Part shown: one piece after another, positions 1 to 36,413 of the stretch
Position numbering within the stretch: position 1 is the first letter of the stretch
How the letters are laid out: each line of letters begins with the position of its first letter
Assembly: GCA_947453415.1 (NCBI GenBank)
Contig: CANGGG010000028.1
Location: 1-36,413, forward strand
Direction: 5' to 3'
Length of the DNA stretch: 36,413 bases
Source of the DNA: Bacteroidota bacterium
GTDB taxonomy: Bacteria; Bacteroidota; Bacteroidia; UKL13-3
The notes under the pieces: generated by a model
Told to the model about the DNA's origin: nothing
The model's database searches: none
The model's input: the letters and a program-made list of their open reading frames with translations, nothing else
Position numbers and translations under genes: made by a program

Positions 1-105
1 TATTCCATTTTTGGTTTTTACATGACTTATGCTTGCATGTTTTTTTAAAACTTCTTCAATACATCGAAGCTTAAATTCATAATTGTATTTTACTTTTCTT
101 TCCAT
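1..105 (-). CDS. IS3-family transposase OrfA, N-terminal 35 residues (runs off window)
   Basis: ATG at 103-105 on the minus strand opens a frame that is open to the window edge. The 35 residues begin MERKVKYNYEFKLRCIEEVL and continue with a helix-turn-helix pattern. This matches the first part of the IS3/IS150 OrfA DNA-binding domain, whose family pattern is K-Y-x-x-x-F-K-x-x-x-V/I then a second helix containing S-I-S-x-V. OrfA proteins bind the IS ends, and the active transposase is normally an OrfAB frameshift fusion with a DDE domain. Only the extreme N-terminus can be seen, so whether the element is intact is unknown. The start codon lies 43 bp inside the IS tip, a normal distance. Confidence 0.75.
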   Translation of the reverse strand, partial: MERKVKYNYEFKLRCIEEVLKKHASISHVKTKNGI

Positions 106-148
106 AAAAATGCCCCCAAATAGTGTCTAACTTTTTGGGGGCAGTTCA
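1..148 (-). mobile_element. IS3-family insertion sequence, left end (partial)
   Basis: On the minus strand the element starts at base 148 with TGAACTGCCCCCAAAAAG, runs on as TTAGACAC, and reaches a transposase OrfA start codon at 105. A terminal TG followed by a C-run, an A-run and GTTAGACAC is typical of IS3-family (IS150-like) ends. Just inside the tip, TGCCCCCAAA (111-120) is complementary to TTTTGGGGGCA (133-142), so the end can fold back on itself. The rest of the element, including its second inverted repeat and any target duplication, lies outside the window. Confidence 0.8.
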
Positions 149-414
149 AACGAGCAGCTTTTTTTATATTTACATCTACTGAAACTACTGAAAATAGATT
201 GAAAAAGCATAATGAAAGTATTTATGGTAAAAATAGTTTTACAAGTACAGTAAATGATTGGTCTGTAGTATTAGATTTAGAAGTTGATTCCATTGAAATT
301 GCAAGAAAAATGGAAAGTTATATTAAGAAAATGAAAAGCAGAAAGTTCATTGAAAAAATTGTCTTTGATGATGACGAAAGAAATGTTTTTATAAATAAAT
401 TTCTAAACCATTGA
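149..414 (+). pseudogene. GIY-YIG nuclease superfamily protein, 5' end removed by the IS insertion
   Basis: The frame is open from just after the IS tip to the TGA at 412-414 and has no ATG near its beginning; the only start-like codon is TTG at 199. Reading from 160 gives FFIFTSTETTENRLKKHN, and the rest includes DWSVVL, ARKMESYIKK and SRKFIEKI. These correspond to the second half of the small single-domain GIY-YIG proteins common in Bacteroidota: the conserved Arg in RLKKHN, the Glu of the MESYIKK helix, and the final SRKxIEK motif. The GIY strand is missing. FFIF sits where the YIG strand is expected, so the active-site tyrosines are lost. The missing codons probably lie on the far side of the IS. 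A short protein from TTG-199 is possible but would not be a working nuclease. Confidence 0.7.
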
Positions 415-510
415 AGGTGCCTGGTTCTCCCGATGCATCGGGACCAGGTGGGCCCACGTTATAAAAACCATTGAAGGTGCCTGGTTCTCCCGATGCATCG
501 GGACCAGGTG
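405..510. repeat. Two direct copies of a 46-bp hairpin repeat (60-bp period)
   Basis: Bases 405-450 and 465-510 are identical. Each copy holds a perfect 14-bp palindrome, CCCGATGCATCGGG, flanked by CCTGGT on the left and ACCAGG on the right, which gives a long hairpin with a 3-nt bulge (TCT) in the left arm. The first copy overlaps the last codons and stop of the GIY-YIG remnant. The second copy repeats those bases with no gene attached. Between them lies GTGGGCCCAC, a 10-bp palindrome (448-457). Confidence 0.9.
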
Positions 511-517
511 TTCTACC

Positions 518-548
518 AAAGCTACTTCAATAATGAGGTAGCTTTTTT
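518..548 (+). terminator. Rho-independent terminator after the GIY-YIG remnant
   Basis: AAAGCTACTTC, a 6-nt loop and GAGGTAGCTTTTTT form an 11-bp stem with one G-T pair, followed by a T-run. It sits directly downstream of the second hairpin repeat. Confidence 0.8.
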
Positions 549-617
549 GTTTCTATGAGTTAAAAGTTTTTGTATCCACTCATGTTGTGTTTTATTAGTT
601 GAATTTAGGAATTAAAA

Positions 618-983
618 TTACAAAATTTGACTGCAAACTCGCTGTATAATCAACTGGCCTATGCGCTTATTGATACTTGATTGGTTTTGTAAATAAAATT
701 CAAACTCTTCTGAAGTAAATAAACCAATGGTTAATCCTATTAATTGTTGTTTGATTACTTGTTCCGCCAACCTAGTTTCTATTATTTTTATGATTTCTTC
801 TTTGCTTTTATCTAAAATAAATTTTGCCAAATGTTTATTTGTTAGTTTTAAAATTAGTTCGTTTTGGAGTTTTAAAATTGGGCGTAAAGTTAAATTCTGA
901 AAGCTTTCTTCAGACAAACTAGTTTTAGTATTGTCTGTAATTATTTCAGGACGTAATTTCAATATGTTTTCATTTCTAGTCAT
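618..983 (-). CDS. Conserved Bacteroidota hypothetical protein, 121 aa
   Basis: A small, mostly helical, charged protein with no signal peptide or membrane segment. It has a patterned N-terminus (ILKLRPEI), a central TLRPILKLQNELILKL helix, and a C-terminal part with GLTIGLFTSEEFEFYL and INKRIGQLI. From memory, similar short proteins occur in many Bacteroidota, where databases sometimes label them 'glyoxalase'. I see no VOC metal ligands or fold pattern here, so I do not adopt that name. ATG start at 983. It lies downstream of mdh on the same strand, separated by a terminator, so it is probably a separate transcript. Confidence 0.65.
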   Translation of the reverse strand: MTRNENILKLRPEIITDNTKTSLSEESFQNLTLRPILKLQNELILKLTNKHLAKFILDKSKEEIIKIIETRLAEQVIKQQLIGLTIGLFTSEEFEFYLQNQSSINKRIGQLIIQRVCSQIL

Positions 984-1048
984 CTATTTGAATAACCCTC
1001 AAATTAAAAAAGTGTTTTAAAATTCATCTTATTGATTTTTTTGACAAA

Positions 1049-1082
1049 AAAAAACTTGCCATTTCTGACAAGTCTTTTTTTG
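1049..1082 (-). terminator. Terminator downstream of mdh
   Basis: On the minus strand ACTTGTC and GGCAAGT pair over 7 bp (one G-T) around a 6-nt loop, followed by a run of nine T. An A-run precedes the stem, so it may also act on the other strand. It lies 22 bp after the mdh stop. Confidence 0.8.
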
Positions 1083-1103
1083 TTAATTTATTTTAGGAGT
1101 TAT

Positions 1104-2045
1104 TTATAAAACTCCAATTTCAGCTAATACACTGTTCATATTGCGAACAGCATCTGCACTTTTGTTAAATGATTCTTGCTCCTCAGCAGTTAATTTATAA
1201 TCAACTATACTTTCCCAACCGTTTTTACCAATAACAACTGGAACACCTAAGCAAATATCTTTTTGCCCATATTCGCCATCTAAAGCTACGCAACAAGGCA
1301 TTACACGTTTTTGATCACGAACAATGCTTTCTACTAAAAAAGCACTTGCAGCACCTGGCGCATACCAAGCCGAAGTTCCTAATAATTTGGTTAAAGTAGC
1401 TCCACCAACCATAGTTGCATCGCTAATTTCTTTTAATTGCTCCGCACTTAAAGTATTAGAAACGGGTACACCATTTAAAGTAGCCAAACGAGTCAAAGGA
1501 ATCATCGTTGTATCGCCATGACCACCAATTACTGTTCCCTGAATGTCGGCAGTTGGTTGGTTTAATGCCATTCCCAAATAACCTTTAAAACGTGCACTAT
1601 CTAATAATCCGCCCATTCCTATAATTCTGTTTTTAGGCAAACCAGTTGCTCTTAAAGCCAAGTATGTCATGGTATCCATTGGGTTAGAAACTACCACTAT
1701 AATTGCATTTGGTGAATGCTTTAACACGTTTTCTGCTACAGTTTTTACAATGTTTGCATTCGTTCCTATTAATTCCTCACGCGTCATTCCTGGTTTACGA
1801 GGAATACCTGAGGTGATAACTACTACATCAGAATTAGCAGTTTTGCTATAATCATTTGTAGTTCCGCTAACGCGAGTTTTCATGCCTAATAAAGATGTTG
1901 TTTGGTAAATATCAAGTGCTTTACCTTCGGCAAATCCTTCTTTTACATCTAATAAAACTACTTCATCGGCCAATTGGCGATAAGCAATAACATCGGCTGT
2001 GGTTGCTCCCACTGCACCTGCTCCAATAACTGATACTTTTGTCAT
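1104..2045 (-). CDS. mdh: Malate dehydrogenase (LDH-like type)
   Basis: Catalyses NAD-dependent interconversion of malate and oxaloacetate in the TCA cycle; cytosolic. At 313 aa it has the normal length for the LDH-like bacterial Mdh class. The Rossmann loop GAGAVG is at 8-13, with Asp33 placed to bind the NAD ribose. The substrate-loop arginines are Arg83 and Arg89 (IPRKPGMTR). Asn121 (SNPMD), Asp149 and Arg152 (LDSARF) and the catalytic His176 (GGHGDTTM) are all present. ATG start at 2045 puts the nucleotide-binding strand four residues in, as usual. It stands alone: a 148-bp gap separates it from the upstream gene and a terminator follows. A box TAATTTCG (2100-2107, minus) resembles TAnnTTTG but has no well-placed upstream element, so I do not call it a promoter. 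Confidence 0.97.
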   Translation of the reverse strand: MTKVSVIGAGAVGATTADVIAYRQLADEVVLLDVKEGFAEGKALDIYQTTSLLGMKTRVSGTTNDYSKTANSDVVVITSGIPRKPGMTREELIGTNANIVKTVAENVLKHSPNAIIVVVSNPMDTMTYLALRATGLPKNRIIGMGGLLDSARFKGYLGMALNQPTADIQGTVIGGHGDTTMIPLTRLATLNGVPVSNTLSAEQLKEISDATMVGGATLTKLLGTSAWYAPGAASAFLVESIVRDQKRVMPCCVALDGEYGQKDICLGVPVVIGKNGWESIVDYKLTAEEQESFNKSADAVRNMNSVLAEIGVL

Positions 2046-2193
2046 TTTTGTATTTATAATTAATTTTTTAGAAAACTAAAACTGTTTGAAATTGAAGTGC
2101 GAAATTAAATGTAATGCACACCAATAAAAATGATTGTTTGCAGTTTTCAATTTGATAGTTCATACATGATTGCCAATCAACTTTAAATAAAGC

Positions 2194-3204
2194 CTAAAAA
2201 TAACTGTATTCGTATACATTATTATTTTTTATTTTTCCTTTATTGTTTATTGATTGATAGCTTTCTATAAGTCCTTTAGCGTTATAAGCATAATGGTATG
2301 CTCTTTTCAGTTTTCCCTTGTAATAATATTGGTAATTGATTGTTTTTCCATCATTATATTCTGAAACATAACGTTTAATTTCTTGGTCTTTCTGGTTATA
2401 ATAAAGTTGTTCAAGCGGGAAACTGTCTTTTGAATATTTTACTATTCTTCTTGAAGAATGTCCTTTGTTATCGTGTCCTTCAAAAATTTCTACAAAAGTA
2501 CTATCAGAATTATATGTTCTTTTTTTACATATATTTTGTTGTGTAACTTTTTTTGTAACCTCACCAGTAGGTTCACAAGCATAACTATAAATTTTTTTCA
2601 ACTTATTTTTGTTATTGTAATAACGTGTTTCTTTTATACTGCCGTTGTCATAATAATAAAATTCGTTTCTGAAATATTGTTTGCCTTTTTTATTCAAACT
2701 AGTTGATGAGGCCAGCTTATTTTTATCGTTATAAGTATATTTAAAAGTCCAATATTTTTCATGTTTGTTATTAAAATACTGCAGTTCAATAATTTTTTTA
2801 TTATCGTTAAATATGTATATTGAACTAAATGTATCTTTTCTATAAGCCGTCTCCATGCTGTCGTACCTTGCCGTATCAATTAAATGATAGGTTCTGGTTA
2901 AATAAATTTTACCTTTTTTATTGTATTTTTTGTAAAAATAACCAACGCCATTTTTATCAATTTTATAAATTTCTTGGGTGTTTAATTGATTAGTTTTTGA
3001 ATGAATAAATTTTGTTGTTACTTCTTTTACGCCTTGATTTTTATAGTCATTATTTGCATATAATAATCCTATATTATTTTCATAATTATAATTATTACTG
3101 AAGTCAAATGACGAGTTCCACTGCGCTTTTGAAATATTATTTATAAATAAAAAAAGTATAAAAATAATAAGCTTTTTGCCTATGGTTTTATTTGAAATAG
3201 TCAT
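2194..3204 (-). CDS. Secreted tyrosine/asparagine/lysine-rich repeat protein (unknown function)
   Basis: 336 aa with an N-terminal signal peptide: basic start, hydrophobic LIIFILFLFI, and likely cleavage after SKA before QW. The mature part is a run of imperfect ~20-25-residue units built on a Tyr-x-Tyr-x-x-x-G/N-K pattern, e.g. FKYTYNDKNKL, FYYYDNGSIKETRYYNNKNK, YHYAYNAKGLIESYQSINNK. Such units resemble the YD/RHS-like or MORN-like beta-hairpin repeats found in many secreted Bacteroidota proteins. The RHS core and toxin end are absent, and so is a T9SS sorting domain, so it is probably periplasmic or exported some other way. A box TACCTTCG (3230-3237, minus), close to TAnnTTTG, sits 26 bp before the start. 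Function unknown. Confidence 0.75.
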   Translation of the reverse strand: MTISNKTIGKKLIIFILFLFINNISKAQWNSSFDFSNNYNYENNIGLLYANNDYKNQGVKEVTTKFIHSKTNQLNTQEIYKIDKNGVGYFYKKYNKKGKIYLTRTYHLIDTARYDSMETAYRKDTFSSIYIFNDNKKIIELQYFNNKHEKYWTFKYTYNDKNKLASSTSLNKKGKQYFRNEFYYYDNGSIKETRYYNNKNKLKKIYSYACEPTGEVTKKVTQQNICKKRTYNSDSTFVEIFEGHDNKGHSSRRIVKYSKDSFPLEQLYYNQKDQEIKRYVSEYNDGKTINYQYYYKGKLKRAYHYAYNAKGLIESYQSINNKGKIKNNNVYEYSYF

Positions 3205-3265
3205 AATTAAATGATTGGATTTTGGTATACGAAGGTATTACAATAATATTTTAAAAATAGTCAAT

Positions 3266-3297
3266 AAAAAAACCGCCTTTTTAGGGGTGGTTTTTTT
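3266..3297. terminator. Terminator between the giant surface-protein gene and the secreted repeat protein
   Basis: ACCGCC and GGTGGT pair (one G-T) around a short loop, with an A-run before and a T-run after, so it can work on either strand. Both neighbours are on the minus strand; it follows the stop of the giant gene by about 22 bp and should end that transcript. Confidence 0.75.
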
Positions 3298-3319
3298 AAA
3301 CTAGTAATTTAGTTAATTG

Positions 3320-6300
3320 TTAGTTATTGACTTTTGATATTTTAACAATTTTAGTGTTGTCGCTTTGCGATATTTTTACAAAATACATGCCAGCAGGTAT
3401 TCTATCTAAATCAGTAATCATAAAGTTAGTATTACCAACCAAAGTAGTAATGGTTTGACTGTATACCGTTTTGCCATTTAAGTCATAAACTTCTAAGTGT
3501 GTTTCCTCATTTGTATTGGTAGAAACATTTACATGAATAGTTCCATTAAATGGATTTGGATATACTGATGCATCGAATCCTACTGCATCTTCAGTAGCCG
3601 AAATACTAATTACTTTGCTATAATTAATGGTACCATCAAAATCAACTTGACGTAAGCGATAGTATATAGTTTGTATTGCATTTTGTGTTGCAAAAGCAAT
3701 GGCATCATTGTCATAAACCTGATACTGATTTACAGTATTGCTATTACCAGCACCTTTTACTTTTTCACCAATGGCAGTAAATGTTTTATTATTTGAACTA
3801 AGTTCAACAATAAAGTAATCGTTATTTACCTCACTAGCAGTTACCCAATTTAATTCAGCTTTTTCGTTTACACGTTTACCATTAAATGTAATAAGTTCTA
3901 CTGGCAATGTACCAGCACTACCCACACCAAATGCACTGAATGAAGTAATACCTGAGCGAGTTTGTGTATAAGGATTTGAACCAGAAGCCGCGCCTGCAAC
4001 ATTGCTCATCCAAATAGTTCCATTGTGGTAAGCTAAATAAGAGTTAGTACGTGCAAATCCAGATAATTCATCTGCAGCATTCCATTGTAAAGTAATATTT
4101 GCGTTACTTCCACCTGCCACTGATTCATTTATAATCCATGATTTGCCAACTGCATTTGCAATTATTTTAGCACCTGTAGGAGTAGATCCCGAATAAGTAG
4201 TAGTCACACTATCAATTACCCTAACTGTAAAGTTATCGGTTGTACCTGAATTGGCAAATACGATTCGATTAAATGATGCATTCCCAACTGGAATAGAAAC
4301 GTTACCAGTTTTACCAGTTGAACCTATTCCGTTTATAATGGCCGAACCTGTTCCATTAGTTTTAATATAACTTGTGGTAGAACCTGTATTTGCATATGCA
4401 GTAGATCCCAACGTTAAGTTGTTATTTGCCAATGAAACAATACCATTTGTTAAAACCAAAGAATCATTTAAAGTAACAGCACCACCCAATGTTAAACCTG
4501 CTGCGTTGTTCACTTGAACTTTAGCATAAGTACCTGTAGGAATAGTTTGAGCCGCACTTCCTGTAAATATTAATTTACCATTTGAATTGGTAAATGAACC
4601 ATTATTAGTAATATTTCCAAATACGCTTAATTGCGATGCAGCAACATTTAATGTTAAGCTAGCAGCACTTTGAATGGCAATGTTATTGGCTTGTTGTGCA
4701 TCAACTATTACTGGCATATTTGCCGATCCAGTTGGTATGGTAACATTGGTGGTAGCAGTAGGAATTTGAGGGCAACTCCAATTGGCAGTATTGGCCCATG
4801 CATTGCTAGTATTACCAACCCAAGTTCCAGGGGTATTTACTGTTATTGCAACTGCACTTGATGTATCTACACAAACTGCACTTGCTACTCTTCGGAACCA
4901 AGTGTTTTGTAACAATGAACTTGGTGCATAACCAGCATTAGTATTTATACCAGAAGCATTTGCAAATCCGGCAGTAGCACTTGTGTTACTACTTTGCCAA
5001 GTGTATTGATAGGTTGTGCTTGAATCAATCATAATTCTATCCAAATAAAGTGAAGTTCCATAACCAGAATACATTTCAAACCTTACTTGAGTAGTTCCAA
5101 CCGGTAATGCTACTTTTTTATTGCACCATTGCGCAGCAGAAGGAGTGAAAAGTCCAGTTAAAATGGCAGTAGTAATACCATTAATGGTATCAATGGTTGA
5201 ATTAGAACCCCAAGATATTAATTGAGTAAATCCTGATCCATTAGAAGTTAGAATTCTTAATGAATCGACATAACCTGCACCATAATAGGCATGTGCCACA
5301 TCAAATCTTAAACTATCACCAGCACTTGTTGGATTTATAATACGTGTATCTAAATCAGCTATATTAGTTGCAGAAATTGAATAGTTATTAGCATAAATAG
5401 CACCAGCAGTTCCTGTTCTACCATAACTATTAACAGTTGAACTTAAAACAGCTAACGAAGCTGAATTAGATGATATAGTAAAATTAGGTGATAATGCACC
5501 TCCATTAAATTCCTCAGTAAATCTGTTAAATGTAGCAACTGCTCCGCCTGTTGGAGTTGAACCAGTTAATGCAGCAGGCGATGAACCAACACAGATCAAT
5601 GATGCACCAGCAATGGTATTGTTTGCAAGTGTAGCAGCAGGGGTAAGTTTAATGGCATTGCTCGAATCTACACAAGTTCCAGAAGTTGTTACACGTCTGA
5701 ACCAAACATTTGAGGTAATAGCACCTGAGGTATAATTTGCAGTTGTAGAAGTTCCCGTTGCATTTGAAAATCCAATATTTGAACCAGAAGTACTAGCTTG
5801 CCATTGGTAAGTATAAACACCACTTCCACCAGTTACTGTTCCACCTGTAAGGGATGCAGTTAATCCATTACAAATTGTTTGCGTAGCTCCAGAAGTATTA
5901 TTGGCAAGGGCAGGATTTACCGATACTGTAATAGCTGCCGATGTATCAGCACAAGCACCACTGTTTATTACTCTTCTAAAATAGGCATTTGCAGTAAGCG
6001 CACTCGAAGTATAATTAATGGCATTATTAGTTAATGGCGCTGCGCTAAATCCAGCTATTGAACTGGTATTGCTTCTTTGCCAAATATAAGAATATGTTCC
6101 ATTTCCACCTGCAGGTGTGCTACCAGTTAAAGTGGTAGGCACCATACCCGAACAAATGGTTTGGGTTCCAGAAGCTGTATTACTTGTTATGATTGGATTA
6201 ACTGTAACAGCAATAGCAGCGCTTGAATCTACACATGCACCAGAAGTTAAAATTCTTCTATACCAAGTAGAAGCAGTTAACGAACCAGCATTATATCCTA

Positions 6301-9300
6301 TTAAGTTATTAGTTCCAGAGGCAGCAGCAAATCCAGTAGATGAACTGGTGTTGCTACTTTGCCATAAGTAAGTAAAAGTTCCTGTTCCACCTGTAGGTGT
6401 AGAGCCTGTTAATGCACTTGTAGCTGAACCAGAGCAAATGCTTTGAACACCTGTAGCAATGTTATTAGCTATAGTAGGATTCACAGAAACTTGAATAGCA
6501 CTTGAAGTATCTACGCAAGTTGCACTTACTATTCTTCTAAACCAAGTATTGGTGGTAATTGCCGCAGGAGAATAATTAATATTATTGTTAGTTCCTGTAG
6601 CTGCTGTAAAACCAGTTGTAGCACTGGTAGTACTTTTTTGCCATGTATAAACATAAGGAACAACTGAATCAATAATTATTCTATCAATATAAAGTGAAGT
6701 TCCATATCCTGAATAGAATTCAAATCTGATTTGTGTAGTTCCAATTGGCAATGCTAATTTTTTATTACACCATTGTGAAGCTGAAGGAGTAAAGTAACCA
6801 TTTAAAATAGCAGTAGTAATACCATTTATAGTATCTATTGTTGATTTAGAACCCCAAACTGCTAATCTATTAGTAAATCCAGATCCTGTAGATGTTAGAA
6901 TTCTTAATGAATCAATAAAGCCCACACCTAAATAAGCATGAGCCACATCAAATCTTAAACTATCACCTAAAACTGAAGGTGAAATCACACGTGAATCAAT
7001 ATCAGTATAATTACCAGCAGTAACATTGTAATTATCGGCAAAAATTGCACCAGTTGTTCCTGTTCTACCATAGCTGTTAATAGCTGAGTTGAATTTAGCT
7101 AATGTTCCAACATTTGCTGTCATTGTAAAATTATTTGAAAGTAATCCAGCATTGAAATTTTCTGACATTTTTATTAATCCATTTGGCTTACCATCTAAAG
7201 CATATGAACCGTTTAATGTAGCTGGAACCGATCCTGAACAAATAGTTTGAACTCCAGTTGCAATATTATTAGTTAATGGAGAAACTGCAGTAATTGCAAT
7301 AGCAATACTTGAATCTGCTGCACAAGCACCAGATGCAACCACCCTACGGTACCAAGTATTTACTGAAATAGCACCCGGAATATATCCACTTGTATTATTT
7401 GTTCCACTTGCAGAGGCATATCCGCTAGTAGCATTCAACGTGCTACTTTGCCATAAATAAGTATAGATAGTTCCATTTCCACCTGTTGGTGTGGTTCCTG
7501 TTAATGCAGCAGGAGTAGAACCAGGACAAACAGCGGAATTTCCACTAGTAACATTATTTGCAACTGGAATGTTTACTGTTAAGCTAGCACTATTTGAAGT
7601 TGATGATAAAACAGCGGTAACAATACATTGATACAAATAACCATTCATGGTAGTATTAGCACCAGTAATATTTAATGTAGCAGTAGTGGTATTTGAATAA
7701 ACACCAGTATTGGTTAAGTTAACAAAACCAACACCAGTATTTACTTGCCATTGGTACGTTAAACCTACACCTACAGCAACAACGGCATAGGAAGCGTTTG
7801 CAGCACTACACACAGTGGTATTGATTGGCTGAGTAGTAATGGCAGGTGCAGTATTTACAGTTAAAGTGGCGGTATTTGAATTAGCCACTGGCAAACAAGT
7901 TCCTGTTACTACACAACGGTATGTATAAGTATTCATTCCTATAAGTGCTGCAGTAATATTTAAAGTAGCAGTAGTAGCATTTGAATATACACCGGTATTT
8001 GTTACATTTACAAAACCAGTTCCAGTATTTACTTGCCATTGGTAAGTTATACCAGTTCCGGTTGCAGCTATTGTAAATGAAGTATTAGAACCACTACCAA
8101 CTGTTGCGTTTGAAGGTTGTGCGGTAATTGTAGGAGCATTAATGATTGAAATTTGTTGGGTTAATGAAGTATCAGCGGCACACATACCAGTTGCAACTCT
8201 ACGGTACCAAGTGTTTTGTGTCAAAGCTGCCGGTGTATAGTTAGTAGCATTGTTTGTACCTGAAGCCGATGCGAATCCTGAAGTGGCACTAGTTGTGCTA
8301 CTTTGCCAATTGTAAGTATAAGCAATACTTGAATCCACTACCACTTTGTCAATGAATATATTATTTCCATAGTTTGTTTTAAAATCAAAACGAACTTGAA
8401 TAGTACCAACTGGTAATGCTAAAGCTTTGGTAAACCAATCGCCTGCAGCAGGAGTAATATAGCCTGATGACGAAGCTGCTAATGTAGTAATTCCTCCTGA
8501 GCTTGTATTAGCTGTTTGAGCAATTACCCATGATGCTAATGGGGCAAATCCTGAACCATTGTTTGCCAAAACAAAAACTGAATCGTAAGAACCAGGATAA
8601 CTTTTTGAAGCAATATCAAAACGAAGAGAGTCCGATGCATTGGTTGCTCCAAAAGTTTTAGTAGCAAATTGTGCATTTCCAGCAGATATGTCATAAAAAT
8701 TAGCCATCCAAGCACCAGTAGTACCAGTTCTTGAGTAACTATTTACACCAGTGCTAGCAACTAATAAACTTGATGCATTTGTTAATGTCCAATTGGTTGG
8801 AACAACTCCTCCATTAAAATCTTCATTTATTTTAGTTAAACCAGTTGGCATGCTACCTGTAGGCGTTGAACCGGTAATTACTGTTGGAATTGTACCCGAA
8901 CAAATGGTTTGAGTACCTGTAATGGTATTTGATAATAATGGAGTATAAACTCCAATGGCAACAGCAATTCCAGTATCAACAGCACATACACCTGAGGCAA
9001 CTATCCTGCGATACCAAGTATTCACTGATAATGCTCCTGGGCTATATGAACTATTATTATTTGTACCTGCAGCAGCTCCATATCCAGCAGAAGCGCTGGT
9101 GGTGCTACTTTGCCATAAGTATGTATAAGATGTTCCATTTCCTCCTGTTGGGGTACTTCCTGTTATGGTGTTTGGCACATTACCAGCACAAACATTGCCA
9201 GCACCACTAACCGTATTATTTGCCACCAATTGATTGATAGAAATGGCAACTGCCACTGATGTATCTCTATTGTTACCAGATATTACTAATCTTCTGAACC

Positions 9301-12300
9301 AGGTATTTGCACTTAACGCAGCAGGTGAATAATTTACACCATTATTAGTTCCAGCTGATACCGCAAAACCTGAAGTGGCATCAGTAGTTGATGTTAACCA
9401 AGTATAAGTAAAATTACCGGTTCCACCTGAAGGATTAGATCCTGTAATGGCAGTTGGAATACTTCCAGCGCAAATAGTTTGTGTACCAGTTAATGAATTT
9501 CCTGTAATTACCGGATAGTCTAATGAATTACTTGCATTTCCACCAATATAAAATGAAGAGGCAATGGTAGATTCACTAAAGCCTGTTCTTGTTAAAACTG
9601 GATCTAAAATAGAACCAGAATTTACTCCTGGAAGTCCTGCAGCAGCAGCAGCCACTCCAGTTATTCTCAAGTCGTTTACATTGGTAATATTTGAACTACT
9701 TAAACCAGAAGCTTGAACTTGCATGTTTAAAAATGCGCCACCACCTGCGGTTAAACCTGAAGTAGTAATGTTCCAACTAGAATTTGATCTTCTATCAATG
9801 GTAGCCGTTCCGTCTACAAATGAAGTTAAAGCAGTAGCTCCAGCAACATTAGCGTGTGAAACTGTAATAGAACCACCAATGGTTGGATTTAAAGTACTTG
9901 TTAAAGTAAGAACCCTATTTAAATTGATAGGTGTATTTGGTAAACCAATTGGGAAAGTTCCAACAGTTCCTGAAATAGCTGTAGCAGCATTAAACCATCT
10001 TTTAAAGCTACCAGTAGTCATGATTAAATTATTATTTCCAGTAAACGTTCCTGTTAAAGTTCCAGGCTTAATTGCACTTCCTCCTAAAACTATATTATTA
10101 CTTCCTAAATTTAAATAAGAAGCAGTTCCTCCAAATGTTAAAGCACTACTGATAGTACCCAATGGTTGGTCAATAGTTATTGGACTGCTTAAACCGCTCA
10201 TGGTTACACCTTGAGTTGTGTAGCTGTTTATATTTATGTTTGAGAAGCAAGGGCTACAAGTAGCTAATGTATCATTTAAAAAAGTTCCAGTTCCACTTAC
10301 TACTTGGTTATTCAATGTTTGCGTTGAAGCATTTAACCTGAATCCTAAAGTAGTATTTGAGCCAATTACTAATTTTCCATTATTTATAATATTTCCACCC
10401 ACATTAATACCACCTGTTAATGCAGTTGCAGCACCTATTGTTCTCAAATCACAACCAGTATTAATGGTTAAATTATTTCCAATATCTAATGAATTAACAG
10501 TTGAAGTAGCCACCGACACATGTCTGTTGGTTCCTAATCCATTAATGATCACATTATCTAAAGTTATACGACCAGTAGCTGTTGCAGTTGTGGTACTAAC
10601 ACCAAAACCTAAGTTTGCCACTGTAGTTCCAACTGTTGCTACCGCACCCGACATAATTGTACTTACGCCATCACCAAATTGTAAAGTATGGTTAGTCCAG
10701 TTGGTACTAGTACTTGCGTTATAATTGAAAGCTAAACCAGTAGGACCAAAATGAGGATTTACTATAATCATGGTTCCACCAGTAACAATATGCGTAATTC
10801 CTGTGAACTGAACAATATTAGTAGCTGAAGCCACACTTCCAGCTGCAGAACCGTTATTACCATTTACGGTTATGGTTCCACCACTTTGTTGCCATGTACC
10901 TGCCGAATAATTGATATTTCCATTTACATTTAAATTACCACCTGCAATATTGGTGGTTCCTGCTGATGTAAACGTTCTATTGTTTACCAATGGTTGGCTA
11001 ATGTTTAAAGTTCCTGATAATAAATTTAAATTACCCGAACTGTTATATCCATTTGCTGTTCCAGCAATGGTAGCAAGAACATTAACTGTTCCACCATTGA
11101 TATTGATAACCGCAGCAGAAGCCGTAGTTAATATATTATTTACTGTTAAGGTATTGGCATTTACAATTAAGCCGCCAAAACCATTTAAAGTTAAATCTCT
11201 TGTTGCACCATTTGCGTCTAATGTAACATAATGATTGGCATTGATAGTTACGTTATCATTAGCAGTTGGAACTGTTCCCGTACTCCAAATTGTTGGATCA
11301 CTCCAGTTTCCACCGGCAACTGTAAAAATGTTTCCAACATAATTTGCCGAAGCAGATGATACGTATAATCCTGAGCTATTTGTTAAATCGGCCAATGACA
11401 TTAATGTTCTAATTAAATTAGGTGAGGCCTGTGTACCAGTTGTAGTACCAATGGTTCCACTTAAAATACCAGTACTGCTCGATAAAGTGGTAGATGCTAA
11501 AACTACAGGGAATAAAATTCCGTTTGCAACTGCATTTACGCCAAAAGTACCAGCTGAAGTAATTCCAGTATTTGCTACATTCCAATAAGAATTTGAACGG
11601 GTATCTATACCAGTTACAGTTCCATCAGTATATGCAGTAATAGCAGTAGTTCCAGCCACTGGAGTGTGACTCACTGCAAATGTTCCACCTGTAGTTAAAG
11701 CCGCAGTGCTTGAGAATGCATAAAAATCTCTTCTTAAAACAGTTCCATTTACCAAAATTCCTAATGGGAATTGTGCACCAATAACTGCTGTTGTTGGTGC
11801 TGCAGTTGCAGAATACCATCTGGCAAATTTACCCCCAGTAGTATGAATAATAATACCTGTAGCAGATGCCAAAGTTCCTGGTAATAAAGCGGAAGTTCCT
11901 AGTGTTAGTGTATTTGAACCAATATTTAATGGACCAGCACCAGCTAAAGATAATGAACCTGAAACAGTTGCATTTCCACCAATGATTAAATTACCTACGC
12001 TAAGAACGATACCTGTTAAACTTGAATTTGAACAGCTTAAGTTATTGATATTAGAAAGAATCGTTCCTAAAGTATCTACTTTAAACACACCAGTACCTGA
12101 TACATTTTGTTGAACAGTTCCTTGTAATGTTAAAGTATTGTTGATGGCAGATGTTAATATACCATTATTGATTAAATTTCCAGTAAGTGCTAAATTACTT
12201 GCCGTTGTAGTATTGGCAGTACTTCTAAATTCACTTCCTGTATTGATTGTTAATGACGTAGCTAATAATGTAGTCCCATTGATACTTACAATTCTACTTC

Positions 12301-15300
12301 CTGAATTACCATTTGCCACTACATTACCTAAATTAGTAGAAACACTAGAAATTCCAAAACCAGTACTTTGATTAGAAGCAGGAGCAGTAACTGCTATAAA
12401 TGCAGTATTTCCATCTGTACTTATACCATCACCAAAACGAAGCACATTGTTTGTCCATGCATTGGTAGCTGCAGTATTGCTAAATGCCAATGCAGAACCA
12501 ATAAATGGAGGATCTACAATGGTAATTGTTCCACCTGTTACGGTTTGAACTCCTGTTAAACTAGCTATTATAGTTCCAAATGGTACACTTGTTAAAGCAG
12601 AATTGTTGTTTCCATCAATATTAAAGTTTCCACTAACCATATTGAATGCCGTACCACCATGAATAAAGTTACCATTTAAATTACAAGTACCCGCATTAAT
12701 GCTTAAAGTTCCTAAATTATTTAAAGTAGCCATACCTCCACCAATTGGACCTATATTGATAGTACCTGCATTTAAAGTTAGTGTAGCGCCTGATTGATTG
12801 ATTATTCCTAATCCTAAAACATTTGAATTGTTTATGCTAAGAGTAGAACCACCCACCAGCACAGTACCAAAATTTATTAATTGACCAGCAATGCTTAAGT
12901 TATTGCTATTAGCAATTAAAGTTCCACCACTATTGATAGTTAAATTATTACATAAGTTATTGGTTGCTGAACCCACTACAACTGCGTATGGAGGAGGAAT
13001 TTGAACGTTATCGGCTGCAGTAGGAACGCTTCCAGCACTCCAAGTAGCAGCATTGTTCCAGTCACCATTATTGATTGCAACAAAATTACCACCTATATTA
13101 CTTGTTCCTTGAACTCCACCATAATAACTTACGTTGGAAATATCTGCTACTACCAAACCATTTCTGTTAAAATCTGGTGCAGTTAAGTTAGCTAAGAAAT
13201 TTGTTCCTGCCGAATAAGTTCCAGTAGCAGCACCAGTACTTAACATTAAAGTAGTATTAGCCACATTGGCTGCAAGCGTTGAAATTCCTGCATTTTCACC
13301 AATTGTTCTAAGTGAAATATTTCCTGTGCCCAATATAATTCCTGTATTGTTAAAGTTCCAATAAGTATTGGTTCTATTTGTTACATTTAGTAAAGTACCA
13401 TCATTAAATGATAATACATTAGAATTTCCATTCACTGGATAAGGTGTAACAGTTATTGAACCTCCAGCAGTTAAAGTTCCTGAATTACTAGAGAAAACAA
13501 AAGCATCTCTGCGTTCTACGGTATTGTTTAAAGTATTGAATTTTCCAAAAGGAAAATGACCAGTATTTCCTGTAGCAACCGAAGTTGGTAAAGCACCAAT
13601 TGGATATACACGGGTAAATGAACCACCTGTACTTGTTAGTATTTGTGAACCCGCGGTATGCGTTAATGCTCCAGACACTGAACCACCAACATTTCCTAAT
13701 ATAAAATTATTGCTACCCAAATCTAATTGGCCAGTTGTTAAAGTTAGTGTTCCACTAACGCTTAAATTGTTTACATTTATAATTCCACGATATGCACTGT
13801 TTCCAGATGCTAATGTTAAATTAACAAAACTTGCCGTAGCCGCTGTAGTAGCATTTTGAAAAACTCCTGTTCCTGAAATGGTAACGTTACCTAATGGTAA
13901 AGCAGTAGTTGTTATACCTAAACTTAATGCGGTAGTACTACTTTGTGTTAAAATTCCATTATTTACAATGGCACCACCAACTTGAAAAACACAAGAATTA
14001 GCATGCCTGAATTCAGATCCGCTATTAATGGTTAAAGTTCCTTTTATATGCAAGCCATAAGCTGTAGAATTATACAAACTTGTTTCCATATGTCTGTTTA
14101 AAGTTGATCCACCATTTACAGTTAAATTATTTATTGGAGTACATGAAGAATAATAAGTTTCTCCTCTAAAAGGATTTCCATTGGTAGCAGTACTTATTCC
14201 ATCTCCCATAATAAATGTATGTGTGCCTGTAAATATCCAATTTGTACTTGTACCAATATGAATACTACTTGCAGCAGATGAACTCACAAAAGGAGGATCT
14301 ACAATGGTTATAGTACCTGCAGTATACTGACTTGCAGTATTAGATGATAAAAATGAATGACCAGTAGCAGAAGCAGCAGCAGTAAATGGTCCACCAATTG
14401 GACCTAACGGATACACATTCATTGTTCCAGCATTTTGATTAATAATACCTGGAAAATTCGCAGAACCATACACATTGATAGTACCACCCCAAATATTAAA
14501 CATTGCACTAGCGGGAATACTAATTTGCTTGCTACAATCTGTTGTACTACCAACGGTAAATGTACCGCCAGTAATATTGGTAACAGTCCATGCAGTTGCA
14601 ATATATCCTCCAGCTAAAGCATCACCGGTTACTGTTAAAGTTCCTGCTGATACATTTATTATACCATAAGTTTCTCTATTGTTGGTTAAACCATTTACGT
14701 ATAAATTTCTTGTAATGGTTAAAGTATTTCCATCTACATTTAAGGTTCCACCTGGTTGAACTACTAATAAATTAGCAACACAAGCAGCACCTACTGAAGT
14801 GGAAATAGTTACACCCAATGGAATAATTACGTTATCGGTAATTACAGGAACTGATCCTGAACTCCAGTTGGCAGCTGTATTCCAATTTCCATTGGCAATG
14901 GCAGTATTAATTGATTGCGCATTGGCAGTTGGTGTTCCAATATATATAGGATTAGTGGTTAAAGCTGCAAACGAAGGTATAGCCGTTCTGATAGCTTGCG
15001 GATTTAAAATCATGTTACTAGTTAATGTTCCAGAACCTGCAGCAAATGTTCCTGCCAAGGCAGCACCGCTTGCATCTGTAATGGTATTATTGGCAGCAGA
15101 AGTTAATCCCAATAAAGCGCCATCGCCTCTTAAGGCAACGGCTATGGTTCCCGTACCTAATGTTAAACCATTTCCAACAGAAAATACCCAATTTGAATTG
15201 GTACGCGTATCCATTGACACTGCATTTTCGGTATAAGAAGTCATGGCACTTAAACCTTGAATATTTGCATGACGAACACTAATTGTTCCAGCAGCACTTA

Positions 15301-18300
15301 ACGCGTTGGTAGCACTTAAATACACCCATGCATGTCGTACATCTGTTAATCCACCCAATGGAAACTGCGAAGCAGCTGCCAAACTAGTTGGAGCAGCGGT
15401 GGTATTGTACCACCTGGTAAATTTACCAGTAGCTCCACAAATAATATTTCCTGAGGTGTAAGTTAAAGTACCAATATTTGTTAAACCAGAACCTAGCGTT
15501 AAGTTATTATTACCAATACTTAAATTACCTAAAGTCATGGTTAAACCGGCAACTAAGGTTAAATTTCTATCAATGGTTAATCCTTTATGACTTGCTACTG
15601 TTAAAGCAAATAATGTATTGGTATTAGCTGAAATTTCATTGGATGCACCTAATACATAAGGAGTGCTACAAGTTAAATAATTGTATTGCGTAGCATAGGA
15701 AGTATTGTCGAAAGTAGGAACAGAGGCAAAACGTCCTGGTGCTACTGTTTGTCCAAAACCACCTAATTGTACAAGCGGCAATGAACCAGGGCGTCCAATG
15801 ACTAATTTGCCATTATGGGTTAAAGTTCCGGTTGATAATACTACGTTATTTACTACTATATTATTAGTTTGGTTAAAAATTACATTATTGCTCGAAGAAT
15901 TAAAACTTAAAGCTGGAGCTAAAGTAATTTGTAAAATATTAGGAAAGGTTCCTGTACCGCTTACCGTTTGAGTTCCTGTAGAATCGATGAATTGTAAAAC
16001 ACCAGTTACACCAGTGGAATTGGGCTCCACTCCCGAAATAATTCCGTTATTGGTTAAATCGCCATAAAGTGCTAGTGTTCCCGAAGCACCAGCCGATCCC
16101 AACATTAAATAAGAATTGGCATTTACTGTTACATTGTTATAAATTAAATTTGGACCAGCTCCTAATCTACAAATACGGGTATTGCTGATATCCATTCTAG
16201 CATTGATGACTAAATTCCAAATTGGAGCGGTAATATTCAGTAAAAAACCTGTTGAGTTATTTACCGGACCACTTCCACTTCCAGAAATGCCATCTCCTAT
16301 TTGTAATGTTCCACCTCTAATATTTTTTTGACCACCAGTAATAATATTTACCGTTGCAGTTGTAGTTAATGCGGCAGCAGGATCCACAATGGTAACTGTA
16401 CCTCCGCTCCAATTTACAGAAGTACTTGCATTGATAGTAAATACAGTACTTCCAGAGGATAAAATATTAGCAGACTGAGCATCTACGTTTATATTTCCTG
16501 CAGTCATGTTAAAAAATACTGCTGGAGACGATGTAAATGCCATTGCACCATACATGTTTAATGTACCGCCATTCATTTCTAACCTAGAACCAAAAGTTGT
16601 ACTAATCCCATTGAATAGAACAGCAGAGGTATTGAAGTTCATGGTATTATTTCCACTTCCATAATTAAAAGTTCCATTGTCTATTCTTAATTCTCCTAAA
16701 ATAGTAGGAGAACCAGCTCCAATTAATGTTCCTGCATTCATTTGCCCAACGGAGCAAGCAGCATTGTTTAACCATAATCTTCCTCCGGTGTTACAAATGG
16801 TTTGAGAGCCGTTATATGGAGTTAGCACTGATGCGCTACTTACCCTAAAAGTACCAGCATTAATGGTTAATCTATTGGTACTGGTAGTTGGTGTATTAAT
16901 GGTAATTATTCTTGTTACATCTAACTGATTATTTAACAAAGGATTTGGGAAAATGCCTTTGTTAACTACTATGGCAAAGAAATTACAAGTAGCACCAGTT
17001 CCTGAAATGCTCCCATTTCCTTGTCCTGCAAATGTGGTAATTACACCAGCTCCAGATGTTGGAGAAGTTACTGAACTTAAATTAAAAGTTCCATTTACTA
17101 TTAAATTTCCACTGGCACCAGTATTGGCAAAACCGCCAATAATTAAATTATGAGTTTGAATGCTGCTAATTCCTGCATTAAATATGGCACCGGCAGATAC
17201 CGTTACATTTCCATTTACAAACAAAGTTGCAGATGAAGTAGAAGAGTAACTCAATGTACCACTTACGCCAGCACCTACTGTTAAATTATTACAAGTAGCT
17301 GTTAAAACATCTATGATTACAGTAGCACCATTTGCAATGGTTACATTGTTATTAATGTTTGGAACTATACCACCAACCCATGTGGTGGCTGAACTCCAAA
17401 GTCCTCCTCCAACGGTAGAAGTAATAACAGTTGCAGCGGTTGAAGCTTGAGTTCCTGTTAGATTAGTACTATTTCCACCTTCACTTACTGCTACTACTCT
17501 GTATTGGTAAGTAATACCAGGATTTAATAATGATTGAGTAAAAGTATTTACATTTTGAGGAACTAGTGTAATATAGTTAAAAGTAGCACCGTTATCGTCA
17601 GAACGATAAATAGCAAAACCAACTTCGTTTGCTGAATTATCAACCCAATTTAAAGTCATGCTGGTATTACTAATTCCACTAAAAGTTAATAAAGTGGGCG
17701 CGGCAGGAACTGCCGGAGCATACCTAAAATAACGACCTGCTGATAATCCTGCAATGGGTCCAGCTGCTTGCTGTGAAACCACTGCATTATTTACAAATGA
17801 AGGATTAAAAGTATTGGTATAAGTAGACAAGTTATTTACACTTGCCAAACGATTATTTAAGTTATTGTTTACAGTAAATCCTATGGCAGCTTGATTAACT
17901 ATTGCCGAAACACTACCTGGAGTAATGGCCATATTGCCATAAACGTATTCTACAATTCCTGAAGTTTCATAAAGCCTCATTTGAAAAGTCATATCTCCAG
18001 CACCATAATAACTTGAGTTTGTAATTAAACGCCATTCAAAAACAAAACATCTATTAGGAGCAGTTCCCACCAATTTGGTTCTTAAATTTCTGCCAATTCC
18101 TGGAGTAAAAGTATTGTTATTCCAAAAAGGTGCTAAAATAGGAGCTGTATTAGCTACCACTTGATTTAAATTTGGCGTTGCACTACTCACAGTAATTGGA
18201 CCTAGGCCTACAGTTCCCCTTACTGTTGGTGTTAATTGAAAATAACGGGTTCCCATAAACCAAAAATCAAATCCAATATCCATGGTGGCCAATGTGGTAG

Positions 18301-18508
18301 AAGTACCTGGAATTGTTAAGTCGGGTTGGCTACTTAAGTCAATAGCATTGCTATTCATATCAAGTGCTAAATTCCCCGTGTTTCCCGTGCTAAAAGTATA
18401 ATTATTACTTTGGGCAACTTGTGCAAATACATTCATGGTGAATGCAAAAAATAGCGCTGTAATAAACGCTACCAATCGGAGTTGTTTTGTTTTGTTGAAA
18501 TTTTCCAT
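3320..18508 (-). CDS. Giant modular cell-surface protein, 5062 aa, T9SS cargo
   Basis: A probable adhesin or surface-layer-like protein. Signal peptide 1-29 (cut after VFA). Residues ~35-265 are an uncharacterised beta-sandwich-like region; FN3 is at ~268-352 (LNWVDNSANEVGFAIYR). Then come four ~600-residue super-modules (~365-1195, 1195-1803, 1803-2393, 2393-3000). Each opens with a W-x-x-x-x-x-W-x-x-G-x-V-P box, e.g. NWNTAANWSSGSVP, continues with beta-helix-like G/N/T/S-rich stretches, and ends with a GKFTRWY...FPLG...R-D segment. Residues ~3003-4560 hold nine ~93-residue Ig-like repeats (QTICSG ... YTYLWQSS ... NTWYRR ... C-x-DTS) and two other Ig-like domains (~3456-3648). Jelly-roll-like domains (~3218-3400, 3773-3953, 4323-4503) interrupt three of the repeats. 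A last W-box module (~4562-4860), an FN3-like segment (LPVELITFNGK) and a type A T9SS sorting domain (~4980-5062, from VYPNPF) follow. No catalytic motif seen. ATG start, directly before the signal peptide. Confidence 0.93.
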   Translation of the reverse strand: MENFNKTKQLRLVAFITALFFAFTMNVFAQVAQSNNYTFSTGNTGNLALDMNSNAIDLSSQPDLTIPGTSTTLATMDIGFDFWFMGTRYFQLTPTVRGTVGLGPITVSSATPNLNQVVANTAPILAPFWNNNTFTPGIGRNLRTKLVGTAPNRCFVFEWRLITNSSYYGAGDMTFQMRLYETSGIVEYVYGNMAITPGSVSAIVNQAAIGFTVNNNLNNRLASVNNLSTYTNTFNPSFVNNAVVSQQAAGPIAGLSAGRYFRYAPAVPAAPTLLTFSGISNTSMTLNWVDNSANEVGFAIYRSDDNGATFNYITLVPQNVNTFTQSLLNPGITYQYRVVAVSEGGNSTNLTGTQASTAATVITSTVGGGLWSSATTWVGGIVPNINNNVTIANGATVIIDVLTATCNNLTVGAGVSGTLSYSSTSSATLFVNGNVTVSAGAIFNAGISSIQTHNLIIGGFANTGASGNLIVNGTFNLSSVTSPTSGAGVITTFAGQGNGSISGTGATCNFFAIVVNKGIFPNPLLNNQLDVTRIITINTPTTSTNRLTINAGTFRVSSASVLTPYNGSQTICNTGGRLWLNNAACSVGQMNAGTLIGAGSPTILGELRIDNGTFNYGSGNNTMNFNTSAVLFNGISTTFGSRLEMNGGTLNMYGAMAFTSSPAVFFNMTAGNINVDAQSANILSSGSTVFTINASTSVNWSGGTVTIVDPAAALTTTATVNIITGGQKNIRGGTLQIGDGISGSGSGPVNNSTGFLLNITAPIWNLVINARMDISNTRICRLGAGPNLIYNNVTVNANSYLMLGSAGASGTLALYGDLTNNGIISGVEPNSTGVTGVLQFIDSTGTQTVSGTGTFPNILQITLAPALSFNSSSNNVIFNQTNNIVVNNVVLSTGTLTHNGKLVIGRPGSLPLVQLGGFGQTVAPGRFASVPTFDNTSYATQYNYLTCSTPYVLGASNEISANTNTLFALTVASHKGLTIDRNLTLVAGLTMTLGNLSIGNNNLTLGSGLTNIGTLTYTSGNIICGATGKFTRWYNTTAAPTSLAAASQFPLGGLTDVRHAWVYLSATNALSAAGTISVRHANIQGLSAMTSYTENAVSMDTRTNSNWVFSVGNGLTLGTGTIAVALRGDGALLGLTSAANNTITDASGAALAGTFAAGSGTLTSNMILNPQAIRTAIPSFAALTTNPIYIGTPTANAQSINTAIANGNWNTAANWSSGSVPVITDNVIIPLGVTISTSVGAACVANLLVVQPGGTLNVDGNTLTITRNLYVNGLTNNRETYGIINVSAGTLTVTGDALAGGYIATAWTVTNITGGTFTVGSTTDCSKQISIPASAMFNIWGGTINVYGSANFPGIINQNAGTMNVYPLGPIGGPFTAAASATGHSFLSSNTASQYTAGTITIVDPPFVSSSAASSIHIGTSTNWIFTGTHTFIMGDGISTATNGNPFRGETYYSSCTPINNLTVNGGSTLNRHMETSLYNSTAYGLHIKGTLTINSGSEFRHANSCVFQVGGAIVNNGILTQSSTTALSLGITTTALPLGNVTISGTGVFQNATTAATASFVNLTLASGNSAYRGIINVNNLSVSGTLTLTTGQLDLGSNNFILGNVGGSVSGALTHTAGSQILTSTGGSFTRVYPIGALPTSVATGNTGHFPFGKFNTLNNTVERRDAFVFSSNSGTLTAGGSITVTPYPVNGNSNVLSFNDGTLLNVTNRTNTYWNFNNTGIILGTGNISLRTIGENAGISTLAANVANTTLMLSTGAATGTYSAGTNFLANLTAPDFNRNGLVVADISNVSYYGGVQGTSNIGGNFVAINNGDWNNAATWSAGSVPTAADNVQIPPPYAVVVGSATNNLCNNLTINSGGTLIANSNNLSIAGQLINFGTVLVGGSTLSINNSNVLGLGIINQSGATLTLNAGTINIGPIGGGMATLNNLGTLSINAGTCNLNGNFIHGGTAFNMVSGNFNIDGNNNSALTSVPFGTIIASLTGVQTVTGGTITIVDPPFIGSALAFSNTAATNAWTNNVLRFGDGISTDGNTAFIAVTAPASNQSTGFGISSVSTNLGNVVANGNSGSRIVSINGTTLLATSLTINTGSEFRSTANTTTASNLALTGNLINNGILTSAINNTLTLQGTVQQNVSGTGVFKVDTLGTILSNINNLSCSNSSLTGIVLSVGNLIIGGNATVSGSLSLAGAGPLNIGSNTLTLGTSALLPGTLASATGIIIHTTGGKFARWYSATAAPTTAVIGAQFPLGILVNGTVLRRDFYAFSSTAALTTGGTFAVSHTPVAGTTAITAYTDGTVTGIDTRSNSYWNVANTGITSAGTFGVNAVANGILFPVVLASTTLSSSTGILSGTIGTTTGTQASPNLIRTLMSLADLTNSSGLYVSSASANYVGNIFTVAGGNWSDPTIWSTGTVPTANDNVTINANHYVTLDANGATRDLTLNGFGGLIVNANTLTVNNILTTASAAVININGGTVNVLATIAGTANGYNSSGNLNLLSGTLNISQPLVNNRTFTSAGTTNIAGGNLNVNGNINYSAGTWQQSGGTITVNGNNGSAAGSVASATNIVQFTGITHIVTGGTMIIVNPHFGPTGLAFNYNASTSTNWTNHTLQFGDGVSTIMSGAVATVGTTVANLGFGVSTTTATATGRITLDNVIINGLGTNRHVSVATSTVNSLDIGNNLTINTGCDLRTIGAATALTGGINVGGNIINNGKLVIGSNTTLGFRLNASTQTLNNQVVSGTGTFLNDTLATCSPCFSNININSYTTQGVTMSGLSSPITIDQPLGTISSALTFGGTASYLNLGSNNIVLGGSAIKPGTLTGTFTGNNNLIMTTGSFKRWFNAATAISGTVGTFPIGLPNTPINLNRVLTLTSTLNPTIGGSITVSHANVAGATALTSFVDGTATIDRRSNSSWNITTSGLTAGGGAFLNMQVQASGLSSSNITNVNDLRITGVAAAAAGLPGVNSGSILDPVLTRTGFSESTIASSFYIGGNASNSLDYPVITGNSLTGTQTICAGSIPTAITGSNPSGGTGNFTYTWLTSTTDATSGFAVSAGTNNGVNYSPAALSANTWFRRLVISGNNRDTSVAVAISINQLVANNTVSGAGNVCAGNVPNTITGSTPTGGNGTSYTYLWQSSTTSASAGYGAAAGTNNNSSYSPGALSVNTWYRRIVASGVCAVDTGIAVAIGVYTPLLSNTITGTQTICSGTIPTVITGSTPTGSMPTGLTKINEDFNGGVVPTNWTLTNASSLLVASTGVNSYSRTGTTGAWMANFYDISAGNAQFATKTFGATNASDSLRFDIASKSYPGSYDSVFVLANNGSGFAPLASWVIAQTANTSSGGITTLAASSSGYITPAAGDWFTKALALPVGTIQVRFDFKTNYGNNIFIDKVVVDSSIAYTYNWQSSTTSATSGFASASGTNNATNYTPAALTQNTWYRRVATGMCAADTSLTQQISIINAPTITAQPSNATVGSGSNTSFTIAATGTGITYQWQVNTGTGFVNVTNTGVYSNATTATLNITAALIGMNTYTYRCVVTGTCLPVANSNTATLTVNTAPAITTQPINTTVCSAANASYAVVAVGVGLTYQWQVNTGVGFVNLTNTGVYSNTTTATLNITGANTTMNGYLYQCIVTAVLSSTSNSASLTVNIPVANNVTSGNSAVCPGSTPAALTGTTPTGGNGTIYTYLWQSSTLNATSGYASASGTNNTSGYIPGAISVNTWYRRVVASGACAADSSIAIAITAVSPLTNNIATGVQTICSGSVPATLNGSYALDGKPNGLIKMSENFNAGLLSNNFTMTANVGTLAKFNSAINSYGRTGTTGAIFADNYNVTAGNYTDIDSRVISPSVLGDSLRFDVAHAYLGVGFIDSLRILTSTGSGFTNRLAVWGSKSTIDTINGITTAILNGYFTPSASQWCNKKLALPIGTTQIRFEFYSGYGTSLYIDRIIIDSVVPYVYTWQKSTTSATTGFTAATGTNNNINYSPAAITTNTWFRRIVSATCVDTSSAIQVSVNPTIANNIATGVQSICSGSATSALTGSTPTGGTGTFTYLWQSSNTSSSTGFAAASGTNNLIGYNAGSLTASTWYRRILTSGACVDSSAAIAVTVNPIITSNTASGTQTICSGMVPTTLTGSTPAGGNGTYSYIWQRSNTSSIAGFSAAPLTNNAINYTSSALTANAYFRRVINSGACADTSAAITVSVNPALANNTSGATQTICNGLTASLTGGTVTGGSGVYTYQWQASTSGSNIGFSNATGTSTTANYTSGAITSNVWFRRVTTSGTCVDSSNAIKLTPAATLANNTIAGASLICVGSSPAALTGSTPTGGAVATFNRFTEEFNGGALSPNFTISSNSASLAVLSSTVNSYGRTGTAGAIYANNYSISATNIADLDTRIINPTSAGDSLRFDVAHAYYGAGYVDSLRILTSNGSGFTQLISWGSNSTIDTINGITTAILTGLFTPSAAQWCNKKVALPVGTTQVRFEMYSGYGTSLYLDRIMIDSSTTYQYTWQSSNTSATAGFANASGINTNAGYAPSSLLQNTWFRRVASAVCVDTSSAVAITVNTPGTWVGNTSNAWANTANWSCPQIPTATTNVTIPTGSANMPVIVDAQQANNIAIQSAASLTLNVAASQLSVFGNITNNGSFTNSNGKLIFTGSAAQTIPTGTYAKVQVNNAAGLTLGGAVTLNDSLVLTNGIVSLANNNLTLGSTAYANTGSTTSYIKTNGTGSAIINGIGSTGKTGNVSIPVGNASFNRIVFANSGTTDNFTVRVIDSVTTTYSGSTPTGAKIIANAVGKSWIINESVAGGSNANITLQWNAADELSGFARTNSYLAYHNGTIWMSNVAGAASGSNPYTQTRSGITSFSAFGVGSAGTLPVELITFNGKRVNEKAELNWVTASEVNNDYFIVELSSNNKTFTAIGEKVKGAGNSNTVNQYQVYDNDAIAFATQNAIQTIYYRLRQVDFDGTINYSKVISISATEDAVGFDASVYPNPFNGTIHVNVSTNTNEETHLEVYDLNGKTVYSQTITTLVGNTNFMITDLDRIPAGMYFVKISQSDNTKIVKISKVNN

Positions 18509-19342
18509 TTTATTATTTATTTATTATTTTTTTGTATTGATACTTTTTTTTAAGAAAAATTGTAATGTTTGTTAGTATAAATTTAGCAATTTAAAAATTC
18601 ATTTGAAAATGCTTTTTTACTTAAAAAAAGATTGATAGTTATTAGTTTTGATGCTTTGAAAATATTAAGTCTATAAAACTTGAAAAAGGATTTAAAAATG
18701 TTGTTTGGAATCGGAGTTATTGCATGTAAAAATTGCATATAATTAAAATGCACTTTCGATATAAAACACGCAAATGCCTTTGCTACTTGTTTTTTATAAA
18801 ATTCAAGTGTTATTTTTTTGTTAATTATTTGACCAAAATTGAAAGTGAAATTAGTTGCCACATGCTTGCTAATTGGACTTCTTAAGGCATTTGTAATTAA
18901 AAAATAAAAGTAAAATATGTGTAAATTTTTATTCAATATGCTGTTTTTTGCAAATGCATATTCTAAAAAAATTCTTAATAAAAAAAATAAATTTAAAAAA
19001 TATTTGGAATATTATAAAAAAAAACAGTGTATTAAAAACTAGTTTTATGAGCAAAATCAGACTGCGACATTCATTTTTGATAGGCAAAAAAATAATGTCT
19101 TTAATGTCTTTATAAATTAAATGCTGTCCAAATTTATTTTGAAATTAAAATCAAAAAATAGGATTGAAAATTGTAAAAAACAGGAAATTGAAAAAACAAA
19201 TTGCGTTAATAAACGCAAATGAAATAGAATAGTTTAAGTTAAAAATAAAGGGATTATTTGACCGCTTTTTTAAATACAATAAAATGTATTTGAGGTATTA
19301 CAACATTAAAATAAACAGCAAATTTAATTTGCGTTATATTAT
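18509..19342. other. 834-bp AT-rich intergenic region
   Basis: No gene I can support. It lies upstream of the giant gene and downstream of the SDR gene, so it must hold the promoter of the first and the end of the second transcript. A minus-strand open frame at 18583-18936 would need an ATT start and has a composition like translated AT-rich spacer. Small inverted repeats are visible: TTGCGTT/AACGCAA with a 4-nt loop (19201-19218), AAATACA/TGTATTT near 19274-19291, and GCAAATT/AATTTGC near 19317-19332. None carries a convincing T-run. Confidence 0.6.
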
Positions 19343-20059
19343 TTACCCCAAATCGCCTAATTGAGGGCGAATGATTACTTCTTCTACCACTGCATTATCC
19401 GATAAGTTATAAATATTCCAAATGGTATTGGCTATGTCCTCGGGTTTTATAAATCTTTCTGCTGGTAAATCAGTGCCTTCCCAACTATTAGTTAAGGTAG
19501 CACCAGGCAATATTGCAGTTACTTTTACATGGTGTTCCATCAATTCCTCGCGCAATACTTTAGTCATGCCAAGCATAGCAAATTTACTAATGCTATAACT
19601 ACCACCATTTGGATATGCCATAATACTTGCCGTGCTGCAAATATTAAAAATATAACCTTGTTTATTGGCTTTCATGCTTGGAACTATTTCACGTGTTAAG
19701 TGATAAGCGCTGGCTAAATTAGTGTTAATTTGTTGCTCAAAAATTCCATCTTTTTCTTCTAAAATACTTCCTGGAATAAATACACCTGCATTATTAATTA
19801 ACACATCAATAGTTTCAAATTCTAATAATACATCACTGGCAAAAGCTTGCAAAGCTATTTTGTCGCTTACATCTACCGAGGCTATTAAAAATCGTTGGTT
19901 TTCGTATGTATTCCAAAGATCCGCTTTAAAAGCATTTATTTCCTTTTCATTGCGCGCGCAGCCCGCAACATTAAAGCCATTTGCTGCAAACAATTCAGCC
20001 AATGAGCGACCAATTCCTTTTGTTATTCCTGTAATTAATACTGTTTTACTCACGCTCAT
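19343..20059 (-). CDS. Short-chain dehydrogenase/reductase (SDR)
   Basis: 238-aa classical SDR oxidoreductase; NAD(P)-dependent, substrate unknown, cytosolic. The cofactor motif TGITKGIG is at 10-17 and NNAG at 89-92. The catalytic tetrad is Asn114, Ser142 (NICSTAS), Tyr155 and Lys159 (YSISK). PG in ILPGATLT follows the active site as in the family, and the length is typical of single-domain members. ATG start at 20059, only 6 bp after the stop of the upstream metallopeptidase gene, so the two are probably co-transcribed. It is the last gene of the seven-gene cluster. The motifs alone do not separate a metabolic from a cofactor-recycling role. Confidence 0.93.
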   Translation of the reverse strand: MSVSKTVLITGITKGIGRSLAELFAANGFNVAGCARNEKEINAFKADLWNTYENQRFLIASVDVSDKIALQAFASDVLLEFETIDVLINNAGVFIPGSILEEKDGIFEQQINTNLASAYHLTREIVPSMKANKQGYIFNICSTASIMAYPNGGSYSISKFAMLGMTKVLREELMEHHVKVTAILPGATLTNSWEGTDLPAERFIKPEDIANTIWNIYNLSDNAVVEEVIIRPQLGDLG

Positions 20060-20065
20060 ATTTGT

Positions 20066-21847
20066 TTAATATTTGGCTATTTTAATATTGAAATTTTTGT
20101 TGCCTCCGGCAATATTTATTATATACATACCAGCACTTAATAATTCAGAATTGATGCTTGTTGAATTCTGCTGATTATTGAATTCCAACACCTGCTTTCC
20201 TTGTAAATTATAAACTGTAACTTGGTAATTTTCATTGCTAGGAACTTGTATAATCAAAGGCTCATTTGAACTAGCAAATCCTTGTGAATTGATGATCTTA
20301 ATTAACGAAGCATCAAATACCTCATCAATAGAAACTGATGGTATAAACTTACGGTTGAAAAATGAGTTTTTTATGGTTGCATAATGGTATTTATTGTAAA
20401 GCAAACTATCAGCTTGAATAAACAATTTGGCAAACTCGGGTATTTTCATATTTGATTGCATCGAAGCCATGGCAGTAAGTAATAATGTAACTGTGGTATC
20501 CAAACCTATTTGCTCAGCAAAATCAGTAACTGCACCACTCCAAATGACAGATAAGCCATAGCGTTCCAATACAAAATCATCAACATAGTTTTTACTATTA
20601 AAAGTATTTCTTCCATTCCATGTTTGATTTCCGTCCCAATTAAAAACTTTGCGCCAATTATAATCGCTTAATTTCCTTGAATAAATTACTGCTAAAATAT
20701 CGCTATTACCTTCGTCTATTCCTATTCTTTCCTCCCCATCTACAGTGTTTGGTGCTATATAAAAAGCTGTTGCATGGCCGTATTCATGCACTATCACATC
20801 GGCATCTTCTGCATCAGGAATACCCCCAATTCCAAGTATTAAATAAGGGTCTAAATCAGAAAATTCAAAACGAGAACCTTCGCCAAAATCACCTAATGCA
20901 TCCACCCATAATTGGTTTTGAATATTGGTAAAACCTAAGCTTTGAATGTATTCTTGAAAATGTTTGATGTGATATAAAGCCATTTCTTGTTTAAAAATAT
21001 CGGTATTTCTAGTAACTATTAAACTATCTTTATATTTGGTAGAAAAGGGTGCCACATTTGGCGCAAAAATATCTTTTATTAAAACGTATTTATTTTCAGC
21101 TAAATAATTCCCAGCACTGTCCATTTTTAAACTTAATAGCAAATCTTTCCTTTCGTTATTTAATGAAGGAGTATCTAATTTGTTATAGTTTAAATATGGT
21201 GCTACATACTCGCTTCTAGCGGTAGTAAGTGGATCAGGGTTAAATATTTTTACTAAAACATTGGTGTCGGTTTTACCTTTATTTAAGCTTTTAATATTTT
21301 CATAAATCAATTGATTATCTAACGTAAAAAGTTGCTCTTTATTGCCTAAAATATTTTTTTTGCATGCAGTTAATTTATTGCCATCAAAAGCCCAAAATTC
21401 ATTATTTTGTATTGCATTAGTTGGAAGATTTTTGTTTCTTAAATCTACTAAATCATTGATAATATTTATAATTTCAGCTTGATTATTGATAGCTATTTTT
21501 ATGTTCGATTGATAAATTTCTGAACCAATATATGTTTGTATAAACTGGTAATGTGTTCCCACTAAACTTTGGTATGTATTGGTCAATTTTAAATCACAAT
21601 TTTCAATTTGTAATTCCTTTGTATTGTCTAGTAAATATTGCTTTGCAATGCTACTTAAATCTATGTTTGTTTTAGCCAAAGAAGTTGAATTATTTAAGCT
21701 AATTCTTTTTACTGGAATAAAAACTTTGGCCGATTTATTACCTAAATATTTAGCAAAATTTGTTTGCTGAGCAATCGCAAATGGAGCATAAATAATGCTT
21801 AATATTAATAATAGTTTCATGCCCTTGGCTTGATTAAAAATTCTCAT
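20066..21847 (-). CDS. Exported gluzincin (M4/M36-like) metallopeptidase with T9SS sorting domain
   Basis: 593 aa. Signal peptide within residues 1-27 (LLLILSIIYAPFAIA, cut before QQ). An FTP-like propeptide region lies at roughly 60-150, before the catalytic domain. The zinc motif is HEYGH at 354-358, with third ligand Glu379 in IDEGNSD, the gluzincin layout of M4/M36 peptidases. The preceding GGIPDAEDADVIV is like the lead-in of Bacteroidota members. The C-terminal ~75 residues (NYQVTVYNLQGKQVLEF ... GMYIINI ... KIAKY) form a type A T9SS sorting domain, so the protein should cross the outer membrane. Its ATG overlaps the TGA of the upstream yigZ-family gene (ATGA), supporting Met1 over Met10 and suggesting translational coupling. 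Substrate unknown. Confidence 0.88.
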   Translation of the reverse strand: MRIFNQAKGMKLLLILSIIYAPFAIAQQTNFAKYLGNKSAKVFIPVKRISLNNSTSLAKTNIDLSSIAKQYLLDNTKELQIENCDLKLTNTYQSLVGTHYQFIQTYIGSEIYQSNIKIAINNQAEIINIINDLVDLRNKNLPTNAIQNNEFWAFDGNKLTACKKNILGNKEQLFTLDNQLIYENIKSLNKGKTDTNVLVKIFNPDPLTTARSEYVAPYLNYNKLDTPSLNNERKDLLLSLKMDSAGNYLAENKYVLIKDIFAPNVAPFSTKYKDSLIVTRNTDIFKQEMALYHIKHFQEYIQSLGFTNIQNQLWVDALGDFGEGSRFEFSDLDPYLILGIGGIPDAEDADVIVHEYGHATAFYIAPNTVDGEERIGIDEGNSDILAVIYSRKLSDYNWRKVFNWDGNQTWNGRNTFNSKNYVDDFVLERYGLSVIWSGAVTDFAEQIGLDTTVTLLLTAMASMQSNMKIPEFAKLFIQADSLLYNKYHYATIKNSFFNRKFIPSVSIDEVFDASLIKIINSQGFASSNEPLIIQVPSNENYQVTVYNLQGKQVLEFNNQQNSTSINSELLSAGMYIINIAGGNKNFNIKIAKY

Positions 21848-22458
21848 ATAATTCCTTTAAACTTTATTTGACAAATTCCAGCTTCATTTAGTTGCTTTAA
21901 AACTTCATCGGCTTTGGATTTTCTCACTTCAAATATAAAACTGTTTGTATTTATATCGTTATTAGGATATAATTTAATACCATTGTTTTTACCAACCTTG
22001 TACAAATGATTGTGCAATATGAATTCTGCCTCTACTTCATATTGTTCTATTACTTGTTTTTCTAAAATTTTAGCATTGGTTAAAGCTTCAATTCCCGCAT
22101 TATGGTAAGCGTTTATTAAGCCAGGAACCCCCAATAATTTTCCTCCAAAATACCTCACCACCACTATCAAAACATAAGTTAAATTTTTTTGTAAAATAGC
22201 TCTTAAAATGGGTTTGCCAGCCGTGTTTGCCGGTTCTCTGTCGTCTGAACTTTTCTGAAATTCTTTATTTGCACCAAGCACCATAGCCCAACAATGATGG
22301 TTAGCTTGCGAATGTTCTTTTTTTAATTGCTTTACTATTTCTTTGCCTTCATCTTCTGTTTTTATTGCATAAGCAAAACCAATAAATTGACTTCCTTTGT
22401 CTTTAAATTCGCCTTGCGAATTGCTTTCAATGGTTAAATAGGTATCGGAAAATAACAT
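21844..22458 (-). CDS. YigZ/IMPACT family protein (UPF0029)
   Basis: 204 aa, the family's usual length. The N-terminal IMPACT domain carries the signature DDREPANTAGKPIL at 72-85 and VVRYFGGKLLGVPGL at 100-114; the C-terminal ~70 residues fit the small ferredoxin-like domain found in YigZ. Family members are cytosolic and are linked to translation regulation in eukaryotes (IMPACT); the bacterial role is not settled. It sits 8 bp after the EamA transporter gene and overlaps the metallopeptidase start by 4 bp, so it belongs to the same transcript. Confidence 0.93.
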   Translation of the reverse strand: MLFSDTYLTIESNSQGEFKDKGSQFIGFAYAIKTEDEGKEIVKQLKKEHSQANHHCWAMVLGANKEFQKSSDDREPANTAGKPILRAILQKNLTYVLIVVVRYFGGKLLGVPGLINAYHNAGIEALTNAKILEKQVIEQYEVEAEFILHNHLYKVGKNNGIKLYPNNDINTNSFIFEVRKSKADEVLKQLNEAGICQIKFKGII

Positions 22459-22466
22459 ATATAAAA

Positions 22467-23339
22467 CTAAAATTTTATAGCAATTAATGCAATAGCTGTT
22501 AACGACAACACCAAACCTAGGATGTTTTTTGAATTCAGTTTTTCTTTAAAAAACCAAACAGAAACCAATGTACTTACCGCCACAATTCCAATATTATTGA
22601 TGGGGAAAATTGTTGCGCTAGCAGCAGGAAAGTAACTTAAAGTTTTAACTAAAAATAACATGCTAAAGTAGTTTGGAATACCAAGTAAAATTCCCCAATA
22701 AACATTTTTAAAAGCTATTTTTTCATTTTTAAAAAGTACCAAATAACTCAAATAAATAGCTCCAAAAACAAATGCAATACTAAAAACAGTGGTAATAATA
22801 TACGCTTCACTCACTGCGGGAATAAACTGTTTTTGAATAAAATTTAAAGTAGTATCAATAATGCCGCTACCAACAAAAACAATTGTTGGTAGTACCCATA
22901 AATTTTTAGTTTTAGTTTCGCCATTTTCATGCTTTCTGCTAATAAAATATACTGCTAACAGCGATAAGATGATTCCTGTAATTTGAAAAAAAGAAAGACT
23001 TTCACTAAAAAATATCAGCGCAAATACAATAGGCATTACCACCGAAAGTTTGGCAGAAACCATACTTACTGAAACACCCATTTTTTGGGAAGTTTCGCCA
23101 ATTGCAAAAAATATACTGATAAACAAAAATCCCAATAAAAACGTGTAAGGAAACCAGTCTTGTTGGTAAAAATTAGTTAATATAACTGGTGTTTCTGTGG
23201 TAAATAAATTACCTAAAATAGCACAAGTTATATAGTTAAAAATTATTCCTTGTAATGTATTTACACCTACACGTTCAAAAATTTTAAAAAAACTTACTGT
23301 AATGGTAGATGCTAAAATACTGAAGATTAAAAATATCAT
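22467..23339 (-). CDS. EamA/DMT-family membrane transporter
   Basis: 290 aa made almost entirely of ten hydrophobic segments in two repeats of five, the EamA (drug/metabolite transporter) layout. The first half includes SMVSAKLSVVMPIVFALIFF, a typical EamA segment; the second has PINNIGIVAVSTLVSVWFF followed by a KEKLN loop and the final LGLVLSLTAIALIAI helix. It is an inner-membrane permease with unknown substrate. It lies 19 bp after ribD and 8 bp before the yigZ-family gene. Adjacency to ribD raises a flavin or purine-related substrate, but that is only a guess from context. Confidence 0.88.
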   Translation of the reverse strand: MIFLIFSILASTITVSFFKIFERVGVNTLQGIIFNYITCAILGNLFTTETPVILTNFYQQDWFPYTFLLGFLFISIFFAIGETSQKMGVSVSMVSAKLSVVMPIVFALIFFSESLSFFQITGIILSLLAVYFISRKHENGETKTKNLWVLPTIVFVGSGIIDTTLNFIQKQFIPAVSEAYIITTVFSIAFVFGAIYLSYLVLFKNEKIAFKNVYWGILLGIPNYFSMLFLVKTLSYFPAASATIFPINNIGIVAVSTLVSVWFFKEKLNSKNILGLVLSLTAIALIAIKF

Positions 23340-23358
23340 TGATTGGTTTTTGTTATAT

Positions 23359-24411
23359 TTAATTGGCTAAAAGTACATTCATCATTACACCGTCAATGTT
23401 TTCTTGTTGAATTTTATTGCCATAAATAAGTGGTGTTTTTATTCCATCATTAATGGTTTTTGGAGAAGTAAAAATGATTGCTTCATCCCATATTTTATTG
23501 GCTATAACAGCATTTAATAATTGTGTGCCACCTTCTATAACTACTCGTTGAATTTTAAGTTTATATAATTCATTCAGCATTTCGTTTAACCAATCTTTTT
23601 CAAAATCTAATTGAATATATGTGAGGTTATGTGCCGACTCTTTTTGTATAGAAGTAAATACGATGGTGGGCTCACTTTTATCAAATAATTTTAGATTAAC
23701 CGGCAAACGTAAATTTCTGTCAAGTATTATTCTTGTTGGGTTTCGGCCTGTCCATTCTCTTGCATTTAATGCTGGATTGTCAAACAAAGCGGTGTTTGTA
23801 CCCACCATAATTGCATCTTCTTGTGTTCTCCACCTATGAACCAAACGTTGAACAATTCTATCGGTAATATGGCGTTGAATTTCAAATTCAGCTGCACTTA
23901 TTTTAGTAGCATCAGGAGCTATATAGCCGTTAAAAGTTTGCGCCCATTTTAAAATTATATATGGCTTATGTTGTGTTATATATTTAATAAAACTCCTGTT
24001 TAAAAATTGGCACTCATCTTCTAAAATCCCCACTTCCACTTCTACTCCTGCATCTTTTAGTTTTTGAATTCCTTGTCCGGCTACTTTTTCAAACGGATCA
24101 ATCATTCCTACTACCACTTTTTTTATTTTATTTTCAATAATATAATCGGCACAAGGTGGAGTTTTTCCAAAATGATGACAAGGTTCTAAATTAACATAAA
24201 GGGTTGCTGTTGGTAATAAATGCTTTTGTTTTACTGAATTTATAGCATTTACTTCAGCATGAGCCTCGCCATATTTCATGTGCCAACCTTCGCCAATAAT
24301 GGTATTGTTATGAACTATCACACAACCCACCAAAGGGTTTGGCGATACTGTTCCAGCGCCATTTTGCGCTAGCTCAATACAGCGATGCATATATATTTGG
24401 TGTGTTTTCAA
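23359..24411 (-). CDS. ribD: Bifunctional riboflavin biosynthesis protein RibD
   Basis: Deaminates the GTP-derived pyrimidine intermediate and then reduces its ribosyl side chain, two steps of riboflavin synthesis. The N-terminal deaminase domain carries the zinc site HAEVNA (His51, catalytic Glu53) and EPCHHFGKTPPC (Cys78, Cys87). The C-terminal reductase domain starts near 145 (PYIILKWAQTFNGYIA) and shows DAIMVGTNTALFDNP and VVIEGGTQLL. 350 aa is a normal bifunctional length. The start is TTG at 24411: no in-frame ATG lies between the upstream stop at 24442 and it, and the first ATG (Met8) would cut into the conserved HxxYMxRC start of the domain. No FMN riboswitch is visible in the 58-bp gap upstream, and no other rib gene is nearby. 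Confidence 0.95.
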   Translation of the reverse strand: MKTHQIYMHRCIELAQNGAGTVSPNPLVGCVIVHNNTIIGEGWHMKYGEAHAEVNAINSVKQKHLLPTATLYVNLEPCHHFGKTPPCADYIIENKIKKVVVGMIDPFEKVAGQGIQKLKDAGVEVEVGILEDECQFLNRSFIKYITQHKPYIILKWAQTFNGYIAPDATKISAAEFEIQRHITDRIVQRLVHRWRTQEDAIMVGTNTALFDNPALNAREWTGRNPTRIILDRNLRLPVNLKLFDKSEPTIVFTSIQKESAHNLTYIQLDFEKDWLNEMLNELYKLKIQRVVIEGGTQLLNAVIANKIWDEAIIFTSPKTINDGIKTPLIYGNKIQQENIDGVMMNVLLAN

Positions 24412-24469
24412 TTGGTTTGCAAAATAAAGAATTTTAATACGTTATTACCTTTAATTATGATTTGACTTT

Positions 24470-24805
24470 TTAAATAGCCAATTCGATAGTTGGATCCCAA
24501 TAATGTGAGCTAAAATTTTGAATTTTATCTTCCACTATTATGATTCCTTCGGCTTCTAAACTTTGTTGCATAGCATTGCCACCAAAATGAATTTTTCCCG
24601 TTAACATTCCATTTCTATTTACCACTCGGTGAGCTGCAATTTTTGGAATTAATTGGTGGCTTGCATTCATTGCGTAACCAACAGTTCTGCTGCTTTTGGC
24701 GCTTCCCAAATATTTTGCTATTGCTCCATAACTGGTTACTTTTCCATAAGGAATTTGCCTAACTACGTCAAACACATTTTCATAAAAAGTATATTTATTT
24801 TCCAT
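24470..24805 (-). CDS. Alkyltransferase-like (ATL) DNA-binding protein, MGMT family without the active cysteine
   Basis: 111 aa, a single DNA-binding domain of the O6-alkylguanine-DNA alkyltransferase (MGMT/Ogt) family. GKVTSYGAIA (21-30) and SSRTVGYAM (38-46, Arg40 as the base-flipping Arg finger) match the helix-turn-helix. The active-site PCHR is replaced by AAHR (57-60), so it cannot accept an alkyl group. That places it with the ATL proteins, which bind alkylated guanine and hand lesions to other repair, usually nucleotide excision. The N-terminal MGMT domain is absent, as in ATLs. The gene starts 2 bp after the stop of the upstream arginase-fold gene. Confidence 0.92.
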   Translation of the reverse strand: MENKYTFYENVFDVVRQIPYGKVTSYGAIAKYLGSAKSSRTVGYAMNASHQLIPKIAAHRVVNRNGMLTGKIHFGGNAMQQSLEAEGIIIVEDKIQNFSSHYWDPTIELAI

Positions 24806-24807
24806 TT

Positions 24808-25965
24808 TTAAGCCAATTTTTGAAAGGCTTTAATCCATCTATCTGGAATTTCATCAGTCAATGCTATTTCATAATCACTGTAATTGCATGGCACCATAAA
24901 CGAACCTTCTTGCTCATTTCTGTTTTTTGGATATGGTACCTCCATCCACCACCTGTCGCTCATTTTGTTTTTATAAAATGTAATATCGTAAGTGCTTTGA
25001 ATACTGGTATAATATACCATAAAATCATTGCTATCTTTATTTGGATATTCGCTTTTTCTGTTATTAAATCCATCAATAAAATACCACAACATTTGTGCTG
25101 AAAGTTGACTAGTTAAATTGTTTAAATCGTGACTTGGATTTACATTATAAATCCCAAAACTTTTTAAATCATCGCTCATTCCTGCATAGCGCGCTAATTG
25201 GCAAGCTTCTTCGCCAGTAAAGCCATTTGCCGAAGGTGAGTTTTGACCATGAGCATCGGCTGCTTTTATAGCCGACATGTTTATAGCCATCATGTCGGCA
25301 TTTCTACAAAATGGCTCTATATCTTGAATTTTATTTCTAAAAAGGCCTAACCTCAACATATCAAAATTCATGTTTTCAAAAGCATCATAACTTTCAGGTT
25401 CTACAAAATAACTTTGATGCCCAATATGGGCAATATTGAACAAATAATTTTTAGGGTGAGCAATAATTCTACTTAAATATCCACTTTGTAATTCATTGTT
25501 ATCATCATATTTTAAAGCCACTCGCGCATCAGCTATAAATACATTCATGTTAAAATGTGTTTCTTCATAAGCGGCATATTGTTGGTAAATAAAATCTTCG
25601 CTAGCACCAATAATTAAACATAAAACCTTTTGTTTTAAAAGTGTTGCTATGGTTTGCTTTAAGGCAAAATAAGTGTCGCTTATGGTGTTTCCAGGTATAA
25701 TATTCCCCAAATCAATTATTTGTAAATCATTTCGGTGTTTTATTAATTGATAAAATTCTAATCTAATAGCATCTGCAGCCTTTGCCGAACCAGTAAAATT
25801 TGAATGCAATCTGTCGTCACAAACGCCAATAATAGCTAATTGATAATTAGCTAAATTTTCAATTATTTCGTTAGCAAATGTGGTAGAATAATAAATACTT
25901 CTTTGGCTACAATTGACTTTTAATTGTTCAATGATATGATTTGGTATTGGCTTTAAAAACTCCAT
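24808..25965 (-). CDS. Arginase/formimidoylglutamase-fold protein with degraded metal site
   Basis: 385 aa. The overall pattern fits the ureohydrolase (arginase/agmatinase/formimidoylglutamase) fold: SAKAADAIRLEFY, ISDTYFALKQTIATLL, VLCLIIGASEDF and the FGIYNVNPSHDL segment near 270-280. The manganese ligands look lost. The expected GGxHD is GASED (120-124), DAHxD is DARVA (146-150), and the SxDxDxxDP strand is AINMSAIKAAD (227-237). I therefore expect no hydrolase activity, or a changed one. Similar proteins in Bacteroidota are often labelled formimidoylglutamase, which these residues do not support. First gene of the cluster, ATG at 25965, divergent from the epimerase gene across 97 bp. A role beyond 'arginase fold' cannot be read from the sequence. 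Confidence 0.8.
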   Translation of the reverse strand: MEFLKPIPNHIIEQLKVNCSQRSIYYSTTFANEIIENLANYQLAIIGVCDDRLHSNFTGSAKAADAIRLEFYQLIKHRNDLQIIDLGNIIPGNTISDTYFALKQTIATLLKQKVLCLIIGASEDFIYQQYAAYEETHFNMNVFIADARVALKYDDNNELQSGYLSRIIAHPKNYLFNIAHIGHQSYFVEPESYDAFENMNFDMLRLGLFRNKIQDIEPFCRNADMMAINMSAIKAADAHGQNSPSANGFTGEEACQLARYAGMSDDLKSFGIYNVNPSHDLNNLTSQLSAQMLWYFIDGFNNRKSEYPNKDSNDFMVYYTSIQSTYDITFYKNKMSDRWWMEVPYPKNRNEQEGSFMVPCNYSDYEIALTDEIPDRWIKAFQKLA

Positions 25966-26062
25966 GATTTTTATAAATTTATTTTATTTGAAAAATAGTT
26001 CTAACTATTTGCTTCAAAAATCATTAATTTGTTGGCATATAAAATAAACATATCCACAAACA

Positions 26063-27094
26063 GTGATTTTAGTAAGCGGTTCAACAGGATTTTTAGGTGC
26101 TCATATAGCTTGTAATTTGCTATTGCATAGCAAAAAAGTAAAGCTAATAAAGCGCAGTACAGCTAGTTTAGCTGAATTCGATAAAATATTTAATTATTAT
26201 TTTAAGCATTATGATCCGCAAGCAAAAGAAGCTTTATTTCAAACAATTGTTTGGGTTGAAGCCGATATTTTAAATATTCCTCAGTTGGAATCAGCGTTTT
26301 TAAATGTTACTGAAGTTTATCATTGCGCTGCAATGGTTAGTTTTGTGCAAGCCGATAAATTAATAATGGAAAAAACCAATATTGAAGGAACAGCAAATAT
26401 GGTCAACTTAGCTTTGCTTAATAAGGTTGAAAAATTCTGTTTTATTAGTTCAATTGCTTCCATTGGAAGAAGTATAAATGGAGCAACAATTGACGAAAAT
26501 TGTAAATGGGAAAATAGTAAATTAAATAGCAATTATGCCATTAGTAAATACCGAGCCGAAATGGAAGTTTGGCGTGGAAAAGAAGAAGGGTTAAACGTTT
26601 GTATTGTTAATCCAGGCGTTATTTTGGGTTATGGCGATTTTACCAAAGGTTCCATTGTTTTGTTTGATTCAGTTTATAAAGGTTTGCCTTTTTATACCAA
26701 TGGAATCAATGGTTATGTAGATGTGCAAGATATTAGCAAAGTTTGTTATCAATTAATGGAGCAAAACATATTTGGACAACGGTATATTTTATGCAGCGAA
26801 AGTATCAGCATAAAAACATTGTTTTATAGCATTGCAAAGCACTTAGGTGTAAAAGCTCCCAAAACTTTAATTACTCCATTCATGGGCGAAATTGCTTGGC
26901 GTTTATTTGCCATTGTTAGGCTGTTAAAACTTTCAAAATTTAGTTTAACCAAAGAAACTGCTCGTGCTTCGCAAAAGCAATATTTTTATAATAACAGTAA
27001 AATATGTTTGGCTTTAAACTTTAATTTTAAGCCAGTTGAACAAACTATCAAAGAAGTTTGCCATCAATTTGCGTTGGATATAGAAGACAAATAA
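26063..27094 (+). CDS. NAD-dependent epimerase/dehydratase-family protein (extended SDR)
   Basis: 343-aa extended SDR. The Rossmann motif GSTGFLG is at 6-12; Ser129/Ser130 (FISSIASIG) and Tyr158-x-x-x-Lys162 (YAISK) make the active site. HCAAMVSF after strand 4 and the NPGVILGYGDF segment are typical of the group that includes dihydroflavonol-reductase-like and 3-beta-HSD-like enzymes. The C-terminal part (residues 225-340) binds the substrate, which cannot be inferred. The start is GTG: no in-frame ATG exists between the upstream stop (26045) and the glycine motif, and MILVSGSTG is the family's usual beginning. The cyclase-family gene follows after 27 bp on the same strand, so an operon is likely. 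Confidence 0.9.
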   Translation: MILVSGSTGFLGAHIACNLLLHSKKVKLIKRSTASLAEFDKIFNYYFKHYDPQAKEALFQTIVWVEADILNIPQLESAFLNVTEVYHCAAMVSFVQADKLIMEKTNIEGTANMVNLALLNKVEKFCFISSIASIGRSINGATIDENCKWENSKLNSNYAISKYRAEMEVWRGKEEGLNVCIVNPGVILGYGDFTKGSIVLFDSVYKGLPFYTNGINGYVDVQDISKVCYQLMEQNIFGQRYILCSESISIKTLFYSIAKHLGVKAPKTLITPFMGEIAWRLFAIVRLLKLSKFSLTKETARASQKQYFYNNSKICLALNFNFKPVEQTIKEVCHQFALDIEDK

Positions 27095-27121
27095 ATGCAT
27101 TTTTATAAAGAATTTTAAGCA

Positions 27122-27874
27122 ATGATTATTCAATTTAAGCACCAAGAAAAAAATTACGAAGCCAACTTGTCAATGCCTTTCGATTTGTCGATTCCTTTGT
27201 TTAGTAGCGCTCAAAATCCAAATGCATTTTACATCGATAATCCATTATTTGAGCCAGTAAAAGTTGGAACTTTTATAGGTTCAGTTTTAGAAGGTGGAGC
27301 TTGTAACTGTGAAAATTTAAAACTGAATGCGCACGGAAATGGAACACATACAGAATGCGTTGGACATATCAGTAAAGAGCGTATTACCATCAATCAAACA
27401 TTAAAGAATTTTTTTGCCATTGCACAAGTTATTTCGGTGCTACCGCAACAATTAGAAAATGGCGATAATATAGTAACTCTCCAAAGCATTGCAAAGCAAT
27501 ATAATCCCATGGCTGATGCAGTAATCATTCGAACTTTACCTAATACTGATTCAAAGAAAATAAATCAATATTCAGGGAATAATCCTACTTATTTGGAACC
27601 ATCATTAGGCGAGTTCTTGGCCAATCAAAATGTAAAACATTTGTTGGTTGATTTGCCCTCGGTAGATAGGGAAGAAGATGGTGGTGCTTTGGCAACTCAT
27701 CATGCCTTTTGGCAATATCCAACTAATACTAGATTAGATGCCACCATTTCTGAATTAATTTTTGTAAATAATGAAATTGCAGATGGCTTTTATTTATTGA
27801 ATTTACAAATTGCTTCCTTTGAAAGTGACGCAAGTCCGAGCAAACCTGTATTGTATAAAATAAAAGAATTGTAA
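27122..27874 (+). CDS. Cyclase-family hydrolase (kynurenine formamidase-like)
   Basis: 250 aa, the usual size of the cyclase/kynurenine-formamidase family (PF04199). The metal-binding motif appears as HGNGTHTECVGH (71-82), close to the family HxGTHxDxPxH but with Glu78 for Asp and no Pro. A second conserved stretch is LLVDLPSVDREEDGGALATHHAFW (~170-195). Members hydrolyse amide or lactone-type bonds with zinc or manganese; the substrate here is unknown, and no tryptophan-degradation gene is in view. It follows the epimerase-like gene by 27 bp. A weak hairpin TTAGCT/AGCTAA (27880-27898) lies just after the stop. Confidence 0.85.
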   Translation: MIIQFKHQEKNYEANLSMPFDLSIPLFSSAQNPNAFYIDNPLFEPVKVGTFIGSVLEGGACNCENLKLNAHGNGTHTECVGHISKERITINQTLKNFFAIAQVISVLPQQLENGDNIVTLQSIAKQYNPMADAVIIRTLPNTDSKKINQYSGNNPTYLEPSLGEFLANQNVKHLLVDLPSVDREEDGGALATHHAFWQYPTNTRLDATISELIFVNNEIADGFYLLNLQIASFESDASPSKPVLYKIKEL

Positions 27875-27954
27875 GCAAATTAGCTCCTTATCAGCTAAAT
27901 AAGTTTTAAAGTTTTTCCAAGTGATAAAAAATGCGGTGAAGTAAAATATTTTTT

Positions 27955-27962
27955 TATATTTG
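27955..27962 (+). promoter_or_regulatory. Bacteroidota -7 promoter box for tRNA-Cys
   Basis: TATATTTG is a perfect match to the Bacteroidota -7 consensus TAnnTTTG. It sits 18 bp upstream of the tRNA, within an A/T-rich stretch and just before GCACCCC. I see no clear TTTG at the -33 position. Confidence 0.7.
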
Positions 27963-27980
27963 CACCCCTAATCGCATAAA

Positions 27981-28051
27981 GGTATCGTGGCCGAGCGGCT
28001 AGGCAAAGCTCTGCAAAAGCTTGTACATCAGTTCGAATCTGATCGATACCT
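27981..28051 (+). tRNA. tRNA-Cys (anticodon GCA)
   Basis: A full cloverleaf can be folded. The acceptor stem is GGTATCG/CGATACC, the D-arm GCC...GGC carries the AGCGGC loop, and the anticodon stem AAGCT/AGCTT holds the loop CTGCAAA with anticodon GCA. The T-arm ATCAG/CTGAT holds the loop TTCGAAT. The discriminator base is T (U), as expected for cysteine. The 3' CCA is not encoded. It stands alone, with its own promoter box and terminator. Confidence 0.96.
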
Positions 28052-28056
28052 CAAAC

Positions 28057-28086
28057 AAAAAAAGCTCCAATTTGGAGCTTTTTTTG
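28057..28086. terminator. Bidirectional terminator after tRNA-Cys
   Basis: AGCTCCAA/TTGGAGCT forms a near-perfect hairpin with an A-run before it and a T-run after it. It can end both the tRNA transcript (plus) and the small membrane-protein gene coming the other way (stop at 28100). Confidence 0.85.
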
Positions 28087-28099
28087 TTGCTTAATATTT

Positions 28100-28348
28100 T
28101 TATTCCAATACACAATACAAACCATAAAAAACAATGCTTGCACCAATGGAAGTAACTCCATAAAGTATATAATTGTAAGTGTCGTTCATGCTTGGCATTA
28201 TTAAATTGCTGATGCAGCCACCAAGTAAAATAATAGCTCCAAGTGCCATAAATTTAAAGCCTCTTTTAGTTCTTCTTTCCGAAATTTCTTTTTTATTGTT
28301 ATCGGCTATAATTTTAGCATCTATGATTTCAACTTCAAAATTTTCCAT
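28100..28348 (-). CDS. Small membrane protein, 82 aa (unknown function)
   Basis: A hydrophilic N-terminal ~35 residues (MENFEVEIIDAKIIADNNKK, then a basic ERRTKRGFK) is followed by two hydrophobic segments, FMALGAIILLGGCISNLIM and YILYGVTSIGASIVFYGLY, with a short polar loop between. It looks like an inner-membrane protein with its N-terminus in the cytosol. The frame stays open upstream to another ATG at 28396. However, a strong promoter lies inside that extension, so the internal ATG at 28348 is the likely start. No family recognised. Confidence 0.65.
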   Translation of the reverse strand: MENFEVEIIDAKIIADNNKKEISERRTKRGFKFMALGAIILLGGCISNLIMPSMNDTYNYILYGVTSIGASIVFYGLYCVLE

Positions 28349-28367
28349 TTTTATATTTTTTATATAA

Positions 28368-28397
28368 CAAACATATATAAAAAAATGAAATAACAAA
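28368..28397 (-). promoter_or_regulatory. Bacteroidota promoter (-33/-7) for the small membrane protein
   Basis: On the minus strand TTTG (28394-28397), an 18-bp spacer and TATGTTTG (28368-28375) match the TTTG / TAnnTTTG consensus. The predicted transcript start, a few bases further on, is about 13-15 bp before the ATG at 28348. Confidence 0.7.
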
Positions 28398-28513
28398 CAT
28401 TTGTCATAAAAAACGAAAGAAATTTTTGACTAGCTTCATTTCAAAGCAATCATTAAATATAATAAGTTATGAAATAATAAAAAATATTGGTGTTTTTATG
28501 TTTTTATAAAATA

Positions 28514-29887
28514 TTAAACGCCACCAAATTTCTCCCGCCATAATTGGTTGAATGATTTTTCCTCAATTTTCGGAAATTCTCTTTCAGTTCCCCAATTATT
28601 TTTATAAAGTTGCTTAAATGTAAAGTTTTTTAAACTAGCAGAGCGGTTTAAGTTTTTACGACTTAGCATGGCTTTTGTCCAAGTGTACCAAGCTAATTTT
28701 TCACTTGTAGATTCAACGCCAAGATTCACCGCATCTCTGCGATTTCTTATTATGTGATTACTAATTTCTATTTTAACCGGACATACATCATTGCATTTTC
28801 CGCAACTTGTACTGGCATTACTTAAGTGAATATTTTCTTTTAAACCATGTGCAAGAGGCTCTGTAATGGCACCAATTGGGCCTGTATAATTACTTCCATA
28901 AGCATGTCCGCCAATATTAGTAAACACCGGACAAACAAAATGGCAAGCGCCACATTTGATACAACTTAATGCCTCACGCTGATCATGTGAGGCCAAAATA
29001 TTACTACGCCCGTTGTCGACTAAAATAACTATAAACTCACTTGGTCCGTCATGTTCATCACTGTTTTTTGGTCCAATTATAGAATTATATGTTGTTAGTT
29101 TTTGTCCAGTTCCATAACTTCCTAATAATGAAAAAAACAAATCAACGTCTTGTAAAGTTGGAAGCATTTTATCAATTCCAGCAACTATAATATGGGTTTT
29201 AGCAAACGTACTTGTAAGCCTTACATTGCCTTCGTTTTCGGTAATGCAAGCCATTCCATTTTCGGCTATTAAAAAATTAGCCCCTGTTATACCAATATCA
29301 GCTTTAAAGAAATTAGAGCGCATATATTCCCTTACATCACCCATCATTTCATGTGCTTCAATGTCAAGTGAAGAACTGATTTTTTGGTTCAGTAAGTTGT
29401 TAATTTCTTGCTTTGATTTGTGTACTGCAGGTAAAACAGTATGAAAAGGTTTTTCATTGAAACCATCTATTATAAAATCGCCTAAATCAGTTTCAAATAA
29501 TTGATAACCTTTTGAACGAATGAATTCATTTAATCCAATTTCGTTACAAATAGACGATTTTGACTTAACAATTTGCTTTGCTTGATTTTTTTTGATGATT
29601 TGTTCAATTTCGTTCAAAGCAGTTTGAGCAGTATCGGCCCAAATTACTTTTCCACCTTTGCGCATCAAATTGGCTTCAAAATCTATCAAATATTTATCTA
29701 AATTTTCATTTACACGCCACTTAATATATTTGGCTCTATTACGCGCTAAATCAAGGTTTGCAAACTGTTTGATGGCAGAATTCATGGCATGCTGATGCTT
29801 CATTGCAGCTGCCATTGTTCTGGCTTGCAATTCAGTATTTTTTATGGTTGTTTTTACAGCCTGATGAAATTTTTGTTCTGCGCTCAT
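28514..29887 (-). CDS. LutB/YkgF-family iron-sulfur protein (lactate utilisation type)
   Basis: 457 aa. The N-terminal LUD domain (~60-300) contains GANFLIAENGMACITENEGN and the LPTLQDVD stretch, as in LutB. A ferredoxin-like part follows: CIKCGACHFVCP (Cys309, 312, 315, 319) and SCGKCNDVCPVKI (Cys362, 365, 369). The C-terminal tail is LutB-like. In Bacillus and others LutABC together oxidise L-lactate; LutB is the Fe-S electron-transfer subunit in the cytosol. No lutA or lutC lies next to it here; its neighbours are a small membrane protein and a divergent amino-acid permease. The assignment to the family is firm; the lactate role is by homology only. Confidence 0.9.
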   Translation of the reverse strand: MSAEQKFHQAVKTTIKNTELQARTMAAAMKHQHAMNSAIKQFANLDLARNRAKYIKWRVNENLDKYLIDFEANLMRKGGKVIWADTAQTALNEIEQIIKKNQAKQIVKSKSSICNEIGLNEFIRSKGYQLFETDLGDFIIDGFNEKPFHTVLPAVHKSKQEINNLLNQKISSSLDIEAHEMMGDVREYMRSNFFKADIGITGANFLIAENGMACITENEGNVRLTSTFAKTHIIVAGIDKMLPTLQDVDLFFSLLGSYGTGQKLTTYNSIIGPKNSDEHDGPSEFIVILVDNGRSNILASHDQREALSCIKCGACHFVCPVFTNIGGHAYGSNYTGPIGAITEPLAHGLKENIHLSNASTSCGKCNDVCPVKIEISNHIIRNRRDAVNLGVESTSEKLAWYTWTKAMLSRKNLNRSASLKNFTFKQLYKNNWGTEREFPKIEEKSFNQLWREKFGGV

Positions 29888-30072
29888 CTTATTTTACGAA
29901 TTAAAGTAAAACTTTTTAAAGCTAAAACATTTATTTTGAACATTTTTATAAAGAAAAACTACTTTATTGTTCGCTTTCTTCAAATCATTCCAAAACTCCA
30001 CCTTGTTTTATATGTATATCTTGGTATAATTGCATGGGTATAAAATTTTATTCCAATTTATTAAATTGAAGT

Positions 30073-31755
30073 ATGAAACAACTTTTCAGAAAAAAAAATG
30101 TATCACAAATTTTAATTGAAGCCAACAAAGCTGAACATGGCAGCCATCAATTACATAAAACATTAACTTTACGTGATTTAACCGCCATGGGAATTGCTGC
30201 TATTATTGGTGCTGGAATTTTTAGTACCATAGGAAATGCAAGTTTTATGGGCGGACCTGCGGTTATTTTATTGTTTGTTTTTACTGCTATTGCTTGTGGT
30301 TTTTCGGCCATGAGTTATGCCGAATTTGCTTCTTCTATTCCAATTAGTGGTAGTGCTTATACTTATGCTTATGCCTCGTTTGGTGAAATTATAGCATGGA
30401 TAATTGGTTGGGCTTTAATTTTAGAATATGGAATAGGAAACATTGTAGTGGCCATTAGTTGGAGCGATTATTTTACGGGTTTATTGGGTGGTTTAAATAT
30501 TCATATACCCGATTATTTAACCATGGATTATTTAACTGCAAAAGCAGGTTTTGAAAATGCAAATTTGCTTTTAAGCAAAAATGAAAAATTAACTTTTGCT
30601 TTATCGGAACAATACAGCGCTTGGAATGCAGCGCCAAGTATTGGTGGTTTAAAACTAATTTTCGATTTGCCTGCTGTTGCCATTGTTTTGGCCATTACCG
30701 CTTTAATATATCGTGGGGTGCATGAAACAAAAAAAGCCAGTAATATTTTTGTTGCCATCAAATTATTTGTGATTGTTTTAGTCATTATTGTTGGTGCTTT
30801 TTATGTAAATCCTGATAATTGGAGTCCATTTATGCCAAACCATTTAACAGGAGTTTTACAAGGAGTTTCATCCGTTTTCTTTGCATATATTGGTTTTGAT
30901 GCTTTAGCAACCACTGCCGAAGAATGCAAAAACCCCGAACGCGATTTACCAAAAGCCATGATTGCTTCTTTAATTATTTGCACGGTTTTATACATACTTA
31001 TTTCACTTACTTTAACCGGAATGATAAGTTACAAAGAGTTAGCCGTTGGCGATCCGTTGGCTTTTGTTTTCGAAAAATTAAATGTAGGTTGGATGAGTGG
31101 AATAGTGGCTGTAAGTGCTGTAATAGCAATGGCCTCGGTGCTGTTGGTTTTTCAAAATGGGCAGCCAAGAATTTGGATGAGCATGAGCCGCGATGGATTA
31201 TTACCCAAAAAATTCAGTAAAATTCATCCTAAATTTAAAACACCTTATTTTTCTACATTAGTTACCGGTGCTTTGGTAGCAATTCCTGCTTTATTTTTAA
31301 ATTTAAAAGAAGTAACCGACTTAAGTAGTATTGGAACTTTGTTTGCTTTTGTATTGGTAAATGCTGGTGTTATTCAAATGGAAACGCACCGAAATCCAAA
31401 CCACAAGGGGTTTAGAGTTCCTTATATTAGTGGAAGAATAATTATGCCTTTGTTGTTTTTAGTAAGTATATTTTTATTCATTGTTTTCGATGAAAACAAA
31501 ATATTTTTAAACTTTAATTTAGCCCTAAATTTTCCTGCTTACAGTTTTTGGTTATTGTTTGCAGCCATTTCCGTATTTAGTTTTTTACACCGTTTTTCTT
31601 TACTTCCTGTATTAGGAATGGTCACTAACTTTTACTTGATGACACAGCTTAATAAAAGCAATTGGATAGCCTTTGGAGCTTGGTTAGTTATTGGCTTATT
31701 TATTTATTTCCTTTACGGAAAAAAACACAGTAAATTAAAGCATGTTGTTGGTTAA
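30073..31755 (+). CDS. APC-family amino-acid permease
   Basis: 560-aa inner-membrane transporter with about 12-14 hydrophobic helices. After a ~35-residue cytosolic start, TM1 carries the APC signature GAGIF (46-50) in AIIGAGIFSTIG; TM3 has GWALILEYGIGNIVVA. TM6 contains GVSSVFFAYIGFDALATTAEECKNPERDLP, the conserved substrate-gate region of the basic/cationic amino-acid transporter (CAT/YfnA-like) branch. An extended loop (~138-195, DYLTMDYLTAKAGF...) lies between TM3 and TM4. The substrate is probably an amino acid, not otherwise defined. ATG at 30073; single gene, with 185 bp of AT-rich DNA upstream. Confidence 0.92.
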   Translation: MKQLFRKKNVSQILIEANKAEHGSHQLHKTLTLRDLTAMGIAAIIGAGIFSTIGNASFMGGPAVILLFVFTAIACGFSAMSYAEFASSIPISGSAYTYAYASFGEIIAWIIGWALILEYGIGNIVVAISWSDYFTGLLGGLNIHIPDYLTMDYLTAKAGFENANLLLSKNEKLTFALSEQYSAWNAAPSIGGLKLIFDLPAVAIVLAITALIYRGVHETKKASNIFVAIKLFVIVLVIIVGAFYVNPDNWSPFMPNHLTGVLQGVSSVFFAYIGFDALATTAEECKNPERDLPKAMIASLIICTVLYILISLTLTGMISYKELAVGDPLAFVFEKLNVGWMSGIVAVSAVIAMASVLLVFQNGQPRIWMSMSRDGLLPKKFSKIHPKFKTPYFSTLVTGALVAIPALFLNLKEVTDLSSIGTLFAFVLVNAGVIQMETHRNPNHKGFRVPYISGRIIMPLLFLVSIFLFIVFDENKIFLNFNLALNFPAYSFWLLFAAISVFSFLHRFSLLPVLGMVTNFYLMTQLNKSNWIAFGAWLVIGLFIYFLYGKKHSKLKHVVG

Positions 31756-31788
31756 ATGGCAGGTGTATGAACTTAATTTAGTTTCAAA

Positions 31789-31834
31789 GTTCCGTGGGAA
31801 CGAAATATATTTAGCAACGGGTTTTAACCCGTTG
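31789..31834. repeat. Pair of short palindromes, REP-like
   Basis: GTTCC-GTG-GGAAC (31789-31801) is followed 13 bp later by CAACGGGTT-TT-AACCCGTTG (31815-31834), a perfect 9-bp stem with a 2-nt loop. They lie in the 173-bp gap between the convergent permease and lolA-like genes. There is no T-run, so they are not simple terminators. Confidence 0.7.
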
Positions 31835-31928
31835 GAAATTAAACAAGCACCTACGCAAATATTTATGGATTTTTGTAAGATTATTTTTTATAGAAAATAG
31901 TACAAAAACTAACAGCAAATAATTTGTT

Positions 31929-32567
31929 TTACCTCATGTCATTAATTTCAACATTGGGGTATTTTTTAGCTATAAAAGTAAAAAAGCCATCATCAAATTT
32001 AATATTAGGTATTTGATTGGTAATAGTATAAGTGTGAACACTTCCGTTTTTATCAAAAACAACTGTTTTAATAATTTGCTGATTATTTTTTTCAATAAAA
32101 AGTTTAATTTTAAAATAGTTCTTCTTTTTATCTTTTGGAGCAAGTTCTAAAATAGTTAATTCTCTGCCACCTTCTTTCACCACTTCACCCATTTTACTTA
32201 CAAAACCTTTATTATACATTGTAAATATGTCGTCCAATTTCATAATTCCTTCCTTAGGTTTATAATGTTGAACATTTACTTCATTTATTTCTTTGCTGTA
32301 AGTCCATTGCGTTTTATTGTCGCAAATAATGGTTTGCCCTGCAATGTCTAACCTGAATTTATTGCCTTTTATTACAATATTTCCTTTTTGTTTTTCATTA
32401 ATTTTTTCGGCTTTACTTTCAATGCTGTATGTAAAATCGGCTTTAATGGAACTGAATTTTTTGTAACGTTTGCTAATTTTGTTAATTAACAAATCGGCAT
32501 CTTTACTGCTTTGAGCAATGCTACTTAAAGTGAATAAGCTGAATGCTATTAATAAATATTTTTTCAC
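31929..32567 (-). CDS. LolA-like outer-membrane lipoprotein carrier protein
   Basis: 212 aa. Signal peptide MKKYLLIAFSLFTLSSIA, cut before QSS. The mature part matches LolA/LolB-like periplasmic chaperones: an early helix (LLINKISKRYKKFSSIKADFTY), then beta strands with GNIVIKGNKFRLDI, TIICDNKTQWTYSKEINEV, and the DDIFTMYNKGF and FKIKLFIEKNN..IIKTVVFDKNGS segments. LolA moves lipoproteins across the periplasm to the outer membrane. The start codon is GTG (32565-32567), placed directly before the signal peptide. The small membrane-protein gene ends 45 bp upstream on the same strand, so the two may share a transcript. Confidence 0.88.
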   Translation of the reverse strand: MKKYLLIAFSLFTLSSIAQSSKDADLLINKISKRYKKFSSIKADFTYSIESKAEKINEKQKGNIVIKGNKFRLDIAGQTIICDNKTQWTYSKEINEVNVQHYKPKEGIMKLDDIFTMYNKGFVSKMGEVVKEGGRELTILELAPKDKKKNYFKIKLFIEKNNQQIIKTVVFDKNGSVHTYTITNQIPNIKFDDGFFTFIAKKYPNVEINDMR

Positions 32568-32612
32568 GGTGCAATATTATTGGTTTTTGAGTGAAGCTAC
32601 TATAAAAATTTA

Positions 32613-32861
32613 TTATCGAAGATTTTTATTTATTTCAATCACTTTATTGATGATCATAATTGCAAATAATCCTGGCCAAATTAAAGCTGATTTATTGTCG
32701 TAATTTACTATAATAATACACGTAATGATGCCAATGCAAAATGCGCTAACTACTACACTTACAAGTTGTAAGGTTATGTTTTGTGTTTTTATTAATGAAA
32801 GTCCTGTAAAAATTAATAACATTATTACAGAAAAAATGGTGGTTATTATTGGTATGTTCAT
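32613..32861 (-). CDS. Small membrane protein, 82 aa (unknown function)
   Basis: Three hydrophobic segments can be seen: IITTIFSVIMLLIFTGLSLI, LQLVSVVVSAFCIGIITCIIIV and ALIWPGLFAIMIINKVI, ending in a short basic tail (EINKNLR). It is probably an integral inner-membrane protein. I chose the ATG at 32861. The frame extends upstream only to a TTG at 32894, which would overlap the start of the divergent peptidase gene. No family recognised. It precedes the lolA-like gene by 45 bp. Confidence 0.55.
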   Translation of the reverse strand: MNIPIITTIFSVIMLLIFTGLSLIKTQNITLQLVSVVVSAFCIGIITCIIIVNYDNKSALIWPGLFAIMIINKVIEINKNLR

Positions 32862-32875
32862 ATTTTGCAACAAAT

Positions 32876-34306
32876 ATGAAATACCAAGTATCAATAAACA
32901 AGGCTTTTGAAAATTTTATTGAAATTGAAGCCAAAATCATTTCTAATAGCACTGAAATTTTACTGCAACTTCCAGCTTGGAGGCCCGGTAGATATGAGTT
33001 AGCAAACTTTGCCAAAAATATTCGTTGCTTTAAAGCAATGTCAAAAAATGGAGCTGAACTTAAAGTTAGGAAGCAAACAAAAGACAGTTGGTTAATTTAC
33101 AATTCAGAAAATAATGCTGAAATTACCGTTTCCTATGAATATTACGCAAATCAATTAGATGCAGGAGCTTGCTTTATCAATGAAGAGCAATTATATGTAA
33201 ATCCTGTTCATTGTTTTATGTATGAAGTAGGTAAAATGGAAGAGCAATTTGAAGTAAAATTAAACATTCCCTCCGATTATAAAATAGCTTGTCAATTGCC
33301 AAGTTCAAACAATATTTTAATTGCAAATAATTTTGATCAATTAGCCGATAGTCCTTTTATTGCAAGTAATACCTTGCAACACCATGAATTTAAAGTAAAT
33401 GATTCCAATATTCATTTTTGGTTTCAAGGCAAACATGATATTGATATTGTAAAATTAGAAGCGGACACAAAAGCTTATGCAGCCTTACAAATTGATATTT
33501 TCAAAGAATTTCCTTGTACTGATTATCATTTTTTATATCAGATGCTGCCTACTGCTTTCAGACATGGAGTAGAACATGCCGACTCTACCGTTATTGCCAT
33601 GGGATTAGGAAATGACATGCTTCGTGACGATTTTTATAATTCATTATTGGCCATCAGTAGCCACGAACTTTTTCATATGTGGAATGTAAAAAGAATTCGT
33701 CCGGCTAGTATGTTACCTTACGATTTTACCAAAGAAAATTACAGTACTTTAGGCTACATATACGAAGGTATTACCACTTATTATGGCGACTTAATATTAC
33801 TTAGAAGTGGAGTTTGGAGCTGGGATCAATATGTTGAAAGTTGGAATGATGATTTTTTACGTCATATTTCTAATCCTGGAAATAATAATTATTCATTGGC
33901 AGAATCAAGCTTTGATACTTGGCTAGATGGTTATGTGCCGGGAATTGCTGCCCGAAAAGTGAGTATTTATATTGAAGGAATGTTAGCTGCAATGATTGCC
34001 GATTTAACCATCATTAAGAACTCAAATGGTAAATTTAGCTTGGATAATGTAATGCACGATTTGTATCATTTGTTCTATAAAAACAATAAAGGTTATACTG
34101 AAAATGATTACCAAGCACTTTTAGAAAAATATGGACAAGAAAGTTTTGAACAATTTTTTGCTAAAAATATTTGGGGTAAAAATAACTTAATAGCTGATTT
34201 ACAAAATATTTTGACTTACTTTGGGTGCTCAATAAATAATAATAAGTTAACAAAAGATCAAAATTCTGAAAATAATTTACTATTTAATTTTTTGTTAAGC
34301 CGTTAG
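32876..34306 (+). CDS. M61-family (glycyl aminopeptidase-like) metallopeptidase, no PDZ domain
   Basis: 476 aa from ATG 32876. The N-terminal beta domain is M61-like (MKYQVSINKAFENFIEIEA, LPAWRPGRYELANFAKNI, DAGACFINEEQLYVNP). The catalytic domain has HELFH at 263-267 and Glu297 in IYEGITTYYGD as third zinc ligand, followed by SWNDDF and the EGMLAAMIADLTI helix region. It has no signal peptide, so it is probably cytosolic. M61 proteins usually continue into a PDZ domain and reach about 580-600 aa; this one stops just after the FFAKNIWG segment, so the PDZ domain is absent. An upstream TTG at 32849 would add nine residues but is a poorer start. The Crp/Fnr gene follows after 30 bp with its own promoter. 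Confidence 0.88.
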   Translation: MKYQVSINKAFENFIEIEAKIISNSTEILLQLPAWRPGRYELANFAKNIRCFKAMSKNGAELKVRKQTKDSWLIYNSENNAEITVSYEYYANQLDAGACFINEEQLYVNPVHCFMYEVGKMEEQFEVKLNIPSDYKIACQLPSSNNILIANNFDQLADSPFIASNTLQHHEFKVNDSNIHFWFQGKHDIDIVKLEADTKAYAALQIDIFKEFPCTDYHFLYQMLPTAFRHGVEHADSTVIAMGLGNDMLRDDFYNSLLAISSHELFHMWNVKRIRPASMLPYDFTKENYSTLGYIYEGITTYYGDLILLRSGVWSWDQYVESWNDDFLRHISNPGNNNYSLAESSFDTWLDGYVPGIAARKVSIYIEGMLAAMIADLTIIKNSNGKFSLDNVMHDLYHLFYKNNKGYTENDYQALLEKYGQESFEQFFAKNIWGKNNLIADLQNILTYFGCSINNNKLTKDQNSENNLLFNFLLSR

Positions 34307-34319
34307 CTCTCTATATTTG
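34291..34319 (+). promoter_or_regulatory. Bacteroidota promoter (-33/-7) for the Crp/Fnr gene
   Basis: TTTG (34291-34294), a 17-bp spacer and TATATTTG (34312-34319) match TTTG / TAnnTTTG. The -33 element lies inside the end of the M61 gene. The predicted start of transcription is near 34325, giving a short leader of about 12 nt to ATG 34337 or 24 nt to ATG 34349. Confidence 0.7.
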
Positions 34320-34336
34320 AAACATCATTTAACCCA

Positions 34337-35059
34337 ATGTTTTTTACTATGCAAAAAGTAAAGCTTGAATGCGAAATGTGCGACTCAAAAGCCATTTCAT
34401 TTATGAAATTCTGTAATCCTGAGGAAGTACATGCAGTTAGTACCGGTAAGTCATGTGGACATTATAAAAAAGGACAAGCCATTTTCTATGAAGATAATTT
34501 GCCCCTTGGAATATATTGTATAACAAAAGGAATTGTTAAAATTACTCGTAGCAATAATTTTGGTAAAGAGCAAATTTTGCGCTTTGCCAAAGAAGGTGAG
34601 TTTTTAGGTTATCGTGCCGTTATTGCCGAAGAGCCCTTAACCGCTACAGCTACTTGCATTGACGATGTAACAGCTTGTTTTATTCCACGCCAAGTATTCT
34701 TGGATTTGCTGCAAAGCAATGCTGAAATAAACAAACAAATGTTTAAAGCACTTTGCCACGACATGGGTTTAAACAATGAAAAAGTTCAAAGTTTAGCACA
34801 AAAAAGCGTAAGAGAAAGAGTTGCTGAAACTATTTTATATTTACATCAAACTTTTGCTACCAAATCGGTAGAGGAGGAGCCAGTTATTCCTATTAGTTTA
34901 CCTCGCGAAGATTTGGCTAACATAGTTGGAACCGCAACTGAAACTTTAATTAGATTACTATCAGAGTTTAAATCGGATAAGTATATTGACTTTGAAGGAA
35001 AAAGAATTAAAATAATAAACAAGGAAGCGTTAGAACGAATTTCACACGCTACTGTATAA
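34337..35059 (+). CDS. Crp/Fnr-family transcriptional regulator
   Basis: 240 aa. The cyclic-nucleotide-binding-like beta barrel spans ~35-130 (YKKGQAIFYEDNLPLGIYCITKGIVKI ... GEFLGYRAVIAEEP), and a long dimer helix covers ~135-175. The winged helix of the HTH_Crp type ends the protein: ISLPREDLANIVGTATETLIRLLSEFK, then IDFEGKRIKI. The N-terminus carries Cys12, Cys15, Cys26 and Cys40 (CEMC ... FC ... SC). Cys clusters at this place bind an iron-sulfur cluster in FNR, so O2 or redox sensing is possible but unproven. Start could also be the second ATG (34349). The target genes cannot be read from here. Confidence 0.92.
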   Translation: MFFTMQKVKLECEMCDSKAISFMKFCNPEEVHAVSTGKSCGHYKKGQAIFYEDNLPLGIYCITKGIVKITRSNNFGKEQILRFAKEGEFLGYRAVIAEEPLTATATCIDDVTACFIPRQVFLDLLQSNAEINKQMFKALCHDMGLNNEKVQSLAQKSVRERVAETILYLHQTFATKSVEEEPVIPISLPREDLANIVGTATETLIRLLSEFKSDKYIDFEGKRIKIINKEALERISHATV

Positions 35060-35065
35060 ATTAAA

Positions 35066-35171
35066 TGAGGCTGTATTAAAAGTTTTAAAAAGCTCGTCAG
35101 TTCGAGCGTAGTCGAGAACTTAACAATAACATTTCGATTCCGCTCAATGTAACAATACCTATTGAGGCTGT
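35066..35171. mobile_element. MITE-like insert of 88 bp with 9-bp direct repeats
   Basis: TGAGGCTGT occurs at 35066-35074 and again at 35163-35171, flanking 88 bp. The insert carries two imperfect inverted halves: AGTTCGAGCGTAGTCGAGA (35099-35117) and the complement of bases 35132-35150 match at 13 of 19 positions around a GAGCG..TCGA core. The insert holds no ORF. The second direct repeat forms the left arm of the terminator hairpin after the crp-family gene, so the insertion looks as if it split that terminator and left it repaired. Confidence 0.55.
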
Positions 35172-35194
35172 CTTTTGAGGCAGCCTCTTTTTTT
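35164..35194 (+). terminator. Terminator of the Crp/Fnr gene
   Basis: GAGGCTG and CAGCCTC pair over 7 bp around a 10-nt loop, followed by eight T. It lies about 105 bp after the Crp/Fnr stop because of the insert upstream of it. Confidence 0.85.
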
Positions 35195-35218
35195 ATTTTA
35201 AACATCTAGATATAAACT

Positions 35219-35641
35219 ATGAATAACAAAATGTATCCTTGCTTGTGGTTTAACGGAAATGCAAAAGAAGCAGCAATTTTTTATTGCAGCATTTTTAGCA
35301 ACTCAAAAATTCTTTCTGAAAATCCAATGGTTGTAAATTTTGAATTGAATGGAATGAAATTTATGGGTTTAAATGGTGGACCAATGTATCAATTTTCACC
35401 TGCTAATTCATATGTTATTGAATGTAATAATCAAGAGGAAATAGATCATTATTGGTATAAATTAGGACAAGATGGAGTTTATGGTCAATGCGGTTGGTTA
35501 GAAGATAAATTTGGTGTTTCGTGGCAAATTATTCCAACTATTTTGGGTAAGTTAATGTCCAATCCCAAAAAATCACAAAGTGTAATGGCAGCATTTATGA
35601 AAATGACAAAATTTGATATTGAAGCTTTAGAAAATGCTTAA
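35219..35641 (+). CDS. VOC-superfamily PhnB-like protein
   Basis: 140 aa. It opens MYPCLWFNGNAKEAAIFYCSIF, the PhnB / 3-dmu-9-type start (PCLWF..NAEEA..FY..IF), continues with FMGLNGGPMYQFSPANSYVIEC and EEIDHYWYKLGQDG, and has CGWLEDKFGVSWQIIP, the conserved C-terminal strand. It is slightly short for the family, mainly in the first loop. Members have the glyoxalase/bleomycin-resistance fold; function here is unknown. It is convergent with rodA: the stops are one base apart and no terminator lies between. Confidence 0.88.
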   Translation: MNNKMYPCLWFNGNAKEAAIFYCSIFSNSKILSENPMVVNFELNGMKFMGLNGGPMYQFSPANSYVIECNNQEEIDHYWYKLGQDGVYGQCGWLEDKFGVSWQIIPTILGKLMSNPKKSQSVMAAFMKMTKFDIEALENA

Positions 35642-35642
35642 T

Positions 35643-36413
35643 TTATTCAAAACTTTTTAACTCATTTACCCTGTTTGCATCCAAACGAATAAAAATAAAT
35701 AGTAAAATAGTAAAGCTTAATAATGCAGAACCGCCATAACTAAAAAAGGGTAGTGGAATTCCAATTACTGGCATTAAACCCAATGTCATTCCAATATTTA
35801 TTAGAAAATGGAAGAACAAAATTGCTATTATACTATATCCATAAACACGGTTAAATTTACTTCTTTGTCTTTCTGCCATTACTAGTAATCGGTATAGTAA
35901 AAGCATGTAAAGTATTACAAAAATCAATGAACCTAAAAACCCGAATTCTTCTCCAATGGTACAAAAAATAAAATCGGTACTTTGCTCAGGTACAAACCTG
36001 AATTTGTTTTGAGTTCCTTCTAAATATCCTTTACCAAAAGCACCGCCAGAGCCAATTGCAATAAGCGATTGCTGTACATTATAGCCAGCACCTTTTAAGT
36101 CTACTTCTTTGCCTAGCAATACATTTATTCTAGTTCTTTGGTGCGCCTGCAATACATTTTCAAAAGCATAATTTACAGTACTTACATAAATACTTGAAAT
36201 TGCCACAACGCCAATGGTTAAAAATATAAGTAATGTTGTTCTTCGAACAAATACTAAAACAATTACTGCTAAAACACCCAAAAATATTATAATATTAAGT
36301 GGCGGAAAAAGTAAGGCTAATACTGCTAAAATAGCTAAACCAACTCCTCCTAAAAGTAACCATCCAGGTAATCCTTCACGGTATAAAACCAAAGAAAAAG
36401 AAGCAAAAACCAA
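35643..36413 (-). CDS. rodA: Rod-shape-determining protein RodA, C-terminal part (5' end outside window)
   Basis: The last 256 residues of a SEDS-family protein, with the frame still open at the window edge. RodA polymerises peptidoglycan glycan strands for cell elongation, with MreB, MreCD and PBP2, in the inner membrane. Family signatures present: AIGSGGAFGKGYLEGTQ, FVPEQSTDFIF, IGEEFGFLGS, and the C-terminal GIPLPFFSYGGSALLSF. About seven hydrophobic helices are visible. The GKGYLxGTQ..FVPEQxTDFIF wording favours RodA over FtsW. The first residues shown by the open frame are internal, so no start codon is assigned. Confidence 0.93.
   Translation of the reverse strand: MVFASFSLVLYREGLPGWLLLGGVGLAILAVLALLFPPLNIIIFLGVLAVIVLVFVRRTTLLIFLTIGVVAISSIYVSTVNYAFENVLQAHQRTRINVLLGKEVDLKGAGYNVQQSLIAIGSGGAFGKGYLEGTQNKFRFVPEQSTDFIFCTIGEEFGFLGSLIFVILYMLLLYRLLVMAERQRSKFNRVYGYSIIAILFFHFLINIGMTLGLMPVIGIPLPFFSYGGSALLSFTILLFIFIRLDANRVNELKSFE

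Follow-up and report, generated by a model that had tools for sequence, protein, structure and literature searches.

The window, the whole 36,413-nucleotide stretch of a Bacteroidota genome analysed here, carries a gene which we take to encode a Crp/Fnr-type regulator, the family name being adopted from a sequence-only reading of this DNA. A short repeated element begins 7 bp past its stop codon (Table 1). It opens with the left end GAGGCTGTATTAAAAG, which a spacer separates from a REP; next come a second, inverted REP and the hairpin GAGGCTGTCT-TTTG-AGGCAGCCTC, followed by seven T. Its terminal inverted repeats, GAGGCTGTCTCAAAAG, enclose the inverted REP pair, and the hairpin lies at the right end. 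The copy in the window measures 121 bp, about 11 bp of the central spacer being absent by comparison with most aligned copies. The region 35055-35200 is predicted to fold into a two-tier structure that is more stable than 200 of 200 shuffles on each strand (z of -4.2 and -3.3), and an Rfam scan of 34900-35350 returned just two chance-level matches, far under the gathering scores. The gene after the element (35219-35641) is 83-84% identical to its homologues in genomes G004 and G008, as against 94-96% for the gene before it, a difference that suggests a recombination breakpoint between the two genes.

The sequence-only reading had described 9-bp direct repeats around an insert of 88 bp containing two inverted halves. 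Both descriptions agree with the present analysis: TGAGGCTGT occurs at 35066-35074 and 35163-35171 with 88 bp in between, and the inverted halves are the two REPs. As had also been noted, the right repeat begins the left arm of a hairpin, of 10 bp and followed by the T-tract. Within the element, TGAGGCTGT corresponds to the beginning of the left terminal repeat and to the inner arm of the right-end hairpin, and GAGGCTGTATTAAAAG at the left also forms an inverted repeat with CTTTTGAGGCAGCCTC at the far right end.

Table 1. Features of the element and its upstream gene in the window.
Feature	Position	Strand	Basis or remark
Whole element	35067..35187	+	Copy alignment; boundaries from empty-site comparison
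Left terminal inverted repeat, GAGGCTGTATTAAAAG	35067..35082	+	Resembles IS1182 ends; covaries with right end; contains the left 9-bp repeat of the sequence-only reading
REP palindrome 1, GTCAGTTCGAGCGTAGTCGAGAAC	35096..35119	+	47 genome matches at ≤3 mismatches; reversed control 0
REP palindrome 2, inverted, arm variant CATT/AATG	35130..35153	-	Copy alignment
Right end, terminator hairpin GAGGCTGTCT-TTTG-AGGCAGCCTC	35164..35187	+	Fold and covariation; contains the right 9-bp repeat of the sequence-only reading
Right terminal inverted repeat, CTTTTGAGGCAGCCTC as read on the + strand	35172..35187	-	Pairing with left end; IS1182 end match
T-tract completing the terminator	35188..35194	+	T-tract retained at loci 2 and 3
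Gene taken as Crp/Fnr-type regulator, native terminator replaced	34337..35059	+	ORF; matched at 82-96% identity in the other nine genus genomes

The element is short, non-coding and repeated at several loci, with a consensus of about 142 bp. Since a hairpin pattern of fixed loop length missed most copies, they were collected with a profile that included copies from sister species, and 45 rows scored 40 or more over no fewer than 85 model positions. The 45 matches to the element of about 120-145 bp correspond to about 38 loci once we group the orthologues, the rows including orthologues counted repeatedly and a few weak or partial matches, of which L014 is the weakest; the row L133 falls within a called ORF. 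In the window's own genome, at least 31 places, the window included, match a 181-bp query at E ≤0.001 (40 of 79 candidates scored); five of these are long matches, again including the window, and most others cover the REP only. The spacer between the REPs is common to the aligned copies, which indicates that the element spreads as a whole unit. Many copies have a degraded left end, which in 8 of the 20 that were aligned pairs with the right end at fewer than 8 of 9 positions. The window region was also used as a query against 40 genomes, with 10 candidates scored per genome; outside the genus, the matches to the element were short and consisted of REP parts and, in G025, of 28 bp from the end hairpin. 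In the species genome collection, a scan with a strict pattern led to three contigs.

Several individual loci show further rearrangements. At L128:1768-2106 (G000:C59), an additional insert of about 200 bp interrupts the copy; in G008, the copy next to that gene (L134) has no such interruption. Solo end hairpins that lack REPs are present at L123-L127 and L129; they may be minimal elements or what remained after deletion between the two direct repeats of the element, and a BLAST comparison among the retrieved loci found no orthologous pair bearing on such deletions. In the orthologous copies L004 (G000:C7) and L090 (G004:C165), the terminator loop is inverted, GAGGCTTTCCTTTTGGGATAGCCTC in one and GAGGCTATCCCAAAAGGATAGCCTC in the other, apparently a natural hairpin-loop inversion. 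The palindrome CCGATAGCTATCGG, or a near-match to it, sits at an equivalent place within one REP at L086 (REP 1) and at L088 and L089 (REP 2), which suggests another small palindromic element that enters REPs. Another repeat dispersed in the genus, GTTCCGTGGGAACGAAATATATTTAGCAACGGGTTTTAACCCGTTG, has a copy at positions 31780-31840 of the window; in G001 (L141, L171), the stretch from the neighbouring permease-like gene to the IS1182 copy described below holds tandem units of about 105 bp, as judged by eye.

Five loci were compared with relatives in search of sites empty of the element, and four were usable, the right flank of the relative not being syntenic at the fifth (L091). At these four of five loci, the relatives have an ordinary, unrelated terminator hairpin at the position of the element, and the flanks are retained up to the A-tract and from the T-tract onwards, with no duplication. 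At the crp locus, all four close relatives (G001, G004, G007, and G008) carry AAAAAAGCCTTGATT...AATC(A/G)AGGCTTTTTT directly after the gene, G002, G003, G005, and G006 have other ordinary hairpins, and G009 carries the element reversed, in the orientation opposite to that of G000. At locus 2, the element is present in G000 and G001, and hairpins of the AAAAAGCCAT...TGGCTTTTT type are present in G004, G008, G007, and five more distant species (G002, G003, G005, G006, and G009); their retention in the distant species indicates that the native terminator is ancestral. At locus 3, G001 has the native hairpin AAAAAGGCACAT...ATGTGACTTTTT, G000 the element in forward orientation, and G004 the element reversed, and the flanks TTTAA(C/T)AAAAAGGC and CTTTTT(N)TTTTAGTAATG are alike in all three; this locus is not polarised by an outgroup, since in G008 and the distant species the flanks do not align on both sides. 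Finally, at locus L075, the element of G008 corresponds to the native hairpin AAACAAACCATTC...GAATGGTTTGTTTTTTTT in G000, G001, and G004, to another hairpin in G002, G003, and G006, to none in G005 and G009, and to something else in G007. Both orientations are thus found at one target twice, at the crp locus (G000 and G009) and at locus 3 (G000 and G004). Read from these alignments, the element at the four loci substitutes for a different hairpin over the interval between the A-tract and the T-tract, and the T-tract at 35188..35194 is most likely host sequence remaining from the replaced terminator.

These comparisons bear directly on the proposal of the sequence-only reading that a MITE duplicated a 9-bp target on inserting into the terminator. 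The exact 9-bp direct repeat around 88 bp is what such an event would leave, but the repeat is part of the element in its copies at other loci. The two 8-nt arms are identical in 4 of 20 aligned copies and differ at no more than 2 positions in 12 of 20 (19 of the 20 being copies elsewhere), and they resemble GAGGYTGT at every locus. They behave as an ageing part of the element, whereas a duplicated target would vary from locus to locus. For 22 copies, direct comparison of the 10 nt flanking each side gave a mean of 3.4 matches in 10, a figure that comes from AT-rich sequence, has no random expectation beside it and includes one mislocated right end (L003). Moreover, the predicted empty site, a terminator with a single TGAGGCTGT, is contradicted by the different, repeat-free terminator of all four close relatives, and none of the loci compared shows a locus-specific direct repeat around the element with one copy of it at the empty site. 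No terminator was split by the element, whose hairpin stands where the relatives have another. Target duplication can thus be given next to no credence. The sequence-only reading had explained the harmlessness of the insertion by a duplication that keeps one full hairpin; it probably comes instead from the element's own end, a hairpin of similar strength adjoining the T-tract.

The ends of the element point to a family of parents. In G001, an IS at C14:124-1916 has ends that match the end pattern at 17 of 17 and 16 of 17 positions, and its 532-aa protein scores 452.7 bits against the 270-bit cut-off of the IS1182 transposase model. A related protein is found in 2019 plasmid records, the best of them being ISMsp1 (60.8% identity). 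Three of the 12 best of these 2019 records were examined, L183 (ISMsp1), L184, and L185; these IS1182 relatives from other Bacteroidota have the same ends with at most 2 changes in 16 (GAGGCTGTCTCAAAAG/GAGGCCGTCTCAAAAG, GAGGCTGTCTCAAAAT, and GAGGCTGTCCGAAAAG). Each of the eight ends of these four ISs is predicted to form a hairpin (-15.2 to -21.8 kcal/mol) that a T-tract follows or that closes into one, and the element's terminator hairpin therefore looks like an inheritance from an IS1182 end of this kind. These ISMsp1-like ISs (L121 in G001 and the three relatives) thus share with the element ends of the form GAGGC(T/C)GTC..AAAA, each bearing a hairpin with a T-tract; unlike the element, they carry a transposase gene, and no REP doublet was noted in their ends. 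In the Phocaeicola record, AAAAATATGAAAA and TTTTCATATTTTT just outside the IS are perfectly complementary as inverted repeats, which is what insertion into a stem would produce. The G001 copy lies between CAACAAAA and TTTTCGT, where a related G000 repeat (L182) has a long hairpin, this comparison being paralogous. A transposase search of 58 genomes matched 6 at E ≤1e-20, with no match to the G001-type transposase at this threshold in the window's own genome, and G001, a sister genome, is alone among the 10 genomes of the genus in having an IS1182 copy with matching ends. The IS1182 transposases of G009 and G006 were rejected as parents, their ends being different.

Insertion into terminators is known in this family. 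In the accessible part of the report on TnSha1/IS1272 from staphylococci, this IS1182-family element inserts into hairpins, five of seven sites being terminators confirmed by RNA-seq (Furi et al. 2016, PMC4923244). It deletes part of the stem-loop with blunt cuts and leaves no target duplication, it inserts in either orientation, and it can insert repeatedly into one target (PMC4923244).

Another possibility is that mobility resides in the REP doublet, which a RAYT would move as a REPIN, and that a neighbouring terminator was dragged along. The genome indeed has 47 REP matches, plain REP doublets exist, and one protein (L011) scores just above the cut-off for REP-associated transposases (81.6 against 80 bits). 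However, the retrieved L011 flanks contain no REP, the nearest on the contig being about 5 kb off. At the empty sites, the exchanged segment ends at GAGG/CCTC, which in the window copy lies 29 and 34 bp outside the GTCA...TGAC boundaries of the REPs, and these ends match IS1182, all of which makes this reading very improbable. Separately, an IS200-like transposase gene at L009:462-2444 (58.4 against 55 bits for the IS200 type) is flanked by four REPs, GTCATCCTGAGCGGAGTCGA, with the same core as the window REPs and different arms.

Alternatively, terminators could be swapped without any transposase, by recombination or template switching between hairpins bounded by A- and T-tracts. The breakpoints do fall in these tracts, and the loop inversion between L004 and L090 suggests that template switching at hairpins occurs here. 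Yet the tracts are just 5-8 bp long, the replacing sequence at each of the four loci comes from a single family whose ends are of IS type, and it occurs in both orientations, as reported in the accessible text on IS1272 (PMC4923244). We therefore regard such an exchange as very improbable.

The transposition reading also agrees with where the element lies. With gene positions taken from simple ORF calling at 80 aa, a gene 3' end is found on at least one side in 43 of the 45 rows and within 50 bp in 40 of them; 23 rows lie between convergent genes and 2 between divergent ones. Where the neighbouring genes are co-directional, the right hairpin is directed away from the upstream one in 16 cases and the opposite way in 3 (13 and 3 without repeated orthologues). 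Plain REPs of the same genome have a 3' end within 50 bp in only 7 of 26 cases and convergent neighbours in 2 of 26, this set being what remained of 30 REP matches with loci, among the 47, after removal of 4 overlapping the element; several of its members are in clusters, and L014 is counted both there and among the 45 rows. The hairpin-bearing unit is thus placed at gene ends in a way that plain REPs are not.

The right-end hairpin is predicted at -15.6 to -18.3 kcal/mol, compared with -14.4 to -19.8 kcal/mol for the replaced hairpins with their native A-tracts and -8.4 to -15.4 kcal/mol once these are trimmed, the L075 hairpin retaining its own A/T pairs. Its arms covary, with 5 of 9 pairs changed on both sides and 92.2% of cells paired; among 500 shuffles none reached the paired percentage or the covariation score and 3 reached the pair count, and further pair types were not outstanding, their number being reached by 85 of 500. 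The end-to-end stem covaries as well (8 of 14 pairs changed on both sides, 83.9% paired, no shuffle reaching any of five measures), although conservation as IS ends alone could keep the two ends alike, and kinship among the copies weakens the control for both stems. From these predicted structures, we infer that the element hairpin would terminate transcription in the cell.

Compared across genomes, the element is a repeated unit with IS1182-type ends at the site of an ordinary terminator hairpin of its relatives, with intact flanks and no target duplication, so the proposal of a mobile, MITE-like element in a terminator stands. Very likely, it is an IS1182-family miniature element, non-autonomous and built around a REP doublet, which exchanges the terminators of its host for its own. 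From the shared ends, we infer that it would be mobilised by an IS1182 transposase. The transposase would recognise the GAGGCTGTCTCAAAAG ends and target a terminator stem-loop, cutting near its foot on both sides, so that the hairpin would be discarded and the element joined between the host A-tract and the host T-tract. The right-end hairpin and the host T-tract would then form a new terminator. In a reversed element, pairing of the two ends would probably serve as the terminator together with the host T-tract, and the REP doublet would be carried as cargo.

Several known systems come close to the element. IS1272/TnSha1 shares the loss of a hairpin, the absence of duplication and the use of both orientations, but it is a full IS or a composite transposon, and a miniature form, a REP core or a rebuilt terminator are not described in the accessible part of its report (PMC4923244). 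The available text on SPRITE of Streptococcus pneumoniae also presents a repeated terminator-like element near gene 3' ends that is enriched between convergent genes, but its terminal repeats are AAAA/TTTT and its empty site could not be found (PMC3049150). As far as the accessible accounts of REPINs go, they likewise consist of two REPs in inverted orientation, whereas the doublet of the element is enclosed in IS1182-type ends and moves with them (PMC3116915, PMC6006769). The IS1182-derived MITEs of Methanosarcina acetivorans (ISMac2 group) are miniature derivatives too, of 160-169 bp, but are listed with direct repeats of 4 and 0 bp, and the accessible part of their description does not mention terminator replacement (PMC3852290). 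By title and abstract, none of the matches listed in the open-licence literature concerned an IS1182 miniature element replacing terminators, preprints being outside the scope.

The findings extend terminator-replacing insertion beyond the staphylococcal IS1272, for which it was described, to a miniature element of Bacteroidota. They also provide natural before-and-after pairs of terminators, in both orientations, with which terminator replacement could be measured, and they caution that a direct repeat at the ends of an element is not necessarily a target duplication. A broader idea, which we hold tentatively, is that the element represents a self-compensating class of mobile DNA that would seek out and remove host terminators and supply an equivalent from its own end and the host T-tract. 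Insertion would then be nearly neutral, and terminators might turn over as replaceable parts, while the REP core could make the element doubly mobile, through IS1182 at its ends and a RAYT in its middle. A suggested reason why such an element is tolerated is that it gives back what it destroys.
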